From assembly GCF_013282155.1 (NCBI RefSeq), contig NZ_BLWI01000005.1, positions 186,001 through 250,000 of the forward strand: a stretch of DNA of 64,000 nt, in the 5' to 3' direction. This stretch comes from Sulfitobacter sp. HGT1. GTDB lineage: Bacteria > Pseudomonadota > Alphaproteobacteria > Rhodobacterales > Rhodobacteraceae. Below, in pieces: positions 1 to 64,000 of the stretch. The translations under genes were made by a program, and so were the position numbers. Each line of letters starts with the position of its first letter. Position 1 is the stretch's first letter. Below the pieces are notes generated by a model that saw only the letters and a program-made list of their open reading frames with translations, was not told the DNA's origin and searched no databases.

Positions 1-79
1 TTCGGTCATGACTTTTGCGTCCTCTGAATTATATAGGTTATGTGTAAGTGTATCTTGTGAACTGGAAATGGCAAAAGCA

Positions 80-658
80 ATGAGTGGACAAAAAACCGTG
101 ACCCCGACCGCCGCAGGCCTTGCTGCCTCTGTTTCCGCCACAAAAACACGCGGATTGCCGCCTGTCGAGACGTGGAACCCGCCGTTTTGCGGTGACATCG
201 ACATGGAGATCAAGCGCGACGGTACCTGGTTCCACGAAGGGACGCCGATTGGCCGTCGTGGATTGGTCAAATTGTTTGCATCGATTCTGATCCGCGAGGA
301 CGATAAATACTTTCTGGTCACGCCCGTTGAAAAGGTGGGGATCAGGGTTGAAGACGCGCCATTCATTGCTGTTGATTTCGATGTGCAGGGCGAAGGGCGC
401 GATCAGAGGTTGGTTTTCAAGACCAACCTTGATGACATCGCGACCGCCAGTGACGATTTGCCGATCCGCGTTGTGCGGGATGCCGAAACCGGCGAGCCGT
501 CGCCCTATGTGCGTGTGCGCCGCAATCTGGAAGCATTGATAGATCGCAAAAGCTTTTACCGGCTTGTTGACTTGGGTGAACACCACGAAGGCTGGTTTGG
601 CGTTTGGTCGGGCGGTGTGTTTTTCGGGCTGATCCCCTCGAACGAATTGCCTGATTAG
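80..658 (+). CDS. DUF1285 family protein
   Basis: About 192 residues from the ATG at 80; an in-frame ATG at 68 is equally possible because neither has a strong ribosome site. The body (WNPPFCGDIDMEIKRDGTW, GTPIGRRGLVKLFASILIRED, YFLVTPVEKVGI, VRVRRNLEALIDRKSFYRL) matches the DUF1285 family of small soluble proteins, whose role is unknown to me. In related bacteria this gene usually lies next to moxR and the CCA-adding enzyme gene; here hydroxypyruvate isomerase follows 67 bp downstream. No signal peptide or membrane segment is visible. The family call is from recognisable sequence; no function is inferred. Confidence 0.85.
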   Translation: MSGQKTVTPTAAGLAASVSATKTRGLPPVETWNPPFCGDIDMEIKRDGTWFHEGTPIGRRGLVKLFASILIREDDKYFLVTPVEKVGIRVEDAPFIAVDFDVQGEGRDQRLVFKTNLDDIATASDDLPIRVVRDAETGEPSPYVRVRRNLEALIDRKSFYRLVDLGEHHEGWFGVWSGGVFFGLIPSNELPD

Positions 659-725
659 GGTCTGTTCTACTGGTCTTTCCCTGCGGTTTTGATAGCATGA
701 ACCGACAGAAAACAAGACGAGCACA

Positions 726-1487
726 ATGCGCATGAAACCTGCCGCAAACCTAAGCCTTTTGTGGCAGGAGATCGACTATCTCGACCGGTTTGAAGCCGCC
801 GCACAGGCCGGGTTCACGGCTGTCGAAATCCTGTTTCCCTATGACGTGCCCGTAACCGCCACCAAGGCTGCGTGTGAGGCGAACGGGCTGACGCTTGTCT
901 TGATCAACGCACCACCGCTGAACCGCGCAGGCGGGGAACGCGGCTTTGCTGCGGTGCCTGAACTGGTCGATGTGTTTCGCAAGGATATCTTGCGCGCCTT
1001 CAAATATGCAGAAGCGCTGGGTGCGCGTTTTTTGCATGTGATGGCCGGCCCCGGACAAGGCGACGCAGCGTTCGAAACCTTTTGCCGCAACCTGATCTGG
1101 GCGGCGAATGCTGCGCCCGACGGGCTGGTGCTGACGATTGAACCGCTCAACCCTGTGGCAATGCCGGGGTATTTCCTGAATGATTACGGATTGGCCAAGC
1201 AGGTTCTGAACACCGTTTCGATGCCGAATCTGGGGCTTCAGTTCGACAGCTATCATGCACAGATGATCCACGGCGATGCTGCACGGGTTTTTGAAACCTA
1301 CCAGCCCCATATCGTTCACGCTCAGATTGGCGACACCCCTGATCGCGGTGCCCCGGGCAGTGGCGATATCGATTTTACCAAGCTTTTTGCGGTGATGGCT
1401 GGTGCTGGCTATGACGGTTGGATAAGTGGTGAATATAACCCCGGCCCACGGACCCAAGACAGTCTGAATTGGATGAGAATGCTATGA
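726..1487 (+). CDS. hyi: Hydroxypyruvate isomerase family protein (TIM barrel)
   Basis: 253 residues, a normal length for the hydroxypyruvate / 2-oxo-tetronate isomerase family (xylose-isomerase-like TIM barrel). Barrel metal-site motifs are visible: LTIEPLNP, the strand LGLQFDSYHAQM carrying Asp and His, HAQIGDTPDR, and the closing Glu in GWISGEYNP. The enzyme is expected to interconvert hydroxypyruvate and tartronate semialdehyde in cytoplasmic glyoxylate metabolism. A second in-frame ATG lies at 732. The stop overlaps the start of the next small membrane protein by 4 bp (ATGA), so the two are probably co-translated. An OtnI-type isomerase with a different sugar-acid substrate cannot be excluded. 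Confidence 0.85.
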   Translation: MRMKPAANLSLLWQEIDYLDRFEAAAQAGFTAVEILFPYDVPVTATKAACEANGLTLVLINAPPLNRAGGERGFAAVPELVDVFRKDILRAFKYAEALGARFLHVMAGPGQGDAAFETFCRNLIWAANAAPDGLVLTIEPLNPVAMPGYFLNDYGLAKQVLNTVSMPNLGLQFDSYHAQMIHGDAARVFETYQPHIVHAQIGDTPDRGAPGSGDIDFTKLFAVMAGAGYDGWISGEYNPGPRTQDSLNWMRML

Positions 1488-1717
1488 TACCTGCCCGTTT
1501 TGCGCCGATCGCCTTTGGTTTCTTCCTGTCGGGAATCATGTCTTTTATCGTTTCCGGCATTGCGATTATCCGCGCTACAGGTTGGGAAACCGGGCTGTTC
1601 GGGGTGTGGATCGGCGCGTGGCTCACCAGCTGGCTGGTGGCTTTTCCCACGGTATTGATCGTCGCGCCGCTGGCCCGGCGTATTGTCGCCAGACTGGTCA
1701 GAAACGAACAGGTCTGA
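1484..1717 (+). CDS. DUF2798 family small membrane protein
   Basis: 77 residues from the ATG at 1484, which overlaps the hyi stop as ATGA and sits just behind a GGATGAGA purine stretch; a longer reading from 1469 is less likely. Two hydrophobic helices are clear, about residues 6-27 (FAPIAFGFFLSGIMSFIVSG) and 40-60 (GAWLTSWLVAFPTVLIVAP), separated by a short polar loop, followed by a basic tail (RRIVARLVRN). This layout matches the DUF2798 two-helix family. The function is unknown to me; coupling to hyi may be only positional. Confidence 0.75.
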   Translation: MIPARFAPIAFGFFLSGIMSFIVSGIAIIRATGWETGLFGVWIGAWLTSWLVAFPTVLIVAPLARRIVARLVRNEQV

Positions 1718-1756
1718 GGCCAGCGAAAGACCGCGATATTATCGATTCCGCGGCGG

Positions 1757-4552
1757 CTAGTGTGCCTCGGCCCAGTTCGCACCAACGCCCGCATCAACGG
1801 TCAGCTTTACATCCAGCTTAACCACAGGGTCCGCGGCATTTTCCATCACGTGGCGGGCGGCCTTGATCAAATCATCTTCGGCCCCTTTTTCGACCTCGAA
1901 CAGAAGTTCATCGTGAACCTGCAACAACATCGTCGCCGGAATATCCTTGATTGCATCCGGCATGCGGATCATGGCGCGGCGAATGACATCGGCCGCTGTG
2001 CCCTGGATCGGGGCGTTGATTGCGGCGCGTTGGGCGAAACCGGCACGCGGGCCTTTGGCACCAATCTCGGGGGTGTTGATCTTGCGGCCGAACAGCGTCT
2101 GAACATAGCCGTGTTCTTTGGCAAAGGCCTTGGTGTTGTCCATATAGGTGCGAATGCCGGGGAAACGTTCGAAATAGCGGTCGATGAACCCCTGCGCTTC
2201 GGCGCGAGGAATGCGCAAATTGCGCGCCAGACCAAAGCCGGAAATGCCGTAAATCACACCAAAGTTGATCGCTTTGGCCTGACGGCGCACGTCTGGTGTC
2301 ATCTCGTCCAGCGGCACGCCGAACATCTCGGATGCGGTCAGGGCGTGAATGTCGATGCCATCGCGAAACGCCTGTTTCAGCTCGGGAATGTCGGCAATAT
2401 GCGCCAGAATACGCAATTCGATCTGGGAATAGTCCAGTGCAACCAGCGCCTTACCCTGCTCTGCGACAAAGGCCTCGCGAATGCGGCGGCCTTCTTCCGA
2501 CCGGATCGGGATGTTTTGCAGGTTCGGATCGGTCGACGCCAAACGGCCTGTGGACGCCCCCGCAATCGAATAGGATGTGTGCACGCGGCCGGTGTCTTTG
2601 TTGATGTGCCCCTGAAGGGCGTCCGTATAGGTCGATTTCAGCTTGGACAGTTGCCGCCAGTCCAGAATGCGCCGCGGGAAATCATGTTCGGTGGCAAGGT
2701 CTTCCAGAATGTCCGCACCGGTGGAGTATTTCCCGTTCGCACCCTTTTTGCCGCCCTCAAGGCCCATGTCGTCGAACAGAACCTCGCCCACCTGCGCAGG
2801 CGATCCGACATTAAACTTGCGCCCGACCATCTCGTAAATCTCGTCCTCCAGCCCGGCCATTTTCTGGGCAAAGGCATTGGACATCCGGCTTAGGGTGTCG
2901 CGATCAACCTTGACGCCGGACCGTTCCATCGCGGCCAGAACCGGCACCAAGGGGCGCTCAAGGGTTTCGTAAACCTTGGTCACCTGGACGCGGTGCAATT
3001 GCGGCTTGAACAGCTGCCACAGACGCAAGGTGATATCGGCATCCTCGGCGGCATAGGGGACAGCATCGGCAAGCGGCACCTTGTCAAAGGTGATCGCGGA
3101 TTTACCAGACCCCAGCAGCGGTTTGATCGGGATCGGCGTGTGCCCCAGATAGCGTTCCGATAGCGTGTCCATCCCGTGCCCGTGCAGACCCGCATGCATG
3201 ACGTAGGACATGAGCATCGTGTCATCAATCGGCGCGACCTTGATGCCGACCTGCGCGAAAATCTTGCTGTCGTATTTCATGTTCTGGCCGATCTTGAGGA
3301 TCGACGGATCGGTCAGCATCGGCGTCAGCATCCGCAGGGCTTCTTCGGTCGGCATCTGCCCCTCAGCCAGATCATCCGAACCGAACAGGTCGTCGGCAGA
3401 ATGGGTTTTATGGATCAACGGAATATAGCAGGCCTTGCCCGGCTCAACGCATAAGGAAATGCCAACCAGATCGGCAACCATTTCATCCAGGCCGGTTGTT
3501 TCGGTGTCCACGGCAACATAGCCGAATTCGTAAATCCGGTCGATCCAGCCCTGCAAGGCCTTGGCATCGCTGACCTGTTCATAGCCCCCGGCATCAAAGC
3601 CGACTTCCGCAACGACGGGGGCATCCTTGGCCTTGGGTTCTTCGATGACCGGGGCTTCTTTGCCCAATACTTCGGCCACGCGCTTGGACAGGGTGCGGAA
3701 TTCCATTTCGGCGAGAAAGCCCAGCAGCCTGTCTGCATCGGGCGCGCGCACCTCAAGATCGTCCAGAGTAAAGTCCAGCGGCGTGTTTTCATCCAGCAAC
3801 ACCAGTTTGCGCGACAGGCGGATCTGGTCGGCATGGTCGATCAACGTCTGGCGGCGCTTGGGCTGCTTGATCTCGGCCGCCCGATCCAGCAGGGCATCCA
3901 GATCGCCAAATTCATTGATCAGCAGGGCCGCCGTTTTAATGCCGATACCGGGCGCGCCGGGCACGTTATCGACTGAATCGCCGGCCAAAGCCTGCACATC
4001 GACAACACGTTCGGGGTAGACTCCGAACTTTTCGAACACGCCCTCACGGTCGATGGTCTTGTTCTTCATCGCGTCCAGCATTTCCACGCCGCCGCCCACC
4101 AGTTGCATCAAATCCTTGTCCGAACTGATGATCGTGCAGCGCCCGCCAGCGGCCCGCGCCTGAACAGCCAGAGTGGCGATGATGTCATCCGCCTCATAGC
4201 CTTCCTTTTCCTTGCACGCGATATTGAATGCCTCTGTCGCAGTGCGTGTCAGGGGGATCTGGGGGCGCAAATCTTCGGGCATGGCCTCGCGGTTGGCCTT
4301 GTAAAGGTCGTACATGTCGTTGCGAAACGTATGGCTGCCCTTGTCGAAAATCACGGCGGCATGGGTGGGCGCATCAGGGCCGGTGTTCCCTTCGACATAG
4401 CGGTGCAGCATGTTGCAAAATCCGGCCACAGCCCCGATCGGCAACCCGTCCGATTTGCGCGTCAACGGGGGAAGCGCGTGATAGGCGCGAAAAATAAACG
4501 CCGATCCGTCGATCAGATGCAGATGGTGACCCTTGCCAAATGTGCCGGACAT
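1757..4552 (-). CDS. polA: DNA polymerase I
   Basis: 931 residues, full length. The N-terminal 5'-nuclease domain (about 8-290) has LIDGSAFIFRAYHA, YEADDIIATLA and the DNA-binding segment GDSVDNVPGAPGIGIKTA. The 3'-5' exonuclease domain keeps its catalytic residues: VAVDTETTG (D349, E351), IGQNMKYDSKIF and the YAAEDAD motif, so proofreading is expected. The polymerase domain has motif A (ALDYSQIELRILAHI), motif B (RRQAKAINFGVIYGIS) and motif C (LLQVHDELLFEV). It fills gaps in repair and replaces Okazaki primers. It stands alone, convergent with the DUF2798 gene (39-bp gap). Confidence 0.98.
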   Translation of the reverse strand: MSGTFGKGHHLHLIDGSAFIFRAYHALPPLTRKSDGLPIGAVAGFCNMLHRYVEGNTGPDAPTHAAVIFDKGSHTFRNDMYDLYKANREAMPEDLRPQIPLTRTATEAFNIACKEKEGYEADDIIATLAVQARAAGGRCTIISSDKDLMQLVGGGVEMLDAMKNKTIDREGVFEKFGVYPERVVDVQALAGDSVDNVPGAPGIGIKTAALLINEFGDLDALLDRAAEIKQPKRRQTLIDHADQIRLSRKLVLLDENTPLDFTLDDLEVRAPDADRLLGFLAEMEFRTLSKRVAEVLGKEAPVIEEPKAKDAPVVAEVGFDAGGYEQVSDAKALQGWIDRIYEFGYVAVDTETTGLDEMVADLVGISLCVEPGKACYIPLIHKTHSADDLFGSDDLAEGQMPTEEALRMLTPMLTDPSILKIGQNMKYDSKIFAQVGIKVAPIDDTMLMSYVMHAGLHGHGMDTLSERYLGHTPIPIKPLLGSGKSAITFDKVPLADAVPYAAEDADITLRLWQLFKPQLHRVQVTKVYETLERPLVPVLAAMERSGVKVDRDTLSRMSNAFAQKMAGLEDEIYEMVGRKFNVGSPAQVGEVLFDDMGLEGGKKGANGKYSTGADILEDLATEHDFPRRILDWRQLSKLKSTYTDALQGHINKDTGRVHTSYSIAGASTGRLASTDPNLQNIPIRSEEGRRIREAFVAEQGKALVALDYSQIELRILAHIADIPELKQAFRDGIDIHALTASEMFGVPLDEMTPDVRRQAKAINFGVIYGISGFGLARNLRIPRAEAQGFIDRYFERFPGIRTYMDNTKAFAKEHGYVQTLFGRKINTPEIGAKGPRAGFAQRAAINAPIQGTAADVIRRAMIRMPDAIKDIPATMLLQVHDELLFEVEKGAEDDLIKAARHVMENAADPVVKLDVKLTVDAGVGANWAEAH

Positions 4553-4677
4553 ATCAGTGCTCCCCTAGATGATTGCGCTCTTTTGCCACGAAGCCGCCGC
4601 ACCTGCCAGCAGACATTCTGCACAGCCCCGTGTTCATTTTGCCAAATAAACTCCCCGCGGAGCGTCCCGCCGCTGCA

Positions 4678-5352
4678 TCACCTGGATTGGTAAAGATCAA
4701 AGGACAGGCTGACCGACAAAGGCATCGGCGTCCAAATGCCAAACCGAATCCCTGCCTCCCGCAATCTTTCGCCGATCCAGACATTGCAGGTGCGCAGAAT
4801 GTGGAATGTGCCTTTGGCCTCGAAAAAACCGTCGGTTTGCGTGTAGCCGGCAACATCAGATCTGATGGGCTCGCCGTCGGCATCTGTTTTCAGGGTCGCC
4901 CATATCCCGTCCAGCAGGGCGGCATATTCGCGCTCTGACAGCGCAAGACGTCTTGCGGGCAGGTCGTCGGGCAGTGCCCCTGCAATATCAAGGCGCAGGA
5001 CGGAGCTGTCCCCGATCATGCCGCGCCAGATCGCAGGCAGGCTCAGATCGGCATAGGTCGGGGTTTGGGTGTAGAAATCACGGGCACCCCAGCCAACCAC
5101 AAGCCATTCAGCGGCAGGATGGTCCAGCCAGATACCGTGACGGGCGAGCGGGGTGAAGCGTTTCACACTCAGTGCGTCAAGCGGCAGCACCAGATCATAG
5201 TGGATCGGGCCGCTTACCAGTAAAACTTCGCGTGTTTTGGCATCGGTATCAGGTGCCGCAGGGCCGGGGATAATCGCCCCGAAGATGGCCGCCGACAGAT
5301 AGAGCGCGGGCACAAGCGCAAGCAGGCCCAGCCATCTGGCGAGTTTCCTCAG
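4678..5352 (-). CDS. DUF2459/TIGR02117-like membrane-anchored protein, probable CTG start
   Basis: The body ([73 protein letters not shown]) resembles the DUF2459/TIGR02117 family, which I recall as having a HxxxxxP...C-type fold but no firm function. The only ATG/GTG/TTG start in frame is a GTG at 5313, which falls inside the N-terminal hydrophobic helix. Reading up to the preceding stop gives [12 protein letters not shown], a normal basic-then-hydrophobic anchor, beginning with a CTG at 5352 that overlaps the upstream TGA as CTGA. I therefore infer a translationally coupled CTG start (224 residues); the GTG version would be 211 residues with a cut anchor. Confidence 0.7.
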
Positions 5353-5528
5353 ACTTTGCCCTCAAAATCCTGATGGATGAATTTGCAATCGCAATAGCCG
5401 CATTCAACCCAGCCTTTATCATGCGGGATTTGCAGCCAGACGCGGGGATGGCCCAAAGCGCCTTCGCCGCCGTCACAAGCGACGCGCCAACTGTTCACGA
5501 TGCGGGATTCTGGGGCTTGCGTAGTCAT
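5349..5528 (-). CDS. CHCC-type zinc-finger protein
   Basis: 59 residues from the ATG at 5528, chosen because an AAGGA ribosome site lies 8 bases upstream; the longer in-frame reading to 5711 crosses a non-conserved stretch. The protein ends with the zf-CHCC signature: VACDGG, then [10 protein letters not shown], then [12 protein letters not shown], giving one Cys, one His and a Cys-x2-Cys pair as zinc ligands. The family is related to the mitochondrial complex I subunit NDUFS6, and the bacterial members are short stand-alone proteins of unclear role. Its TGA overlaps the CTG proposed as start of the next gene. Confidence 0.85.
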
Positions 5529-5711
5529 GTGGTCGTCCTTGGCTTTGGATGCGCTGTTGTTATGACCAAACCAGACCGTCAGGGCAAGGGGTGGCAATGT
5601 TTTGAGCGGTGGAACTCTACAAGTTTGTAATCTGGGTTGAATTGGGTTCACCAAAGGGCAATCTGCCGCTAAAAGACGCAAAACATCCCAATCTGTCGGA
5701 GCAATCGTCAC

Positions 5712-7229
5712 ATGGCATCCCCAAAACCCGTCGTATTATGCATCCTGGATGGATGGGGTCAGCGCGCCGAGGCTGAAGGCAACGCCCCTTTGCTGGCGAA
5801 AACCCCGAATTTCGACTGGATCATGCAAAATTGCCCCAGTTCCACGTTGACCACGTTCGGGCCGGATGTCGGTTTGCCCAAGGGGCAGATGGGCAACTCC
5901 GAAGTGGGGCACACCAATATTGGTGCGGGCCGAGTCGTGGCGATGGATTTGGGCCAGATCGACCTTGCGATCGAGCAGGGAAGCTTTGCCACGCATCCGC
6001 CCATGTTGGCATTTATCGAAAAGTTGAAGAAAACCGGTGGCACGGCGCATCTGATGGGCCTGGTCTCTGATGGCGGGGTGCATGGCCATCTGTCCCATTT
6101 GGTTGCCGCCGTCAAAGCGTTGCACGACCAGGGCATTCCTGTGGTCATCCACGCTCTGACGGACGGGCGCGATGTGGCCCCGCGCTCGGCGGTCGGGTTT
6201 TTCGAGACGTTGCATGACGCGCTGCCCAGTGGTGTGCGGATCGGTTCTGTGAGCGGGCGTTATTTCGCGATGGACCGTGACAACCGCTGGGACCGCGTTG
6301 CCAAAGCATATGGCGCGATTGTGCAGGCCAGCGGCGAGACGGCGCAAACGGCGCTTGATGCGGTAAACGCCGCCTATGGGCGCGACGAAAATGATGAATT
6401 CATCCAGCCGACTGTTATTGCGGGCTATGAAGGTGCCAAGGATGGCGACGGCCTGTTTTGTCTGAACTTCCGCGCCGACCGCGCCCGCGAGATCATGGCC
6501 GCCATCGGCGCCCCTGATTTTGATGCCTTTGATACCGGCGACAGGCCGGATTGGGCCGCCTTGATGGGGATGGCCGAATATTCCGAAGCGCATAGCATTT
6601 ACACCTCGACCATGTACCCGAAGCCACAGATCGTGAACACGTTGGGGTCTTGGGTGGCGCAGCACGGCTTGCGTCAGTTCCGTCTGGCCGAGACTGAAAA
6701 ATACCCCCATGTGACGTTCTTTCTGAACGGCGGCGAGGAAACCCCCGCCGCAGGTGAAGACCGCGTCATGCCGAAGTCGCCCGATGTCGCGACCTATGAT
6801 CTGCAACCCGAGATGTCATGCGCCGAAGTGACCGACAATTTTGTCAAGGCAATCAACGATGGGTATGATCTGATCGTGGTGAATTATGCCAACCCCGACA
6901 TGGTTGGCCACACCGGCGATCTGGATGCCGCCATCGCCGCCTGTGAAGCCGTGGATCAGGGCTTGGGGCGCGTGTTGCAGGCGTTGGATGCAGCGGGTGG
7001 TGCGATGGTTATCACCGCCGATCATGGCAATTGCGAAACGATGATCGACCCCGAAACCGGTGGTGCGCATACGGCGCATACATTGAACCCGGTCCCCGTC
7101 GCGGTTGTTGGCGGGCCGGCGCATGCGAAACTGCGCAGCGGGCGGCTGGCCGATCTGGCTCCGACCGTGCTGCAACTGATGGGGCTGGAACAACCCGTCG
7201 AGATGACCGGAAAGTCGCTGCTGGAATGA
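5712..7229 (+). CDS. gpmI: 2,3-bisphosphoglycerate-independent phosphoglycerate mutase
   Basis: 505 residues, typical for the cofactor-independent, manganese-dependent enzyme that interconverts 3- and 2-phosphoglycerate. The alkaline-phosphatase-like core is intact: ILDGWGQ at the N terminus, the phosphoserine nucleophile S63 in [17 protein letters not shown], the substrate segment [25 protein letters not shown], and the metal motifs [13 protein letters not shown] and ITADHGNCE near the C terminus. It opens a gpmI-envC-ctpA run that is conserved in alphaproteobacteria, and overlaps the next gene by 4 bp. It is divergent from the zinc-finger gene; the shared 183-bp intergenic region (5529-5711) should hold both promoters, but I see no clear operator. 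Confidence 0.97.
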
Positions 7230-8356
7230 TGCGGCTTTGCGCCTTCTTACTCCTGATCTGGCCTTTGGCCGGACTTGCGCAGACCGAGGCCGCCGATCAG
7301 GCGCGCCGTGCGATGGGCGATCTTGAGCGGGCATCGGCGCAACTGGATGCTGCCGAGGGCGCGCGTGATCGCGTTCAGGCGTTGACCCAGACCATTCAGG
7401 CGTTCGAGGTTGGCTTGGGTGCCATGCGAGAAGGTCTGCGCCAAGCCGCGATAAACGAGGCGCAGCTTAGCAAAAAGCTGCAAGCCCGCGATGGCGAGGT
7501 GGCGCAATTGCTAGGGGTGTTGCAAAGCATTGGTGGCAACCCATCGCCCACGCTGTTTCTGCATCCGGATGGGCCGATTGGCACGGCACGGGCAGGCATG
7601 TTGCTGGCAGAACTGACGCCTGCGCTAAATGCGCGCGCTGACCAGTTGCGGCAGGATCTCGAAGATGTGCAGACCCTGCGGGTTTTGCAGGCCGATGCAG
7701 CCAAGCGACTGCAAGAGGGGCTGACCGAGGTCCAGCGCGCCCGTACCGAGTTGAACCAAGCTATGGCGAACCGCACGGACCTTCCCAAGCGGTTCACAGA
7801 AGACCCGGTGCGCACGGCGATCCTGATTTCGACCTCGGAAACGCTGTCGGGGTTTGCCAGCGGTCTTTCGCAAATGACCTCTGAACAGATCGAACCCGCG
7901 CCGTTGAACATCGACGGAGAGGTGGGCACGCTGCCGTTGCCGGTTCAGGGCCTTGTGCTGCGCCGCGCAAACGAGACAGACGCAGCAGGTGTCACGCGGC
8001 CCGGCATTATCCTTGCCACACGGCCCCGTGCGATCGTGACCACCCCTACAGCAGCGACAATCCGCTATATCGGGCCGCTTTTGGACCTTGGCAACGTGAT
8101 CATCCTTGAGCCGCGTGCCAATACGCTGTTTGTGTTGGCCGGACTGGATACCGTCTATGGAGAGGCCGGTCAGGTGATCGCATCGGGGACGCCGATTGGT
8201 TTGATGGGGATGCCCGCTTCTAGCACGGGCAATGTGTTGTCACCAAATGGTGATGGGGCTGGCATAGAGCGTTCAGAAACGCTCTATATAGAAGTAAGAG
8301 AAAATAATATTCCACAGGACCCGGCAGAGTGGTTCCTAACCGACAAGGATGGATGA
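7226..8356 (+). CDS. EnvC-like murein hydrolase activator with degenerate LytM domain
   Basis: 376 residues from the ATG at 7226 that overlaps the gpmI stop (ATGATG; the second ATG at 7229 is equally possible). A signal peptide ([19 protein letters not shown]) is followed by a long heptad-rich coiled coil (about 25-230, e.g. LRQDLEDVQTLRVLQADAA) and a C-terminal M23/LytM-like domain (VTRPGIILATRP, YIGPLLDLGNVIILEP, VYGEAGQVIASGTPIGLMG). The LytM zinc ligands (HxxxD and HxH) are absent, as in EnvC, so this is expected to be a non-enzymatic periplasmic activator of cell-wall amidases in division. Position between gpmI and ctpA supports the call. Confidence 0.85.
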   Translation: MMRLCAFLLLIWPLAGLAQTEAADQARRAMGDLERASAQLDAAEGARDRVQALTQTIQAFEVGLGAMREGLRQAAINEAQLSKKLQARDGEVAQLLGVLQSIGGNPSPTLFLHPDGPIGTARAGMLLAELTPALNARADQLRQDLEDVQTLRVLQADAAKRLQEGLTEVQRARTELNQAMANRTDLPKRFTEDPVRTAILISTSETLSGFASGLSQMTSEQIEPAPLNIDGEVGTLPLPVQGLVLRRANETDAAGVTRPGIILATRPRAIVTTPTAATIRYIGPLLDLGNVIILEPRANTLFVLAGLDTVYGEAGQVIASGTPIGLMGMPASSTGNVLSPNGDGAGIERSETLYIEVRENNIPQDPAEWFLTDKDG

Positions 8357-8360
8357 GCAT

Positions 8361-9698
8361 ATGAAGAAATTTGTGATGGCCGCCGTTGGTGGCACGCTGG
8401 CAGGCGTGATCGCAACGACGCAAATCGCCGGACCTTTGCTGGCACAGGAAACGGCGAAGGCAAGCAATGTCTATGAGCAGCTGGATTTGTTCGGTGACAT
8501 TTTCGAACGCATCCGCGCCCAGTATGTGGAGGAAGTCGATACGGAGGAGCTGATCGAGGCGGCCATCAACGGGATGCTGACATCGCTTGATCCGCACTCC
8601 AGCTATCTGTCGCCCAAGGATGCGCTGAAAATGCGCGACCAGACGCGTGGTGAATTCGGCGGTCTGGGTATCGAAGTCACGCAAGAGGAAGGCTTTGTCA
8701 AAGTCGTTTCCCCGATTGACGATACACCTGCATCAGAGGCGGGGATCGAGGCGGGTGATTTCATCACCCATGTAGACGGCGAAAGCCTGCTGGGTCTGAC
8801 GCTGGATGATGCAGTTGAACTGATGCGCGGGCCGGTCGGGTCGGAAATCATCATCACCGTTGTCCGCGAGGGCGAGACAGAGCCGTTTGACGTATCCTTG
8901 ATCCGCGACACGATCCAGTTGACTGCCGTGCGCAGCCGGACTGTGGGCAACGCTGTTGTGATGCGTGTCACCACGTTCAACGAACAAACCTATCCCAAGC
9001 TCAAGGAAGGTCTGGAAGAACAGATCGCAGAAGCCGGTGGCATCGACAAGATCAGCGGCATCGTCATCGACCTGCGCAACAACCCCGGTGGTCTGTTGAA
9101 CCAGGCGATTGCAGTTTCTGATGCGTTCCTTGAGGAAGGCGAGATCGTGAGCACCCGTGGCCGCGATTCAGCGGATAGCGACAGAACCAACGCCACGCCG
9201 GGTGATCTGGCCCAAGGGAAACCGATTGTTGTGTTGATCAACGGCGGGTCTGCTTCGGCGTCTGAAATTGTGGCTGGTGCGTTGCAAGACCACCATCGCG
9301 CAATCGTGGTCGGCACCAAAAGCTTTGGCAAGGGATCTGTTCAAACCATCATGCCGTTGCGTGGTGAGGGTGCGATGCGCCTGACCACAGCGCGGTATTA
9401 TACGCCATCGGGCCGGTCCATTCAGGCGGTTGGCGTATCGCCTGACATCGTTGTTGCACAGCCCCCGGTCAAGCCCGCAGACCAGGAAGAAGATGCAGCG
9501 AAAAACCGTCCGCTGCGCTCCGAAGCGGACCTGCGCGGCAGTCTGAATAACGACAGCCTGTCCGAGGACGAGATCGAACAGATCATGGCAGACCGCGCCA
9601 AGGCAGACGAAGCCGCGGCCCTGCGTGAAGAGGATTACCAACTGGCCTATGCCATTGATATCCTGAAAGGTTTGTCGGCTCTGGGCAATAAAGACTGA
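8361..9698 (+). CDS. ctpA: S41 carboxy-terminal processing protease
   Basis: 445 residues from the ATG at 8361, 4 bp past the envC-like stop and behind an AAGGATGGA ribosome site; an ATG at 8349 would add four residues. The N terminus (MKKFVMAAVGGTLAGVIATT) is a signal/anchor for the periplasm. A PDZ domain (about 95-180, GLGIEVTQEEGFVKVVSP) precedes the S41 protease domain with IVIDLRNNPGGLL and the Ser-Lys dyad, Ser in GGSASASEI and Lys in SFGKGSVQ, spaced 25 residues apart as in known C-terminal processing proteases. It trims periplasmic proteins and is linked to cell-wall turnover. Confidence 0.95.
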   Translation: MKKFVMAAVGGTLAGVIATTQIAGPLLAQETAKASNVYEQLDLFGDIFERIRAQYVEEVDTEELIEAAINGMLTSLDPHSSYLSPKDALKMRDQTRGEFGGLGIEVTQEEGFVKVVSPIDDTPASEAGIEAGDFITHVDGESLLGLTLDDAVELMRGPVGSEIIITVVREGETEPFDVSLIRDTIQLTAVRSRTVGNAVVMRVTTFNEQTYPKLKEGLEEQIAEAGGIDKISGIVIDLRNNPGGLLNQAIAVSDAFLEEGEIVSTRGRDSADSDRTNATPGDLAQGKPIVVLINGGSASASEIVAGALQDHHRAIVVGTKSFGKGSVQTIMPLRGEGAMRLTTARYYTPSGRSIQAVGVSPDIVVAQPPVKPADQEEDAAKNRPLRSEADLRGSLNNDSLSEDEIEQIMADRAKADEAAALREEDYQLAYAIDILKGLSALGNKD

Positions 9699-9739
9699 TC
9701 GGCATTCGCGCCAAAACCTTTGCAGGCAGGTATCAGATC

Positions 9740-9770
9740 AAAGGCCGTCCCATCGAGGGGCGGCCTTTTT
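9740..9770 (+). terminator. Rho-independent terminator after ctpA
   Basis: A GC-rich stem pairs AAAGGCCGTCCC with GGGGCGGCCTTT around an ATCGA loop and runs into five Ts. It lies 42 bp past the ctpA stop, between ctpA and the convergent ktrB. Confidence 0.85.
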
Positions 9771-9771
9771 C

Positions 9772-9805
9772 GCTGCGCAGCATAGAAAAAAATGCTGCGC
9801 AGCAT
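9772..9805. repeat. Inverted repeat between ctpA and ktrB
   Basis: GCTGCGCAGCAT and ATGCTGCGCAGC are perfect inverted arms around an A-rich 8-base loop; the right half (ATGCTGCGCAGCAT, 9792-9805) is itself a perfect 14-bp palindrome followed by TTT. It directly follows the ctpA terminator and may terminate the convergent ktrB transcript or be a small dispersed repeat. The same 14-mer recurs inside pmbA at 52883-52896. Confidence 0.55.
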
Positions 9806-9825
9806 TTTGAGGTAATTTGGTGGCT

Positions 9826-11169
9826 TTAGCCGAGGTAAACCTTGCCTTCGGGATAGCGTACGCGGGGGACCGAGCGCGTCGCCAGAAAGAACCCGAGGGT
9901 CAAAGGCCCGACCCGCCCGAGGAACATCATCAGCATGATGACCGTGCGCCCGATGGTATCCAGTTCGGTCGTGGCACCACGCGACAAACCGACGGTCCCA
10001 AAGGCGGATGTGACCTCAAAGGCAAGATCAATGAATTCTCCGTCATGGCTGATGGATATGATGAAAATCCCGAACAGCACCAGCAAGATGCTCATCGTGG
10101 TCAGCGCCATCACCTTAAAGACTTCCTCTGACCCCATTGACCGGCCAAAGGCATGCAGGGTCTTGCTGCGGCGGAAAAAGGCTATGGTGGCAAGGATCAG
10201 AACGATCAGGGTTGTGACCTTGATCCCGCCCGCGGTTGATGTGCTGCCCCCGCCGACCAGCATCAACGTCATGGTCATCAAGGCAGTGCTCTCGTGGACG
10301 TTGCCGTAGTCAATCGTGTTGAACCCGGCAGTGCGCGGGCTGACAGCTTGGAACCAGCTTGCCCAAAGGCGGCTGCTGGTTGACCCGAGTTGCCCCAAGG
10401 TGCCGGGGTTGTTCCATTCAAGCAGCGCAAAGGTCAGCCAGGCCCACAGGATCAGCACGAGGGTGCCGACCAGCATCAACTTGCTGTGCAGGCTCAGGGT
10501 TTGCCAGTTCCGCTTGTTCCAGATGTCCGCGAGCACGATGAAGCCGATGCCACCCAAGATGAAGAGGGCAGGGATCACAATATTGATAACCGGATCGCTG
10601 ACCCAGCGTATGAGGTTGTCTGGAGACAAGCCAAACCCGGCGTTGTTAAAGGCCGACACGCTGTGGAATACGGCCTGCCATATGCCATTGACCCAACCAT
10701 ATTCGGGCACGAAAACAACACATAAAAGCGCGGCACCGATCAGTTCGATCAAAAGCGCGATCTTGAGGATCACACGCACCAAGGCCGTCAGGTTATTCAG
10801 GCTGGACTGGTTCAGGTCTTCGCGCAGGATGATCCGCTGCGGCATACCTACGGGAATGCCTAGGGCGGAAAACACCAGCACGGCAAAGGTCATCAACCCA
10901 AGGCCGCCCAACTGGATCAGGATGATCAGAACCGCCTGCCCGAACAGCGTGAATGTCGTGCCCGTGTCAACAACCGCAAGGCCGGTCACCGTCACGGCAG
11001 AGGTGGAGGTAAAGAACGCATCCGACAGGCTGAGGTCGGTGGTATTGGACAGGGGCGACCACAGCACCAGCGCGCCGATGACAATCACCGCCAGATAAAT
11101 GAACACCAAAACCGCTGGCGGCGGCGGAAGCTTCCAGCCTTTGCGCGTCTTGGAGGGGACCGTTTTCAA
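9826..11169 (-). CDS. ktrB: KtrB/TrkH-family potassium uptake membrane subunit
   Basis: 447 residues, the length of KtrB. The four pore-loop repeats of the superfamily are visible with their filter glycines: TSTSAVTVTGLAVVDTG, HSVSAFNNAGFGLSP, WFQAVSPRTAGFNTIDYG and EVTSAFGTVGLSRGAT. About eight membrane helices surround them. It should form the K+ (possibly Na+-coupled) channel-like transporter with the RCK subunit encoded just upstream. The start is a TTG at 11169 overlapping the ktrA stop as TTGA, so translation is coupled. TrkH is the alternative name; the short RCK partner favours Ktr over Trk. Confidence 0.92.
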   Translation of the reverse strand: MKTVPSKTRKGWKLPPPPAVLVFIYLAVIVIGALVLWSPLSNTTDLSLSDAFFTSTSAVTVTGLAVVDTGTTFTLFGQAVLIILIQLGGLGLMTFAVLVFSALGIPVGMPQRIILREDLNQSSLNNLTALVRVILKIALLIELIGAALLCVVFVPEYGWVNGIWQAVFHSVSAFNNAGFGLSPDNLIRWVSDPVINIVIPALFILGGIGFIVLADIWNKRNWQTLSLHSKLMLVGTLVLILWAWLTFALLEWNNPGTLGQLGSTSSRLWASWFQAVSPRTAGFNTIDYGNVHESTALMTMTLMLVGGGSTSTAGGIKVTTLIVLILATIAFFRRSKTLHAFGRSMGSEEVFKVMALTTMSILLVLFGIFIISISHDGEFIDLAFEVTSAFGTVGLSRGATTELDTIGRTVIMLMMFLGRVGPLTLGFFLATRSVPRVRYPEGKVYLG

Positions 11170-11828
11170 AGGCTTGCTGCGAAGTTGCGCAAATCAGACC
11201 GCTGCCCCAGCAGGATCAGCAGATCGTCACGTTGCAAGCTGCACGGGTTGCCGTCCTGGCCGATAAATTCGGTGCCCCGCATGACACCGATGCAGCGCAG
11301 ATCAAACTTCTTGGCATGGTACAGCATGTCGAGGGATTTGCCTTCGAGCGATTCCGGAATCCGGAAATTCACCACATGGTAGCCATTGCCAAGGCTTACA
11401 TAGTCACGCACCAGCGGATTATTGATCACTTGGGCGATGTGCTGTCCGACTTCGACTTCGGGGTGGATCACCCGGTCGACGCCCAGCTTGGCAAGAATGC
11501 GATGATGGGTTTTGGTTTTCGCCTTGGCCCAGATTGTTTCAACACCAAGCAGCTTGAGGTTGATGGCAGACAGAATGCTTGATTCCAGATCAGACCCCAT
11601 CGCCACCAGCGCCATATCACAATCGGCAAGCCCTGCTTCGCGCAGGGCGATGTCATCGCGCGCGTCAGCAATTACGGCCTGGCTCAGGCGTTCGACATGG
11701 TTGCTGACACGTTGTTCGTTCAGATCAACGCCGATCACATAGTTGCCAAAGCGGGTCAGTTCTGTCGCGACGGTGGACCCGAAATTCCCTAGGCCAATAA
11801 CCCCGATTGTACGTTTTTTTGCGGACAT
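11166..11828 (-). CDS. ktrA: KtrA-type RCK regulatory subunit of potassium uptake
   Basis: 220 residues. The RCK_N Rossmann fold starts with IGVIGLGNFGSTVA (nucleotide-binding GxGxxG) and continues with VIGVDLNEQRV and VIADARDD; the RCK_C domain (about 140-218) has VNFRIPESLEGKSLDML and GNPCSLQRDDLLILLGQ. One RCK unit matches KtrA rather than the doubled TrkA. Two adjacent ATGs exist; AGGAGG at 11834-11839 lies only 2 bases from the first (11831) but 5 from the second (11828), so I take 11828. It gates KtrB in response to bound nucleotide. Confidence 0.92.
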   Translation of the reverse strand: MSAKKRTIGVIGLGNFGSTVATELTRFGNYVIGVDLNEQRVSNHVERLSQAVIADARDDIALREAGLADCDMALVAMGSDLESSILSAINLKLLGVETIWAKAKTKTHHRILAKLGVDRVIHPEVEVGQHIAQVINNPLVRDYVSLGNGYHVVNFRIPESLEGKSLDMLYHAKKFDLRCIGVMRGTEFIGQDGNPCSLQRDDLLILLGQRSDLRNFAASL

Positions 11829-11910
11829 CATGCCCTCCTGATTTTACCGACCCCAAGTGTCGGGTGGTAGGCCAAGATATGATACCACAGCCATTCAGGG
11901 TAAAGGGGGC

Positions 11911-12282
11911 TCAGGTTGTCTCGACGCAATGCCGCCTGAATGCACGTTTCATCATTTCAAGCTCGGCCCGCAGCAGCGCCATTTCGGCCCGCAGATCGAT
12001 GCTGGTCACGTCGTCTCCGATGATGACGATATCGCCAATTTTCTGATCGGTTTCCAGATCGGTCACCAGAATGACCTGAATGCCATCCGCAATGGCGGCG
12101 GCGGGCACAGGAATGGTAAGCGACCAGTGATCGGCTGTCTCGTTTCGGACCAGCTTGAAATCGGCGACGTTCGAATTGCCGTGGGTGACGGTGATTTGGG
12201 GGGTTTCATCGCCGGTCCCTGTGAGGATTCCCTGCCACACCCCTTCAAGCATGCGGGTTTTTGTCAGTTTCAAAGTGCTCAT
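11911..12282 (-). CDS. Hypothetical protein
   Basis: 123 residues with a good ribosome site (AGGAG, 7 bases before ATG). I do not recognise a named family. It looks like a soluble beta-rich protein (MLEGVWQGILTG, PQITVTHG, FKLVRNETADHWSLTIPVP, IQVILVTDLETDQKIGDIVIIG) ending in a short amphipathic, probably coiled-coil helix (LRAEMALLRAELEMMKRAFR). No signal peptide. It lies 10 bp downstream of the DUF6478-like gene in the same direction and is probably in its operon. Confidence 0.7.
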   Translation of the reverse strand: MSTLKLTKTRMLEGVWQGILTGTGDETPQITVTHGNSNVADFKLVRNETADHWSLTIPVPAAAIADGIQVILVTDLETDQKIGDIVIIGDDVTSIDLRAEMALLRAELEMMKRAFRRHCVETT

Positions 12283-12292
12283 CCAAAAACTC

Positions 12293-13066
12293 CTAAAGCT
12301 GGGCGCGGGGGCGGCGCGAGAATGTCAGGTCACGCAGGACGATTTCGTTCATTTCGGGGCCTTCAAAGATCAGGTCGATCCACGCCTTTTCCACGCGCTT
12401 TTCGTTCATCGTTGAATAGGCCAGATCGAATTCGACCATGACATCGGGTTGATCCAAGGGCAGTTCGCGTACGATTTGTTCGGTGTTCGGCCCGTGGCGA
12501 ATGTTGAGCCGTGCAAAAATCTCGATGGGTTTTTCCATTTCGACAATGGCGCTCATCCGTAACAGGTGGGTACGTTTCAGCCCGTTTACGCAATCATCCG
12601 GCAGGTCAAGAACGATCGACAGGAACGACCCGTCAAACCGGAAAACATCAAGGCGCAGGCCGTAAGGGGCCAGATCTGCCTCGCGGAGGTTTCGCAATTG
12701 CCGGATGCCCATTTCGGACAATGCACAATCGTGGAAAACAGTTACTTCCTCGCCCAGGGTCGCCTTGGTCTTGACCGAAGACAGGCCAGGCACGGGCAGC
12801 GGCCCACGCCATAGCGCCGGACGCCAGGACCAATCCGCATTATGCGGTTTGAAAAACTTCTTTGACCCGACCATGGGCAGCGAAAGCCGTTCTTCGGCGA
12901 CATGGATAACGCTGTCCAGATGCGCCTTTAAGGCCCACGCGTCCCGAGACTGCTTGCGCAACCTGTCCAGAGGAACATCTTTTGCTTTCTGGGCCCTGCG
13001 CGCCCATTTGCGCAAAAGCCGCGCAGACAATGCTTTGTCCAAAAGGTGAGTGCCGAATTTGGCCAT
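12293..13066 (-). CDS. DUF6478-like hypothetical protein
   Basis: 257 residues. The sequence (KFGTHLLDKALSARLLRKWARRAQ near the N terminus, LRLDVFRFDGSFLSIVLDLPDDCVNGL in the middle, VMVEFDLAYSTMNEKRVEKAWIDLIFE near the end) matches a protein I recall as widespread in Rhodobacterales and tentatively as DUF6478. It has a basic N-terminal helix, then alternating beta strands, no signal peptide and no membrane helix. Function is unknown. An AGG lies 5 bases before the ATG. It leads a two-gene unit with the 123-residue protein downstream. Confidence 0.75.
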   Translation of the reverse strand: MAKFGTHLLDKALSARLLRKWARRAQKAKDVPLDRLRKQSRDAWALKAHLDSVIHVAEERLSLPMVGSKKFFKPHNADWSWRPALWRGPLPVPGLSSVKTKATLGEEVTVFHDCALSEMGIRQLRNLREADLAPYGLRLDVFRFDGSFLSIVLDLPDDCVNGLKRTHLLRMSAIVEMEKPIEIFARLNIRHGPNTEQIVRELPLDQPDVMVEFDLAYSTMNEKRVEKAWIDLIFEGPEMNEIVLRDLTFSRRPRAQL

Positions 13067-13127
13067 ATGTGCCTGATGCCCCGTTTGCTCGGTCGTTCAT
13101 TTTGCCAAAGTCTATCGCTTGAAACAC

Positions 13128-13143
13128 ATTCGTTCAAACGAAT
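13128..13143. promoter_or_regulatory. Palindrome upstream of the DUF6478-like gene
   Basis: ATTCGTTCAAACGAAT has perfect 7-base arms around CA and lies in the 95-bp gap between the lipoprotein gene end and the DUF6478-like gene start, about 60 bp before the latter. Candidate operator; no known regulator consensus recognised. Confidence 0.35.
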
Positions 13144-13161
13144 TGCTGCCAAATCAGAAGG

Positions 13162-13779
13162 TCAGTTCCGGCTGGCCGGCTTTTTCACGGGTTTTGGCGT
13201 TGCCTCGATACTGGCATTGGCCAGTTCGATCACGATTCCGCGTCCGGTACGGGTGGTGATTTCGCCATGCTCCGGGCCATATACTGCGATGCCAGCGGTC
13301 TGGCTGCCAATGCGCGCGGTACCGCGCCATTGGGTCGGTGACAGCCCACCCACGGGTATTTTCCCCTGTGCACGAAACGTGATGAGATCCTCTGTCGCCT
13401 CTATGTCGCTGATATTGGTCAGGTCGGTGGCCGCAGCGATCTGTTTTGCAGAAGGGAGCGGGCCGGGTCTGGATTTCGTTAGGCTGACCGTAATCAACCC
13501 GCGGGGTGCCGCGCCGGCGGCACTGGGCACGCCCAATGCGTCGCAACGTGCCATCACCAAAAAGCGGGAGGTTAGCGTCGCCTGATCGATACAATAGCCG
13601 CTCGGTGCAACCAAAATCGTGCCACTCGCCATCATGCTCCGCGATAGGGGCGCGTCAGAAGTGTCGGTGGATTTCAGGTTAAACCCGCCCCCCAGATCAA
13701 GACCCTGACCCGCTTCGCAAGCGGTCAGGGCCATTAATCCAAGGGCCGCTACGGGACCTTTAAAGGTCCATGTAGTCAT
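13162..13779 (-). CDS. Putative lipoprotein
   Basis: 205 residues. The N terminus ([21 protein letters not shown]) is a lipoprotein signal with lipobox LTAC at Cys21, predicting export and outer- or inner-membrane anchoring. The mature part has a pair of Cys ([18 protein letters not shown]) and ends in a basic Lys/Pro tail. I do not recognise a named family. The start codon lies inside the ilvD coding sequence, overlapping it by 20 bp in the same direction, so it is probably expressed from the ilvD transcript. Confidence 0.8.
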
Positions 13780-15526
13780 GGGTTTCGGCCTTTGCGCCGG
13801 GATGCGTCACGGCACCCAGATAGGTCGGGCCGACAAGCTGTGCATATTTCCACAGCGCACCGCTTTGGTAGTTGGTTGTGCGGGCACCGGGCCATGCTGC
13901 CTTGCGCTTGGCCATTTCCTCGTCGCTGATATCAACGCTGATGGACCCTTCGATGGCGTTCAGCGTGATCATGTCACCCTCTTGCAGCAGGGCGATCGGG
14001 CCGCCGTATGCTGCTTCGGGGCCGACATGGCCGACGCAAAAACCACGTGTCGCGCCAGAGAAACGGCCATCGGTGATCAACGCGACCTTTTTGCCCATGC
14101 CCTGACCGGACAGCGCTGCAGTTGTCGCCAGCATTTCGCGCATGCCAGGGCCGCCTGCGGGGCCTTCGTTGCGGATGACGAACACGTCGCCTTCCTTGTA
14201 GGCGCGGTTTTGCACAGCCTCAAAGGCATCCTGTTCGCATTCAAAGATCAACGCGGGGCCGGTAAAGACGATGTCTTCTTCGGACATACCGGCGATTTTC
14301 ACGATGGCACCTTCGGGGGCAAGGTTGCCTTTCAGGCCAACCACGCCGCCAGTCTTGCTGATCGGGTTTGAAATCGCGTGGATTACTTTGCCATCAGCTT
14401 CGCGTTCGATCATATCCAGTTCTTCGCCGATGGACCGGCCCGAGGCTGTCATACAATCGGTGTGGATCAGGCCCGCTTTGCGCAGTTCCTTCATCACGAC
14501 GGGCACACCGCCTGCGTCATACAGGTCTTTTGCAACATACGCCCCGCCGGGTTTCATATCGACAAAGTAAGGTGTGTCGCGGAAGATTTCACAAACGTCA
14601 TCAAGGAAGAAATCAATCCCCGCTTCATGCGCCATGGCTGGCAGGTGCAGGCCCGCATTTGTCGAACCGCCGGTACACGCGACAATGCGCGCTGCGTTCT
14701 CGAATGCTTCGCGGGTGCAGATGTCGCGGGCGCGAATGTTCTTTTCGATCAGGTTCATCACTGCTTCGCCGGACGCTTCGGCATAGGCATCGCGGGAAAT
14801 ATAGGGGGCTGGCATACCCGACGAATTCATCAGCGCAAGGCCGATCGCCTCGGATACACAGGCCATTGTGTTGGCGGTGAACTGGCCACCACAGGCACCC
14901 GCAGTCGGGCAGGCAACGCGTTCAAGGATATCGAGTGCGGCTTGTGACATGGTGCCATTCTGGTAGTTACCAACGGCTTCGAACATGTCCTGTACGGTCA
15001 AATCGCGGCTTGCGAAATCGGCAGGCACATCCGCACCTTCTGGTGCTTTGCCCGGCAGGATCGACCCACCGTACAAAAACACCGACGGCACGTTCAGACG
15101 GATCATCGCCATCATCATGCCCGGCAGGGATTTATCACAGCCCGCAAGGCCCACAATCGCGTCATAGCAGTGACCGCGCATGGTCAGCTCGACCGTGTCG
15201 GCAATCGCTTCGCGTGACGCAAGCGACGACCGCATGCCTTCGTGGCCCATCGCGATGCCGTCGGTCACGGTGATTGTGGTGAATTCCCGTGGTGTGCCTT
15301 GTTGGGCGCGCACGCCGATTTTAACGGCTTGGGCCTGACGGCTCAGCGAGATGTTACAAGGCGCGGCCTCGTTCCAGCAGGTTGCAACACCGACCAGGGG
15401 CTGGTGAATTTCTTCTTCTGTCATGCCCATCGCATAGTAATACGACCGATGCGGCGCGCGCTCTGGCCCTTCGGTGACGTGCCGGCTGGGCAATTTGGAT
15501 TTATCAAAACGGTTATTGGTGGACAT
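13760..15526 (-). CDS. ilvD: Dihydroxy-acid dehydratase
   Basis: 588 residues from the ATG at 15526, preceded by GGGAGG at 7 bases; an upstream start at 15550 lacks this. It converts dihydroxy-isovalerate and dihydroxy-methylvalerate to the keto acids in branched-chain amino acid synthesis. The iron-sulfur cluster cysteines sit in [31 protein letters not shown] and [16 protein letters not shown]; the Mg/substrate segment [15 protein letters not shown] and the C-terminal [20 protein letters not shown] are intact. Divergent from the pseudo-ABC gene. Confidence 0.97.
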
Positions 15527-15611
15527 CAGAACGCCTCCCTGATTGGACATTTACACCGGAATAGCCATCCAGCCCTTTCGCTGCAAGGCTCAAGCGGTCG
15601 GTTGAAGTGAG

Positions 15612-15656
15612 AGGCGTGTCGCCTTAGGTTGCTTTTGACCTTCAGGCGCGACGCCT
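15612..15656. repeat. Pair of short palindromes between ilvD and the ABC-like gene
   Basis: AGGCGTGTCGCCT (15612-15624) and AGGCGCGACGCCT (15644-15656) are each symmetric and share the AGGCG/CGCCT arms, so they can also pair with each other. They sit in the 152-bp divergent region just before the ABC-like start at 15679. Could be a dual operator, a leader stem-loop or a small repeat. Confidence 0.35.
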
Positions 15657-15678
15657 GCCCCAGCGAAAGTAGACCTGC

Positions 15679-18600
15679 ATGGAGCGATCGATTTTTTCCT
15701 TTATATGGAAATATTCCAGCCGAGATCAGATTGTTCTATTGATCCTGACGCTTGTCACCTTCCCCTTCTTGTACATCACACTCGAACTGCCCAAGCGCAT
15801 TATCAACGATGCGATCGGTGCTGAGTCGAGCGTGATCGACATCTTTGGCTTTGAAATGTCACAGGTGCAGTTCCTTTTTACCCTGTGTTTTGCCTATCTG
15901 GCGTCGGTGCTGGTGCACGGTCTGATGAAGATGCGGTTGAACACAATGAAAGGTGTCCTGTCAGAGCGGCTTTTGCGGCGGTTCCGGTATCAGTTGATAT
16001 CCCGCATGATGCGGTTTCCGCGCAGCTATTATGACAACACCAGCCAGGGCGAACTGGTATCCATGGTCACCTCAGAAGCCGAGCCGATGGGTGGTCTGAT
16101 GGGGGATGCTGTCGCCCAGCCCGTGTTCCAGGCCGGGCAAATGCTGATTATTCTGCTGTTTTTGTTCATTCAGTCGTTCTGGTTCGGCTTGGCGGGTGTG
16201 GCACTGATCCCCTTGCAGGCCTATCTGATCCCGATGCTGCAACGGCAGATCAACCAGCTGAACAAGGCGCGGATCAACGAGGTGCGTGCCCTGTCCTCCG
16301 AGATCGGGGAAACCGCGGCTGGCATCACCGATTTGCGCACGAACGGCGGGTGGCGTTTCAGACTGGCCAAGTTCACGGACCGTCTGGGTGCGTTGTTCAT
16401 CATCCGCTTTCAGATCTACCAGAAAAAGTTTTTCATGAAGTTTCTGAATAACTTTATCACCCAGCTTACGCCGTTCTTCTTTTATGCGGTGGGCGGCTAT
16501 CTGGTGATCGCCGGCAACATCACTGTTGGTGCCCTTGTCGCGGCGCTTGCCGCCTACAAAGATCTGTCGAACCCGTGGAAAGAATTGCTGACCTATTACA
16601 ACGAAACGCAGGACATGGCCATTCGCTGGGAAATTGTCATCGAGCGTTTTGCCCCGCGCAACATGATCCCTGAACGCCTGTTCGAAGGGGAACCTGAGGA
16701 GATTCCGCATCTTAAGGGACCCATCAACCTTAATCATGTCACTGTGCGTAGCGCCGATGGAAATCTGGTGCTGGATGACATTGATATCGACATTCCCATG
16801 GGCGCGCGTGTGGCCATCCAGATTCCCAATCAGGTGGAGCGTACGGCGATGGCCGAGTTGCTGACCCGAGAGATCAGCCCGACCCATGGTACAATCAAAA
16901 TAGCAGGTCACGATCTGGCCGAACTGCATCAGGCCGTCCTTGCGGCGCGGATCGGCTATGCCCATGCACAGCCCTATCTGTTCAAGGGAACAATCGGTGA
17001 AAACCTTTTGATGTCCCTGCGGACCAGCCCCAAGACGGTGCTTTGGGACCCCGAGAAAAAGGATATGGGGGCGATTGAAACGCTTCGCGCAGGCAACAGC
17101 CCCGACAGCACGCGGGTAGATTGGCTGGACCCCGGACTGGCAGATCTGAATTCGCCCGAGGATGTTAATAACTGGTGGTACGAGCTGGTCAAAGCCATCG
17201 GGACCGATGAATTGATGTTCCGGCGTATGGTTGTGGACCGGATGGACCCGAAAGAGCGTCCGGCGCTGGCTGAAAAGATCGTTGGTTTGCGGGACGAAAT
17301 CTATGAAAAGCTGAAAGAACGCGGGCTTGATAAGGCCATTCACCGGTTTGACCCGGACGAGTTCAACCCGTCGATGGCTTTGGGGGGCAACTTGATGTTT
17401 GCGTCTCCGATATATGATATTTCGCAAACGGTGCTGGCTTCGGAACGCAGCTTTCTTGCGATGATCTTTGATCTGGGTCTTGCAGAACAGGGCATCGCGA
17501 TTTCCCAGACGCTGGTCGAAACCTTGCACCAGACCTTTGGGCGCGATGGTACCGATCACCCGCTTTTTACCGCTTTGGGGATCGACGAAGAGCTCTACGA
17601 GCGATTGGTCGACATCGCCTTGCGCCGCCGCAACGACGGGGACGGGGCGCTGACCGAAGACGAATTTTCGCTGCTTTTGACCGTGCCATTCGCCTTTACA
17701 GCCGAGCAAATCGGCCCGGCATTCCCCGAGACGTTCAAGAGCGAAATCTTGGAAATTCGCAAAAAGCAGGGTCGCGCCATGCGCGAGAAAACCAAAGATA
17801 TGTTCATCCCCATTGCGCCGCAAACCTATCTGCCGCGTTTGTCCATTCTGGAAAACGCGCTGTATGGGCGGATATCCAAGGTTGCGGGGCTACAGGCCGA
17901 TCTGGTGATGGATGTCGTGTCGGATGTGTTCAGGAAACATAATCTGCAACAAGAAGTGACGAGCAATGTGTTCGATCTGCCGACCAACATTGGCGGGTCG
18001 AATATTTCGAACGTATTTCAGGAAAGGGCAGCGTTCAGCCGCGCCGCGATGAAGAGACCGGACATATTGGTGTTGAACCAGTCGCTGGCCGGGCATGACG
18101 CACAAAGCCTGTCCAGGTTGCGCGACAGGCTTAGCGCCCTGCTGCCGGATACAACTCAGATCTATCTTGATTCCAGTTTCTCGCGGCCCGAGGATTTCGA
18201 CATGTTCATCGAGATGAAAGGGGGACGCATCGATGGCATGGCCCAGATTGACGCGCCGCATGACGATGACAGCATTTCAGACGATCTGCGCCGCAAGTTG
18301 CAAATTGTTTCTCATAATGCGCTGTTCGGAGATCTTGACCCTCGCAACCAGCGGCTTTTGGCTTTTGCGGCACAATGGTTTCCCGTGGAGAAAGACCAGA
18401 CGATCTTTCATCAGGGGGACCGGCCCGATGCCGTGTATCTGTGCCTGTCGGGCACCGGCGAATTGTTCTGGAAGGACGAAAGCGGCAAAAGGCACCATAT
18501 ATCGACCGTTAAAAAAGGCCGCCTGATCGGCGATCTTGCCGTGATCCTGAATGACCCGCGCCAGTTTGATTTTGTGGCCCTCGAGGATAGCAAGTTTCTA

Positions 18601-18777
18601 CGGATAGATGCGGATCAGTTCCGGTCGGTCATTGAGGATGACAGGGTCATCTTGATGAGCTTGCTCAAGACCGTTTCATCGCATTTGTCGAATGCGACCG
18701 ATCTGCTGCGTGCCGCGTCTGTCGACATTCCGCGGGGCGCTGAACAGCGGCAACCGACCAAAGGGGAAAGCAGTTGA
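15679..18777 (+). CDS. ABC-transporter-like protein with dead ATPase motifs, large insertion and C-terminal cNMP-binding domain
   Basis: 1032 residues. Residues 1-320 form a type-I exporter membrane domain (FRYQLISRMMRFPRSYYD, GELVSMVTSEAEPMGGLMGD). The nucleotide domain begins near 345, but every catalytic motif is lost: the Walker A position reads IQIPNQVERTA (about 380-390, Lys replaced by Arg, no glycines), LSGGQ reads ISNVF (776-780), Walker B reads ILVLNQ (Asp and Glu replaced by Asn and Gln) and the switch His is gone (YLDSSFSRPEDF). A Q-loop-like QPYLFKGTIGENL (431-443) is followed by about 270 extra residues. Residues 885-1010 are a cyclic-nucleotide-binding domain (IFHQGDRPDAVYLCLSGTGEL, GRLIGDLAVILNDPR). 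Coupled to the CPBP protease downstream. Function unknown; ATP hydrolysis is unlikely. Confidence 0.9.
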   Translation: MERSIFSFIWKYSSRDQIVLLILTLVTFPFLYITLELPKRIINDAIGAESSVIDIFGFEMSQVQFLFTLCFAYLASVLVHGLMKMRLNTMKGVLSERLLRRFRYQLISRMMRFPRSYYDNTSQGELVSMVTSEAEPMGGLMGDAVAQPVFQAGQMLIILLFLFIQSFWFGLAGVALIPLQAYLIPMLQRQINQLNKARINEVRALSSEIGETAAGITDLRTNGGWRFRLAKFTDRLGALFIIRFQIYQKKFFMKFLNNFITQLTPFFFYAVGGYLVIAGNITVGALVAALAAYKDLSNPWKELLTYYNETQDMAIRWEIVIERFAPRNMIPERLFEGEPEEIPHLKGPINLNHVTVRSADGNLVLDDIDIDIPMGARVAIQIPNQVERTAMAELLTREISPTHGTIKIAGHDLAELHQAVLAARIGYAHAQPYLFKGTIGENLLMSLRTSPKTVLWDPEKKDMGAIETLRAGNSPDSTRVDWLDPGLADLNSPEDVNNWWYELVKAIGTDELMFRRMVVDRMDPKERPALAEKIVGLRDEIYEKLKERGLDKAIHRFDPDEFNPSMALGGNLMFASPIYDISQTVLASERSFLAMIFDLGLAEQGIAISQTLVETLHQTFGRDGTDHPLFTALGIDEELYERLVDIALRRRNDGDGALTEDEFSLLLTVPFAFTAEQIGPAFPETFKSEILEIRKKQGRAMREKTKDMFIPIAPQTYLPRLSILENALYGRISKVAGLQADLVMDVVSDVFRKHNLQQEVTSNVFDLPTNIGGSNISNVFQERAAFSRAAMKRPDILVLNQSLAGHDAQSLSRLRDRLSALLPDTTQIYLDSSFSRPEDFDMFIEMKGGRIDGMAQIDAPHDDDSISDDLRRKLQIVSHNALFGDLDPRNQRLLAFAAQWFPVEKDQTIFHQGDRPDAVYLCLSGTGELFWKDESGKRHHISTVKKGRLIGDLAVILNDPRQFDFVALEDSKFLRIDADQFRSVIEDDRVILMSLLKTVSSHLSNATDLLRAASVDIPRGAEQRQPTKGESS

Positions 18778-19667
18778 TGGACCGCTATGCCGCACATCGT
18801 GACTTTATCGCCCCGGCTGTCCCAACCGCCGCGCTGTGGCGGGTCTTTGTGGGGTTTCTGGCGGCTTCGGCGGTTTATCTGCTGCTGAACAATCTGTTTT
18901 TCACGTTGGTTTTCAACCTGCTGGGGTCGCAGGATGGCAGTTTTTATGATGACTTGCTGACCGGCAAGACGCCCGTCGCGATGTTTATTCTATTGGGCAG
19001 CTTTGGCCTGATGACGGTGGGTGTCGTGCTGGTGGCACGGGTTCTGCACAAACGGTCACTTTCCAGCCTGATCGGGCCAATGTCCCTGGCTGTGCCGCAG
19101 TTTGGCATGGTTGTGCGCATGTTGGTGATCGTGGGGGCGATCACCTTTGTGCTGCCACCTTGGGGCTTTGGCGAAGACAATGTTTCAAACATGCCATTGG
19201 GCAAATGGGTGCTGCTGCTTCCGCTATCGCTGGTGGCTGTATTCATTCAGGTCAGCGCCGAGGAAATCGTGTTCAGGGGCTATGTTCAACAGCAGCTTGC
19301 GGCACGTTTCAAATCGCCGCTTGTGTGGATGGTGCTGCCGTCGGTTCTGTTTGCGCTTGGTCACTACTTGCCCGAGGAAGCGGGCGAAAATGCCGTGACG
19401 ATTGCGCTTTGGGCTGCGGTATTTGGCATTCTGATGGCGGACCTGACGGCGCGTGCGGGGTCCCTTGGGCCTGCGATTGCGGTTCACTTTTGCAACAATG
19501 TGACGGCGATCCTGATCACGTCCCTGCCGGATAATTTGTCTGGCCTTGCTTTGTATGTGACACCTTTCGGCATGGAGGACACCGAGGCGCTGCGCGCATG
19601 GCTGCCGGTGGATTTCGCGCTGATGTTTGTCAGTTGGCTCGCGGCAAGGCTCGCGATCCGCCGTTGA
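18777..19667 (+). CDS. CPBP-family intramembrane metalloprotease
   Basis: 296 residues from the ATG at 18777, which shares one base with the preceding stop (TGATG); a TTG at 18774 is an alternative. About eight membrane helices. The CPBP/CAAX-protease motifs are complete: AEEIVFRGYV (E162, E163, R167), LFALGHYLPEE (H196) and AVHFCNN (H237, N241), so an active zinc-type or glutamate intramembrane protease is expected. Bacterial relatives process lipidated or membrane peptides or act in self-immunity. Tight coupling to the pseudo-ABC/cNMP protein suggests the two act together, which is inference. Confidence 0.88.
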   Translation: MDRYAAHRDFIAPAVPTAALWRVFVGFLAASAVYLLLNNLFFTLVFNLLGSQDGSFYDDLLTGKTPVAMFILLGSFGLMTVGVVLVARVLHKRSLSSLIGPMSLAVPQFGMVVRMLVIVGAITFVLPPWGFGEDNVSNMPLGKWVLLLPLSLVAVFIQVSAEEIVFRGYVQQQLAARFKSPLVWMVLPSVLFALGHYLPEEAGENAVTIALWAAVFGILMADLTARAGSLGPAIAVHFCNNVTAILITSLPDNLSGLALYVTPFGMEDTEALRAWLPVDFALMFVSWLAARLAIRR

Positions 19668-19724
19668 TTGCAATTTACTCTGGGGCAGCATATCTCAGGG
19701 TCGAAACTGGAACAGAGGTTCGCC

Positions 19725-20669
19725 ATGAACTGGATCAATAACTACGTTCGCCCACGCATCAATTCGATCTTTTCGCGTCGCGAAACACCGGATAATCTTT
19801 GGACGAAATGCGAAGAATGCGGAACCATGTTGTTCCACCGCGAGGTGTCGAACAACCTGAATGTTTGCACGAGCTGCGGCCATCACATGGCGATCACCCC
19901 CCGCGAGCGGTTTTTGGCGCTATTCGACGGCGGTATTTTCACCGAAGTTAAGGTTCCGGCACCGGTCACGGACCCTTTGCATTTCCGCGATCAAAAGAAA
20001 TATCCGGATCGTTTGAAAGCAGCCCAAAAACAAACGGGCGAAGCCGAAGCGATGCTGGTTGCCACCGGTGAAATCGGACGCACGCCGATCGTTGCTGCCG
20101 CGCAAGACTTTTCCTTTATGGCGGGGTCCATGGGTATGTATGTGGGCAATGCGATCATTGCCGCCGCCCAAGAGGCCGTTAAGCTGAAACGCCCGCTGAT
20201 CCTGTTTTCCGCCGCCGGTGGCGCGCGGATGCAAGAAGGTATCCTGAGCCTGATGCAAATGCCGCGCACGACCATTGCCGTGCAGATGCTGAAAGAAGCC
20301 GGATTGCCCTATATCGTGGTGTTGACCCACCCCACGACCGGCGGCGTCACGGCCAGCTATGCCATGCTGGGCGACGTTCATATTGCCGAGCCGAATGCGC
20401 TGATCTGCTTTGCCGGGCCACGCGTCATTGAACAAACGATCCGCGAAAAGCTGCCCGAAGGCTTCCAGCGGGCGGAATACCTGTTGGATCATGGCATGTT
20501 GGACCGCGTGACCCCGCGCCCCAAGATGCGCGACGAGTTGATCAACATCACCCGGATGCTGCTGAGGCTGCCGCCTGCGGTGCGGGGCGATCTGCCCGCG
20601 CCCACAGAAGGTGGCGATGTACCCCATGCATTGGCATCGGACGACAAGGCAAGTACACCAGCAAAATGA
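19725..20669 (+). CDS. accD: Acetyl-CoA carboxylase carboxyltransferase subunit beta
   Basis: 314 residues from the ATG at 19725 with AGAGG about 6 bases upstream; the open frame begins earlier but lacks a ribosome site. The N-terminal zinc ribbon has C29, C32, C48 and C51 (KCEECGTMLF, NVCTSCGHH). The crotonase-fold carboxyltransferase core shows GSMGMYVGNAIIAAAQEA, SAAGGARMQEGILSLMQM and TTGGVTASYAMLGDVHIAEP. It carries out the second half-reaction of malonyl-CoA synthesis with AccA. It overlaps folC by 4 bp, the usual accD-folC arrangement. Confidence 0.97.
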   Translation: MNWINNYVRPRINSIFSRRETPDNLWTKCEECGTMLFHREVSNNLNVCTSCGHHMAITPRERFLALFDGGIFTEVKVPAPVTDPLHFRDQKKYPDRLKAAQKQTGEAEAMLVATGEIGRTPIVAAAQDFSFMAGSMGMYVGNAIIAAAQEAVKLKRPLILFSAAGGARMQEGILSLMQMPRTTIAVQMLKEAGLPYIVVLTHPTTGGVTASYAMLGDVHIAEPNALICFAGPRVIEQTIREKLPEGFQRAEYLLDHGMLDRVTPRPKMRDELINITRMLLRLPPAVRGDLPAPTEGGDVPHALASDDKASTPAK

Positions 20670-21940
20670 CGCAACAGACATCTGATGCTGTGCTGGCGCG
20701 CATGATGGCGCTGCACCCCAAGATCATTGATCTGACCCTTGACCGGATGTGGCGGCTGCTGGATGCTTTGGGCAATCCGCAAAACACCCTGCCGCCCGTG
20801 ATCCATATCGCGGGCACCAATGGCAAGGGGTCGACGCAGGCAATGATCCGCGCCGGTTTGGAGGCAGCAGGGCACCGGGTTCATGCCTATACCTCGCCGC
20901 ATCTGGCGCGTTTTCACGAACGCATCAGGGTGGCCGGTGATCTGATTACCGAGCCTGATCTGACCGACGTGCTGGACGAATGTTATGACGCCAATAATGG
21001 CGGCAACATTACGTATTTCGAGATCACGACATGCGCGGCGCTGCTCGCTTTTTCCCGCAGCCCTGCGGATTATACCTTGCTTGAGGTGGGTCTGGGGGGC
21101 CGTTTGGATGCCACCAATGTGGTTGAAAAACCGGCCCTTACCGTGATCACGCCGGTGTCGATCGACCATCAGCAGTATCTTGGGGATACTCTGGCCCAGA
21201 TCGCGGGCGAAAAGGCAGGGATCATCAAACGTGGCGTGCCGTGCGTTGTTGGCCCCCAACAAGAAGAAGCGATGGACGTGATCGAAGCCGAGGCACTGCG
21301 TCACCACGCGCCGCTGTTGGCCTATGGCCAGCACTGGCATGTCGGGCAGGAAGCCGGGCGTATGGTGTATCAAGACGAACAAGGCTTGCTTGACCTTCCC
21401 AAACCGAATTTGCTGGGGGCACATCAGATCAGCAACGCCGGTGCGGCCCTTGCGGCCTTGCGTCACCTTGGTGTAGCGAATGATCATTGCGAGGCGGCAG
21501 TTACAGGCGCGCAATGGCCTGCACGCATGCAGCGTCTGAAAACCGGCCCATTGGCTGAAGCTGCAGCACAGGCGGAACTTTGGCTGGATGGGGGGCACAA
21601 CCCCGCCGCTGGCGAGGCGATCGCAGGTCTGCTCGGCACGCTGCCCAAGCGCCCGACCTATCTGATCTGCGGGATGTTGAATACCAAGGACATTTCCGGC
21701 TATTTGCGCCCGCTTGCTGCGCAGGCGGAAAAGTTGATTGCCGTTTCAATCCCCGGAGAAGCGGCAACACTGCCCGCGCATGAGACTGCCCAGGCTGCTC
21801 GTGCCGTTGGTATGAACGCGGACGAGGCAGCATCGGTGCAATCCGCCCTTGCAGATATCCTTGCGATTGATCCATCTGCGCGGGTTTTGATCTGCGGGTC
21901 ATTGTACCTTGCCGGCAGCGTTTTGCGGGAAAACGGTTAG
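20666..21940 (+). CDS. folC: Folylpolyglutamate synthase / dihydrofolate synthase
   Basis: 424 residues. Mur-ligase-type fold: P-loop HIAGTNGKGSTQAMI near residue 50, YTSPHLARFHERI, the Mg-binding region LEVGLGGRLDATNVV, SIDHQQYLGDTLAQIAGEKAGIIK and the C-terminal LDGGHNPAAGEAIAGLL. It makes dihydrofolate from dihydropteroate and adds glutamates to folates. The start ATG overlaps the accD stop as ATGA. No downstream co-directional gene follows closely. Confidence 0.96.
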   Translation: MTQQTSDAVLARMMALHPKIIDLTLDRMWRLLDALGNPQNTLPPVIHIAGTNGKGSTQAMIRAGLEAAGHRVHAYTSPHLARFHERIRVAGDLITEPDLTDVLDECYDANNGGNITYFEITTCAALLAFSRSPADYTLLEVGLGGRLDATNVVEKPALTVITPVSIDHQQYLGDTLAQIAGEKAGIIKRGVPCVVGPQQEEAMDVIEAEALRHHAPLLAYGQHWHVGQEAGRMVYQDEQGLLDLPKPNLLGAHQISNAGAALAALRHLGVANDHCEAAVTGAQWPARMQRLKTGPLAEAAAQAELWLDGGHNPAAGEAIAGLLGTLPKRPTYLICGMLNTKDISGYLRPLAAQAEKLIAVSIPGEAATLPAHETAQAARAVGMNADEAASVQSALADILAIDPSARVLICGSLYLAGSVLRENG

Positions 21941-22035
21941 AATTTTCATCTCTCAAATTGGCGATGTTTACGATTTATAGTCGTCTCGGACCCTAAGGTT
22001 CACGGATAGTTTTCTTTGTCCGTGGGGGTCGATCA

Positions 22036-22722
22036 ATGGCGAAATTCCAACAAAACCAAAGCGCGATTCCGCGCGTTTTATTTTCTGTCTTCTGTTTGAC
22101 GGTGATCATCGCTGGTGGCGTTTTCATTCTGGATCAGGGGCGGTCACCCTATCATGCGGGTGCAATTCCATTGGCCGAACCGGTCACACAGACGGTCCTT
22201 CCTGCGCCGCCCGTGCCCGTTCCCGCCAGGGTTGCCACGGCCAGCCTGACACCTGCCAAGGCGCTGCACCAATTGGGTATGGACACGGAAACAGATTTGC
22301 GTGACCTCATTGGCGGCGTTGTAAGGGCCTTTGATGATACGTCATCGGGTCGCGTGTTAGAATCCTACGTGGTTTGGGCGGTGAAGGCCGGGAAATCTGA
22401 TGCCTATGTGGATTCCCTGCTCAACAGCGCGGCGGCAAAGGGGCATTTCGAAATCCCTTTGGCCCTCACGACCTTGTCGGGCAGATTGGATACCCAAAGC
22501 CTGCTAAAGTCGGTCCTTTTGGCAGCAACGCGCGACGGTCCGGCACCAAATACAAAGGTGCCGCAAAAGCATCCCCTTCGTCTGTCGGATAGTCTGGTTG
22601 GCCTGTCACTGGCCTATTACGGCGATCCGCGAGATCATATGCGGATCGCTGATGCGAATGGCCCGATCAACCGGATGGCCGAAGCGCAAGTCGGGCAGAT
22701 ATTTGAAATACCGGGGCTTTAG
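22036..22722 (+). CDS. Membrane-anchored protein with degenerate LysM-like C terminus
   Basis: 228 residues. A single N-terminal anchor (VLFSVFCLTVIIAGGVFIL, about 15-33) is followed by a Pro/Ala/Val-rich linker (VLPAPPVPVPARVATAS), a helical middle (about 75-150) and a C-terminal segment SDSLVGLSLAYYGDPRDHMRIADANGPI ending QVGQIFEIPGL that resembles a LysM fold without its first strand. This suggests a periplasmic domain that may touch peptidoglycan; function is unknown. A GGGGG stretch lies 8 bases before the ATG. A weak CACGGA/TCCGTG stem-loop at 22001-22024 lies in its leader. It ends 4 bp inside the convergent zapE. Confidence 0.75.
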   Translation: MAKFQQNQSAIPRVLFSVFCLTVIIAGGVFILDQGRSPYHAGAIPLAEPVTQTVLPAPPVPVPARVATASLTPAKALHQLGMDTETDLRDLIGGVVRAFDDTSSGRVLESYVVWAVKAGKSDAYVDSLLNSAAAKGHFEIPLALTTLSGRLDTQSLLKSVLLAATRDGPAPNTKVPQKHPLRLSDSLVGLSLAYYGDPRDHMRIADANGPINRMAEAQVGQIFEIPGL

Positions 22723-23777
22723 CTGCCCCAACCTTCGGCCTGCATCTCGCGCAGGCGCGATGCGGTACGTTCAAACTCAAAGGTGCCTTCCCCTTCAAGA
22801 TACAGCATTTCAGGACTGGCCGCGGCAGAGCAGATAAGACGTACTTTTGCCTCATACAGCGCGTCGATCAGGGTCACGAAACGTTTGGCTTCGTTAAAGT
22901 TGGTCCTGCCCAACGCCGGGATATCGTCCAGCACCAGAACGCGGCATGCTTCGGCCAGGCTAAGGTAGTCGGCAGCACCCAAGGGTTGCCCGCATAGCGC
23001 ATGGAACCCCGCGCGCGCGATGCCGTTGCGAAACCGGGGGATGATGACATCGCGCCCTTTGACCCGCAGCGTGAGCTTTTCGCCCTCGCCGCCAGTCAAA
23101 TCCTGCCAAACGGCATCCATCGCGGCACGGCTTTGGGCATTTACGGGGGTGAAATACGATTGCGATCCTGCAAGGCGATCCTGGCGATAATCGCGCGGGC
23201 TGGTCAGCTCCAACACGACCATCTTGGCCTTGATCAGCTCGATGAACGGCAGGAAAATCTCTCGGTTCAGGCCATTTTTGTACAGATCGTCAGGTGTCCG
23301 GTTCGACGTGGTAACAACGACAACACCCGCTGCAAAAAGCGCCTGAAACAAGCGTCCCACAATCATCGCATCGGTGATGTCGGTGATCTGCATCTCGTCG
23401 AACGCCAGCACCTTGACCGATGCGGCGACGCTGGCGGCAACCGGTGCAATCGCGTCATCGACACCGGTTTTGCGCGCCTCGTGCATTGCGCTGTGGATTT
23501 CCTGCATGAAGGCATGGAAATGTACACGCCTTGCGGGGATGTCGCCCATATGACCGGCGAACATATCCATCAGCATCGATTTCCCACGCCCGACGCCCCC
23601 CCAAAGGTACAGCCCCTTGGGCGGTTCGGGGGCGCGCTTGAAAAACCCCTTCTTCTCGGGGTTGAGCATGGCGTTCCTGATGCGGTCAAACTCGGGCAAA
23701 ACCGCCTCTTGGGCAGGGTCCGGTGTCAGGCTGCCATCAGCCACGCGTTGATCGTAAAGAGTGCGTAAATCTGTCAT
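22719..23777 (-). CDS. zapE: Cell division protein ZapE (AFG1-like ATPase)
   Basis: 352 residues, typical of AFG1/ZapE single-AAA P-loop ATPases. Walker A is GLYLWGGVGRGKSMLMDMF, Walker B is VLAFDEMQITDITDAM, sensor-1 is VVVTTSNRTPDDLYKNGLNREIFLPFI, and the C-terminal family signature RLICSAAASPEMLYLEGEGTFEFERTASRL is intact. In bacteria ZapE associates with the FtsZ ring under stress; mitochondrial AFG1 helps turn over respiratory subunits. It is monocistronic and divergent from the MFS gene. Confidence 0.95.
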   Translation of the reverse strand: MTDLRTLYDQRVADGSLTPDPAQEAVLPEFDRIRNAMLNPEKKGFFKRAPEPPKGLYLWGGVGRGKSMLMDMFAGHMGDIPARRVHFHAFMQEIHSAMHEARKTGVDDAIAPVAASVAASVKVLAFDEMQITDITDAMIVGRLFQALFAAGVVVVTTSNRTPDDLYKNGLNREIFLPFIELIKAKMVVLELTSPRDYRQDRLAGSQSYFTPVNAQSRAAMDAVWQDLTGGEGEKLTLRVKGRDVIIPRFRNGIARAGFHALCGQPLGAADYLSLAEACRVLVLDDIPALGRTNFNEAKRFVTLIDALYEAKVRLICSAAASPEMLYLEGEGTFEFERTASRLREMQAEGWGS

Positions 23778-23799
23778 GCCAGTGACTTACATCTTGCCC

Positions 23800-23862
23800 G
23801 CAGGTTTGGAAAGAACCCCAAACCTGCTGCCAGCAGCCGACTATTTGAATTGACCCCAATTC
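23800..23862. promoter_or_regulatory. Two inverted repeats in the zapE-MFS divergent region
   Basis: GCAGGTTTGG (23800-23809) and CCAAACCTGC (23818-23827) are perfect 10-base arms with an 8-base loop; GAATTG (23847-23852) and CAATTC (23857-23862) follow with a 4-base gap. Both lie between the divergent starts at 23777 and 23904. They may be operators for the transporter or a leader hairpin; no known consensus recognised. Confidence 0.4.
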
Positions 23863-23903
23863 CGGCGGATGTAGGGTGGCGCATCTGCAGAAGGATCAAT
23901 GTC

Positions 23904-25145
23904 TTGGAAAGAAACCCGTCCATTTTCACCCCGGTTCTGATCGTAGGGTGTCTGATTATCATGGTCAGCTTTGCGGTGCGGGCATCATTCGGCGTGTTCC
24001 AGATACCGATTGCTGCTGAATTCGGCTGGCTGCGCAGCGAATTTTCGCTCGCGATTGCGATCCAGAATTTGGCATGGGGCATCGGGCAGCCCATTTTCGG
24101 GGCGGTTGCGGAAAAGATTGGTGACCGCCGTGCCATCGTCATTGGGTCGGTCGTCTATGCCATCGGCTTGGTGCTTTCGGCGAATTCCATGTCGCCGATC
24201 GAATTGCAGAGCTATGCGTGGCTGGTCGGTTTCGGCATCGCGGGCACTGGGTTCGGCGTGATTCTGGCAGTCGTCGGGCGGGCCTCAACGGCTGAAAACC
24301 GGTCCATGTCACTGGCGATTGTGACCGCAGCAGGCAGCGCAGGGCAGGTGTTCGGGGCCCCCGTTGCGGAATGGATGCTTGGGTTTTTGACCTGGCAAAG
24401 CACGTTTATCGTTTTTGCGGGTGCAATCCTTGCGATGATCCTGACGTTGCCACTGATGCGCGCCCCTGAAATGGCCAGCAAGGCAGAGCTGGAGGAAAGT
24501 CTGGGTCAGATTCTGGTCAAGGCATTCAAAGACCCGTCCTTCACCCTGATCTTTGTTGGTTTCTTTTCCTGCGGCTATCAGTTGGCTTTCATCACCGCGC
24601 ATTTCCCTGCTTTCGTGACCGAACTTTGCGGTCCGATCCTTGCCGGGGGCATCTTGCACAACATCGGCATCACCACGACATCTGCCTTAGGGGCCGTTGC
24701 GATATCATTGATCGGGCTTGCAAATATCGCGGGCACGTTGCTGGCGGGATGGGCAGGCAAGCGCTATTCCAAGAAGTATCTGCTGGCGGGCATTTACACG
24801 GCGCGCACGTTAATCTCGGCGGTCTTTATCCTCATGCCAATCACGCCGCTGTCGGTGATCCTGTTTTCGGTCGGGATGGGGTCGCTTTGGCTGGCTACCG
24901 TCCCGCTGACCAGCGGTCTGGTCGCGCATATTTACGGCCTGCGCTATATGGGCACGCTTTATGGTATCGTGTTTTTCAGCCATCAGCTGGGCAGTTTCAT
25001 GGGCGTTTGGTTGGGCGGTCGCTTGTATGACGCCTATGGCGGGTACACCGCAGTCTGGTGGATCGGTGTGGCCGTCGGTGCATTCAGCGCGCTTGTCCAC
25101 TTGCCGATCCGCGAAAAACGACTTGCGGGATTGGTGACCGCCTAG
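23904..25145 (+). CDS. MFS transporter
   Basis: 413 residues from a TTG at 23904, chosen because AGAAGGA ends 8 bases upstream and because it begins ERNPSIFTPVLIVGCLIIMVSFAVR, a usual pre-helix-1 start; another TTG at 23850 would add 18 non-conserved residues. Twelve membrane helices are expected. The segment SFAVRASFGVFQIPIAAEFGW and the loop EKIGDRRAIVIGS resemble the oxalate/formate and monocarboxylate-type MFS branch; LAGWAGKRYSKKYLLAG is the second half's equivalent loop. Substrate unknown. It is convergent with the hydrolase gene, overlapping it by 4 bp. Confidence 0.88.
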   Translation: MERNPSIFTPVLIVGCLIIMVSFAVRASFGVFQIPIAAEFGWLRSEFSLAIAIQNLAWGIGQPIFGAVAEKIGDRRAIVIGSVVYAIGLVLSANSMSPIELQSYAWLVGFGIAGTGFGVILAVVGRASTAENRSMSLAIVTAAGSAGQVFGAPVAEWMLGFLTWQSTFIVFAGAILAMILTLPLMRAPEMASKAELEESLGQILVKAFKDPSFTLIFVGFFSCGYQLAFITAHFPAFVTELCGPILAGGILHNIGITTTSALGAVAISLIGLANIAGTLLAGWAGKRYSKKYLLAGIYTARTLISAVFILMPITPLSVILFSVGMGSLWLATVPLTSGLVAHIYGLRYMGTLYGIVFFSHQLGSFMGVWLGGRLYDAYGGYTAVWWIGVAVGAFSALVHLPIREKRLAGLVTA

Positions 25146-26065
25146 CCCTTAGCCATCAGGTGATTGCGGACCAGATCGATCACCTGATTTGCATGGGTAT
25201 AGGGCAGGCCATGACCGGCTTCGGGGATCACTTCGTGTTCCGCTGCGCGGTTCCATTCGGCGAGGGTACCAATCGCCGAGGCGGGTATCACGCTGTCTTC
25301 TTTTCCCCATATCGCTAGGACGGGAATGCCAGCGGCTTGAATGGCGCGATGTTCGTCACGCAACACATCCGTCAGAATGCCACGGCGGCTTGCCAGAACA
25401 GCGGAAACATACCCTTTGTACTCAAGCTGTTCCGCCTGTTGTTCAAAGACGTGGGGCACGTTTGTTGCCTGCGTGCTCTCGGCCTTGATGCCCTTGCGAA
25501 AAAAGGACGCGAACAACGCCAGCATCAGCCAGTCGCCGATCAAAGGGGCCTTGGCGATGAAGTCCATGATCTTGTTCGGGGTCAGCCCCATGCCGGCGGG
25601 CGCAAGCAGAACCAGACGCTCGATCCGGTCGGGGGCCGCTGCGGCAAAACAGGTCGCGATGGAGCCGCCCATGGAATAGCCAAACAGGGTAATCCGGCCA
25701 TTTACGCCTTCGCGATCCAACAGCTCGTTAAGCTGGGATAGGAAATACTGCCGGTCCTGCACTCCGGATGGGCGGTCTGAATAGCCCCTGCCATAAAGAT
25801 CATAGATCAAGGTGCGATACCCCATAAGCGCGAGGCCCTTGGTGATGCCGCGCCAGACAAAGCTGGGGGTCGTCAGGCCATGGATACACACTGCGACAGG
25901 GCCGTTTTGCGGTCCAAACCAGAAATAATGGGTGACGCCACGACTCAATTCGGCGAATTGTCCGGGTGCGCTGCCCCTCGCGGCGTCGTTCATGGTCAAA
26001 CGGTTGCGTTCGATCAGCAGCGGGGTTGCGACCACTGCCAGAAGGATAAGGCCGATCCAGATCAC
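25142..26065 (-). CDS. Alpha/beta hydrolase with N-terminal membrane anchor
   Basis: 307 residues. An N-terminal hydrophobic helix (MIWIGLILLAVVATPLLI) anchors the protein, followed by an alpha/beta-hydrolase fold: oxyanion loop CIHGLTTPSF, nucleophile elbow LFGYSMGGSIA, Asp in AIWGKEDSVIP and His in EAGHGLPYTHA. The triad is complete, so an active esterase or lipase-like hydrolase is expected; the substrate is unknown. The start is GTG overlapping the upstream cyclodeaminase stop as GTGA, so it is the last gene of a HAD-cyclodeaminase-hydrolase unit. Confidence 0.87.
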   Translation of the reverse strand: MIWIGLILLAVVATPLLIERNRLTMNDAARGSAPGQFAELSRGVTHYFWFGPQNGPVAVCIHGLTTPSFVWRGITKGLALMGYRTLIYDLYGRGYSDRPSGVQDRQYFLSQLNELLDREGVNGRITLFGYSMGGSIATCFAAAAPDRIERLVLLAPAGMGLTPNKIMDFIAKAPLIGDWLMLALFASFFRKGIKAESTQATNVPHVFEQQAEQLEYKGYVSAVLASRRGILTDVLRDEHRAIQAAGIPVLAIWGKEDSVIPASAIGTLAEWNRAAEHEVIPEAGHGLPYTHANQVIDLVRNHLMAKG

Positions 26066-26982
26066 GACCGCGCGCGCCAGCGATCCAGAACATAGCGGCT
26101 GGTCATCAAGTCAAGATGGGCCCCGCCGCCGTTCTTGAACACCGTGATTTCATCATCGGTTTTTCGGGTGAATTTCGCCAGATCATAATAATCGGCAATG
26201 ATCGTGTCGCGGCTGATCACCCCTTGCGCGATCGGGATCTTAAGCTCTCCGATATGATCAACAGTGGTGTCCAGACTGTCGACAAAGATACGTCCGCGGG
26301 TCAGTGCGGTATCATCGGCTTCGCGCATGTCGGGACGATAGGCACCGATCAAATCCAGATGCTGGCCCGGCTGCAACCATTCGCCCTTGATAAAGGGGGT
26401 GGCGGACATTGTGGCCGAGGTAATGATGTCCGCGTGGCGGATTGCATGTTCCAGATCATCCGCAACCTTCAGATTTGGCAGCGCGTCCGCCATCGCCCTG
26501 GCATTGGCTGCGGTCCGGTTCCAGACGGTGAATTCGGCGTCTGGAAAGGCGGCTGAATAGGCGGAATACAGGCCCCGACCTTGGGTGCCGGCACCCAGGA
26601 TCAAGATATTCCGGCTGTCTGCACGGGCCAGCCGCCGCGCCGCAAGAAGGCTGTCGCCTGCGGTTTTCCACTTGGTCACAAGGTGGAAATCGACCAGCGC
26701 TTCCAACATTCCGGTGCTGTCAGAATAGAGCGATACACCACCATTCACCATTGGCTTCCCTTTTGCGGGGTTGCCGGGAAAAATGGTGGCGGATTTCACC
26801 GCAAGACCCAAACCGTCAATCCACGCTGCACGGTTCAAGAGCGTATCGTCGCCGCGGTACAAAAAGGTGTCGGCGATTTCGGCCTTGGGCAAACTGTGAC
26901 CTGCTGCCAAGGCATCGGTCAGGCCGATCCAGTCCAGCGTGGCCTCGCCTTCGGTGAAGGGTATGATGTCGATTTGTGTCAC
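26062..26982 (-). CDS. Ornithine cyclodeaminase / mu-crystallin family protein
   Basis: 306 residues from a GTG at 26982 overlapping the HAD-gene stop as GTGA; the longer frame upstream encodes the HAD C terminus in another frame. Family features: LNRAAWIDGLGLAVKSATIFPGN near residue 75, ALVDFHLVTKWKTAGDSLLAARRLAR, the NAD(P)-binding ILILGAGTQGRG, and TSATMSATPFIKGEWLQPGQHLDLIGAYRPDMREAD. Members range from ornithine cyclodeaminase to alanine dehydrogenase, ketimine reductase and siderophore enzymes; sequence alone does not choose among them. Translationally coupled on both sides. Confidence 0.88.
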   Translation of the reverse strand: MTQIDIIPFTEGEATLDWIGLTDALAAGHSLPKAEIADTFLYRGDDTLLNRAAWIDGLGLAVKSATIFPGNPAKGKPMVNGGVSLYSDSTGMLEALVDFHLVTKWKTAGDSLLAARRLARADSRNILILGAGTQGRGLYSAYSAAFPDAEFTVWNRTAANARAMADALPNLKVADDLEHAIRHADIITSATMSATPFIKGEWLQPGQHLDLIGAYRPDMREADDTALTRGRIFVDSLDTTVDHIGELKIPIAQGVISRDTIIADYYDLAKFTRKTDDEITVFKNGGGAHLDLMTSRYVLDRWRARS

Positions 26983-27599
26983 GCTGCCTCTTCCTCGGTC
27001 AGCAGCCCTTCGGCCACAAGGCGGGCGGCCCAACCGGCAGGACCGGTGAACAGATGTGTCCGCCATCCGCGCGCGTCGGCCGCAGCAATATTGTCCGGAC
27101 GGTCATCGGCAAAGATCAGGTCACTACCCCTGAGCCCGCTTTGATCTTCCAAGGCCGCATAAATGGCGGGATCGGGTTTGATGATGCCCAGATGGCCCGA
27201 GATAAAGTCCCGGTCGAATTCACGCAGAAACGGATAGTGTTTGGCGGCCAGATCGTAAGACTGGATGCCGAAATTGGTCAGGGAAAACACCGGGACATTC
27301 TTGGCTTGAAGCGCCTTCATCAGCCGCAGTGAATGAGGAATGAACGGTGCCGCCATTTCAATCCAGCGATCGTGCCACAGCCGGATTTCATCGCGCCATT
27401 CGGTATTTGCGTCTGCGGTGGCATAAATTGTATCGGTAAAGTTTTCACCACTGTCGACGCGGTCGTTCATCGCATGCAGATCAACTGTCGCGAACATCGC
27501 CTTGCGGCGGTCCTCTCCGATGACGGAATCGAAAAATCGTTCGGGTTGCCATTCAATCAGTACATTGCCGATATCAAAAACAACTGCAGTTGGCTTCAT
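26979..27599 (-). CDS. HAD-superfamily phosphatase (HAD-IA, YihX-like)
   Basis: 206 residues. HAD motifs: I is VVFDIGNVLIEW, where D9 is the nucleophile and the usual second Asp is Gly, as in the glucose-1-phosphatase YihX group; II is VFSLTNFG; III is HLGIIKPDPAIY with the Lys; IV is LIFADDRPDNIAAADARGW. The cap is the helical C1 type. It probably dephosphorylates a small sugar phosphate. First gene of the unit with the cyclodeaminase and hydrolase. A two-part palindromic repeat lies 24 bp upstream. Confidence 0.88.
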   Translation of the reverse strand: MKPTAVVFDIGNVLIEWQPERFFDSVIGEDRRKAMFATVDLHAMNDRVDSGENFTDTIYATADANTEWRDEIRLWHDRWIEMAAPFIPHSLRLMKALQAKNVPVFSLTNFGIQSYDLAAKHYPFLREFDRDFISGHLGIIKPDPAIYAALEDQSGLRGSDLIFADDRPDNIAAADARGWRTHLFTGPAGWAARLVAEGLLTEEEAA

Positions 27600-27622
27600 T
27601 TCGCTGACCTTTGGGTTGGGTG

Positions 27623-27667
27623 CGGAATTTCCAGAAAATTCCGTTTCGTTTTCTTTGAAAGAAAACG
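27623..27667. repeat. Two-module palindromic repeat, copy 1
   Basis: CGGAATTT/AAATTCCG (27623-27643, 5-base loop) is followed by CGTTTTCTTT/AAAGAAAACG (27647-27667, 1-base centre). It lies between the DUF188 gene and the HAD gene, both on the minus strand, where it could act as terminator. The same two modules in the same relative order occur at 49461-49506. Confidence 0.7.
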
Positions 27668-27674
27668 GCCAGCG

Positions 27675-28124
27675 CTATCGCTGAGCCGCTCTGATTTCAC
27701 GTTCCAAGGCTTCCAGAAAACGGGAGCGGTCCGCTTTTGTAAAGCTTTTCCCGCCGCCTTGCCGGAAGGGGTCGGCGGCACGCAAGTCTGCCATGAGATC
27801 ACGGGTCGCAAGGACGTTGCCGATATTCGCTGCGGTCAGCGCTTCGCCGTTATGTTTCAAAACGCGCGCGCCCGCTTCGACGCAACGCGCGGCAAGGGGG
27901 ATATCGCCGGTTACGACGACATCGCCAGCGCCACAGCGTTCGGCAATCCAGATATCCGCAACGTCCGGCCCGTCTGGCACGATGACGTTTTCGACCAATG
28001 GGTTTTGCGACGGACGCAAGCCGCCATTCGACACGATGTACATCCGGATTTTGTGGCGCGTTGCGACGCGTTCGGCCTCGGCTTTTACGGGGCAGGCATC
28101 GGCGTCTATGTAGAGGGATGTCAT
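27675..28124 (-). CDS. YaiI/YqxD family protein (DUF188)
   Basis: 149 residues from the ATG at 28124, which begins [20 protein letters not shown], the hallmark start of this family. Further conserved parts are [49 protein letters not shown] and the tail [24 protein letters not shown]. The fold is a PIN-like domain with acidic residues (DADAC, DGPDVAD, TGD), so a nuclease-like role is possible but undemonstrated as far as I know. It starts 10 bp after the S-formylglutathione hydrolase stop. Confidence 0.93.
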
Positions 28125-28134
28125 GACAAGTTGA

Positions 28135-28968
28135 TCAATCTGCGTAGAGCGCGTCGGCATGGAAGGCGATGTGGTCTTCCATGAAGGTTGAGATGAAGAA
28201 ATAGCTGTGATCATACCCCGGTTGCATGCGGAAGGTGGCATTCTGGCGGCGCTTGGCGATTGCTGCGGCCAGGGCTTCGGGTTTGAGAAGGTCAAGGAAT
28301 TGATCATCTGTGCCCTGGTCGATCAAAACCGGACCGGGAAAGCCTTTTTCGGCCATCAAAAGCGTGGCGTCGTGGTTGGCCCATGCGGCCTTGTCCGGGC
28401 CGAGATAGGCGCTGAGCTGTTTGCGGCCCCAGTCGCTGTCGGAGGGGTTTGCAATTGGCGCAAAGGCCGACACTGATTTGAAGCGCCCGTCGAGATTCAT
28501 CGCGAGGGTCAGTGCGCCATGCCCGCCCATGGAATGGCCGCTGATGGCCTGGCGGTCCATATCAAGCGAGAATTCTTCGGCGAGTAGCGCTGGCAGTTCG
28601 TCGGCGATATAGTTCCACATCTGGAAATGCGGCTGCCAAGGGTCCTGGGTGGCGTTGACATAGAACCCGGCACCTTTGCCAAGATCATAGGCATCATCAT
28701 CCGCGACATCGTCGCCCCGGGGGGAGGTGTCTGGGAAAACGACGGCGATCCCGTGTTCAGACGCCCAGGCCTGTGCACCTGCTTTGGTCATGGCGTTTTC
28801 ATGGGTGCAGGTGAGGCCTGAAAGGAACCAAAGCAGCGGGACCGGCCCTTGTTTGGCTTCTTCGGGCAGGAAAAGGGCGAAGGTCATTTCGCAATTGCAG
28901 GAGGTGGACAGGTGAGAATAAACGCCTTGGGTGCCGCGGAAGCTGGCATTTTCGGAAACGGTTTTCAT
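28135..28968 (-). CDS. fghA: S-formylglutathione hydrolase
   Basis: 277 residues from the ATG at 28968 with AGGAGA 7 bases upstream; an earlier in-frame start lacks support. Esterase-D family features: [66 protein letters not shown], the nucleophile elbow [16 protein letters not shown], Asp in [10 protein letters not shown] and His in [10 protein letters not shown]. It releases formate and glutathione in the glutathione-dependent formaldehyde pathway. The usual partner, class III alcohol dehydrogenase, is not in this window. Confidence 0.96.
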
Positions 28969-29070
28969 GGGGTTTCTCCTGTGGTGCGATGTTGCTTTAT
29001 GGCTAGCGGGCATTGGCGCGGGCGGCAAGGGCTGGACGCTTCGCGATGAGTATTTGGAAAAGGGTGAAGC

Positions 29071-30000
29071 CTAGAAGGTTGTGACCCACGCGATGATCGC
29101 GCTTACCGTAAAGATGCTGAGGGCGGTAGAAACGAGGATGGCTGCGGATACGCGGGCCGGACCGACGTTGTAGTGTTGTGCAAGCATGTAGACGTTGCCT
29201 GCCACCGGGAGGGACGCGGCGGCGATGATAACGCCCGCTTTGTAGGGGTCGACCTTGAAGAACCACAAGGCGGCCATGGCGACAAAGGCAGGGTGTAGCA
29301 CGAGTTTGCAAAAGGTCAGCCAGCCGGCGACCTGAAGCTTTTCAGCTGATTTTGACGCGAGTGATGCGCCAATCGCGAAGAGCGCGCCGGGGGTTGCGGC
29401 ACCGCCCAGGATGACCAGGAAATCGTTCATCGGGGTCGGGATCGGGATGCGCAGGCCGGACCAGACAAAGCCCAGAGTCATTGCGACAATCATCGGGTTT
29501 TTCAGAAGGCCCATGCCGATTGTGCGCAAGACGCGCAGGCTCATCTGGCCATCGCGGCTGCCGGTGATGAGGATCACGATCAAGCTGGAGAAGACGATCA
29601 AATCGACAGCAAGAACCAGCACGACGGGGCCAATTGCGTCGGGCCCCAAAAGGAGGGTGAGCATCGGCACGCCCAGAAAGCCGGTATTGCCGATAACGGC
29701 GCATTGCGCTTCCATCGCGTTATTCGCGACATCAAGGTTGCGCAGGAAACCTATGATCGTTGCGATGCCATAGACGAAGGCGGTGCCCCAGAGATAGGCC
29801 GCGACAAGGCGGCTGTCCCAGACGTCGGCCAAAGACAGGTTCGCCGCAAAATGGAAGAGCATTGCCGAGAGGGCAAAGTAAAAGACGAATTTGGTCAGAT
29901 AGGCTGTTGCTTCGGTCGTAAAGAAACGGGTTCGGCCGGCCCAGTATCCCAGACCGATCAGCGCGAAAAATGGCAGTGTTTTGAGGAAGATCGCCAGCAT
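29071..30000 (-). CDS. AEC-family (auxin efflux carrier-like) transporter
   Basis: 309 residues from the ATG at 30000 (MLAIFLKTLPFFALIGLGYWAGR), a standard AEC beginning. About ten helices; conserved segments include NTGFLGVPMLTLLLGPDA, GGAATPGALFAIGASLA and SLPVAGNVYMLAQHYNV. Members export malonate, malate or similar small organic acids; the substrate here is unknown. There is no ribosome site before this ATG, and the frame stays open upstream to 30270 and beyond, where it encodes the C-terminal helices of a decayed mbfA gene. Translation may therefore start earlier or be coupled to the relic. The 399-residue reading should be seen as a chimera. Confidence 0.88.
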   Translation of the reverse strand: MLAIFLKTLPFFALIGLGYWAGRTRFFTTEATAYLTKFVFYFALSAMLFHFAANLSLADVWDSRLVAAYLWGTAFVYGIATIIGFLRNLDVANNAMEAQCAVIGNTGFLGVPMLTLLLGPDAIGPVVLVLAVDLIVFSSLIVILITGSRDGQMSLRVLRTIGMGLLKNPMIVAMTLGFVWSGLRIPIPTPMNDFLVILGGAATPGALFAIGASLASKSAEKLQVAGWLTFCKLVLHPAFVAMAALWFFKVDPYKAGVIIAAASLPVAGNVYMLAQHYNVGPARVSAAILVSTALSIFTVSAIIAWVTTF

Positions 30001-30054
30001 GTTGAATTCGTAGCGGGCAACGGGGTTAGGTGCAACTGCGTGTTGCGGTCGCCC

Positions 30055-30661
30055 TGACCCGATCACAACCCCAACGGCGAATACCAATGCGCCGCCCAGG
30101 ACGATCTGGAATGCGGCGCGGAAAAACGGTGTGTTCATATAGCGGTTCTGGATCCAGACAATGGCCCAAACTTCAACGAACACAACGGCGAAGGCGCTGA
30201 GGGTCGCGGTCCAGAAATCGGTGATCAAATAGGGCAGCGCGTGGCCCAACCCGCCAAGTGTTGTCATCACGCCAGCCGACAGGCCGCGTTGACCGGCGAG
30301 CCACGGCCCGAAATCTGACCATCGTCAGAGGCGGCTTCGGTGAAGCCCATCGAGATGCCTGCCCCCAGCGATGCCGCAAGGCCCACCAAAAATCTTGTCC
30401 ATGTGGCTTGCTTCGGCAGCGGCCAGATCACCAAGCAGCTTGCGGGTTGAGGCATCGGTGGTGCGGGTGGCGGCCAGAAGGTAGAATGCCTCGGCTGATT
30501 TTTCCATCGCGGCGGATCAAGGGGATCATCGGGCCAAAGCGTTCGGTGTGCAGGTCAATCGGCCGTTGGCGATGGCCGCCTTCCTCGGAGGAGATCGCGA
30601 GGGCGATGATTTTCTGCTCGGAGAAATCCTTGAGACGTTTGCGGTTAAGGGAAAACAGCAC
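30055..30661 (-). pseudogene. mbfA: Decayed mbfA (ferritin-like/VIT1 iron exporter)
   Basis: Pieces of one MbfA-type protein lie in order but in different frames. From 30661: KRLKDFSEQKIIALAISSEE joined directly to [24 protein letters not shown], missing roughly 30 ferritin residues. Then from 30507: [20 protein letters not shown] and [17 protein letters not shown]. Next, another frame: [20 protein letters not shown], then [11 protein letters not shown]. Finally a third frame: [20 protein letters not shown] through VVIGSG (to about 30055). At least three internal deletions and frame changes are needed. MbfA normally has about 325 residues and exports iron. The C-terminal piece has lost its stop and runs in frame into the AEC gene. 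Confidence 0.88.
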
Positions 30662-30679
30662 CGGACATCTTTTTCATGA

Positions 30680-30696
30680 TTTAGAATGACTCTAAA
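30680..30696. promoter_or_regulatory. Iron-control element (ICE, Irr box) upstream of the mbfA relic
   Basis: TTTAGAATGACTCTAAA matches the Irr-binding ICE pattern TTTAGAA-N3-TTCTAAA at all but one position and lies 18 bp before the mbfA relic's first codon. Irr control of mbfA through such boxes is established in alphaproteobacteria. Its survival here is odd since the target gene is broken. Confidence 0.75.
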
Positions 30697-30728
30697 CTTG
30701 AGGGCGGCGATATCAAGATCGTTTCGCG

Positions 30729-30774
30729 AGGCTAACCCGATAGCGCAGGGGATGCGCTGTCGGGTTAGCCTTTT
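30729..30774. terminator. Long stem-loop over the paaK stop codon
   Basis: AGGCTAACCCGA and TCGGGTTAGCCT pair, extended by AGCGCA/TGCGCT around a GGGGA loop, giving about 18 paired bases. The paaK stop (30765-30767) lies inside the arm. The T tract follows on the plus strand, not in paaK's direction, so it may protect the paaK 3' end or block antisense reading rather than act as a classical terminator for paaK. Confidence 0.6.
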
Positions 30775-32075
30775 GGTCGCTTGTCGATGATACGCACTGC
30801 TTTGCCTTCGGACCGCGCCACACCGCCCACGTCACTGACGTCAATCTTGACGCTGATGCCAACGGTTTCCTTGATCTGCGCGGCAAGGGCGGCTGCGGCA
30901 GCAGTGCGGGCATCTGCGCTGATGTAGGGTCTGGCGCATTCGCACAGCACGCGCATTTGATCCATGCGGTCGGGTTTGGTGAGCTCGATCTGGAAATGCG
31001 GGGCAAGGTCAGGGATGGACATCAATGCTTCTTCGATCTGGGTCGGGAAAACATTTACGCCGCGCAAAATGATCATGTCGTCACTGCGGCCGGTTACTTT
31101 TTCCATCCGGCGCATGCTACGCGCGGTGCCTGCCAGCAGGCGGGTCAGATCACGGGTGCGGTAGCGGATGATCGGGAAGGCCTCTTTCGTCAGCGAGGTG
31201 AATACGAGTTCGCCTTTTTCACCATCGGCAACGGGCTGACCGGTTTCGGTGTTGATAATCTCGGGATAGAAATGATCCTCCCAGATATGCAGGCCGTCTT
31301 TGGTTTCGACGCATTCGCAGGATACACCCGGGCCCATGATCTCGGATAGGCCATAGATATCAACGGCATGCATATCAAACGCCTGTTCGATTTCGACGCG
31401 CATGGCGTTTGTCCAGGGTTCGGCACCGAAAATCCCCACCTCAAGCGAGGATTGGCGCGGGTCGATGCCTTGGCGGGCGTATTCGTCAAGAATCGACAGG
31501 GCATAAGACGGGGTGACCGTGATGCCGGTCGGCTTGAAGTCTTCGATCAGGCGCACCTGACGGGGGGTCATCCCGCCAGAAATCGGCACCGTGCTGATCC
31601 CCAGCTTGTCTGCACCCAGATGAATACCCAAACCGCCGGTAAACAAACCGTATCCATAGGCGTTGTGCAGCATGTCACCGGGTTTCAGGCCGGCTGCACG
31701 CAAAGACCGCGCCACGACGCTGGCCCAGTTATCAAGATCGGTTTTCGTGTAGCCGACAACGGTCGGCTGACCGGTGGTGCCAGAGGACGCGTGAATGCGG
31801 GCGAGCTGCTCGCGGGGGACGGCGAACATCCCGAAAGGGTAATTGTCGCGCAGGTCGGTTTTGACGGTAAAGGGAAACCTGGACAGATCGCTGAGGTCGC
31901 GGAGATCGTCAGGATGGACCCCCGCATCGTCAAAGCTTTTGCGGTAAAACGGCACATTGTCATAGGCGTGCCGCAAGGACCATTTCAGACGCTCCAATTG
32001 CAACGCGCTTATCTCATCCCGGCTGGCGATCTCAATAGGGTCAAGGCTTTCACGGGCGGGGGTGAGGTCTTTCAT
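30765..32075 (-). CDS. paaK: Phenylacetate-CoA ligase
   Basis: 436 residues, the PaaK length. ANL-superfamily motifs: P-loop IHASSGTTGQPTVVGYT, GYGLFTGGLGIHLGADKLG, VGIFGAEPWTNAMR, IYGLSEIMGPGVSCEC, YRTRDLTRLL and GRSDDMIILRGVNVFPTQIEEALM. It activates phenylacetate with ATP and CoA as the first step of aerobic degradation. It overlaps the PaaI thioesterase gene by 4 bp. The epoxidase genes paaABCDE are not in this window, so they may lie elsewhere. Confidence 0.95.
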   Translation of the reverse strand: MKDLTPARESLDPIEIASRDEISALQLERLKWSLRHAYDNVPFYRKSFDDAGVHPDDLRDLSDLSRFPFTVKTDLRDNYPFGMFAVPREQLARIHASSGTTGQPTVVGYTKTDLDNWASVVARSLRAAGLKPGDMLHNAYGYGLFTGGLGIHLGADKLGISTVPISGGMTPRQVRLIEDFKPTGITVTPSYALSILDEYARQGIDPRQSSLEVGIFGAEPWTNAMRVEIEQAFDMHAVDIYGLSEIMGPGVSCECVETKDGLHIWEDHFYPEIINTETGQPVADGEKGELVFTSLTKEAFPIIRYRTRDLTRLLAGTARSMRRMEKVTGRSDDMIILRGVNVFPTQIEEALMSIPDLAPHFQIELTKPDRMDQMRVLCECARPYISADARTAAAAALAAQIKETVGISVKIDVSDVGGVARSEGKAVRIIDKRPKG

Positions 32076-32509
32076 TGGGTCATTTCCTCCTCGAAATGCT
32101 GGCCTTTTATGGTGCGAGACAGGCCACGGAACAGCGCGACGATGCGGCTGTCCTCCCCCGTGACTGTTACATCATAGATGCCGGATCGTCCGGTTTTTGT
32201 TTGCTCAATTGCGGTTGCTGTCAGGCGTTCACCCGCCTTGCCGGGGGCAAGATAGGTGATTTGATTTTGCTGGGCGACGACAAGCTGATTGTAACTGTTG
32301 CAGGCAAAGGCAAAGGCGCTGTCGGCGAGCGTAAAAATATAGCCGCCATGGCAAATACCGTGCCCGTTCAACATGTTATCCCCCACTGTCATGGAAAGCG
32401 TTGCGGCACCCGGCGCGATGTGGTCGATCCGCATGCCAAGGTTCTGGCTTGCCTTATCGGTGGCCCACATGGTGGACGCGGATTTTTCAGCACGTGCTTG
32501 AGGGGTCAT
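32072..32509 (-). CDS. paaI: Hydroxyphenylacetyl-CoA thioesterase PaaI
   Basis: 145 residues with the hotdog fold. The PaaI signature is clear: NMLNGHGICHGGYIFTLADSAFAFACNS, then QNQITYLAPGKAGERLTATA and GRSGIYDVTVT. PaaI frees CoA from dead-end phenylacetate-pathway thioesters. The stop overlaps the paaK start (ATGA), so the two form an operon with paaI first. The 117-bp gap to the divergent DUF2794 gene holds the promoter; I recognise no operator there. Confidence 0.95.
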   Translation of the reverse strand: MTPQARAEKSASTMWATDKASQNLGMRIDHIAPGAATLSMTVGDNMLNGHGICHGGYIFTLADSAFAFACNSYNQLVVAQQNQITYLAPGKAGERLTATAIEQTKTGRSGIYDVTVTGEDSRIVALFRGLSRTIKGQHFEEEMTQ

Positions 32510-32626
32510 GTCTGGCGGCCTTCATGTTTCATAAAGATATCATTTGCATATATTTTGTAACGCTTTCAAGGGATTTCATCCCACATAGGGCTTGATTTGA
32601 CCGATGATCGACGCAACTGTCAAAGC

Positions 32627-32977
32627 ATGACCTTGCACTTACATTCGTCAAACAACAAAAACGATCGCGCGCCTGAGCAGGTAGCGTTTCACAGAACCGA
32701 ATTGTCGCCGATCCTGTCGCTTTACGGTCGCATGGTCGCGGCGGGGGAATGGCGCGATTACGGGATCTCTTGCTTGCGAGAGGTCGCGGTGTTTTCGATC
32801 TTTCGAAGGACTGCGGAAATGCCGCTTTACCGGATCGAGAAACGGCCAAAGATGCGTTTGAAGCAAGGGATGTATTCGGTTGTCGGGCCCAACGGGCAGG
32901 TGCTGCGTCGCGGTCACGAGCTGGGCGCGGTTTTGCGGGTGCTGGAACGCAAGTTGATCCGTGCCGTTGACATCTAG
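32627..32977 (+). CDS. DUF2794 family protein
   Basis: 116 residues from the ATG at 32627; the open frame runs back to a TTG at 32597. The C-terminal half (SIFRRTAEMPLYRIEKRPKM, GMYSVVGPNGQVLRRGHELGAVLRVLERKLIRAV) is the alphaproteobacterial DUF2794 family, short cytoplasmic proteins of unknown function. The N-terminal 30 residues are polar and probably disordered. It stands alone, 31 bp from the convergent NlpC/P60 gene. Confidence 0.88.
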   Translation: MTLHLHSSNNKNDRAPEQVAFHRTELSPILSLYGRMVAAGEWRDYGISCLREVAVFSIFRRTAEMPLYRIEKRPKMRLKQGMYSVVGPNGQVLRRGHELGAVLRVLERKLIRAVDI

Positions 32978-33008
32978 CTGGTCGCGCCTGCCGAGGGCGA
33001 CGATGGAT

Positions 33009-33806
33009 TTAAGACCATTTGGAAGACGTTAGACGTTTGTGCCCGGTCATCAGGCCGTCCGTTTTTGCGATACGTTCAAGAGCCGCGGTAATCGGTTCTA
33101 GCGTGACGGCCATCTTATGGGCGTTTGCATGGATCATCAGGTTAGGCTCAAGCACGAGTGCAACATGACCTTTCCAGAACAACAGGTCATTGCGCTGATA
33201 AGGGGTGCCCGCAGGCGGGGCATAGCCGACCATTGCCAGCTGCTGGTCGCTGTCGCCGGGGCAAGGGATGCCGCAAGCAAGAAACGCCGCCTGAACAAGG
33301 CCCGAACAATCAATGCCCCAACGGCTGTTGCCCCCCCAAAGATAGGGCGTGCCCAGAAATAACCGGGCAATATCAGCAGGGTCTGACGCAAGATCGTCTA
33401 TCGGTTTCAGGTGCTGGATCGGGATGTAGCCTATTTGGGTTTCGGCAAAACCGGCCACGTGATCAAGAACGGTGATCTTGCTGCCAAAGCTAAGAGACAC
33501 CTGATCAGGGGATTTGAAATCGGCCTTTAGATAGGCGTGGGTCGCTGGCACGGACACAAAATGGGTGGCGTGCGACTGCGGGCCAATCGCCGTTTCGCGA
33601 ATATATCCGCAATAATCGTCTTTGCCGAGCTGCACATAGCACCAGCCGTCATCTGCGGCCAAAACCGTCAGCGCGTCCCCATAGATCGCCTGTCGGTCCC
33701 GCGCGCCCGATGGGCTGCGGCACAGATCGGCAACGGCGATCACGATCTGCGCCGGCTGTTGTTGCTGAACCTTGGCAGGATCAGGGGACAGTCGAAAATC
33801 GGTCAT
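33009..33806 (-). CDS. NlpC/P60 family peptidase with SH3-like domain
   Basis: 265 residues without a clear signal peptide. The N-terminal part (about 20-130) looks like one or two bacterial SH3 modules (VAVADLCRSPSGARDRQAIYGDALTVLAADDGWCYVQL, GYIRETAI). The NlpC/P60 catalytic domain (about 140-260) has the nucleophile in WGIDCSGLVQAAFLACGIPCPGD, His in FWKGHVALVLEP and a third polar residue in MIHANAH. Such enzymes cleave D-Glu-diaminopimelate or related peptide bonds. It overlaps the upstream M17 peptidase gene by 4 bp, a pairing I have seen in relatives, which suggests joint murein-peptide recycling. Confidence 0.93.
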   Translation of the reverse strand: MTDFRLSPDPAKVQQQQPAQIVIAVADLCRSPSGARDRQAIYGDALTVLAADDGWCYVQLGKDDYCGYIRETAIGPQSHATHFVSVPATHAYLKADFKSPDQVSLSFGSKITVLDHVAGFAETQIGYIPIQHLKPIDDLASDPADIARLFLGTPYLWGGNSRWGIDCSGLVQAAFLACGIPCPGDSDQQLAMVGYAPPAGTPYQRNDLLFWKGHVALVLEPNLMIHANAHKMAVTLEPITAALERIAKTDGLMTGHKRLTSSKWS

Positions 33807-35185
33807 TTTTTCAAAAGTGTATCAAATGCCGCGAACAACGCGCGTGTCGCCTGGCCGACGCCGCCTTTGGGGCGGGCGGGTGCTGCGGTTGGCTGCCAGC
33901 CGTATATGTCGAAATGCGCATAGGGGCTGTCTGTTACGAAACGGCGCAGGAACAATGCCGCGGTGATACATCCTGCAAATCCACCGGTGGGCGCGTTATC
34001 AAGGTCTGCTATTCCGGGTTCGATCATGGCCTCGTATGGCGTGTGGAAAGGCATGCGCCACACCGGATCAGCGTGAGTTGCGGCGGCAGCTTCGACCGCT
34101 GACACGAAGGTCTGGCTGTCACTGAAATAGGGTGCAAGGTCGGGGCCGACAGCAACGCGGGCCGCACCTGTCAGGGTGGCCATCGAAATAATCTGATCGG
34201 GTTTTTCTTCGTCTGCAAGCGCCAGCGCGTCAGCGAGGACCAAGCGACCTTCGGCGTCGGTGTTGTTCACCTCGACCGTCAGCCCCTTGCGCGAGGTCAG
34301 AATATCCTGCTGGCGGAATGAATTTGCCGACACAGAGTTTTCAACCGCCGGAATAAGCACGCGCAACTGGATGTCCATGCCCGTGGCCATGATCATACGG
34401 GCCAGGCCCAGCACCGCCGCCGCACCCCCCATGTCTTTTTTCATCAGACCCATGGATGCCGCAGGTTTCAGGTTCAGGCCGCCGGTATCGAAACACACAC
34501 CCTTGCCAACCAAGGTCAGTTTTTTACCCGTTGCGCCCCACCGCATGTCAATCAGGCGAGGTGCACGATCCGCCGCACGACCAACGGCGTGGATCATCGG
34601 CAGGTTCTGCGCCAGCAGGTCATCACCGGTAATAACGCTGATCCGGGCACCGTAGGCGTCAGCCAATCTGCGTGCGGCGTTTTCCAGATCAGGCGGTCCC
34701 ATGTCCGAGGCGGGGGTATTGATCAGATCCCGCGTCAGCATTTCGCCATCGGCAATGGCAATCATCAGGTCGGCATTTACGCCTTCAGGTGCCACAAGCT
34801 CTGCCAGCATGGGGCCGTTTTTTGCATAGCGATCAAACCGGTACGCGCAAAGCAGCCAGCCCAATGTCTCATTCGCGAGCACATCCTTGGGAAGGTCGGT
34901 TTCAAGCCGGTAGGCCCCTTTGGGCAGCTTTGCGGCGGCGTCGGCCAAATGGAACCGGCCCCTGCTGCGCGATGTTTGGGTGCCATAGCCCGCAACGGCC
35001 ATATCAACAGACCCGTCAGGCCCGGCGAAAACCAAGGCCTGACCCAACGCAGCGGTAAAGCTGTTTGCCGCAACCCAACCCGACACGGATGCAGGCTGGT
35101 TGGCCAGCCAATCATCAAGCTGGCTTTCGCCGATCAGATGAAGGGGGATGGCTTTGGCTGTCGGTTCGGCGAATTTTGCGGGCAT
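33803..35185 (-). CDS. M17 leucyl aminopeptidase family protein
   Basis: 460 residues. The C-terminal catalytic domain has the M17 two-metal site: LVGKGVCFDTGGLNLKP, MKKDMGGAAAVLGLARM and the signature VEVNNTDAEGRLVLADAL, then ATLTGAARVAVG. Lys and Arg catalytic residues (GKGVCFDTGG, AEGR) are present. The N-terminal domain is divergent and short compared with PepA, as in the cytosol aminopeptidase subfamily of alphaproteobacteria. It removes N-terminal residues from peptides in the cytoplasm. First gene of a two-gene unit with the NlpC/P60 peptidase. Confidence 0.94.
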   Translation of the reverse strand: MPAKFAEPTAKAIPLHLIGESQLDDWLANQPASVSGWVAANSFTAALGQALVFAGPDGSVDMAVAGYGTQTSRSRGRFHLADAAAKLPKGAYRLETDLPKDVLANETLGWLLCAYRFDRYAKNGPMLAELVAPEGVNADLMIAIADGEMLTRDLINTPASDMGPPDLENAARRLADAYGARISVITGDDLLAQNLPMIHAVGRAADRAPRLIDMRWGATGKKLTLVGKGVCFDTGGLNLKPAASMGLMKKDMGGAAAVLGLARMIMATGMDIQLRVLIPAVENSVSANSFRQQDILTSRKGLTVEVNNTDAEGRLVLADALALADEEKPDQIISMATLTGAARVAVGPDLAPYFSDSQTFVSAVEAAAATHADPVWRMPFHTPYEAMIEPGIADLDNAPTGGFAGCITAALFLRRFVTDSPYAHFDIYGWQPTAAPARPKGGVGQATRALFAAFDTLLKK

Positions 35186-35252
35186 GGGTCAGCACCTTTT
35201 GGGGCAATGGGTTCAGGTGCAGCCTAGTGGTATCCCAGCCAACCGCAAGCGG

Positions 35253-35630
35253 TCAGATTGACAGGTCCTGCACATCCCAAATGGCGGTTAATGATCGTTC
35301 CCCGACACGGATGAGCCGCGTTAATGTGGCGGCAATTGCAACCGGATCGGCCTGGTCGACGGCCGACATCACATCATTGGCGACGGCTGCCATCTTTTGC
35401 AGCCCGACCTGATCTGCAATGGCAATCAGGGACCGGCTGTTTTTGCGCAATTCCTGCCAGTCGGAAGTGCGGTACAACCGGTCGCAATGCGAGATCCGCA
35501 AAGCCAGTTCTTCCAAGGCGCGGCACACCACGTCTTCGGCATCTGTTTCGCCCAATTGTTTGTAAAGTGTACCCAACCTTTCTTGGTCGACGCAGACCTG
35601 TTCGGTTGGCCGCATTTGCAGAACTTGCAT
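35253..35630 (-). CDS. Hpt-like helical protein lacking the phospho-acceptor histidine
   Basis: 125 residues from the ATG at 35630, with AAGGGG 8 bases upstream; a GTG at 35639 would overlap that site. The second half (DWQELRKNSRSLIAIADQVGLQKMAAVANDVMSAV, then DPVAIAATLTRLIRVGERSL) has the spacing of a histidine phosphotransfer helical bundle, where families read xxAHxLKGxxxxLGxxxLAxxAxxLE. The position of the phospho-accepting His is Arg here (NSRSL) and the following Lys-Gly is absent. I infer a degenerate Hpt, possibly an inhibitor or partner of a response regulator; the resemblance is by eye. Confidence 0.65.
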   Translation of the reverse strand: MQVLQMRPTEQVCVDQERLGTLYKQLGETDAEDVVCRALEELALRISHCDRLYRTSDWQELRKNSRSLIAIADQVGLQKMAAVANDVMSAVDQADPVAIAATLTRLIRVGERSLTAIWDVQDLSI

Positions 35631-35777
35631 TTCAATCACCCCTTAAAAAGCCCCCATGACTGACCCCGTATATGTTAAGGGATGTGTTTAAATGGTTGAG
35701 CGCCAAGCGCCTTTTTGCTCGAATGTGATGAGAATTCAGGATAGTTACAGCGAGACACAAAAGGAGCGGATGATATT

Positions 35778-36428
35778 ATGGATCGGGCGAAACCACTGCC
35801 ATCTTATCTGGCACAACGATATCACGGTTGGAAAGCAACCACTTACGCCGAGAATCAAGCTTGGTACAAACGTCTTGCCAGCGACGGGCAGCACCCCCGT
35901 GCAATGGTGATTTCGTGCTGCGACAGTCGTGTTCATGTTACGTCGATTTTTGGTGCCGATCAGGGCGAATTCTTTATTCACCGGAATATTGCCAATCTGG
36001 TCCCGCCCTACTTGCCCGATGGCGAACAGCACGGCACGTCCGCCGCCGTCGAATACGCGGTCCAATCCTTGAACGTCGCGCATTTGATCGTGCTGGGACA
36101 TTCCAGTTGCGGCGGTGTGCAAGGCTGCATCGATATGTGTCAGGGCAAGGCCCCGCAGCTGGATGCAAAGGACAGCTTTGTCGGCCGCTGGATGGATATT
36201 TTGCGTCCAAAATACGAGATCGTAGCCGAGATTGAAGACCCCCAGGAACAAGTGCGCCAGCTTGAAAAACACGCGGTGATGACGTCGCTTGAGAATCTTA
36301 TGACTTTCCCGTGGATCGCGGAGAAGGTCGACGAAGGCAAGCTGACCTTGCACGGATTGTGGACCGACATCGGCGAGGGCGGGCTTGAGTGCTATAGCGC
36401 TGACAAGGAAATGTTCCTGCCGGTTTAA
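35778..36428 (+). CDS. Beta-class carbonic anhydrase
   Basis: 216 residues. Zinc ligands: C48 in ISCCDSRVHV, then H108 and C111 in LGHSSCGGVQG; the catalytic Asp-Arg pair D49/R51 is kept. FIHRNIANLVPPY and GTSAAVEYAVQSLNVAHLIV are typical. It interconverts CO2 and bicarbonate in the cytoplasm. An AAGGAG stretch lies somewhat far (about 12 bases) before the ATG at 35778; an earlier ATG at 35770 is out of frame. Confidence 0.96.
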   Translation: MDRAKPLPSYLAQRYHGWKATTYAENQAWYKRLASDGQHPRAMVISCCDSRVHVTSIFGADQGEFFIHRNIANLVPPYLPDGEQHGTSAAVEYAVQSLNVAHLIVLGHSSCGGVQGCIDMCQGKAPQLDAKDSFVGRWMDILRPKYEIVAEIEDPQEQVRQLEKHAVMTSLENLMTFPWIAEKVDEGKLTLHGLWTDIGEGGLECYSADKEMFLPV

Positions 36429-36502
36429 AGGCGGTCAGCAGAAATCAGATCAGTATATTTTTTGTACTTGCTCAGGGGCGCGAGGGGTGATCTGTTCATG
36501 CT

Positions 36503-37099
36503 ATGATTGTACCGATATTGCTATTTCTCGTATCGCTATTTGGCACGGTTGTGTCGATGTCTTCCGCCGTTTGGTCGGACATGATCCTGATCGCTGGCCC
36601 GTGTACCGTTGCAAGCGTTTTCATCCTGTACAGCGAAACCCGCAAGTGGGTGGCAAGCCGGAGCGAACCTGCCGGTCGTTTGATCGTGATTGACGGGTCT
36701 AACGTGATGTATTGGCGCGATGGCACCCCGCGTATCGAATGCGTGCAGGAGGTTGTTGATCATCTGAAAAAGCAGGGCTTTGATCTGGGCGTCATGTTCG
36801 ACGCAAATGCGGGCTATCTGTTTTCTGGTCGGTATCGGGATGACAGGGCGATGAGCCGGCTGCTGAAATTACCACTGGAAAACGTGATGGTTGTGCCCAA
36901 GGGGATGCCCGCAGATCCGTATATTCTGAACGCCGCGCGCGACATGGGGGCAGTTATCCTTACCAACGACCGTTTCCGCGACTGGGCCGTGGAGTTTCCG
37001 GAAATTCACAAACCGGGGCACCTGATAAAGGGTGAATACAGGCAAGGCAGGCTGTGGTTCGACTTTGCAACGGAGGGCGGTGTCGGGGTGGCGGCCTAG
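36503..37099 (+). CDS. Membrane-anchored NYN/Zc3h12a-type ribonuclease-like protein
   Basis: 198 residues. Two N-terminal membrane helices (about 2-20 MIVPILLFLVSLFGTVVS and 27-43 MILIAGPCTVASVFILY) are followed by a PIN-like domain of the Zc3h12a/NYN type: RLIVIDGSNVMYW (D64), LGVMFDANAGYLF (D100), MVVPKGMPADPYIL (D138) and VILTNDRFRDWAVEFP (D156, D160). These acidic residues match the metal site of Regnase-like endoribonucleases. An active, inner-membrane RNase facing the cytoplasm is inferred; its targets are unknown. It follows the carbonic anhydrase gene by 74 bp and ends before a bidirectional terminator. Confidence 0.85.
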   Translation: MIVPILLFLVSLFGTVVSMSSAVWSDMILIAGPCTVASVFILYSETRKWVASRSEPAGRLIVIDGSNVMYWRDGTPRIECVQEVVDHLKKQGFDLGVMFDANAGYLFSGRYRDDRAMSRLLKLPLENVMVVPKGMPADPYILNAARDMGAVILTNDRFRDWAVEFPEIHKPGHLIKGEYRQGRLWFDFATEGGVGVAA

Positions 37100-37183
37100 G
37101 AAATCTGGCTGAATGTGATGGCAGTACTTTGGCGGCTATGGGCGTCCAGTAATGGGATACTCGATCCTGTAGCCTGAACGACA

Positions 37184-37213
37184 AAGGGCCCGCGACATGC
37201 GCGGGCCCTTGTT
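37184..37213. terminator. Bidirectional terminator between the NYN gene and asd
   Basis: AAGGGCCCGCG and CGCGGGCCCTT form an 11-bp perfect stem around ACATG, with GTTT on the plus side and TTTGT on the minus side. It serves the NYN-domain gene and the convergent asd. Confidence 0.85.
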
Positions 37214-37237
37214 TGAACTCATGAAGAGTAGAAGGGC

Positions 37238-38260
37238 TTAGCCTTTTTTCAGCACTTCGCGGCCCAGCAGTTCTGCGATCTGCACCGCGTTCAACGCAGC
37301 GCCCTTGCGCAGGTTGTCGCTGACGCACCACAGGTTAAGACCGTTGTCGATTGTGCTGTCCTGACGGATGCGGCTGATGAAGGTCGCAAAATCGCCGGCA
37401 CATTCAACGGGGGTTACGTATCCGCCGTCTTCACGCTTGTCGATCACCATAACGCCTGGGGCTTCGCGCAGGATGTCGCGGGCCTCGTTCTCGTCCAGAT
37501 GCTCTTCGAATTCGATGTTGATCGATTCGGCATGGCCGACAAAGACAGGGACGCGCACGCAAGTGGCGGTGACTTTGATCTTGGGGTCGACGATTTTCTT
37601 CGTCTCGACCATCATCTTCCATTCTTCTTTCGTGTCACCGCTGTCCATAAACACGTCGATATGCGGGATCACGTTGAAGGCAATCTGCTTGGTGAACTTG
37701 CGCGCAGGCTTGCTGTCGGTCGGGTTATAGATCGACTTGGTCTGGTCCCACAGCTCGTCCATCCCGTCTTTGCCCGCACCGGACACCGACTGATAGGTCG
37801 AAACGACAACGCGCTTGATCGTTGCGCGGTCATGCAGCGGCTTGAGGGCCACAACCATCTGAGCAGTCGAACAGTTGGGGTTCGCAATGATGTTTTTCTT
37901 GGAATAACCGTGAATTGCCTGAGGGTTTACCTCGGGGACGATCAACGGGATATCCGGATCGTAGCGATACAGCGACGAGTTATCGATGACCACACAACCG
38001 GCCTTGGCGGCTTTGGGGGCGTATTTTTTGGTCGCTTCCGAACCTACGGCGAACAACGCCATATCCCAGCCCGTAAAGTCGAACGTATCCAAGTCTTTCG
38101 TCTTGAGTGTCTTATCGCCAAAGCTGACTTCGGATCCCATAGACTTGCGCGAGGCAAGTGCCACGATCTCATCCACAGGGAAGTGGCGCTCGGCCAGAAT
38201 ATTCAGCATTTCACGGCCCACATTACCAGTGGCACCCGCGATGACGACGCGATAACCCAT
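37238..38260 (-). CDS. asd: Aspartate-semialdehyde dehydrogenase
   Basis: 340 residues. NADP-binding start YRVVIAGATGNVGREMLNIL, ALASRKSMGSEVSFG, the active-site cysteine C130 in IIANPNCSTAQM, VVSTYQSVSGAGKDGMDEL and the substrate-binding VFVGHAESINIEF are all present. It reduces aspartyl phosphate to aspartate semialdehyde for lysine/diaminopimelate, threonine and methionine synthesis. Single gene with its own terminator downstream. Confidence 0.97.
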   Translation of the reverse strand: MGYRVVIAGATGNVGREMLNILAERHFPVDEIVALASRKSMGSEVSFGDKTLKTKDLDTFDFTGWDMALFAVGSEATKKYAPKAAKAGCVVIDNSSLYRYDPDIPLIVPEVNPQAIHGYSKKNIIANPNCSTAQMVVALKPLHDRATIKRVVVSTYQSVSGAGKDGMDELWDQTKSIYNPTDSKPARKFTKQIAFNVIPHIDVFMDSGDTKEEWKMMVETKKIVDPKIKVTATCVRVPVFVGHAESINIEFEEHLDENEARDILREAPGVMVIDKREDGGYVTPVECAGDFATFISRIRQDSTIDNGLNLWCVSDNLRKGAALNAVQIAELLGREVLKKG

Positions 38261-38336
38261 CTTAAAACTCCAATACTAAAATGTGATGGTGCGCGCCTCT
38301 TATACCGCTTGGGACTGCGGGGGAAGGGGGTGTGCG

Positions 38337-39512
38337 TTAATGGGTTGTGTCACGTGAAAACAGATAGACAAACAACCCGGCGGCCATCATCCCGGCAAAC
38401 AAGGTGAAAATGACGACATATGGGGCCTGTGCGGTGATTGCAGGTTGGCTGGCCCCGAAGGCGCGACCCGATAAAAACTGCGCAACGCCGACGCCGCCAA
38501 TGCTGCACAGGTTCAAAAGGGTCATGCCCCGTCCGATCAGATGGGGCGGCAGAAAGCTGCGCCCATGCGCGATAATCACGGCATAGGTTGCACCGAAAAA
38601 GCCGATGGCCGCCATCAGACATGTCGCCAGTATCAAGCCGCTTGCAGGGAAAAAGATCAGGCCACATAGCGCCAGCAGGTTTACGGTGGTCCCTGCGACA
38701 ACGACCCATTTCGTGCTGCCCGCCAAGCGGTCAAGCGGGCCATAGGCGAAAGTGCCTGCCACCATGGCGGCCCCCATCAGCAATGTCGCCAGACCGATTT
38801 GATGCGCATCTGCGTTAAAGACGTCTTCGAAATAGGGGCCGATCCACAGACCCCGCAGCGCGCCCACCTGGGCATAGCTGACGGCCATGATCGGAAAAAT
38901 GAACCACAGGGCTTTGATCTTGAAAACGGCCAACAGGCTGCCACGGACTTCGCCTTCGGGTGTGGCAGGGTCGCGCACCACGGCCCAGATGCCCAGGGCG
39001 GTCAAACTGGTGATGGCGCAAAGCCCCCAAAGTGACGCGCGCCAGCCGATCGTCTCGGCCGCGATGGCCATAGGGTAAGACGCGACAAGGTTTCCGCAGG
39101 TGCCGACGCCGACCATGACGGATGCCAGAACCACGAAACGCGCAGGCGGGTATTCACGCGCAAAGATATAGTAGGACGCCATCAAGACGGGTGCGCAGCC
39201 GATGCCGATCAGGACCATCGCAATGTCGATATGCAAAGGGGTCGTCGCCAGCGCAAAGATCGCGGCCCCGCCACCGCCGCCCAAAAGCAGCAAGCTGGCA
39301 GCAGTCCGTCGTGGCCCGACAGTATCAAGGGCCCAGCCGACCGGCAGTTGCATTGCGGCAAAGGCAAAGAACCAAAGGCCCGACGCAAAGGCGAGGTCTT
39401 CGGGGCCTGCACCGATATCGGCGCGCAGGGCCGGGCTGAGGACAGCCAGAAAAGCGCGGAAGAACTGGCTGAGCACATAGGCGAGGCCCAGCAGGGCAAT
39501 ACCGCGGGTCAT
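38337..39512 (-). CDS. MFS transporter (aldolase-linked)
   Basis: 391 residues, about twelve membrane helices. MFS loop 2-3 is seen as LPVGWALDTVGPRRTAASLLL, with YGPLDRLAGSTKWVVVAG as the second-half equivalent. The start overlaps the HpaI-type aldolase stop (ATGA), so the two are co-translated. An uptake role for the hydroxy-keto acid or aromatic breakdown product used by the aldolase is inferred from this pairing; the substrate is not readable from sequence. Confidence 0.88.
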   Translation of the reverse strand: MTRGIALLGLAYVLSQFFRAFLAVLSPALRADIGAGPEDLAFASGLWFFAFAAMQLPVGWALDTVGPRRTAASLLLLGGGGGAAIFALATTPLHIDIAMVLIGIGCAPVLMASYYIFAREYPPARFVVLASVMVGVGTCGNLVASYPMAIAAETIGWRASLWGLCAITSLTALGIWAVVRDPATPEGEVRGSLLAVFKIKALWFIFPIMAVSYAQVGALRGLWIGPYFEDVFNADAHQIGLATLLMGAAMVAGTFAYGPLDRLAGSTKWVVVAGTTVNLLALCGLIFFPASGLILATCLMAAIGFFGATYAVIIAHGRSFLPPHLIGRGMTLLNLCSIGGVGVAQFLSGRAFGASQPAITAQAPYVVIFTLFAGMMAAGLFVYLFSRDTTH

Positions 39513-40285
39513 TTAAGGGTATCTTGCCATTTGGAGGCCAAAGCCTGCGCTGTATGGCTGAGGATCAAAATATCGGCCCCCACAGCAACAAAACGCGCGC
39601 CTGCCTTGATCGCGTCATGGGTCATCTCGTCATGTGTCGACAGGATGCCGGCGGCCTTGCCCGAAGCGTCGATCTTGGTCAGTGCCCCCATAATCGCAGT
39701 CTGGACATCGGGGTGCAACGCATTGCCCATCTGCCCCATGTCGGCGGCCAGATCGGCAGGGCCGATAAAGACCCCGTCAATTCCGTCAATCGAAAGGATT
39801 TCATCAAGGTTCGCAAGGCCTTTGACGCTTTCCACCTGCACCAACAGGCAAATCTGGTCATTCGCCGTCAGGCCATAATCGGTGATTTGCGAAAACCGCG
39901 CAGCGCGGGTCACGGCATAGCCGACGCCGCGATCACCCTGCGGGGGATAGGTGACATCGCGCACCAGCTGGCGGGCCTGATCGGCATTATCCACCATCGG
40001 TACCAGCACGGTTTGCGCGCCGGCATCCAGTACCTGCTTGATCAGGTAGGTTTCGCCAATCGGGACGCGGACAACAGGGTGGCTGGGCGAGGCTTCGAGA
40101 ACCTGCAACTGGGCCAGGATCGAGCGCAGATCGTTGGGGGCGTGTTCGCCATCAATGACCAACCAGTCAAAGCCCGCCGTCCCCATCAGTTCGGCGCTAA
40201 ACGTATCGGCGAGGCCCAGCCAGCATCCGAAAACCGTTTTTCCGTCTTTGAGGGCTTGCTTGAACGGATTATGTGGTGCGGGCAT
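39509..40285 (-). CDS. HpcH/HpaI family aldolase
   Basis: 258 residues from the ATG at 40285 with AAGGA 8 bases upstream; the open frame begins 33 bases earlier. Class II pyruvate-aldolase motifs: FGCWLGLADTFSAELMGTAGFDWLVIDGEHAPND (His base and phosphate/pyruvate pocket), PVVRVP, GAQTVLVPMVDNADQAR, VQVESVKGLANLDEIL (metal Glu) and GVFIGPADLAADMG (metal Asp). It cleaves 4-hydroxy-2-oxo acids such as hydroxy-oxo-heptanedioate to pyruvate plus an aldehyde, reversibly. Substrate is not determined. First gene of an operon with the MFS transporter. Confidence 0.93.
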   Translation of the reverse strand: MPAPHNPFKQALKDGKTVFGCWLGLADTFSAELMGTAGFDWLVIDGEHAPNDLRSILAQLQVLEASPSHPVVRVPIGETYLIKQVLDAGAQTVLVPMVDNADQARQLVRDVTYPPQGDRGVGYAVTRAARFSQITDYGLTANDQICLLVQVESVKGLANLDEILSIDGIDGVFIGPADLAADMGQMGNALHPDVQTAIMGALTKIDASGKAAGILSTHDEMTHDAIKAGARFVAVGADILILSHTAQALASKWQDTLK

Positions 40286-40339
40286 GGGCGTGTTCCTTGG
40301 CAATATGTTCAAGGGCACACTAGGGGGATCGATTGACCA

Positions 40340-40405
40340 CTGTCCAGTGGGGGCGCTGCCCCCGCCGCCATTTGGCGGCTCCCCCGGAGTTTATTTAGCA
40401 AAATG
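40340..40405. repeat. Roseobacter-type GC-rich stem-loop repeat
   Basis: GGGGGC/GCCCCC (40349-40363, loop GCT) is followed directly by GCCGCC/GGCGGC (40364-40379, loop ATTT) and then CCCCCGGAGTTTATTT. This double stem-loop with a CCCCGGAGT..TTT tail resembles a dispersed element I recall from many roseobacter genomes. It lies just past the end of the membrane winged-helix gene and could terminate it. Confidence 0.6.
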
Positions 40406-40411
40406 AATGGA

Positions 40412-41116
40412 TCAGAGTACTTTTATCACGGTCTTGTCGATGGCCAGCATATAGCCGCGGCGAGCGATATTCTTGACCAGCAGTTCGGAGACGATCTGAT
40501 TGCCGAGTGTGTCGCGCAACCGTTTGATCCGCGTTGCACCGGCGGCTTCGTCACAGTCCGATGCGTTGCGGCCTGATATGACGCCTTCGATTTCGGAGCC
40601 GGAAAGGACATCGTCATCCATCCGCGCTTCGGCAAGCACCGACATCGTTTCCATCGCGGCGGCGGTGAGTTTGAAACCAAGGTTGTTGAGATAGACGGTA
40701 TTTTCCTCGCGGCTGATGAGCAGGGAGTTCACCTGGATGCCGACACGTTCGATTTGCGCCATGCGGCGGTTAAAGCCGATCAGCATGATCAGAAAGACAA
40801 GGGCGGCGATCAGCATCGCTGTGGCAAAGACCAGCAAGACGATGATGACAATCCGGTAGCTTGAGAGGGTTTCGGAAAACGCCGTGCCCGATTGCGCGAG
40901 GATTTCGAGCAGTTTGATTTCGGCCTGTGTGGTCAGGTCATCGTTTTCGATAAAGATGCGTTCGACCTGCGCGTTAAAGGCATTTGCATCGGGCAATGCC
41001 CATAGCAACAGCCCCGCACCGATGAGCAGGATCAATGCGACGGCGGCAATGCCACCGCCGACAAACCGGCCACCGGTGCGGCGCATCTTAGAAGCGGAGG
41101 AAGTTTGGTCCGGCAC
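40412..41116 (-). CDS. Membrane-tethered winged-helix protein (possible transmembrane regulator)
   Basis: 234 residues. Helix 1 (about 18-41, FVGGGIAAVALILLIGAGLLLW), a 46-residue periplasmic loop, helix 2 (about 88-114, RIVIIVLLVFATAMLIAALVFLI), a short linker, and a C-terminal segment (147-230: GFKLTAAAMETMSVLAEA, GSEIEGVISG, ATRIKRLRDTLGNQIVSELLVKNIARRGYMLAID) with the layout of an OmpR/PhoB winged helix including the RRGYxL wing. The start is GTG at 41116 with AAAGGAGA just upstream, overlapping the secreted-protein gene by 29 bp; an ATG at 41086 lies 1 bp past that gene's stop. I infer a ToxR-like membrane transcription factor with reversed domain order. Confidence 0.75.
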   Translation of the reverse strand: MPDQTSSASKMRRTGGRFVGGGIAAVALILLIGAGLLLWALPDANAFNAQVERIFIENDDLTTQAEIKLLEILAQSGTAFSETLSSYRIVIIVLLVFATAMLIAALVFLIMLIGFNRRMAQIERVGIQVNSLLISREENTVYLNNLGFKLTAAAMETMSVLAEARMDDDVLSGSEIEGVISGRNASDCDEAAGATRIKRLRDTLGNQIVSELLVKNIARRGYMLAIDKTVIKVL

Positions 41117-41381
41117 TGTCTCTCCTTTGGTTTAGTCCTTCGTTGCCAAACACCGACACGATGTTGAGCAATGTCCAGCCGTTTGCCGCGAGGCGTTGGG
41201 ACAGTTGGGCGCGCGCAGCGGCCTTGCTGCAGGCCCCCGTTATTTCCGCGACACCGTAATGGAGCCGCAGCGGGTTTTCTTGTTTTGCCTTATAGTCTGC
41301 ATAGCAGCCGGCGGCCTGAGCAGGCAAGGCTGCAAGGCTGAGGGCGGCAATCATAACCAAGGAATATGAGGTGTGTTTCAT
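41088..41381 (-). CDS. Small secreted protein with two cysteines
   Basis: 97 residues. A clear signal peptide (MKHTSYSLVMIAALSLAALP then AQA) precedes a mature part beginning AGCYADYKAKQENPLRLHYGV and having a second Cys (TGACSKAAARAQLSQRLAANGW), so one disulfide is possible. The ending LLNIVSVFGNEGLNQRRDS fits a protein I recall as a conserved roseobacter hypothetical. It overlaps the membrane winged-helix gene by 29 bp, which suggests that the two are co-translated and that this periplasmic protein may be the sensor partner. That role is inference. Confidence 0.78.
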   Translation of the reverse strand: MKHTSYSLVMIAALSLAALPAQAAGCYADYKAKQENPLRLHYGVAEITGACSKAAARAQLSQRLAANGWTLLNIVSVFGNEGLNQRRDSAGPNFLRF

Positions 41382-41408
41382 GGTGGAAACTTTGCGCTTT
41401 TATCTGTG

Positions 41409-41457
41409 GATATTCAATATCGATCGGGGCGGGGCTGCGTTGTTATCCGATAACAAC
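41409..41457. promoter_or_regulatory. Two perfect palindromes in a divergent promoter region
   Basis: GATATTCAATATC (41409-41421) and GTTGTTATCCGATAACAAC (41439-41457) each have perfect arms around one central base; their centres are 33 bp apart, close to three helical turns. They lie between the small secreted-protein/winged-helix operon and the divergent His/Gln-rich secreted protein. Strong operator candidates; the regulator may be the winged-helix protein itself. Confidence 0.6.
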
Positions 41458-41571
41458 CCGCCGTTATTGCCTGTCTGAAGGGGGCCGGGCCAATTTGATG
41501 CCAGAGGTCGAAAACGTATTTGGCTTTGCATGGGTCTGGACCCGTGCCCCTCAGAGAAAAGGATCAGACCC

Positions 41572-42108
41572 ATGTATCACAAGTTCATCGCAACCATCGC
41601 CGCCGTCTCCATTGCGATCACAGGTTTTACCGCCACACCAGCAGCCGCAGGGGACCGGAACCGGGACCTTGCCAGGATCGCGGCAGGCGTGTTGGGCGTG
41701 GCGATTATTGGCAAGATTATCCACGACAATAACAAGGACCGCCGGGATCAGGCGCATGTCAATCAAGGGCGTACGAACCGCGACCATGTGGTGACGCGCC
41801 AGCAGGTTCAGCCGCGGCCGCTGCCCCAGAAGTACCGCAAGCAGAAGCAGCACCAACATCAACAGCAGCGTCACCAGCAACGTCAGTATCATGACAGCAA
41901 GCTTTTGCCGCAGCACTGTTTCAAAAGCTATGACACGCGCCGCGGTCAGGTGCTGATGTTCGGCGGCCGGTGTCTGCAAAATAATTTCCGTTATGCCAAT
42001 CGGCTGCCGCAATACTGCGCGCAGACGATCCGCACCTTGCAAGGCAAGCGCAGAGGGTATGATGCCCGGTGCCTGCGTGGTGAGGGATACCGTTTGGCGC
42101 GTGGGTAA
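41572..42108 (+). CDS. Secreted basic protein with His/Gln-rich linker
   Basis: 178 residues from the ATG at 41572 with AAGGA 9 bases upstream. Signal peptide (MYHKFIATIAAVSIAITGFT..AAA), then GDRNRDLARIAAGVLGVAIIGKII, which is a short hydrophobic or glycine-zipper-like segment, then a basic linker very rich in Gln, His, Arg and Lys (about 75-115), and a C-terminal domain with four Cys (PQHCFKSYDTRRGQVLMFGGRCLQ, QYCAQTIRTL, YDARCLRGEGYRL). Two disulfides and metal or polyanion binding by the linker are plausible. No named family recognised. It is followed by a strong terminator. Confidence 0.8.
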   Translation: MYHKFIATIAAVSIAITGFTATPAAAGDRNRDLARIAAGVLGVAIIGKIIHDNNKDRRDQAHVNQGRTNRDHVVTRQQVQPRPLPQKYRKQKQHQHQQQRHQQRQYHDSKLLPQHCFKSYDTRRGQVLMFGGRCLQNNFRYANRLPQYCAQTIRTLQGKRRGYDARCLRGEGYRLARG

Positions 42109-42153
42109 TTCCAGGCGCTAAAGCCGGAGGGCCTAACCGCCGTCCGGATAGAG

Positions 42154-42185
42154 AGGGAGGGGTGTTCGGGCATCTCTCCCTTTTT
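42154..42185 (+). terminator. Rho-independent terminator
   Basis: AGGGAGGGGTG pairs with CATCTCTCCCT (11 pairs, two G-U) around TTCGGG, followed by five Ts. It ends the His/Gln-rich secreted-protein gene. Confidence 0.85.
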
Positions 42186-42289
42186 CATGTTGGTGAATGC
42201 GGCTTATGTGCGCCTTCGGCGAGGATATTGTTGAGCCAGAGAAGCCCCGAGGGGTTGAGAATCGGCGGGGTCTGGGGTTGTTGGGCGGC

Positions 42290-42907
42290 ATGGGACCAGA
42301 TTTTGAATTTGAAAGAGATGCCTATGCGCGCGGATTTTCGCGGGTTGCGGGCGTGGATGAGGTGGGCCGTGGGCCATTGGCAGGACCGGTGACGGCTGCG
42401 GCAGTGGTTTTGGACCCGGAGCGTATTCCGGACGGATTGAACGATTCAAAGAAGCTGAGCAAAAAGGCACGCGAACGTCTGTATGAAGAGATCATGCAGG
42501 TCGCGGATGTCAGTATCGCCCATGCATCCGTCGCAGAAATCGAAGAGCTGAATATTTTGCGTGCCAGCCACCTTGCGATGGTGCGTGCATTGGATGGGCT
42601 GAAACAGCCTGCGGATTTCGCGCTTGTGGACGGAAACATGCTTCCACGGGATTTGAAGATAAAAGCCCAGACTTTGATCAAGGGCGATGCGCGTTCCCAG
42701 TCAATTTCGGCTGCCTCAATTATGGCCAAAATATGTCGAGATTGTGTCATGTTGTCATTGGCGCAACAGCACCCCGGATATGGCTGGGAGACCAACATGG
42801 GATACGGGTCAAAAAGACACATAGAGGCGCTCCGAAATCTTGGGGTAACCCCACACCATAGACGTTTGTTCAAACCCGTACACAACATGTTGTATCAAGA
42901 AAAATAA
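42290..42907 (+). CDS. rnhB: Ribonuclease HII
   Basis: 205 residues from the ATG at 42290; the open frame begins at 42197 but the extra N-terminal residues are not RNase HII-like. The active-site motif VAGVDEVGRGPLAGPVTAAAV (DEVGRG) opens the protein, followed by GLNDSKKLSKKARERLYEEI, FALVDGNMLP (third acidic residue) and SQSISAASIMAKICRD with the last Asp. It nicks RNA-DNA hybrids and removes misincorporated ribonucleotides. The ribosome site is weak. It is followed directly by the ccrM promoter region. Confidence 0.95.
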   Translation: MGPDFEFERDAYARGFSRVAGVDEVGRGPLAGPVTAAAVVLDPERIPDGLNDSKKLSKKARERLYEEIMQVADVSIAHASVAEIEELNILRASHLAMVRALDGLKQPADFALVDGNMLPRDLKIKAQTLIKGDARSQSISAASIMAKICRDCVMLSLAQQHPGYGWETNMGYGSKRHIEALRNLGVTPHHRRLFKPVHNMLYQEK

Positions 42908-42910
42908 CTA

Positions 42911-44109
<1,199 letters not shown>

Positions 44110-44197
44110 GCCGCGCCTTTTCACACAGTTTTACGAACACCGCCGGTGCCCCGCGTCCTTCCACATGAAGGTACGCCCCAAAGGGTACTCACCTTGG

Positions 44198-44224
44198 CCC
44201 CGCCTGTATGGCGGGGTCTTTTTC
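44198..44224 (+). terminator. Rho-independent terminator after ccrM
   Basis: CCCCGCC and GGCGGGG form a 7-bp stem around TGTAT, followed by TCTTTTTC. It lies about 90 bp past the ccrM stop and just before the convergent receiver gene. Confidence 0.85.
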
Positions 44225-44237
44225 GTTTGAAGACGTG

Positions 44238-44672
44238 TCAGTGCAATTGCGGTTTCGCATTTTTAGCATGGTTGAACGCGTCCATCAGATAGTGCTGTCC
44301 GAACTCTGACTTGTTGACCACATGCAGCACGCCTGCTGTTGCGGCTTTTTCCCACATAAAGGGGGAGGGCCAATCGCTGACCATGACAACGGTGACATGG
44401 GAAAAACCCCCGAGTGTTGACAGTTCAACGGCAAAGTCGGCACCAAGGCCGTCTGGCAGGCGATTGTCGAGCAGGATCATCGACACAGGGTATTTTGCCA
44501 GTGTCTGCCGTGCCTCTCTTAGGGTGGCTGCGACATAGACTTGCATGCCTGAAAGGCTTCGGCTGATCATTCGCTTCATCTTGAGTTGGTCGAATTTGCT
44601 GTCTTCGATGATCAAGCAGGCTTGTGGCACGAGTGCGCTGTTTGCCTGTTGGAAAAGTTGCTGACTTGGCAT
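44238..44672 (-). CDS. Single-domain response regulator (receiver)
   Basis: 144 residues from the ATG at 44672, preceded by GGAGG at 6 bases; two earlier in-frame ATGs lack this. A receiver domain fills residues 17-140: acidic pair in CLIIEDSKFD, phospho-acceptor D69 in SMILLDNRLPDG, Ser99 in VVMVSDWP and Lys121 in VVNKSEFG. There is no output domain, and no histidine kinase is adjacent. It may act through protein contacts, in the manner of CheY or DivK. Divergent or convergent neighbours (ccrM, alkB) do not clarify its role. Confidence 0.92.
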   Translation of the reverse strand: MPSQQLFQQANSALVPQACLIIEDSKFDQLKMKRMISRSLSGMQVYVAATLREARQTLAKYPVSMILLDNRLPDGLGADFAVELSTLGGFSHVTVVMVSDWPSPFMWEKAATAGVLHVVNKSEFGQHYLMDAFNHAKNAKPQLH

Positions 44673-44732
44673 GAATACCTCCACCATGATCGAGAATAGC
44701 TTCAATCATGGCAGAGGTAGATTAACATGCCG

Positions 44733-45884
44733 TCAACGGGGATAGGGGGTCGTTCCCTTGTTATAGTCGGACCAATCCGTGATTTCGGGGTAATACATGT
44801 CGCGCCATCTGCGCACGCGCGGGTTCATGACGCGCCGCCAGACCCAAGGCATCATCGCCATAACGGTCATGACCGGATATCCATAGGGCAGCTGCGGGGC
44901 CGTTGCGTCGCCATAGTTCTGGAGCACCGGAAAACGGCGATCCGGTTTGTAGTGATGGTCGGAATGCCGCTGCAAGTTGATCAAAAGCCAGTTTGATGCG
45001 CGATGCGCTGCGTTCCACGAATGGCGCGGCTGGACGTGTTCGTATTTTCCATCGCCCAGATGTTTGCGGGTCAGGCCGTAATGTTCGATGTAATTCACCA
45101 GTTCAAGCTGCCAGATTGCAGTGCCTGCTTGGACCAAAAAGAGCAGCAATCCGGTCCAGCCGCCCAGAATAATGGCCAGGGTTAAAAACACCGCCTGCAA
45201 TGCCCAGTATTTGAAGAACGGGTTGCGCCTGTCAGTCCACGGTTTGTCTTTGCGCGCCAGCATGGCTTTTTCTGCGCGAAACGCGGATTTCATGCTTTGC
45301 CGCAGCACCCGGGGGTAAAAGCGGTGGAAGCCTTCGTTATAATGCGCCGTGACCGGGTCGCGGGGCGTCGCGACATAGCGGTGATGCACCAGCAGGTGTT
45401 CGGACCTGAAATGCGAATAGAGAACCATCGCCAAAAGAACGTCGGCCCAGAACCGTTCAAGCTTGTTCTTTTGGTGCATCAATTCGTGTGAATAATTTAT
45501 GCCAACAGTGCCGGTCATCACACCCACACCAAAGAACACAAAGAACTTTTCCCAGCCGCCCAAATGGTCAGCTTGCGGCACATACCACAGCAGCCCGAAC
45601 ACCGTCAGAAACTGCGCTGGCATCCAAAACAGGGTGATCATGCGGTACCAGAACAGATCATCATCGGTCGCTTCGGGGTCTGCGTTATCGAGGTTCAGCC
45701 CAACGATGCTGTCGATGATCGAAAACAGATACCACGTGACGAGGGGCAGCAGGATCACGGTCCAGCCGCCGACAAAGGCGGTGATCCACGCCAAAGGAAC
45801 CAGCGCAAAGGACAGCGCAAATGGTACAGCCCTTTTGAGTTGCGCCAACTGGTCGGTGCTGATGTCGGGGGATGTTGGGGTCAT
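44733..45884 (-). CDS. alkB: Alkane 1-monooxygenase AlkB
   Basis: 383 residues, six-helix membrane non-haem di-iron hydroxylase. The histidine boxes are complete: SHELMHQKN (H133, H137), RSEHLLVHHRY (H163, H167, H168), the AlkB-specific NYIEHYGL, and LQRHSDHHYKPDRRFP. It hydroxylates medium-chain n-alkanes at the terminal carbon using rubredoxin electrons. No rubredoxin or rubredoxin reductase gene is in the window. Single gene; the 74-bp upstream gap shows no operator I can name. Confidence 0.96.
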   Translation of the reverse strand: MTPTSPDISTDQLAQLKRAVPFALSFALVPLAWITAFVGGWTVILLPLVTWYLFSIIDSIVGLNLDNADPEATDDDLFWYRMITLFWMPAQFLTVFGLLWYVPQADHLGGWEKFFVFFGVGVMTGTVGINYSHELMHQKNKLERFWADVLLAMVLYSHFRSEHLLVHHRYVATPRDPVTAHYNEGFHRFYPRVLRQSMKSAFRAEKAMLARKDKPWTDRRNPFFKYWALQAVFLTLAIILGGWTGLLLFLVQAGTAIWQLELVNYIEHYGLTRKHLGDGKYEHVQPRHSWNAAHRASNWLLINLQRHSDHHYKPDRRFPVLQNYGDATAPQLPYGYPVMTVMAMMPWVWRRVMNPRVRRWRDMYYPEITDWSDYNKGTTPYPR

Positions 45885-45958
45885 GCTGATATTGCTTTCG
45901 AAATCACTGTCTCTTCATAGCGCATCATTGCACCGTTTGTCACTGTGGCGCGCTGCCG

Positions 45959-47023
45959 CTAGCGGACCAAATCAAACGCCTTGCGCATGACGGTGGGCAG
46001 GTCGGACGGGCGGAACTGGTCGGGCGCAATGAATTCTGCATCCGGGTGCAGAATGCTGTCGGGGGCGGCGGTATACATAACGGTCAACATCAGGTGAAAA
46101 TGCGTAAACGTATGGCGCACTTCGCCGGGCACCACCTGCCAGTCGGCTGTGGCAGGCGGGGTGCCTTGGGGGCGGGTTTCACTGGCGTCGATCCAGTCAG
46201 ACCCCGGCCAACCGAGCATACCGCCCAGCAACCCTTTTTCGGGGCGGGTTTCCAGCAGCCACGCGCCATCGCTGCGCCGGGTCAGGTAAACGGTGCCGTG
46301 GCGGATGGGTTTGGGCTTTTTCGGGGTCTTTTTCGGCAATTCGGGCGCTGTGCCGCGTTGCCGCGCAAGGCATGGGCTGCGCCACGGGCAAATGCCGCAG
46401 GCCGGTGATTTGGGGGTGCAAATGGTGGCCCCCAGATCCATCACCGCTTGGGCGTAATCCCCGGGCCGGTCATCTGGCGTCAGGTTTGCGGCGCGCTGCA
46501 TCAATTCCGGTTTGGCGGCCGGCAGGGGTGTGTGAATGTCGTAAATCCGCGCCAAAACACGCTCTACATTGCCATCAAGCACAGCGTGGGGCAGATCAAA
46601 CGCAATCGATGATATGGCGGCGGCGGTGTAGGGGCCGATGCCCGGCAGTTTCAACAGCTCTGCGTGATCTGCTGGAAACTGCCCGTCATGGTCGGCAACA
46701 ACCGCGCGGGCACATTTCAGCAGGTTGCGGGCGCGGGCATAGTAGCCAAGGCCGGCCCATTCCCCCATCACATCCGCGTCTTGGGCCGCAGCGAGATCGG
46801 CAACAGTGGGCCAGCGGGCGGTGAAGCGCTGGAAATAGTCGCGCACCGTGGCCACGGTCGTTTGCTGCAGCATCACCTCGCTTAACCAAATGCGATACGG
46901 GTCTGGATATTGGCCTGCTTTGCGGTCAGACGGGGCGACACGCCACGGCATTGCCCGCGCATGAACATCGTACCATTCGAGCAAGATAGGTGGCAGGTCG
47001 CTTGTTTCGTCTGTGTCACGCAA
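45959..47023 (-). CDS. mutY: A/G-specific adenine glycosylase
   Basis: 354 residues. The helix-hairpin-helix glycosylase domain has WLSEVMLQQTTVATVRDYFQRF, GLGYYARARNLLKCAR, KLPGIGPYTAAAISSIAF and catalytic Asp in AVLDGNVERVLARI; the 4Fe-4S loop is C-x6-C-x2-C-x5-C (CTPKSPACGICPWRSPC). The C-terminal NUDIX-like 8-oxoG recognition domain follows (VYLTRRSDGAWLLETRPEKGLLGGMLGWPG). It removes adenine paired with 8-oxoguanine. Start is a TTG at 47023. Divergent from the DUF721-DsbA-CoA transferase group. Confidence 0.96.
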   Translation of the reverse strand: MRDTDETSDLPPILLEWYDVHARAMPWRVAPSDRKAGQYPDPYRIWLSEVMLQQTTVATVRDYFQRFTARWPTVADLAAAQDADVMGEWAGLGYYARARNLLKCARAVVADHDGQFPADHAELLKLPGIGPYTAAAISSIAFDLPHAVLDGNVERVLARIYDIHTPLPAAKPELMQRAANLTPDDRPGDYAQAVMDLGATICTPKSPACGICPWRSPCLARQRGTAPELPKKTPKKPKPIRHGTVYLTRRSDGAWLLETRPEKGLLGGMLGWPGSDWIDASETRPQGTPPATADWQVVPGEVRHTFTHFHLMLTVMYTAAPDSILHPDAEFIAPDQFRPSDLPTVMRKAFDLVR

Positions 47024-47054
47024 TCTTTATGGCCTTTGCAGTTGGGATGGGCTG

Positions 47055-47074
47055 GCGATACGGTCCAGTATCGC
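47055..47074. promoter_or_regulatory. Inverted repeat in the mutY-DUF721 divergent region
   Basis: GCGATACGGTCCAGTATCGC has perfect 7-base arms and a 6-base spacer, a typical operator geometry, and lies between the divergent starts at 47023 and 47126. Regulator unknown. Confidence 0.4.
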
Positions 47075-47125
47075 TATGTTGTGTTGCATCGCTACGTTGA
47101 ACTTTGTCATCCAGGAAAGATAGTC

Positions 47126-47635
47126 ATGCCGCCGCGGCGTTCCAGTACAAAAGGGTTCAAACGCACAGACAGCCTGCTTTCGGCAAAGATCCGTCAGGCC
47201 AGCGAAACGCGTGGCTTTGCGCAATCGCGGCTTTTGACCCAATGGGCCGAGATCGTGGGCGAGGATGTTTCCTCCATCTCGAGGCCGGTCGAAGTCAGCT
47301 ATGGGCGCGGCGGCATGGGGGCGACCCTGACCTTGCTGACCAACGGGTCAAATGCACCGATGCTCGAGATGCAAAAAGAACAACTGCGCGCCAAGGTAAA
47401 TGCGGTTTACGGCTATAACGCCATCGCACGGGTGCGGGTCACGCAAACGGCGGCGACTGGCTTTGCCGAAGGGCAGGTCGCGTTCGAGGCAAAGCCAAAG
47501 GCGCGTGTTGATCAGGCCCCTGATCCGGTCATCCGCCAACGCGCCGCCGAAACCGTCGGGACAATGGGTGACGAAAGCCTGCGCGATGCCCTTGCACGTC
47601 TGGGCGAGAACATATTGAACAAGACGAAACGCTGA
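47126..47635 (+). CDS. DUF721 (DciA-like) family protein
   Basis: 169 residues from the ATG at 47126 with AGGAAAG upstream; the open frame runs 72 codons further back over the mutY start and is not conserved. The DUF721 core is seen as LLTQWAEIVGEDVSSISRPVEV, LTLLTNGSNAPMLEMQKEQLRAKVNAVYGYNAIARVRVTQT. DUF721 includes DciA, the ancestral loader of the replicative helicase; the alphaproteobacterial form has an added C-terminal tail, seen here after residue 120. A helicase-loading role is inferred from the family. Confidence 0.88.
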   Translation: MPPRRSSTKGFKRTDSLLSAKIRQASETRGFAQSRLLTQWAEIVGEDVSSISRPVEVSYGRGGMGATLTLLTNGSNAPMLEMQKEQLRAKVNAVYGYNAIARVRVTQTAATGFAEGQVAFEAKPKARVDQAPDPVIRQRAAETVGTMGDESLRDALARLGENILNKTKR

Positions 47636-47648
47636 CAAAGGAAATCAA

Positions 47649-48332
47649 ATGAAACGCACTTTTCCAATTCTTGCGGCTGTTGCCGTGGTCGCTGCTGGCG
47701 GCTGGTATGTATTTGGCGGCACGGATGCAGTGAACAGCACATCGCTCAGCCCCATTGCAGGGGCTGCAAATGCGCAGACCACCGAAGCTGCCGAAGTCGA
47801 TACGTCGACAATTCAGGACATGAGCCTGGGCAACGCCGAAGCCGCTGTGCAGATCGTTGAATATGCGTCTTTCACCTGCCCGCATTGCGCCGCATTCGAT
47901 CAAGGTGCCTACAAGCAGCTCAAGGCCGACTATATCGACACCGACAAAATCGGCTTTACCTACCGCGAGGTGTATTTCGACCGCTATGGTCTGTGGGCAT
48001 CCATGGTCGCGCGCTGTGATGGCGAAAACAAATTCTTTGGCATCGCTGACCTGATTTACAAAGGTCAGTCCGAATGGGTGCGCGCAGGCGAACCCGCTGC
48101 CATCGTGGAAGAGCTGCGCAAGATTGGCCGCCTTGCCGGTATCGAGAACGAAACTCTTGAGGCCTGTTTGCAAGACGGTGAAAAAGCACAGACTCTTGTG
48201 GCCTGGTGGGAAGAGAACCAAAAAGCCGATGATATCTCAAGCACGCCAAGCTTTATCATCAACGGCAAGAAATATTCCAACATGCCCTACGCCGAGATGA
48301 AGGAAATCATCGACGCGGCACTGGCCGAATAA
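47649..48332 (+). CDS. DsbA-family thiol-disulfide oxidoreductase
   Basis: 227 residues. Signal/anchor MKRTFPILAAVAVVAAGGWYVF, then a DsbA/thioredoxin fold with helical insertion. Active site is FTCPHCAAF (C77, C80) and the cis-proline loop is SSTPSFIINGKKY. It should oxidise or shuffle disulfides in the periplasm. AAAGGAAATCAA gives a good ribosome site. It starts 13 bp after the DUF721 gene and overlaps the CoA-transferase gene by one base, so the three form a transcription unit. Confidence 0.93.
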   Translation: MKRTFPILAAVAVVAAGGWYVFGGTDAVNSTSLSPIAGAANAQTTEAAEVDTSTIQDMSLGNAEAAVQIVEYASFTCPHCAAFDQGAYKQLKADYIDTDKIGFTYREVYFDRYGLWASMVARCDGENKFFGIADLIYKGQSEWVRAGEPAAIVEELRKIGRLAGIENETLEACLQDGEKAQTLVAWWEENQKADDISSTPSFIINGKKYSNMPYAEMKEIIDAALAE

Positions 48333-49450
48333 TGGCGGCCCCACTGGCAGGGCTCAAGGTGATTGAGCTGGCACGTATTCTGGCAGGGCCTTGGGCCGGC
48401 CAGACCTTGTCTGATCTTGGGTGTGAAGTCATCAAGGTGGAAAGCACCGCCGGTGACGACACACGCCAGTGGGGCCCCCCTTTCATCGAACGGGGGGATG
48501 ACAAATCAGCATCCTATTTCCATTCGACCAACCGGGGCAAAGCGTCCGTTATCGTTGATCTAACCACCGCCGAAGGTCAGGCCAAGATGAAAGAACTGCT
48601 GGCCGACGCGGATATCCTGATCGAGAATTTCAAGACCGGCGGTCTGGCGAAATACGGCATGGATTATGCCAGCCTGTCCAAGGAATTCCCCAAGCTGGTC
48701 TATTGTTCGATCACCGGGTTCGGGCAGGACGGCCCCTATGCACACCGCGCCGGATACGACTTTATCATTCAGGGCATGTCCGGCCTGATGTCGATCACCG
48801 GAGAAGCCGAGGGCCAGCCGCAAAAACATGGCATGGCGATTACGGATATCTTTACCGGAATTTATGCGACGACTGCAATCTTGGCGGCCGTGCACCAGCG
48901 CAGCCACACGGGCGTCGGGCAGCATATCGACATGGCCCTGCTTGACTGTGCCGTGGCGGTCACGGGCAATCAGGCGATGAACTATCTTACCACGGGCAAG
49001 CCCCCGCATCGTATGGGCAACGCGCATCCCAATTTGACCCCGTATGAAGTGTTCGAATCCTCTGATGGTCATTTGATTATTGCCACCGGCAATGATGGCC
49101 AGTTCCAGCGGCTGTGCCGGATGCTGGGGCTGGACGATATGGCGGAAGCCGCGGAATATGCCAAGAATGCGGACCGTGTGGCGAACCGGCCGGAAATGAT
49201 CCGTCGGTTGAATGATGCAACACGCCAGCGCACACGGGATGACCTGCTGGCAGCCTGCGAGGAAAAGGGCGTGCCTGCCGGACCGATCAACAACATGGAA
49301 GACATGTTCAATGATCCTCAGGTGATTGCGCGCGGGATGAAGATCGAACTGGACGGCGTGCCCGGTATCCGGTCGCCCTTCGTGTTTTCGGGTGCCGAAC
49401 TGGCGCTGCATCGCGCGTCCCCCAAGCTTGGCGAAGACGACATTGGCTGA
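48332..49450 (+). CDS. CaiB/BaiF (class III) CoA-transferase
   Basis: 372 residues. Class III CoA-transferase features: LAGLKVIELARILAGPWAGQTLSDLGCEVIKVE at the N terminus, NRGKASVIVDL, LIENFKTGGLAKYG, SITGFGQDGPYAHRAGYDFIIQ, the catalytic Asp in GMAITDIFTG and HIDMALLDC. It moves CoA between carboxylic acids; formyl-CoA, succinyl-CoA and other substrates cannot be told apart. The C terminus (SPKLGEDDIG) stops slightly short of the family's usual end. The ATG overlaps the DsbA stop (TAATG). Confidence 0.92.
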   Translation: MAAPLAGLKVIELARILAGPWAGQTLSDLGCEVIKVESTAGDDTRQWGPPFIERGDDKSASYFHSTNRGKASVIVDLTTAEGQAKMKELLADADILIENFKTGGLAKYGMDYASLSKEFPKLVYCSITGFGQDGPYAHRAGYDFIIQGMSGLMSITGEAEGQPQKHGMAITDIFTGIYATTAILAAVHQRSHTGVGQHIDMALLDCAVAVTGNQAMNYLTTGKPPHRMGNAHPNLTPYEVFESSDGHLIIATGNDGQFQRLCRMLGLDDMAEAAEYAKNADRVANRPEMIRRLNDATRQRTRDDLLAACEEKGVPAGPINNMEDMFNDPQVIARGMKIELDGVPGIRSPFVFSGAELALHRASPKLGEDDIG

Positions 49451-49460
49451 CAGGTGGCGG

Positions 49461-49506
49461 CGTTTTCTTTAAAGAAAACGGGTCGGAATTTTTGAAAATT
49501 CCGACC
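49461..49506. repeat. Two-module palindromic repeat, copy 2
   Basis: CGTTTTCTTTAAAGAAAACG (49461-49480) is a perfect 20-bp palindrome; GGTCGGAATTTT (49481-49492) and AAAATTCCGACC (49495-49506) are perfect 12-base arms with a TG centre. It fills the gap between the convergent CoA-transferase and lpxK genes and probably terminates both. Its modules match the repeat at 27623-27667, in inverted orientation. Confidence 0.75.
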
Positions 49507-49509
49507 TAC

Positions 49510-50502
49510 CTAAGCGTGCTTGGGAAGCGCATTCAGGGCCTGAACAAGCGCATTGTCATCGGCCATTTTCAACCGCACGGGCAGGGTGATTACCTTCATC
49601 CTGAACGCCGCAGGCAGTCGCACGGCGTCTTTTTCTGTCGTTACCAGTTGCGCCCCGCTGGCAAAGGCATCTGCCTCAAGCCGGGTCATCAGCGCGCGTG
49701 TCAGCGGCTGGTGATCGTCCAGCGCTTCGGCATGAACAATCTCGGCCCCGAGTGCGCGCAACGTCGCGAAAAACTTTTCCGGATGGCCAATCCCTGCAAA
49801 GGCCAAAGCGCGGGTATCCGACCAGTCCATACCGGTTTGCAGGGGGGCCAATTCGGCCTGCACATGGGGCAAGCCCGCGGGCAGTGGGGTATGGTTGAAC
49901 GCGGCCTGATCTTCGGCGCTGCCAATCGACAGCAGCAGATCAGCCCTGGCCAAACCGGTTTGTACCGGTTCGCGCAGCGGTCCGGCAGGCAAGCACAGCC
50001 CGTTGCCAAACCCTTTGGCGGCATCCACCACAACAATGCTGAGATCCTGCTTGAGCGCGGGGTTTTGAAATCCGTCATCCAGAACAATGACGCTTGCCCC
50101 TGCCGCCGCAGCGGCCTGTGCACCCGCAGCGCGGTCACGGGCCACCCAAACATCGGCAAAGGCAGCCAGCAAAAGCGGCTCATCCCCGACCTGCGCCGCT
50201 GAATGCCGCGAAGGGTCTACCAAAAGCGGCCCTTTTTCGGTGCCGCCATAGCCCCGCGATACGATGTGTGGCGTGTGGTAAATGTTGCGCAGATGTTCGA
50301 CCACGGCCATCACTGTCGGCGTCTTGCCCGTGCCGCCCGCGTTAATATTCCCGACACAAACAACCGGAATGCCCAGGTCCAGGGGCTCTCCATGCGCCAA
50401 ACGCCGCGCGGTGGCTTTTGCGTATAGCGCGCCCAGGGGCTGCAACAGGCGCGCGCGCCAGTCGGGCTTGGGCGAAAACCAAAAGGAAGGGGGGCGTTTC
50501 AT
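49510..50502 (-). CDS. lpxK: Tetraacyldisaccharide 4'-kinase
   Basis: 330 residues. P-loop [16 protein letters not shown] (51-62), [41 protein letters not shown] (the catalytic D-D region) and [11 protein letters not shown] are the LpxK hallmarks. It phosphorylates the lipid A precursor at the inner membrane. The N-terminal helix that contacts the membrane is present ([14 protein letters not shown]). The start overlaps the WaaA-like gene stop by 4 bp. Confidence 0.96.
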
Positions 50503-51728
50503 CGTTCGGCCTCTTGCTGGTCAAGGGTGTCCTGGACCAGATCTATCACCTTGTCCGTCAGGGCGGCACCGCGGCTGATCACATCCCAACCGGCATGTGC
50601 CATCACGGCAGCCTGATCCGGCGCAATCAAGCGGCTGACGGCGGTTGCAAGGGCCGTTGCATCATTCACAATCCGCGCGGCCCCTTCAGATGCAAGGCGC
50701 GTGTAGGACGGCAGAAACCGCCGCACCTTTGGGCCATACAAAACCGCCGACCCCAGGGCTGCCGCCTCGAACGGATCACAGCCGCCGGGCCCCCCGGTCA
50801 GCGAACTGCCCAGAAAGGACACAGGTGCCAGACGATAGAACAACCCGATTTCGGCAGGATCATCGGCCAGCATGATCTGGGTCGAGCTGTCGGGATATCC
50901 ATCGTCCCCCCAGCGAAGAACGCGAAAATCCTGTTGCGCCATATAGGTGGCAAACTTGTCGGCTTGACCCGGGTCGGCCGGCATCACGACCAGCAGCAAC
51001 CGATGTGACAGACGCAAAGCCTGCCGGTGCGCCCGAAGCACAGTGGGAAGTTCGTCTTCCAAAATCTGATTGGCAAACCAGACGGGCCGCCCGACCAAGG
51101 CGGCAGAAAGATCCGCCATGTCGGAAACGATACAGGGCAGCGCCTGCCCTCCGGCCTGAAGTGCGGGCGTCATTTCGATGCTATCGCGCGAAATACCAAG
51201 ACGGATCAACCGTTGAAAACCGGCTTCGGACCGCGCCAGAATCGCTGAAAAGGTCGATACCAGTTCAAAGGTCAAATCCCGCATCCAGCGGTCACGACGC
51301 CCGTCAAACCCGCCGCTATCTGCATCGATCAGAAACAGCGGGCATTTCCGTTGCGCCGCAGCCAGGATCAAATTCGGGCGGAGCCTTCCCCAGGCCCAGA
51401 TACATGCGTTGGGTTTCCAGTGGTTCAAAAACGCGGCGACGGATGTTGGATGATCATCGGGAAGATCATCAATGATAACGTCCGCGTGGGGTGATGCCGG
51501 GCGTTCGGCACCGGTATCGCTTTTGGGCAGTGTAATCAGAACGCGCAGGCCCGACCGGCTGCGGCATAAACGTATTGCAAGGTCTTGAATGGCCAGCAAA
51601 CTGCCCGGTTCGGGGGCATGGCACCAAACCAGCTCACCGTCCGGGCGATCTGCAACAGGCGTATACGGCACCGCTGAGCCGCGCCCCGAGTAGGCGCGAT
51701 ACGCAGTCAGCGCAAGGGACCGCGCCAT
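50499..51728 (-). CDS. WaaA-like (Kdo transferase-type) glycosyltransferase, divergent
   Basis: 409 residues, overlapping lpxK. The C-terminal half keeps the GT-B Kdo-transferase donor region ([29 protein letters not shown], corresponding to GGSL..HGGHNPLEPAA). The acceptor half is altered: the usual HAxSxGE reads HAPEPGS (S43 in place of the catalytic Glu) and the usual ExExWPNL reads WGRLRPNL (113-120), so both glutamates expected in active WaaA are missing. The typical N-terminal membrane helix is also absent. It may be a Rhodobacterales-specific variant, a different sugar transferase, or an inactive partner. Confidence 0.8.
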
Positions 51729-51734
51729 ATGGAA

Positions 51735-51977
51735 TTAGCCCAGTTCTTCGGTCGAGGACGCAGCGGCTTCCTCGTCGCGCAAGCGGTGCAGATGCGCGAT
51801 GAAATACCGCATATGCGCGTTGTCTACGGTGCGCTGCGCTTCGTTCTTCCAAGCATCATAGGCGCTGGCATAATTCGGGAAAATGCCGACCACGTGAATG
51901 TCATCTACATTTTTGAACGCTGTGCCGGTCGGTGAAACCAGTTCTCCGCCAAAGACGAGGTGTAGGCGTTGGGTCAT
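51735..51977 (-). CDS. DUF4170 family protein
   Basis: 80 residues, matching the alphaproteobacterial DUF4170 family: LHLVFGGELVSPTGTAFKNVDDIHVVGIFPNYASAYDAWKNEAQRTVDNAHMRYFIAHLHRL. Small, soluble, function unknown; commonly found beside waaA in this group. It lies 6 bp before the WaaA-like gene in the same direction, so it is probably part of the lpxK unit. Confidence 0.88.
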   Translation of the reverse strand: MTQRLHLVFGGELVSPTGTAFKNVDDIHVVGIFPNYASAYDAWKNEAQRTVDNAHMRYFIAHLHRLRDEEAAASSTEELG

Positions 51978-52031
51978 GGTGCAATCCTTTGTTTTCGGAT
52001 GAATGCCGATGCCGGTATCTAAGGCAACGGG

Positions 52032-52811
52032 TTATGCGGGGGCAAGGCTGCTAAGCAAATCCGCATGGATCGAAGCGCTGGCCGCAAGGACGCCATTTAG
52101 TCGCGGATCAGGGTTGTTGAACCGTAAAGCCGCGCCGGTTTTATCGGTGCAATAGCCGCCGGCTTCGGTCACGATCAGCGCACCGGCAGCAATGTCCCAT
52201 TCCCAGCTTTTGCGCAAAGTGACCATGCCGTCGAACCGCCCTTGCCCCACCAGCCCAAGCCGGTAGGCCAGCGACGGGCGGTGTGCCCGTTTGAAACCCG
52301 GATCACCTGCGATCCAGTGGTGTTCGGCCATGACAGGTTTGGTTGCCAGCACTGTTGCGTTGCTCAGACCTTGGGTGGTTGATGCCGCGATTTTCAGATC
52401 ATTCAATGTGGCACCACCGCCCAGCGACGCGGCATAAAGCCGGTCGAGCATTGGCAGGAACACAACGGCTGCGGTGATCTTGCCGCCTTGGGCAATCGCC
52501 AGCGAATGGGACCAGGTATCAGACCCTTCGATAAAGCTGCGGGTGCCATCAATCGGGTCGATAATAAAGACGTGGGATTGATCCAGCCGCCTGTCGCCGT
52601 CTTCGCTTTCCTCGGACAGCCAGCCGTAATCGGGGCGGGCTGTCGTCAGGGTTTCGTGCAGCATTGCATTCACGGCCAGATCGGCCTCGGTCACGGGGCC
52701 GGCATCGCCGGGCTTGTCCCAGCGTTTCGCGGTTTGCCCGGTATAGGACGTGGCGATCTGGCCAGCCTTGCGGGCGCAGTCGATCAATAGGTCAAGATCA
52801 CGCACCGGCAA
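52032..52811 (-). CDS. cysQ: 3'(2'),5'-bisphosphate nucleotidase / IMPase-family protein
   Basis: 259 residues. The Li-sensitive Mg-dependent phosphatase motifs are present: WLSEESEDG (metal Glu), VFIIDPIDGTRSFIEG (metal Asp pair and Thr) and KSWEWDIAAGALIVTEAGG. The order and length fit CysQ, which hydrolyses the sulfate-assimilation by-product PAP, but inositol-monophosphatase activity is a close alternative. It overlaps the pmbA 3' end by 14 bp. Confidence 0.88.
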   Translation of the reverse strand: MPVRDLDLLIDCARKAGQIATSYTGQTAKRWDKPGDAGPVTEADLAVNAMLHETLTTARPDYGWLSEESEDGDRRLDQSHVFIIDPIDGTRSFIEGSDTWSHSLAIAQGGKITAAVVFLPMLDRLYAASLGGGATLNDLKIAASTTQGLSNATVLATKPVMAEHHWIAGDPGFKRAHRPSLAYRLGLVGQGRFDGMVTLRKSWEWDIAAGALIVTEAGGYCTDKTGAALRFNNPDPRLNGVLAASASIHADLLSSLAPA

Positions 52812-54144
52812 GGGTCATTCCTGGAACAAGCAAGGACGGCACGACGCGGCTGAGGTGCGTGCGTGCGTCATTTGCGGGGATAATGCTGCGCAGCATGTCG
52901 CGCAAATTCCCTGCGATGGTGCATTCATTTATCGCATGGGTAATTTCGCCATTTTCGATCCACAGACCAGAGGCACCCCGCGAATAATCGCCCGTGTTAG
53001 GGTTGATCGTAGAGCCTATCATAGAGGTCACGAGCAATCCGGTGCCCATCTGTTTGATCAGGTCGTCACGGGTCGCATCGCCTTGGGTCAGGGCAATATT
53101 CCAGACCGCAGGGCCGGGGTTTGATCCGGTGCCGCGCGCGGCGTTGCCGGTCGGAGCCATGCCCAGTTTGCGGGCAGTCGCCAGATCAAGGGTCCAGCCT
53201 TTCAGCGTCCCGTTTTCGACAATCACACGCCGGTTGGTCGGCAGGCCTTCACCGTCAAAGGGGCGCGATCCAGATGTGCGCGGGCGGTGGGGGTCTTCGA
53301 TGATCGACAGGCCGTCCGGCAACACCTGTTCGCCCATCGCGTCGCGCAACCACGACGCACCGCGCGCAATGGCAGCACCGCTGACCGCCGCCAGAAGATG
53401 CCCGATCAGCGTGGATGAAATCCGTTCGTCGAACAAAACCGGATAGGCCCCTGTCGGCGGTTTGCGGGCATCCATCCGCAGCAAAGTCCGCTCTGCTGCG
53501 GTGGTTCCGATGTCTTCGGGACTGCGCAGGTCGGCCTGAAAAATCCGGCTGTCGCCGTCATAGTCGCGTTCCATCGCGGTACCGCTGCCTGCGATGGTGA
53601 CACAAGACAGCCCCCGATCCGTGCGGGTATACCCACCTTCAAAACCGTTGCTGGCCGAAAGATAAACCTGCTGCTCCCCATAGGCTGCGCTGGCGGATTG
53701 CACCTGCGAGATACCTTTGACGGCCAACCCTGCCGCTTCGGCCCGTGCGGCATCGTCTTGCAACGTCTGCGGCGATGGCTCCGGCGTCGGGTCGGACAGT
53801 TCGAGCGCGTCAATATCCCAGCTGGTCGCCAATTGGTCTGGGTCGGCAAGGCCGGAATAGGGGTCTTCGGGCGCTTCTTTTGCCATTGCAACGGCCCGCA
53901 GTGCCATTTCCTCGATCGTGCGATCTGAGGTGTCGGACGCAGATACGTTTGCCGACCGTTTGCCAACAAACACCCGCAGGCCGATGTCGACGCCTTCGGA
54001 CCGTTCCGCTTGCTCAAGGGCTCCGCCACGGACGTCAACACTGACCGATGTACCGCGCACAGCCATTGCATCGGCGCTGTCTGCGCCGGCATCTTTGGCA
54101 GCGCGCAGCAATGATTTTGTCAGCGCATCAATGGACTGCTGCAT
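52798..54144 (-). CDS. pmbA: TldE/PmbA metalloprotease subunit
   Basis: 448 residues with AGGAG 8 bases before ATG. PmbA/TldE features: VDVRGGALEQAERSEGVDIGLRVFVGKRSANVSASD, PVLFDERISSTLIGHLLAAVSGAAIARGASWLRD, GLSIIEDPHRPRTSGSRPFDGEGLPTNRRVIVENGTLKGWTLDLATARKLG, and the C-terminal VTSMIGSTINPNTGDYSRGASGLWIENGEI. TldE works with TldD to trim peptides such as microcins and to process antitoxins; TldD carries the zinc site and is not in this window. Confidence 0.95.
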   Translation of the reverse strand: MQQSIDALTKSLLRAAKDAGADSADAMAVRGTSVSVDVRGGALEQAERSEGVDIGLRVFVGKRSANVSASDTSDRTIEEMALRAVAMAKEAPEDPYSGLADPDQLATSWDIDALELSDPTPEPSPQTLQDDAARAEAAGLAVKGISQVQSASAAYGEQQVYLSASNGFEGGYTRTDRGLSCVTIAGSGTAMERDYDGDSRIFQADLRSPEDIGTTAAERTLLRMDARKPPTGAYPVLFDERISSTLIGHLLAAVSGAAIARGASWLRDAMGEQVLPDGLSIIEDPHRPRTSGSRPFDGEGLPTNRRVIVENGTLKGWTLDLATARKLGMAPTGNAARGTGSNPGPAVWNIALTQGDATRDDLIKQMGTGLLVTSMIGSTINPNTGDYSRGASGLWIENGEITHAINECTIAGNLRDMLRSIIPANDARTHLSRVVPSLLVPGMTLAGA

Positions 54145-54177
54145 GGGAATTCTCCTAAATATCTCAATGGTTAGCTA

Positions 54178-54214
54178 GCGACCCCACTGCCAGTCTGCAA
54201 GGGATGGGGGTCGC
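54178..54214. repeat. Inverted repeat between pmbA and the DUF2125 gene
   Basis: GCGACCCC (54178-54185) and GGGGTCGC (54207-54214) are perfect 8-base arms with a 21-base loop, without a T tract. It may be a weak structured separator between the two co-directional genes. Confidence 0.35.
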
Positions 54215-54233
54215 ATCGACAAGGGCCGCGTCT

Positions 54234-55772
54234 TTATTTGATCCGCTGACCATTGGCCAAAATCGCGCCTGACCGGGTAAATTCGATCTTTGTCTCAAGC
54301 GTATCTTCGCCGTCGCCGGGGATCGTAAACATACCCATCACCATGCGCGCACCCATGGCCATCTGATCTGGCAGCAGACCTGCTTCGACAAGGCTGTTGA
54401 TCAGGGTGTTGCCGCCCACCAGTTTCAGATCAACCGCCCCCGTCGGCTTGAGCGTGCCATCCTGTGTATCGGTGCCCGAATTGTCAAAAGTTGCAGCACC
54501 ATAGCCGGTCAACCGCGCCCCGAGCGCGTCAACAATCAGCGAATTCAGCTTTACGCTTTCAGGTTTTGCAGGAACGTCCATGGCATCCGACATCTGATCG
54601 GCGTTTTGCATATCCAGGTAATCTGCCAGCAGCGTCGCAGTGCCGGTCATATCAAGCGCAACCGTGGCCGGATCGCGCGGCAGAGTGCCCTGAGGGTTCA
54701 GCATCCCCCAAACCAGATCCGACATCGTGAAATCCGTCAGGTTCAGGCCCAAGGCAAAATTCTGGGGCGCGTCCGATCTCATCACAGGCGCGCTTAGGTT
54801 AAAGGCGGCGTTATCCATGGCAAAGGACAGCAAGAACGGGAATTGCGGCGGCTGTACCGACACTGTCATGCCTTCGCGGGTTCCGGCATAGCTGAAGCCA
54901 TCCGCACTGGTCTCTACCGCAAGCGTGCCGCTTTCAGCGGCCATCGCAATGGCCATATCGCCGCTGACGGGGTCCTCAATGTTGAGGGTCATTGTGCTGT
55001 TTCCGGCAGTCACGGTGCCTGCAACATCCATACCGGCACGCAACAGCCCGGCCGTATCGCTGACCTGCGCCAGTGCAAGCGGCAGAATTCCGTTCGCCTT
55101 GAAACCCAGGTTGGCCGATGTTCCCTGTACCGTGGCAATTGCCGGTTCGTTCGGATCCTTGAACCGCATCTCATAGGTGGCGGACCCGATTGTCGCGGTT
55201 TGATCATAGTCGCGCATGCTGGCCAGTTTGCTGTCTGTTCTGCTTTGAACATCCTGCATCGTAATGGCCATCTTGGCGTTCTCGGGGCCAACAGTTTCAC
55301 TGCCGACGGTCAATTGATCCAGGGTTAGTCCCACCATCCCGGCGGAATAGCTGCTGGTCATGTTGGTCGGGGTCCCGCTGACCACCATATCCTGGGCGGA
55401 CTGGTTGATGGTCAGGGTCATAGTGACCGGTTCGCCTTGTCCTGTGGCGGGGCTGACGCTGACTGATACCGGCATGACCGGGGGAAACAGCACGGTTACG
55501 CTGCCGTCGTCATTCTGGGCAAAACCGATGCTGCCAAGGGTCACTGACATGTCGCCCTGATCGGGGTCCATTGCCAGATCAAGCCGCAGGTCGCTGACGG
55601 TCAGCGTATTGCCCGAGGTGCTTTCCTTGGCGGTCAGGCTGTATCCGATGCTTTGAATGTGGTCGCGCCAATCCTGCCAGACATCATTGGGGGTCACATC
55701 TGCGGTTGCGAAATGTGCACTCGACAAAAGGGCAAAGGCTGAACAGCCAAGCAATGTTTGAAATCGGTTCAT
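54234..55772 (-). CDS. DUF2125 domain protein, exported
   Basis: 512 residues from the ATG at 55772, which has AAAGGAA 9 bases upstream and starts a clean signal peptide (MNRFQTLLGCSAFALLSSAH then FATA); the frame extends to 55856 without support. The mature part is a long series of beta strands with Thr/Ser/Asp-rich segments (TLTVSDLRLDLAMDPDQGD, YEMRFKDPNEPAIATVQGTSANLGFKANG, LTDFTMSDLVWGMLNPQGTLPRDPATVALDMTGTATL), typical of the alphaproteobacterial DUF2125 family. It is probably periplasmic or outer-membrane associated and may bind lipids, judging by the beta-rich build; function unknown. Confidence 0.85.
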   Translation of the reverse strand: MNRFQTLLGCSAFALLSSAHFATADVTPNDVWQDWRDHIQSIGYSLTAKESTSGNTLTVSDLRLDLAMDPDQGDMSVTLGSIGFAQNDDGSVTVLFPPVMPVSVSVSPATGQGEPVTMTLTINQSAQDMVVSGTPTNMTSSYSAGMVGLTLDQLTVGSETVGPENAKMAITMQDVQSRTDSKLASMRDYDQTATIGSATYEMRFKDPNEPAIATVQGTSANLGFKANGILPLALAQVSDTAGLLRAGMDVAGTVTAGNSTMTLNIEDPVSGDMAIAMAAESGTLAVETSADGFSYAGTREGMTVSVQPPQFPFLLSFAMDNAAFNLSAPVMRSDAPQNFALGLNLTDFTMSDLVWGMLNPQGTLPRDPATVALDMTGTATLLADYLDMQNADQMSDAMDVPAKPESVKLNSLIVDALGARLTGYGAATFDNSGTDTQDGTLKPTGAVDLKLVGGNTLINSLVEAGLLPDQMAMGARMVMGMFTIPGDGEDTLETKIEFTRSGAILANGQRIK

Positions 55773-55991
55773 CGTGAAAGTTCCTTTGTCGGGCGGCTGC
55801 GGCACGGGGTCATTTGTGCCTAACAGATAATTGGTATGGATCATCTTACAAGGCAAAGCGCCCTTCGTCCAAGATTGGGCTTTTGGCTGGCATCGGGTTA
55901 TGTAGATGCTAAGTATCTTCTGATTACACGGTTAATTACATGGTTTGGCGGATTTCCAAGCCTGATAACGATGAAAGATGGGATGAACGAT

Positions 55992-56741
55992 ATGGAAATG
56001 GCAGGCAAAACCGTCATGATCACCGGCGCAAGCCGCGGTATCGGTGCCGAAACGGCACGTCTTTTCGCCAAAGCGGGGGCGAATGTGGTGCTGCTGGCCC
56101 GATCCCAAGACGCCATCGCCGATCTGGCGGGCGAGATCGGGCATAAGGCCATCGCGATCCCCTGCAACGTGGCCCGCTTTGGGGAAATGTCGTCGGCAGT
56201 AGAAACGACGGTGCAGGCGTTTGGCAGTCTGGATGTGCTGATCAACAATGCCGGTGTGATCGACCCGATTTCGCATCTGGCCACCTCTGACCCCGATGCT
56301 TGGGGGCTGGCGATCGATATTAACCTCAAAGGTGTTTACAACGGCATGCGGGCGGCATTGCCCGTGATGAAACATGCCGGTGCCGGCACCATTCTGACGG
56401 TCAGTTCCGGTGCTGCGCATCACGCGATCGAGGCATGGAGCGCCTATTGTGCGTCCAAGGCGGCGGTGAACATGATCGGCCGGTCTGTCCACCTTGAGGA
56501 AGCCGCCAACGGCATCCGCGCCATCGGTTTGTCACCCGGCACCGTTGCCACCCAAATGCAACGCGAGATCAAGGCAAGCGGCATCAACCCTGTCAGCGAA
56601 CTGGCGTGGGAAGACCACATTCCCGCCGACTGGCCAGCCCGCGCCCTGCTGTGGATGTGTAGCCCAGCGGCAGACCGCTTTTGCGGCGAGGAAATATCGC
56701 TGCGTGACGAAAGCATCCGCAAAGAGGTTGGCCTGATATGA
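55992..56741 (+). CDS. SDR-family oxidoreductase
   Basis: 249 residues from an ATG at 55992; in-frame ATGs at 55983 and 55998 are alternatives, and the 45 codons before them are not SDR-like. Classical short-chain dehydrogenase: cofactor motif ITGASRGIGAETARLFA, DVLINNAGVIDP, catalytic Ser in LTVSSGAAHH and YCASKAAVN (Tyr-x3-Lys), then LSPGTVATQMQ. NADP or NAD use and the substrate are not clear. It overlaps the enoyl-CoA hydratase gene (ATGA), so a shared acyl-CoA or ketone pathway is plausible. Confidence 0.9.
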   Translation: MEMAGKTVMITGASRGIGAETARLFAKAGANVVLLARSQDAIADLAGEIGHKAIAIPCNVARFGEMSSAVETTVQAFGSLDVLINNAGVIDPISHLATSDPDAWGLAIDINLKGVYNGMRAALPVMKHAGAGTILTVSSGAAHHAIEAWSAYCASKAAVNMIGRSVHLEEAANGIRAIGLSPGTVATQMQREIKASGINPVSELAWEDHIPADWPARALLWMCSPAADRFCGEEISLRDESIRKEVGLI

Positions 56742-57379
56742 TTGATTTTTCCCGCGACGGCGACATCTGGACCGCGACCCTGAACCGCCCTGAAAAGGCC
56801 AATTCGCTTACCCATGAAATGCTGGTGTCTTTGGCCGAGTTCATGGAGGACGCGCAAGCCGCCCGCGCTGTCATCCTGACCGGCCAAGGCAAGGTATTCA
56901 GCGCGGGGGCCGATCTGGACGAAGCCCGCGCAGGTCTTGCGACTTCGGATATCTGGGAACGGCTGTCGGGGGCCATTGCAGCGTTGCCGGGTCTTAGCAT
57001 CTGCGCGATGAACGGCACATTGGCGGGCGGTGCGATGGGCATGGCGCTGGCCAGTGATCTGCGCATCGCAGTGCCCACGGCCAAGTTTTTCTATCCGGTG
57101 ATGAAGCTGGGGTTCTTGCCGCAACCCAGTGACCCCGCACGGATGTCGGCATTGATCGGCCCCGCGCGGACCAAGCTGATCTTGATGGGCGGGCAAAAGA
57201 TCACGGCGGATGAGGCCCTGTTGTTCGGTCTGATCGACAGGATCGTCGAACCGGATACCCTGCTGGAGACAGCCCGTCACATCGCCGCAGATACCGTCGC
57301 CGCCACGCCTGAAATCGCGGTCGGAATTAAAGCCATGTGCACACCACAGTCCGGTGCATCAGATGCGCCCCTTAGATAA
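56738..57379 (+). CDS. Enoyl-CoA hydratase/isomerase family protein, short
   Basis: 213 residues. Crotonase fold: LNRPEKANSLTHEML, the first oxyanion-hole segment GKVFSAGADLDEARAG, the second AMNGTLAGGAMGMALASDLRIA, and KLGFLPQPSDPARMSALIGPARTKLILMGGQKITADEALLFGLIDRIV. The usual catalytic Glu positions are not obvious (PSDPARM where many have GGTxRL), so isomerase, hydrolase or hydratase activity cannot be chosen. It lacks the last trimer-forming helices found in 260-residue members. The final 8 bp overlap a tiny convergent lipoprotein gene. Confidence 0.87.
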   Translation: MIDFSRDGDIWTATLNRPEKANSLTHEMLVSLAEFMEDAQAARAVILTGQGKVFSAGADLDEARAGLATSDIWERLSGAIAALPGLSICAMNGTLAGGAMGMALASDLRIAVPTAKFFYPVMKLGFLPQPSDPARMSALIGPARTKLILMGGQKITADEALLFGLIDRIVEPDTLLETARHIAADTVAATPEIAVGIKAMCTPQSGASDAPLR

Positions 57380-57446
57380 AGGGCACAAACGGCACGCCAC
57401 AGGCGCTAACTGCGGTTAATGTGGTCAAAAGAATGTAAAGCCGCAT
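57372..57446 (-). CDS. 24-residue lipoprotein (candidate small gene)
   Basis: From the ATG at 57446 the reading is MRLYILLTTLTAV then SACGVPFVPFI and stop. This is a complete miniature lipoprotein: one Arg, a hydrophobic stretch, lipobox VSAC with Cys16, and a nine-residue hydrophobic tail. Similar tiny lipoproteins ending GVPFVPFI are something I recall from roseobacter genomes, but I cannot confirm it. An AGG lies about 10 bases upstream. It is convergent with the enoyl-CoA hydratase gene. It lies in a 175-bp gap otherwise without genes. Confidence 0.6.
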   Translation of the reverse strand: MRLYILLTTLTAVSACGVPFVPFI

Positions 57447-57554
57447 ATGGGTGTGCCTGCCTGTTTTGGGTCAATTGCCATCATCATCGTGCAATTGCCT
57501 TTCGGTCAAGTTAAGTCAGGCCCTTAGTTTCGTATTTTCAGCAAAGGCATCCCC

Positions 57555-58754
57555 ATGACCTCTTTGGCAGTGACAGAAAAACAGGCGGTCGTAATTGGCG
57601 CAGGTCCGGCGGGGCTGATGGCGGCTGAAATGCTGGCGGCAGCCGGTCTGTCGGTGACGGTCTGCGACCATAAACCGTCGGTCGGGCGCAAATTCCTGAT
57701 GGCGGGCAAGTCGGGGTTAAACCTGACCAAAGTTGAACCGGATGATGCCTTTTTGAACGCCTTCACCGACGCCAAGGGCGTGCTTGCGCCGATCATATCT
57801 GCATTTGACAGCGCTGCGGTTCAGGAATGGGCCACAGGGTTGGGGCAAGAGCTTTTTACCGGGTCGACAGGCCGGGTTTTTCCGACAGTGATGAAGGCGT
57901 CGCCCCTGTTGCGGGCCTGGCTGGTCCGGTTGACCGAGGCCGGTGTCCGGATCAACACACGCTGGGATTGGACCGGCTGGGACGCAGACGGGCTGGTTTT
58001 CGAGACACCCGATGGCCGGCAGGTTTTGCAGCCGGATGTGACCGTTTTGGCGATGGGCGGGGCAAGCTGGGCGCGGCTTGGGTCAACCGGGGATTGGGCC
58101 AAAGTGATGGCAAGCGACACGCCGTTCACGCCATTCGCGCCCGCAAACGTGGGCATCGCGGTGGATTGGTCCTCGCATATGGAGGCGCATTTCGGCACGG
58201 CGCTGAAAGGTATCGCGCTCAAGTCCGGCACGTATCGTTCGCGGGGCGAGGCACTGATTTCGCGTCAAGGGTTTGAGGGCGGTGGCATTTACACCATCTC
58301 GCGCGGGGTGCGCGAAGGGCATCCGCTGATGTTGGACCTGCTGCCGGATCAAACGGTCGAGGCTTTGACGAAAAAGCTGGATCAGCCGCGCGGCAAGATG
58401 AGCATGGCCAATTTCATGCGCAAGGCGCTCAAGCTTGATCCGGTAAAAATCGCTGTTTTGCAGGAAATGGCGCGGCCCTTGCCGCAAGACACCAAGGCGC
58501 TGGCGAAACTGCTTAAGGCGCTGCCGATCAAACACGCGGGTTTGCGCCCGATGGATCAGGCAATTTCGACGGCTGGCGGGGTAAAGTTCGACGCCGTGGA
58601 TGACGCGTTGATGTTGCGCAACCGTCCCGGTGTTTTTGTCGCGGGCGAGATGCTGGATTGGGAGGCCCCCACAGGCGGCTATCTGATTTCGGCCTGCCTT
58701 GCGACAGGCCGATGGGCGGGGCAACATGCCGCCGCTTGGGCGCAAAAGGCCTAG
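57555..58754 (+). CDS. TIGR03862-like flavoprotein (HI0933/BaiN family)
   Basis: 399 residues. FAD-binding Rossmann start AVVIGAGPAGLMAAEMLAAAGLSVTVCDHKPSVGRKFLMAGKSGLNLTK, the family's GxxGRVFP (GSTGRVFPTVMKASPLLRAW), MGGASWARLGSTGDW and the C-terminal FAD motif GVFVAGEMLDWEAPTGGYLISACLATGRWAG. The layout is that of the HI0933-like NAD(P)/FAD oxidoreductases, of which BaiN is one; the substrate is unknown, though roles in tRNA or steroid-like reduction have been proposed for relatives. It overlaps the convergent GST gene by 4 bp. Confidence 0.9.
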   Translation: MTSLAVTEKQAVVIGAGPAGLMAAEMLAAAGLSVTVCDHKPSVGRKFLMAGKSGLNLTKVEPDDAFLNAFTDAKGVLAPIISAFDSAAVQEWATGLGQELFTGSTGRVFPTVMKASPLLRAWLVRLTEAGVRINTRWDWTGWDADGLVFETPDGRQVLQPDVTVLAMGGASWARLGSTGDWAKVMASDTPFTPFAPANVGIAVDWSSHMEAHFGTALKGIALKSGTYRSRGEALISRQGFEGGGIYTISRGVREGHPLMLDLLPDQTVEALTKKLDQPRGKMSMANFMRKALKLDPVKIAVLQEMARPLPQDTKALAKLLKALPIKHAGLRPMDQAISTAGGVKFDAVDDALMLRNRPGVFVAGEMLDWEAPTGGYLISACLATGRWAGQHAAAWAQKA

Positions 58755-59341
58755 CCTTCTTTGGTTGCGGCCGCTTTGAACGCGGGGCGGTCGCGCATGG
58801 ATTTGGCCCAGTCGCCCAGCTTGTCATCCACACGGTCGAACCCCGCGCCGATGGACCAGTTGATGCAATGGGTGGCCAGCAGATCAGGCACGGTTATCTC
58901 ATCCCCCATCAAAAACGGCCCTTCCAGACGATCTGACAGAATCTTGGCCGAACGGGCGAACTCTGCCTTCAGGCTTGGCTTGATCTCGGGAACGCGCTGT
59001 TCTTCGGGAAAGACAAAGCTGTGTTTGGCCGCGGCCCACAGGATCGCGTCCATTTCGTCGATCAGCCAAAAGGTCATGGCATCCTGACGTGCGCGGGCGG
59101 GGGTGCCGGCCGGGGCGGTCAGCATGCCGTGTTTGTCGGCCAGATACTGCATGATCGCCACAGAATCGGTCAAAACCTCATCGCCATCGACCAATGCAGG
59201 GATTTTTCCTGACGGATTGTATTTCTTGGCCTCGTCTGACGCCGGCCCACACGGGACATGCTCGTATGGCTGGCCCAGTTCTTCCAGCATCCACATGACG
59301 CGCAAGGCGCGTGATTTTGTGGCTCCGATGACTTTGTACAT
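58751..59341 (-). CDS. Glutathione S-transferase family protein
   Basis: 196 residues from the ATG at 59341 (MYKVIGATKSRALRVMWMLEELGQPYEHV), with AAGGGAAGAG upstream; the 8 extra codons before it are not conserved. Thioredoxin-like N-terminal domain with GSH-binding NPSGKIPALVDGDEVLTDSVAIMQYLADKHG (cis-Pro and Ser), then an all-helical C-terminal domain (GPFLMGDEITVPDLLATHCINW). The role may be detoxification or stress; substrate unknown. Confidence 0.93.
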   Translation of the reverse strand: MYKVIGATKSRALRVMWMLEELGQPYEHVPCGPASDEAKKYNPSGKIPALVDGDEVLTDSVAIMQYLADKHGMLTAPAGTPARARQDAMTFWLIDEMDAILWAAAKHSFVFPEEQRVPEIKPSLKAEFARSAKILSDRLEGPFLMGDEITVPDLLATHCINWSIGAGFDRVDDKLGDWAKSMRDRPAFKAAATKEG

Positions 59342-59371
59342 TTCGCTCTTCCCTTGATATTTCAACCAAGG

Positions 59372-60370
59372 TTAGCGTTGTGCGCCCAACATTGCCAGCC
59401 GGATGAACGCCCGTTCGACCAACGCCATCGTGGGCGCATGTTGCCCCGCCGATCGCAGCGTAAGGTCGGTATCTGTCAGCACCGTCAAAGCGGTTTCCAG
59501 CTTGGTGGCACCCCAGTTTTTGGCCTGCCGCATGGCGCGGTCACGGTCGCGCACACCCCAGATCTGGCCGCCGGGGTTGCTGGCGATGCGGTACAAGGTG
59601 CGAAAGTGGCGGGTGGCCATGATGATCAAGGTCACGGCGTTCACGCCTTGCGCTTGCAGCTTGGCCATCACCGGCCCGATATCGCCGGCACGGGCTTCGG
59701 CCACGACATGCAGGATATCGTCGACTTCGGCCTCGGTAGAGGTGGGCGCGCAATTGCCAACGTCCAAGGCGGTCAGGGGACCATTGTCACCGATCTTGTA
59801 AAGCGTGATTTTTTCGACCATCTGGCGGAAATCGCCGGGGTCCAGCACGCGGGCAAGCTCGCTGAGCGACCCCATGGCATCGGGTTCGGGGCTTAGCTTT
59901 GCCTCGGACAGGATACGCTCTATCTCGGCGCGGTCGGGCGGAGTGTCATAAATCGGCGTGGCAAAGGCGGTTTTATGCGCCTCGAATGCCTTGAGCACCT
60001 TTGACGTTTTCTTGAGGTCACCAGCCGTCACCACGATCTGTGCATCACCGGGCTGCCAATCGGCAAGCGCGTCGATCAGTATCTTGGCGATGTTGTCGTT
60101 GGCATCTTCGACAAAGGCGGCGCGAGGGCCGGGAAAGAAACCAACCGCTTTTAACGCATCCAGCAGCATTGGCGGGTCGCGGCGCAGGTCGGCGGCCTGA
60201 ATGCGGGTCAGCCGCATTTCTTCTTCGGCATTGGTGCCTAGCAACGCCTTTAGAAATTCCTGCCGTTTCAAGGCAACGCGCATCGCATCGCTGCCATAGA
60301 TTAGCAGCCCTGTTTTGTTCGGGTCAGGCTTTTTGAAATAGGCAGTTGCGTCGCGTGGCGGCAGTTTCAT
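59372..60370 (-). CDS. holA: DNA polymerase III subunit delta
   Basis: 332 residues, the HolA length. The clamp-loader fold is recognisable from LLIYGSDAMRVALKRQEFLKALLG, QIVVTAGDLKKTSKVLKAFE, LSELARVLDPGDFRQMVEKITLYKI and the C-terminal helical collar (AVTLIIMATRHFRTLYRIASNPGGQIWGVRDRDRAMRQAKNWG). It opens the sliding clamp within the clamp loader. It overlaps the lptE stop by 4 bp, the usual leuS-lptE-holA arrangement. Confidence 0.93.
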   Translation of the reverse strand: MKLPPRDATAYFKKPDPNKTGLLIYGSDAMRVALKRQEFLKALLGTNAEEEMRLTRIQAADLRRDPPMLLDALKAVGFFPGPRAAFVEDANDNIAKILIDALADWQPGDAQIVVTAGDLKKTSKVLKAFEAHKTAFATPIYDTPPDRAEIERILSEAKLSPEPDAMGSLSELARVLDPGDFRQMVEKITLYKIGDNGPLTALDVGNCAPTSTEAEVDDILHVVAEARAGDIGPVMAKLQAQGVNAVTLIIMATRHFRTLYRIASNPGGQIWGVRDRDRAMRQAKNWGATKLETALTVLTDTDLTLRSAGQHAPTMALVERAFIRLAMLGAQR

Positions 60371-60852
60371 TGTGTCAGGTCAGCCGCATAAAGCCGGGTC
60401 ACGATCTGATCGGCCAGCATCGTCATCAGGCGCACTTGGGCATCGCGTTCAGCGGCGAGGGTCGCAACGGTAGACCCGGTCGCGGAATAGCCGGTAAAGT
60501 TTTCGACATCACCCGATGAGACGATTTGCCCGGTGCCAAGGTCACGCAGCGCAAAATCGGCTTTGCCAATCAGATTATAGCGTCTGGTGTTATCGGCGCT
60601 ATCAATCGCCAGACCTTCTTGGCTGGTGGTCACGGCAAGGGCCAATCCGTATTTGGCAGCTGCCGGACGGCCCAGACGGGTTTCGATCTCGCGGACCAGC
60701 GTATAGCTGAACGCGTCGTCTGGCGCGTCCACTGCAACACTGTTTTTCAAGGCTGTCCCCGTGCCGCCGGGGCCGTAAACCGGCTGAAACCCGCAGGCGG
60801 CCAGCGCCAGCAAAGGCAGCGCCAGCATAAGGCGGCGGCTAGGCAACGACAT
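60367..60852 (-). CDS. lptE: LPS-assembly lipoprotein LptE
   Basis: 161 residues. Lipoprotein signal [22 protein letters not shown] with lipobox LAAC (Cys20), then QPVYGPGG, a characteristic LptE beginning, and beta-rich parts ([60 protein letters not shown]). It plugs LptD in the outer membrane. It starts inside leuS (14-bp overlap) and overlaps holA by 4 bp, so the three genes are translationally linked. Confidence 0.93.
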
Positions 60853-63385
60853 TGACGATCCGTCCGGGCACTACGATCACCTTTTTGGGCGTGGCACCAT
60901 CAAGGGTGCGAATAACAGCTTCGTGGCTGAGCGCGATCTTTTCAACCTCTTCTTTCGACATATCGGCGGGCACCTGAATTTCTGCGCGCCGTTTGCCGTT
61001 GATCTGGATCGGCAAGGTCACGGTGTCATCAACCAGCATCGCCTCTGATGCCTTGGGCCAAGGTGCCGTGGTGATCAGGCCCGTGCCGCCCTGTGCGGAC
61101 CAGATTTCTTCCGACAGGTGCGGGGTCATCGGGGCCATAAGCTGTGCAAGGGTCATGATCGCCTCGCGCTGTGCGGCACGTCCGGCCTTGGATTTGTGCA
61201 GTGTCGCGGTAAAGGCATAGAGCTTGGCAATGGCTGCGTTAAAGCCGAAGGATTCGACGCCCATGGTCACATCATGAATGGTTTTATGCATGGCGCGCAG
61301 CAGATCGTCGTCGCCTTCGCCATTGGCATCATTCGCCATCTCGGTGATCCGGTTCGAAATATTCCAGACGCGGCCAAGGTGTTTATAGGCGGCTTCGGCA
61401 CCTGACGCTGTCCATTCCACATCCCGTTCGGGGGGGGAATCGGACAAGACAAACCAGCGCGCGGTATCTGCGCCATAGCTCGCGATGATTCCCAGCGGAT
61501 CGACGACGTTCTTTTTCGACTTCGACATTTTGGCCGAGGGGATGATCTCCACTGGTGTGCCATCGGCAAGTTTACCGTCGGTGACGTCCTCGGGCAGGTG
61601 ATAGACAGGGCGGCCGTTTTCGCCCTTGGTCTGGTAAATCTCGTGGGTCACCATGCCTTGGGTGAACAACGCGTCAAAAGGTTCGATCGCTTTTTCCGGC
61701 AAATGGCCGGTGATCTGCATCGCGCGGGCAAAGAACCGCGAATACAGCAGGTGAAGAATCGCGTGTTCAATGCCACCGATATACTGATCGACGTTCATCC
61801 AGTATTCGGCGTCTTCCATGACAGTCGGTGTATCGGCGTGGGGCGCGGTAAAGCGGGCAAAGTACCAGGACGAATCAACGAATGTGTCCATTGTGTCGGT
61901 TTCACGCTTGGCAGGCGCACCACAGGACGGGCAGGCACAGTCGCGCCATGTCGGGTGGCGGTCCAAAGGATTGCCCGGCACGTCAAAGCTGACGTCATAG
62001 GGCAGTTCGATCGGCAGGTTTTCTTTCTTTTCAGGGACCACACCGCAGGCATCGCAATGCACCACGGGGATAGGGCAGCCCCAATAGCGCTGGCGGGACA
62101 GGCCCCAGTCGCGCAGGCGGTATTTGGTCACGCCCTGACCGACGCCTTGGGCTTCGCAGGCTTCAATCGCTGTTGCGATGGCCTCGTCGCCGGTTTGCCA
62201 TTTCTCGCCGGCAAAGCCGCCATTGTAGTAAACCCGTTCGGATTTGGCCGGAACAAAGGCTTCGGTGATCTTTGGATCGGCATCTTCGGCCGGAAGGAAG
62301 GTCGAAATGATCGGCAGGCTGTATTTTGTCGCGAATTCAAAGTCGCGCTGGTCATGTGCGGGGCAGCCAAAGATCGCACCCGTGCCATAATCCATCAGGA
62401 TAAAGTTGGCGATGTAGACAGGCAGTTCCCACGACGTATCAAACGGGTGACGCACGCGCAGGCCGGTATCCATCCCCAGCTTTTCAGCGGTTTCGATGGC
62501 TTCTTCGGTCGTGCCCCCCTTGCGGCATTCCGTGCAGAATGCGGCGAGTTCAGGGTTGTCCTTCTCGAGGGTTTTGGCCAGCGGGTGGTCGGGCGAAATA
62601 CCGACAAAGCTGGCACCAAGCAACGTATCGGGGCGGGTGGTATATACCTCGATCCGGTCAAAACCGTCCGGCGCGTCGATGGTCGAGAACGCGAATTGCA
62701 GACCGCGCGATTTGCCGATCCAGTTGGCCTGCATCAGTTTGACCTTGGCGGGCCAGTTATCAAGCGTGTCGAGCGCGTTGAGCAATTCTTCGGAGTGGTC
62801 GGAGATCTTAAAGAACCACTGCGTCAGCTCGCGCCGTTCAACCAGCGCGCCCGACCGCCAGCCGCGCCCGGCCTCGACCTGTTCATTGGCCAGAACGGTC
62901 ATGTCGACCGGGTCCCAGTTCACCACGGCATTCTTGCGGTAAACCAAACCTTCCTCAAGGAAATCAAGGAACAACGCCTGTTGCTGGCCATAATATTCCG
63001 GATCGCATGTGGCGAATTCGCGGGACCAGTCAATGGACAGGCCCAGCGGTTTCATCTGGCCGCGCATGTCTGCGATATTGCCATAGGTCCAGTCTTTGGG
63101 GTGGCCGCCGATGGCCATTGCCGCGTTTTCGGCGGGCATCCCGAAGGCGTCCCAGCCCATCGGATGCAGCACGTTATGGCCGGTCGCGATCTTGTAGCGC
63201 GCGATCACGTCACCCATCGTATAGTTGCGCACGTGGCCCATGTGGATACGGCCCGACGGATAGGGGAACATCTCGAGGACATAGTATTTCGGCTTGTCGG
63301 CAGAGCGGACAGCCTTGAAAACATCGTCTTTTTCCCAGGCGGCTTGCCAGCGGGCTTCGATTTCGGCGGGGGTGTAACGGGACAT
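60839..63385 (-). CDS. leuS: Leucyl-tRNA synthetase
   Basis: 848 residues from the ATG at 63385 ([20 protein letters not shown]) with AAGG 9 bases upstream; six extra codons before are not needed. Class I synthetase: HIGH motif [15 protein letters not shown] (H48-H51), the editing domain ([43 protein letters not shown]), a zinc-binding insert with Cys pairs ([17 protein letters not shown]) and KMSKS in [14 protein letters not shown]. It charges tRNA-Leu. It heads the leuS-lptE-holA unit. Confidence 0.98.
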
Positions 63386-63405
63386 CTTGGCTGACCTTAT
63401 CAAAC

Positions 63406-63444
63406 GAAAAACGCCGGGCGAGCGACTAGCGCGTGGCCCGGCGT
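63406..63444 (-). terminator. Rho-independent terminator after the DUF3576 gene
   Basis: On the minus strand ACGCCGGGC and GCCCGGCGT pair (9 bp) around a 16-base loop and run into TTTTT. It separates the DUF3576 lipoprotein gene from leuS. Confidence 0.85.
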
Positions 63445-63472
63445 TGGAATGGAGAATGGGGTAGAAGCGGGC

Positions 63473-63970
63473 TTAGAATTTATTGTCGGCAATCCGCATT
63501 TCGCGCGCACGGCTAAGAATCGCATCTTCTACGGCACGCGACGTCGCTTTGTTGACCGCGCGCCCGCCACGGGTTTGCAGCGAAATGTTCAATGACCGCG
63601 CATCCAGCGCCGGATCGTCGATCAGAACGGTGGCGCGGTAGGACTGGCCGCTGCCGGGCGGTGTGCCGTATCCGGTCACGATAACCCCGGTGTAAGGGTC
63701 GATCGACTGGATCGGCAAAAAGTTGAGAACCTCGAGCGACGCAGACCACAGATACTTGTTAACGGATACGCTTGTGTCTGTGTTCTTGCGGTTGAAAATC
63801 GACCAGATCGTGTTCTCCTGGTTCGTCTCGATGCTGCTTGGCACGTTCGGGCCGGCGGCTTCTGCAGCAGAGGGACCAACAGGCGCACCTAGGTTAAACG
63901 CACCACATGCGCTTAGCGATGCAGCGGCCATAAGGGCCATTGTGGATTTAAATACCGAAGCGTGCGCCAT
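63473..63970 (-). CDS. DUF3576 family lipoprotein
   Basis: 165 residues. Signal with lipobox LSAC (STMALMAAASLSACGAF). The mature part (WSIFNRKNTDTSVSVNKYLWSASLEVLNFLPIQSIDPYTGVIVTGYGTPPGSGQSYRATVLIDDPALDARSLNI has the core strands, and ATSRAVEDAILSRAREMRI ends it) is the alphaproteobacterial DUF3576 family. It is an exported lipoprotein of unknown function and is commonly just upstream of leuS in this group. It ends in a strong terminator. Confidence 0.9.
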   Translation of the reverse strand: MAHASVFKSTMALMAAASLSACGAFNLGAPVGPSAAEAAGPNVPSSIETNQENTIWSIFNRKNTDTSVSVNKYLWSASLEVLNFLPIQSIDPYTGVIVTGYGTPPGSGQSYRATVLIDDPALDARSLNISLQTRGGRAVNKATSRAVEDAILSRAREMRIADNKF

Positions 63971-64000
63971 TCCAGCCGTCCTTTGCCTATTTGGACACTG

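Follow-up and report, generated by a model that had tools for sequence, protein, structure and literature searches.

ABC transporters are defined by the ATP-driven closure of their nucleotide-binding domains (NBDs), many heterodimeric exporters have a degenerate half, and SbmA is not known to have an NBD. The SbmA/BacA proteins (SLiPT) are described, in the available part of one report, as proton-driven peptide transporters with the membrane fold of an ABC exporter that work without ATP hydrolysis (PMC13316013). The accessible portion of another presents HetC of Nostoc PCC 7120 as a peptidase-containing ABC exporter with an N-terminal cyclic-nucleotide-binding (cNMP) domain, and states that the cNMP domain is essential, that ppGpp is bound in vitro by the N-terminal part of this domain, and that the catalytic ATPase Glu is required (PMC10986499).

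The window analysed here, a stretch of 64,000 nucleotides from Sulfitobacter sp. HGT1, encodes an ABC-exporter-like protein of 1032 aa that belongs to a family with a linked cNMP domain. The opt operon of R. etli reportedly has a paper of its own, and two listed papers name an opt operon; a search of titles and the starts of abstracts, with most subscription journals outside its scope, found no description of the ABC-like family. PMC9603854 and PMC7950203 are, in their accessible parts, unrelated to it.

Layout of the locus and loss of the ATPase residues

The following features of the window are considered:

15679..18777, + strand: ABC-exporter-like protein, clade A, 1032 aa, with a degenerate, insert-split NBD and a C-terminal cNMP domain
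15679..16668, + strand: exporter membrane domain, residues 1-330 (Pfam ABC_membrane; fold match to type IV exporters)
16711..17016, + strand: N-terminal half of the degenerate NBD, residues 345-446 (Pfam, alignment, fold match)
16816..16848, + strand: former Walker A, IQIPNQVERTA, residues 380-390 (alignment, motif tally)
17017..17886, + strand: insert of ~290 aa between the Q-loop and signature regions, residues 447-736 (conserved in the family)
17887..18243, + strand: C-terminal half of the NBD, residues 737-855, with signature, Walker B and switch His lost (alignment, motif tally)
18076..18081, + strand: former Walker B acids, now Asn800-Gln801 (alignment, motif tally)
18274..18708, + strand: CRP-type cyclic-nucleotide-binding domain, residues ~866-1010 (Pfam PF00027, E 6.8e-19; cassette Gly951-Asp952, Arg961)
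18777..19667, + strand: CPBP (Rce1-like) intramembrane protease gene (Pfam PF02517, catalytic motifs)
19725..21940, + strand: accD and folC, the conserved context of the CPBP gene

The open reading frame and Pfam agree with the first-pass annotation, made from the letters alone, that an ABC-exporter-like protein here ends in a CRP-type cNMP domain. Pfam places ABC_membrane at residues 41-291, a weak ABC_tran at 365-460 and cNMP_binding at 903-987, with PF00027 scoring 68.1 bits against a cut-off of 27.5. The exporter transmembrane domain of type IV (ABCB-like) ABC exporters is present, and both the membrane domain and the overall NBD fold match these exporters. Among the matches listed (for NCBIfam, the best 25 of 77) there was no whole-protein NCBIfam or Pfam model, a C39 peptidase domain was not matched in Pfam up to E 1, and SbmA/BacA is not among the four Pfam families listed; the protein has an NBD-like fold. 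The first reading had missed that the NBD is split by the insert of ~290 aa (residues ~447-736), which is conserved in the family and lies between the Q-loop and signature regions. The insert was modelled with a pLDDT of 88.5; alone, it had no match in the PDB at E<=0.001 (best E 0.39), a lack of match that does not amount to a new fold, and its middle and last parts, compared with hhalign, may reflect an internal duplication (P 0.00016, but a probability of only 50%).

The ABC-like family is widespread in Alphaproteobacteria. Matches at E<=1e-30 were found in 65 of 295 genomes of the family-level sample, the insert used as a probe had matches in 131 of 385 genomes in a sample of the class Alphaproteobacteria, and the 31 matching genomes among 398 in the phylum-level sample all belong to the window's own class. 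In the named collection 565 stretches were confirmed; the best 80 of them are nearly all from Rhodobacterales, five being contigs of MAGs labelled Gammaproteobacteria, and 344 plasmid records match, mainly from Rhizobium, Sinorhizobium and roseobacters. The genome that holds the window also encodes a paralogue, B, 47% identical and on another contig, as well as four further, weaker matches that are all ABC exporters by score. The family tree was built by a quick method and contains long outgroup rows, one of them inside the family, thus its root is unsure.

An alignment to a solved exporter pairs VAIQIPNQVERTAM with VAIVGPTGAGKTTL, GGSNISNVFQER with the signature region and DILVLNQ with Walker B. 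The alignment upheld the reported loss of Walker A, LSGGQ, both Walker B acids and the switch His; the Walker A lysine is missing, and the Q-loop Gln is absent too. The same positions were tallied in 186 full-length homologues, i.e., 92 of clade A (including the window's protein), 32 of clade B, 12 distant Rhodobacteraceae (D), 47 relatives from other families (far) and three others, omitting sequences <840 aa, those with identical last 300 residues and the repeats L071 and L156-L159. The Walker A Lys is found in 0/92 A (Arg in 81), 0/32 B (Arg in all 32), 0/12 D and 23/47 far sequences, the Walker B Glu in 0/92, 0/32, 1/12 and 21/47, respectively. The Q-loop Gln is missing throughout A, B and D and present in 9/47 far sequences; the switch His is missing throughout B and D and present in 13/47, and the six commonest letters of its column in clade A, which cover 87 of 92 sequences, do not include His. 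The window's protein has Asn for the Walker B Asp, which 68 of 92 clade A members retain, and the LSGGQ position reads ISNVF in the window's protein and mostly LPxxF or LPxxx across clade A. The glycine loop of Walker A is gone in clades A and B. Among far members, Glu or Asp replaces the Walker A Ser/Thr in 38 of 47 and Asn replaces the Walker B Asp in 28 of 47, and the R. etli and R. leguminosarum copies carry GPNGSGAEAF and FNRP. Lys and Ser together with Asp-Glu occur in only three of the 186 sequences (L199, L200 and L229), all from one family, f156.

The absence of every ATPase motif could be expected of a decaying pseudogene or a recent mutant, and close relatives with intact Walker motifs had been named as the sign of the latter. 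None was found, as Lys and Glu are absent from all tallied members of clades A and B, and judging from the aligned sequences the loss is clade-wide rather than a recent mutation. Moreover, the frame is open over its full length, and dN/dS against Sulfitobacter marinus (83% identical) is 0.083 overall and <0.15 in each computable domain; the gene is under purifying selection. The clade-wide losses and the dN/dS value leave both readings practically no chance of being right, and they were dropped. Constraint is strongest in the membrane domain, which holds 50 of the 62 invariant positions in the 16-sequence alignment A1, and four relatives (L047-L050) consist of little else, so it can persist without an NBD.

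The CPBP neighbour

The first-pass annotation placed the start of a CPBP protease gene on the stop codon of the ABC-like gene and saw in the ABC-like protein a membrane sensor that controls the protease. The overlap itself is real: the A of the TGA stop is also the first base of the CPBP ATG. The CPBP product scores 64.6 bits with PF02517 and has the EE..R, F...H and H...N motifs of CPBP/Rce1-like proteases, and in an alignment of 87 rows (some of them duplicates) EE, R, F and the first His are found in 86 with one gap row, the second His in 83 with four gaps, and the Asn in 82 with one Asp and four gaps. A CPBP gene follows 3' on the same strand, at -8 to 74 bp, in 83 of 97 clade A loci, which corresponds to 79 of 93 after merging identical loci and to 83 of 86 when ten basal loci and one cut inside the gene are set aside. 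The clade A loci without it are those ten of the basal subclade (0/10), L091, L057 and L130, with L114 being the one cut inside the gene, and no clade B locus has it (0/32). The conservation of the neighbour on which the first reading depended therefore holds for most of clade A and fails in clade B and basal clade A.

CPBP homologues are commoner than the ABC-like family, at 127 of 198 Rhodobacteraceae genomes versus 65 of 295 genomes. Eighteen CPBP loci were checked, 15 from genomes with no match to the ABC-like family in the family-level sample, two from genomes with B only and one from G193, which has two family genes. All 18 have accD and folC 3' of CPBP, and 17 have no ABC-like gene, the exception being the locus in G193, where the ABC-like gene (L243) belongs to clade A. 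Whichever history is true, the CPBP gene thus does not need the ABC-like gene. Most simply, a CPBP-accD-folC locus was already in place when the ABC-like gene entered it, and synteny was then maintained; repeated loss of the ABC-like gene would give an identical picture. Control of the protease can draw on the close same-strand spacing, the conserved catalytic residues and the one-base overlap, which suggests co-translation, but a single insertion of the ABC-like gene into an old locus, with synteny thereafter, accounts for the linkage, and the locus exists in so many genomes without the ABC-like gene that we regard such control as improbable and dropped it as the main mechanism. CPBP is probably a syntenic neighbour that predates the linkage, not a dedicated partner.

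Nucleotide sensing and possible partners

In CRP-type domains the phosphate-cassette Arg has a recognised role, and the cassette Gly-Glu takes part in ribose binding. The Arg (R961 in the window's protein) is present in all 159 aligned cNMP domains of the family. Gly-Glu is found in 29/29 separate, 32/32 B and 3/3 f156 domains, and Gly-Asp in 95/95 A-group domains, including L054, L055 and L074. The clade A sensor is probably competent but altered, and the change from Glu to Asp raises the possibility of a ligand other than cAMP or cGMP.

Where relatives have no cNMP domain of their own, the next gene downstream, on the same strand, usually encodes a cNMP protein of ~150 aa. Of the 32 loci examined in distant relatives (D and far), 28 have such a standalone gene and one is fused. 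It is present in 10 of 12 D loci (L041 has none linked and in L042 it lies 4.4 kb away) and in 18 of 20 far loci, 17 within about 100 bp and one at 616 bp, the exceptions being L229 with a fused domain and L231 with no linked cNMP protein. Three Rhizobium records hold the gene pair too, and an Azospirillum record shows a fusion. Nucleotide sensing is tied to the ABC-like scaffold, by fusion or as the next gene, in most of the wider family examined, and the frequency of the downstream gene in the distant loci suggests that the link is old. A conserved cyclase partner was not seen, with cyclase-like matches near only 3/32 B and 1/12 D loci, too few for a rule; Pfam found a cyclase domain in the cyclase-like genes near the B loci L071 (own genome) and L066 and near the D locus L044, and not in the one near the B locus L135.

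Full-length clade A genes were found in 36 genomes (family-level sample and G193), and all 36 have a B-type gene, one of them divergent. In this tally, 35 genomes have the B-type gene by score, the B gene having been fetched and compared for seven, and in G055 it is a third copy, divergent but closest to B (43% identity); two candidates were scored per genome, the species are related, and genomes with partial matches only (G017, G083, G220) are omitted. A B-type match without full-length A occurs in twelve genomes, among them G008, which falls outside B in the tree, and G119, which has an A fragment. No genome in the tally has full-length A without a B-type gene, so A and B may form a heteromer, which we offer as a hint.

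Other ABC ATPase genes flank 9 of 97 A loci and 12 of 32 B loci, and ABC ORFs of exporter size (at least 576 aa) lie 1.4 to 8.2 kb away at a single locus of A (L056) and at seven of B. These ORFs, together with the four further ABC-exporter matches in the window's own genome and the abundance of exporters with a degenerate half, would suit a protein that forms one half of a heterodimer with an ATP-competent partner encoded elsewhere. We consider this unlikely, because a composite site combines the Walker A/B of one half with the signature of the other and A lacks all of them, the co-occurring paralogue B has likewise lost its catalytic residues, and no ATP-competent ABC gene has a fixed place beside A or B in the fetched flanks of these loci.

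A hint of the substrate comes from glycosyltransferases akin to the redB-like gene of R. leguminosarum, which are encoded no more than about 4 kb away, several on the other strand, in 8 of the 38 neighbourhoods of D and far members (L039, L042, L043, L219, L221, L224, L227 and, weakly, L225).

Proposed mechanism and comparison with known systems

We propose a ligand-gated membrane protein of ABC fold, in which the cNMP domain and not ATP hydrolysis controls the membrane domain, a reading that in our judgement could fall either way. The NBD, at least in clades A and B, would be a non-hydrolysing structural adaptor, enlarged by the ~290-aa insert, that connects the CRP-type nucleotide-sensing domain to the membrane domain. 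A ligand would bind the cNMP domain, fused here and a separate protein in most distant relatives, and alter the packing of the two NBD-like halves; the changed packing would open or close the membrane domain or set its alternating access, with the NBD-like part and the insert relaying the movement. From the first interpretation, this keeps the loss of ATPase residues, which proved to be clade-wide, and the tie to nucleotide sensing, and gives up the control of CPBP.

Several observations speak against ligand gating, i.e., the far relatives that keep Lys (23/47), Glu (21/47), Gln (9/47) or His (13/47), the cassette Asp of clade A, the few cyclase genes near the loci, the missing or distant cNMP gene at L041, L231 and L042, and the ABC ATPase genes in some A and B flanks. 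The residues retained by far relatives, including Lys and Ser with Asp-Glu in f156, indicate that some members of the family may still bind ATP or even hydrolyse it. ATP could also be a structural or regulatory ligand that is not hydrolysed, so that the family would read cNMP and ATP/ADP levels together. The substitutions at the Walker A Ser/Thr and Walker B Asp in far members, where Lys is often kept, are systematic and not random decay, and they fit such a role, as does Arg for Lys in clade A; the glycine loop itself is missing in clades A and B, and we hold this reading to be rather unlikely. More tentatively than ligand gating as such, we suggest that ABC-exporter folds widespread in Alphaproteobacteria may work without ATP hydrolysis, gated by a nucleotide second messenger via a dedicated cNMP subunit, the NBD with its helical insert being a force-transmitting adaptor and roseobacter A and B an obligate heteromer with Gly-Asp and Gly-Glu sensors; taken as a whole, this is possible but doubtful.

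If ligand gating is true, it would show that a ligand other than ATP can operate an ABC fold or read it out. The family is large and conserved, with its architecture kept, the chemistry lost in whole clades and a sensor fused or next door. It would offer a testable direct target of bacterial nucleotide signalling that is not a transcription factor, and its clades at graded stages of decay allow the transition to be traced.

Among known systems, cyc_nuc_ocin (TIGR03896) comprises bacteriocin-type transport-associated proteins of cyanobacterial range. One standalone cNMP protein of the family matches it weakly (E 2.9e-10, 40 bits), far under the cut-off of 161, and differs in having one cNMP domain and a different partner. 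HetC, as far as the available part of its description goes, shares the ABC exporter core and a cNMP domain with the window's protein. It differs in its C39 peptidase, of which none was found in the window's protein, so that the latter does not qualify as HetC-like; in its need for the ATPase Glu, the ATPase residues being lost here; and in the N-terminal position of its cNMP domain, which in the family is C-terminal or a separate gene, next to an NBD split by an insert. Type IV ABC exporters (MsbA, PCAT1, TmrAB, BmrA) share with the window's protein the fold of the membrane domain and, overall, that of the NBD, whereas the window's protein has lost the catalytic motifs and has the insert. With SbmA/BacA, as presented in the accessible part of the source, it would share an ABC-exporter membrane fold that operates without ATP hydrolysis; it has no SbmA/BacA match among the four Pfam families listed and, unlike them, retains an NBD-like scaffold together with a nucleotide sensor.

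Nucleotide site and insert of the ABC-like proteins

Homologues from families other than Rhodobacteraceae (e.g., loci L160-L185) carry Glu or Asp at the Walker A Ser/Thr position jointly with Asn in place of the Walker B Asp, as if an acid had crossed the nucleotide site to its opposite side. Within the insert that splits the nucleotide-binding domain (NBD) of the 1032-residue protein, the segments at 17362-17403 and 17827-17868 of the window (FNPSMALGGNLMFA and YLPRLSILENALYG) are similar to each other, and because both recall the ENLL motif located after the Q-loop, the insert may have originated by internal duplication.

Membrane-domain-only relatives

Four loci encode NBD-less proteins of the family, with approximately 36-42% identity to residues 1-325.

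Membrane-domain-only proteins without NBD
L047:4385-5782
L048:5108-6412
L049:505-1719
L050:4935-5993

A cyclase gene with a weak HNOBA match lies ~0.5 kb downstream in L050. The next ORF in L047/L048 contains, as read by eye, a CxxCH motif resembling a c-type cytochrome.

Genomic neighbourhoods

In the strain's own genome, both class III cyclase genes found (L071, L211) are on C15, the 34 kb contig bearing paralogue B, one of them ~1.8 kb downstream of B on the same strand. Some Rhodobacteraceae genomes have CPBP protease genes in tandem pairs upstream of accD, e.g., L238:5260-7037. Clade A copies on contigs of metagenome-assembled genomes labelled Gammaproteobacteria (Granulosicoccus, Oceanospirillaceae; L121, L122, L123, L124, L132) may reflect either horizontal transfer or mis-binning. 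On Rhizobium plasmids (L232, L234, L235), the pair of ABC-like and cNMP genes is flanked by ABC permease/glycosyltransferase genes and cyoABCD; these flanking permease/glycosyltransferase genes are redA and redB in R. etli CIAT 652.
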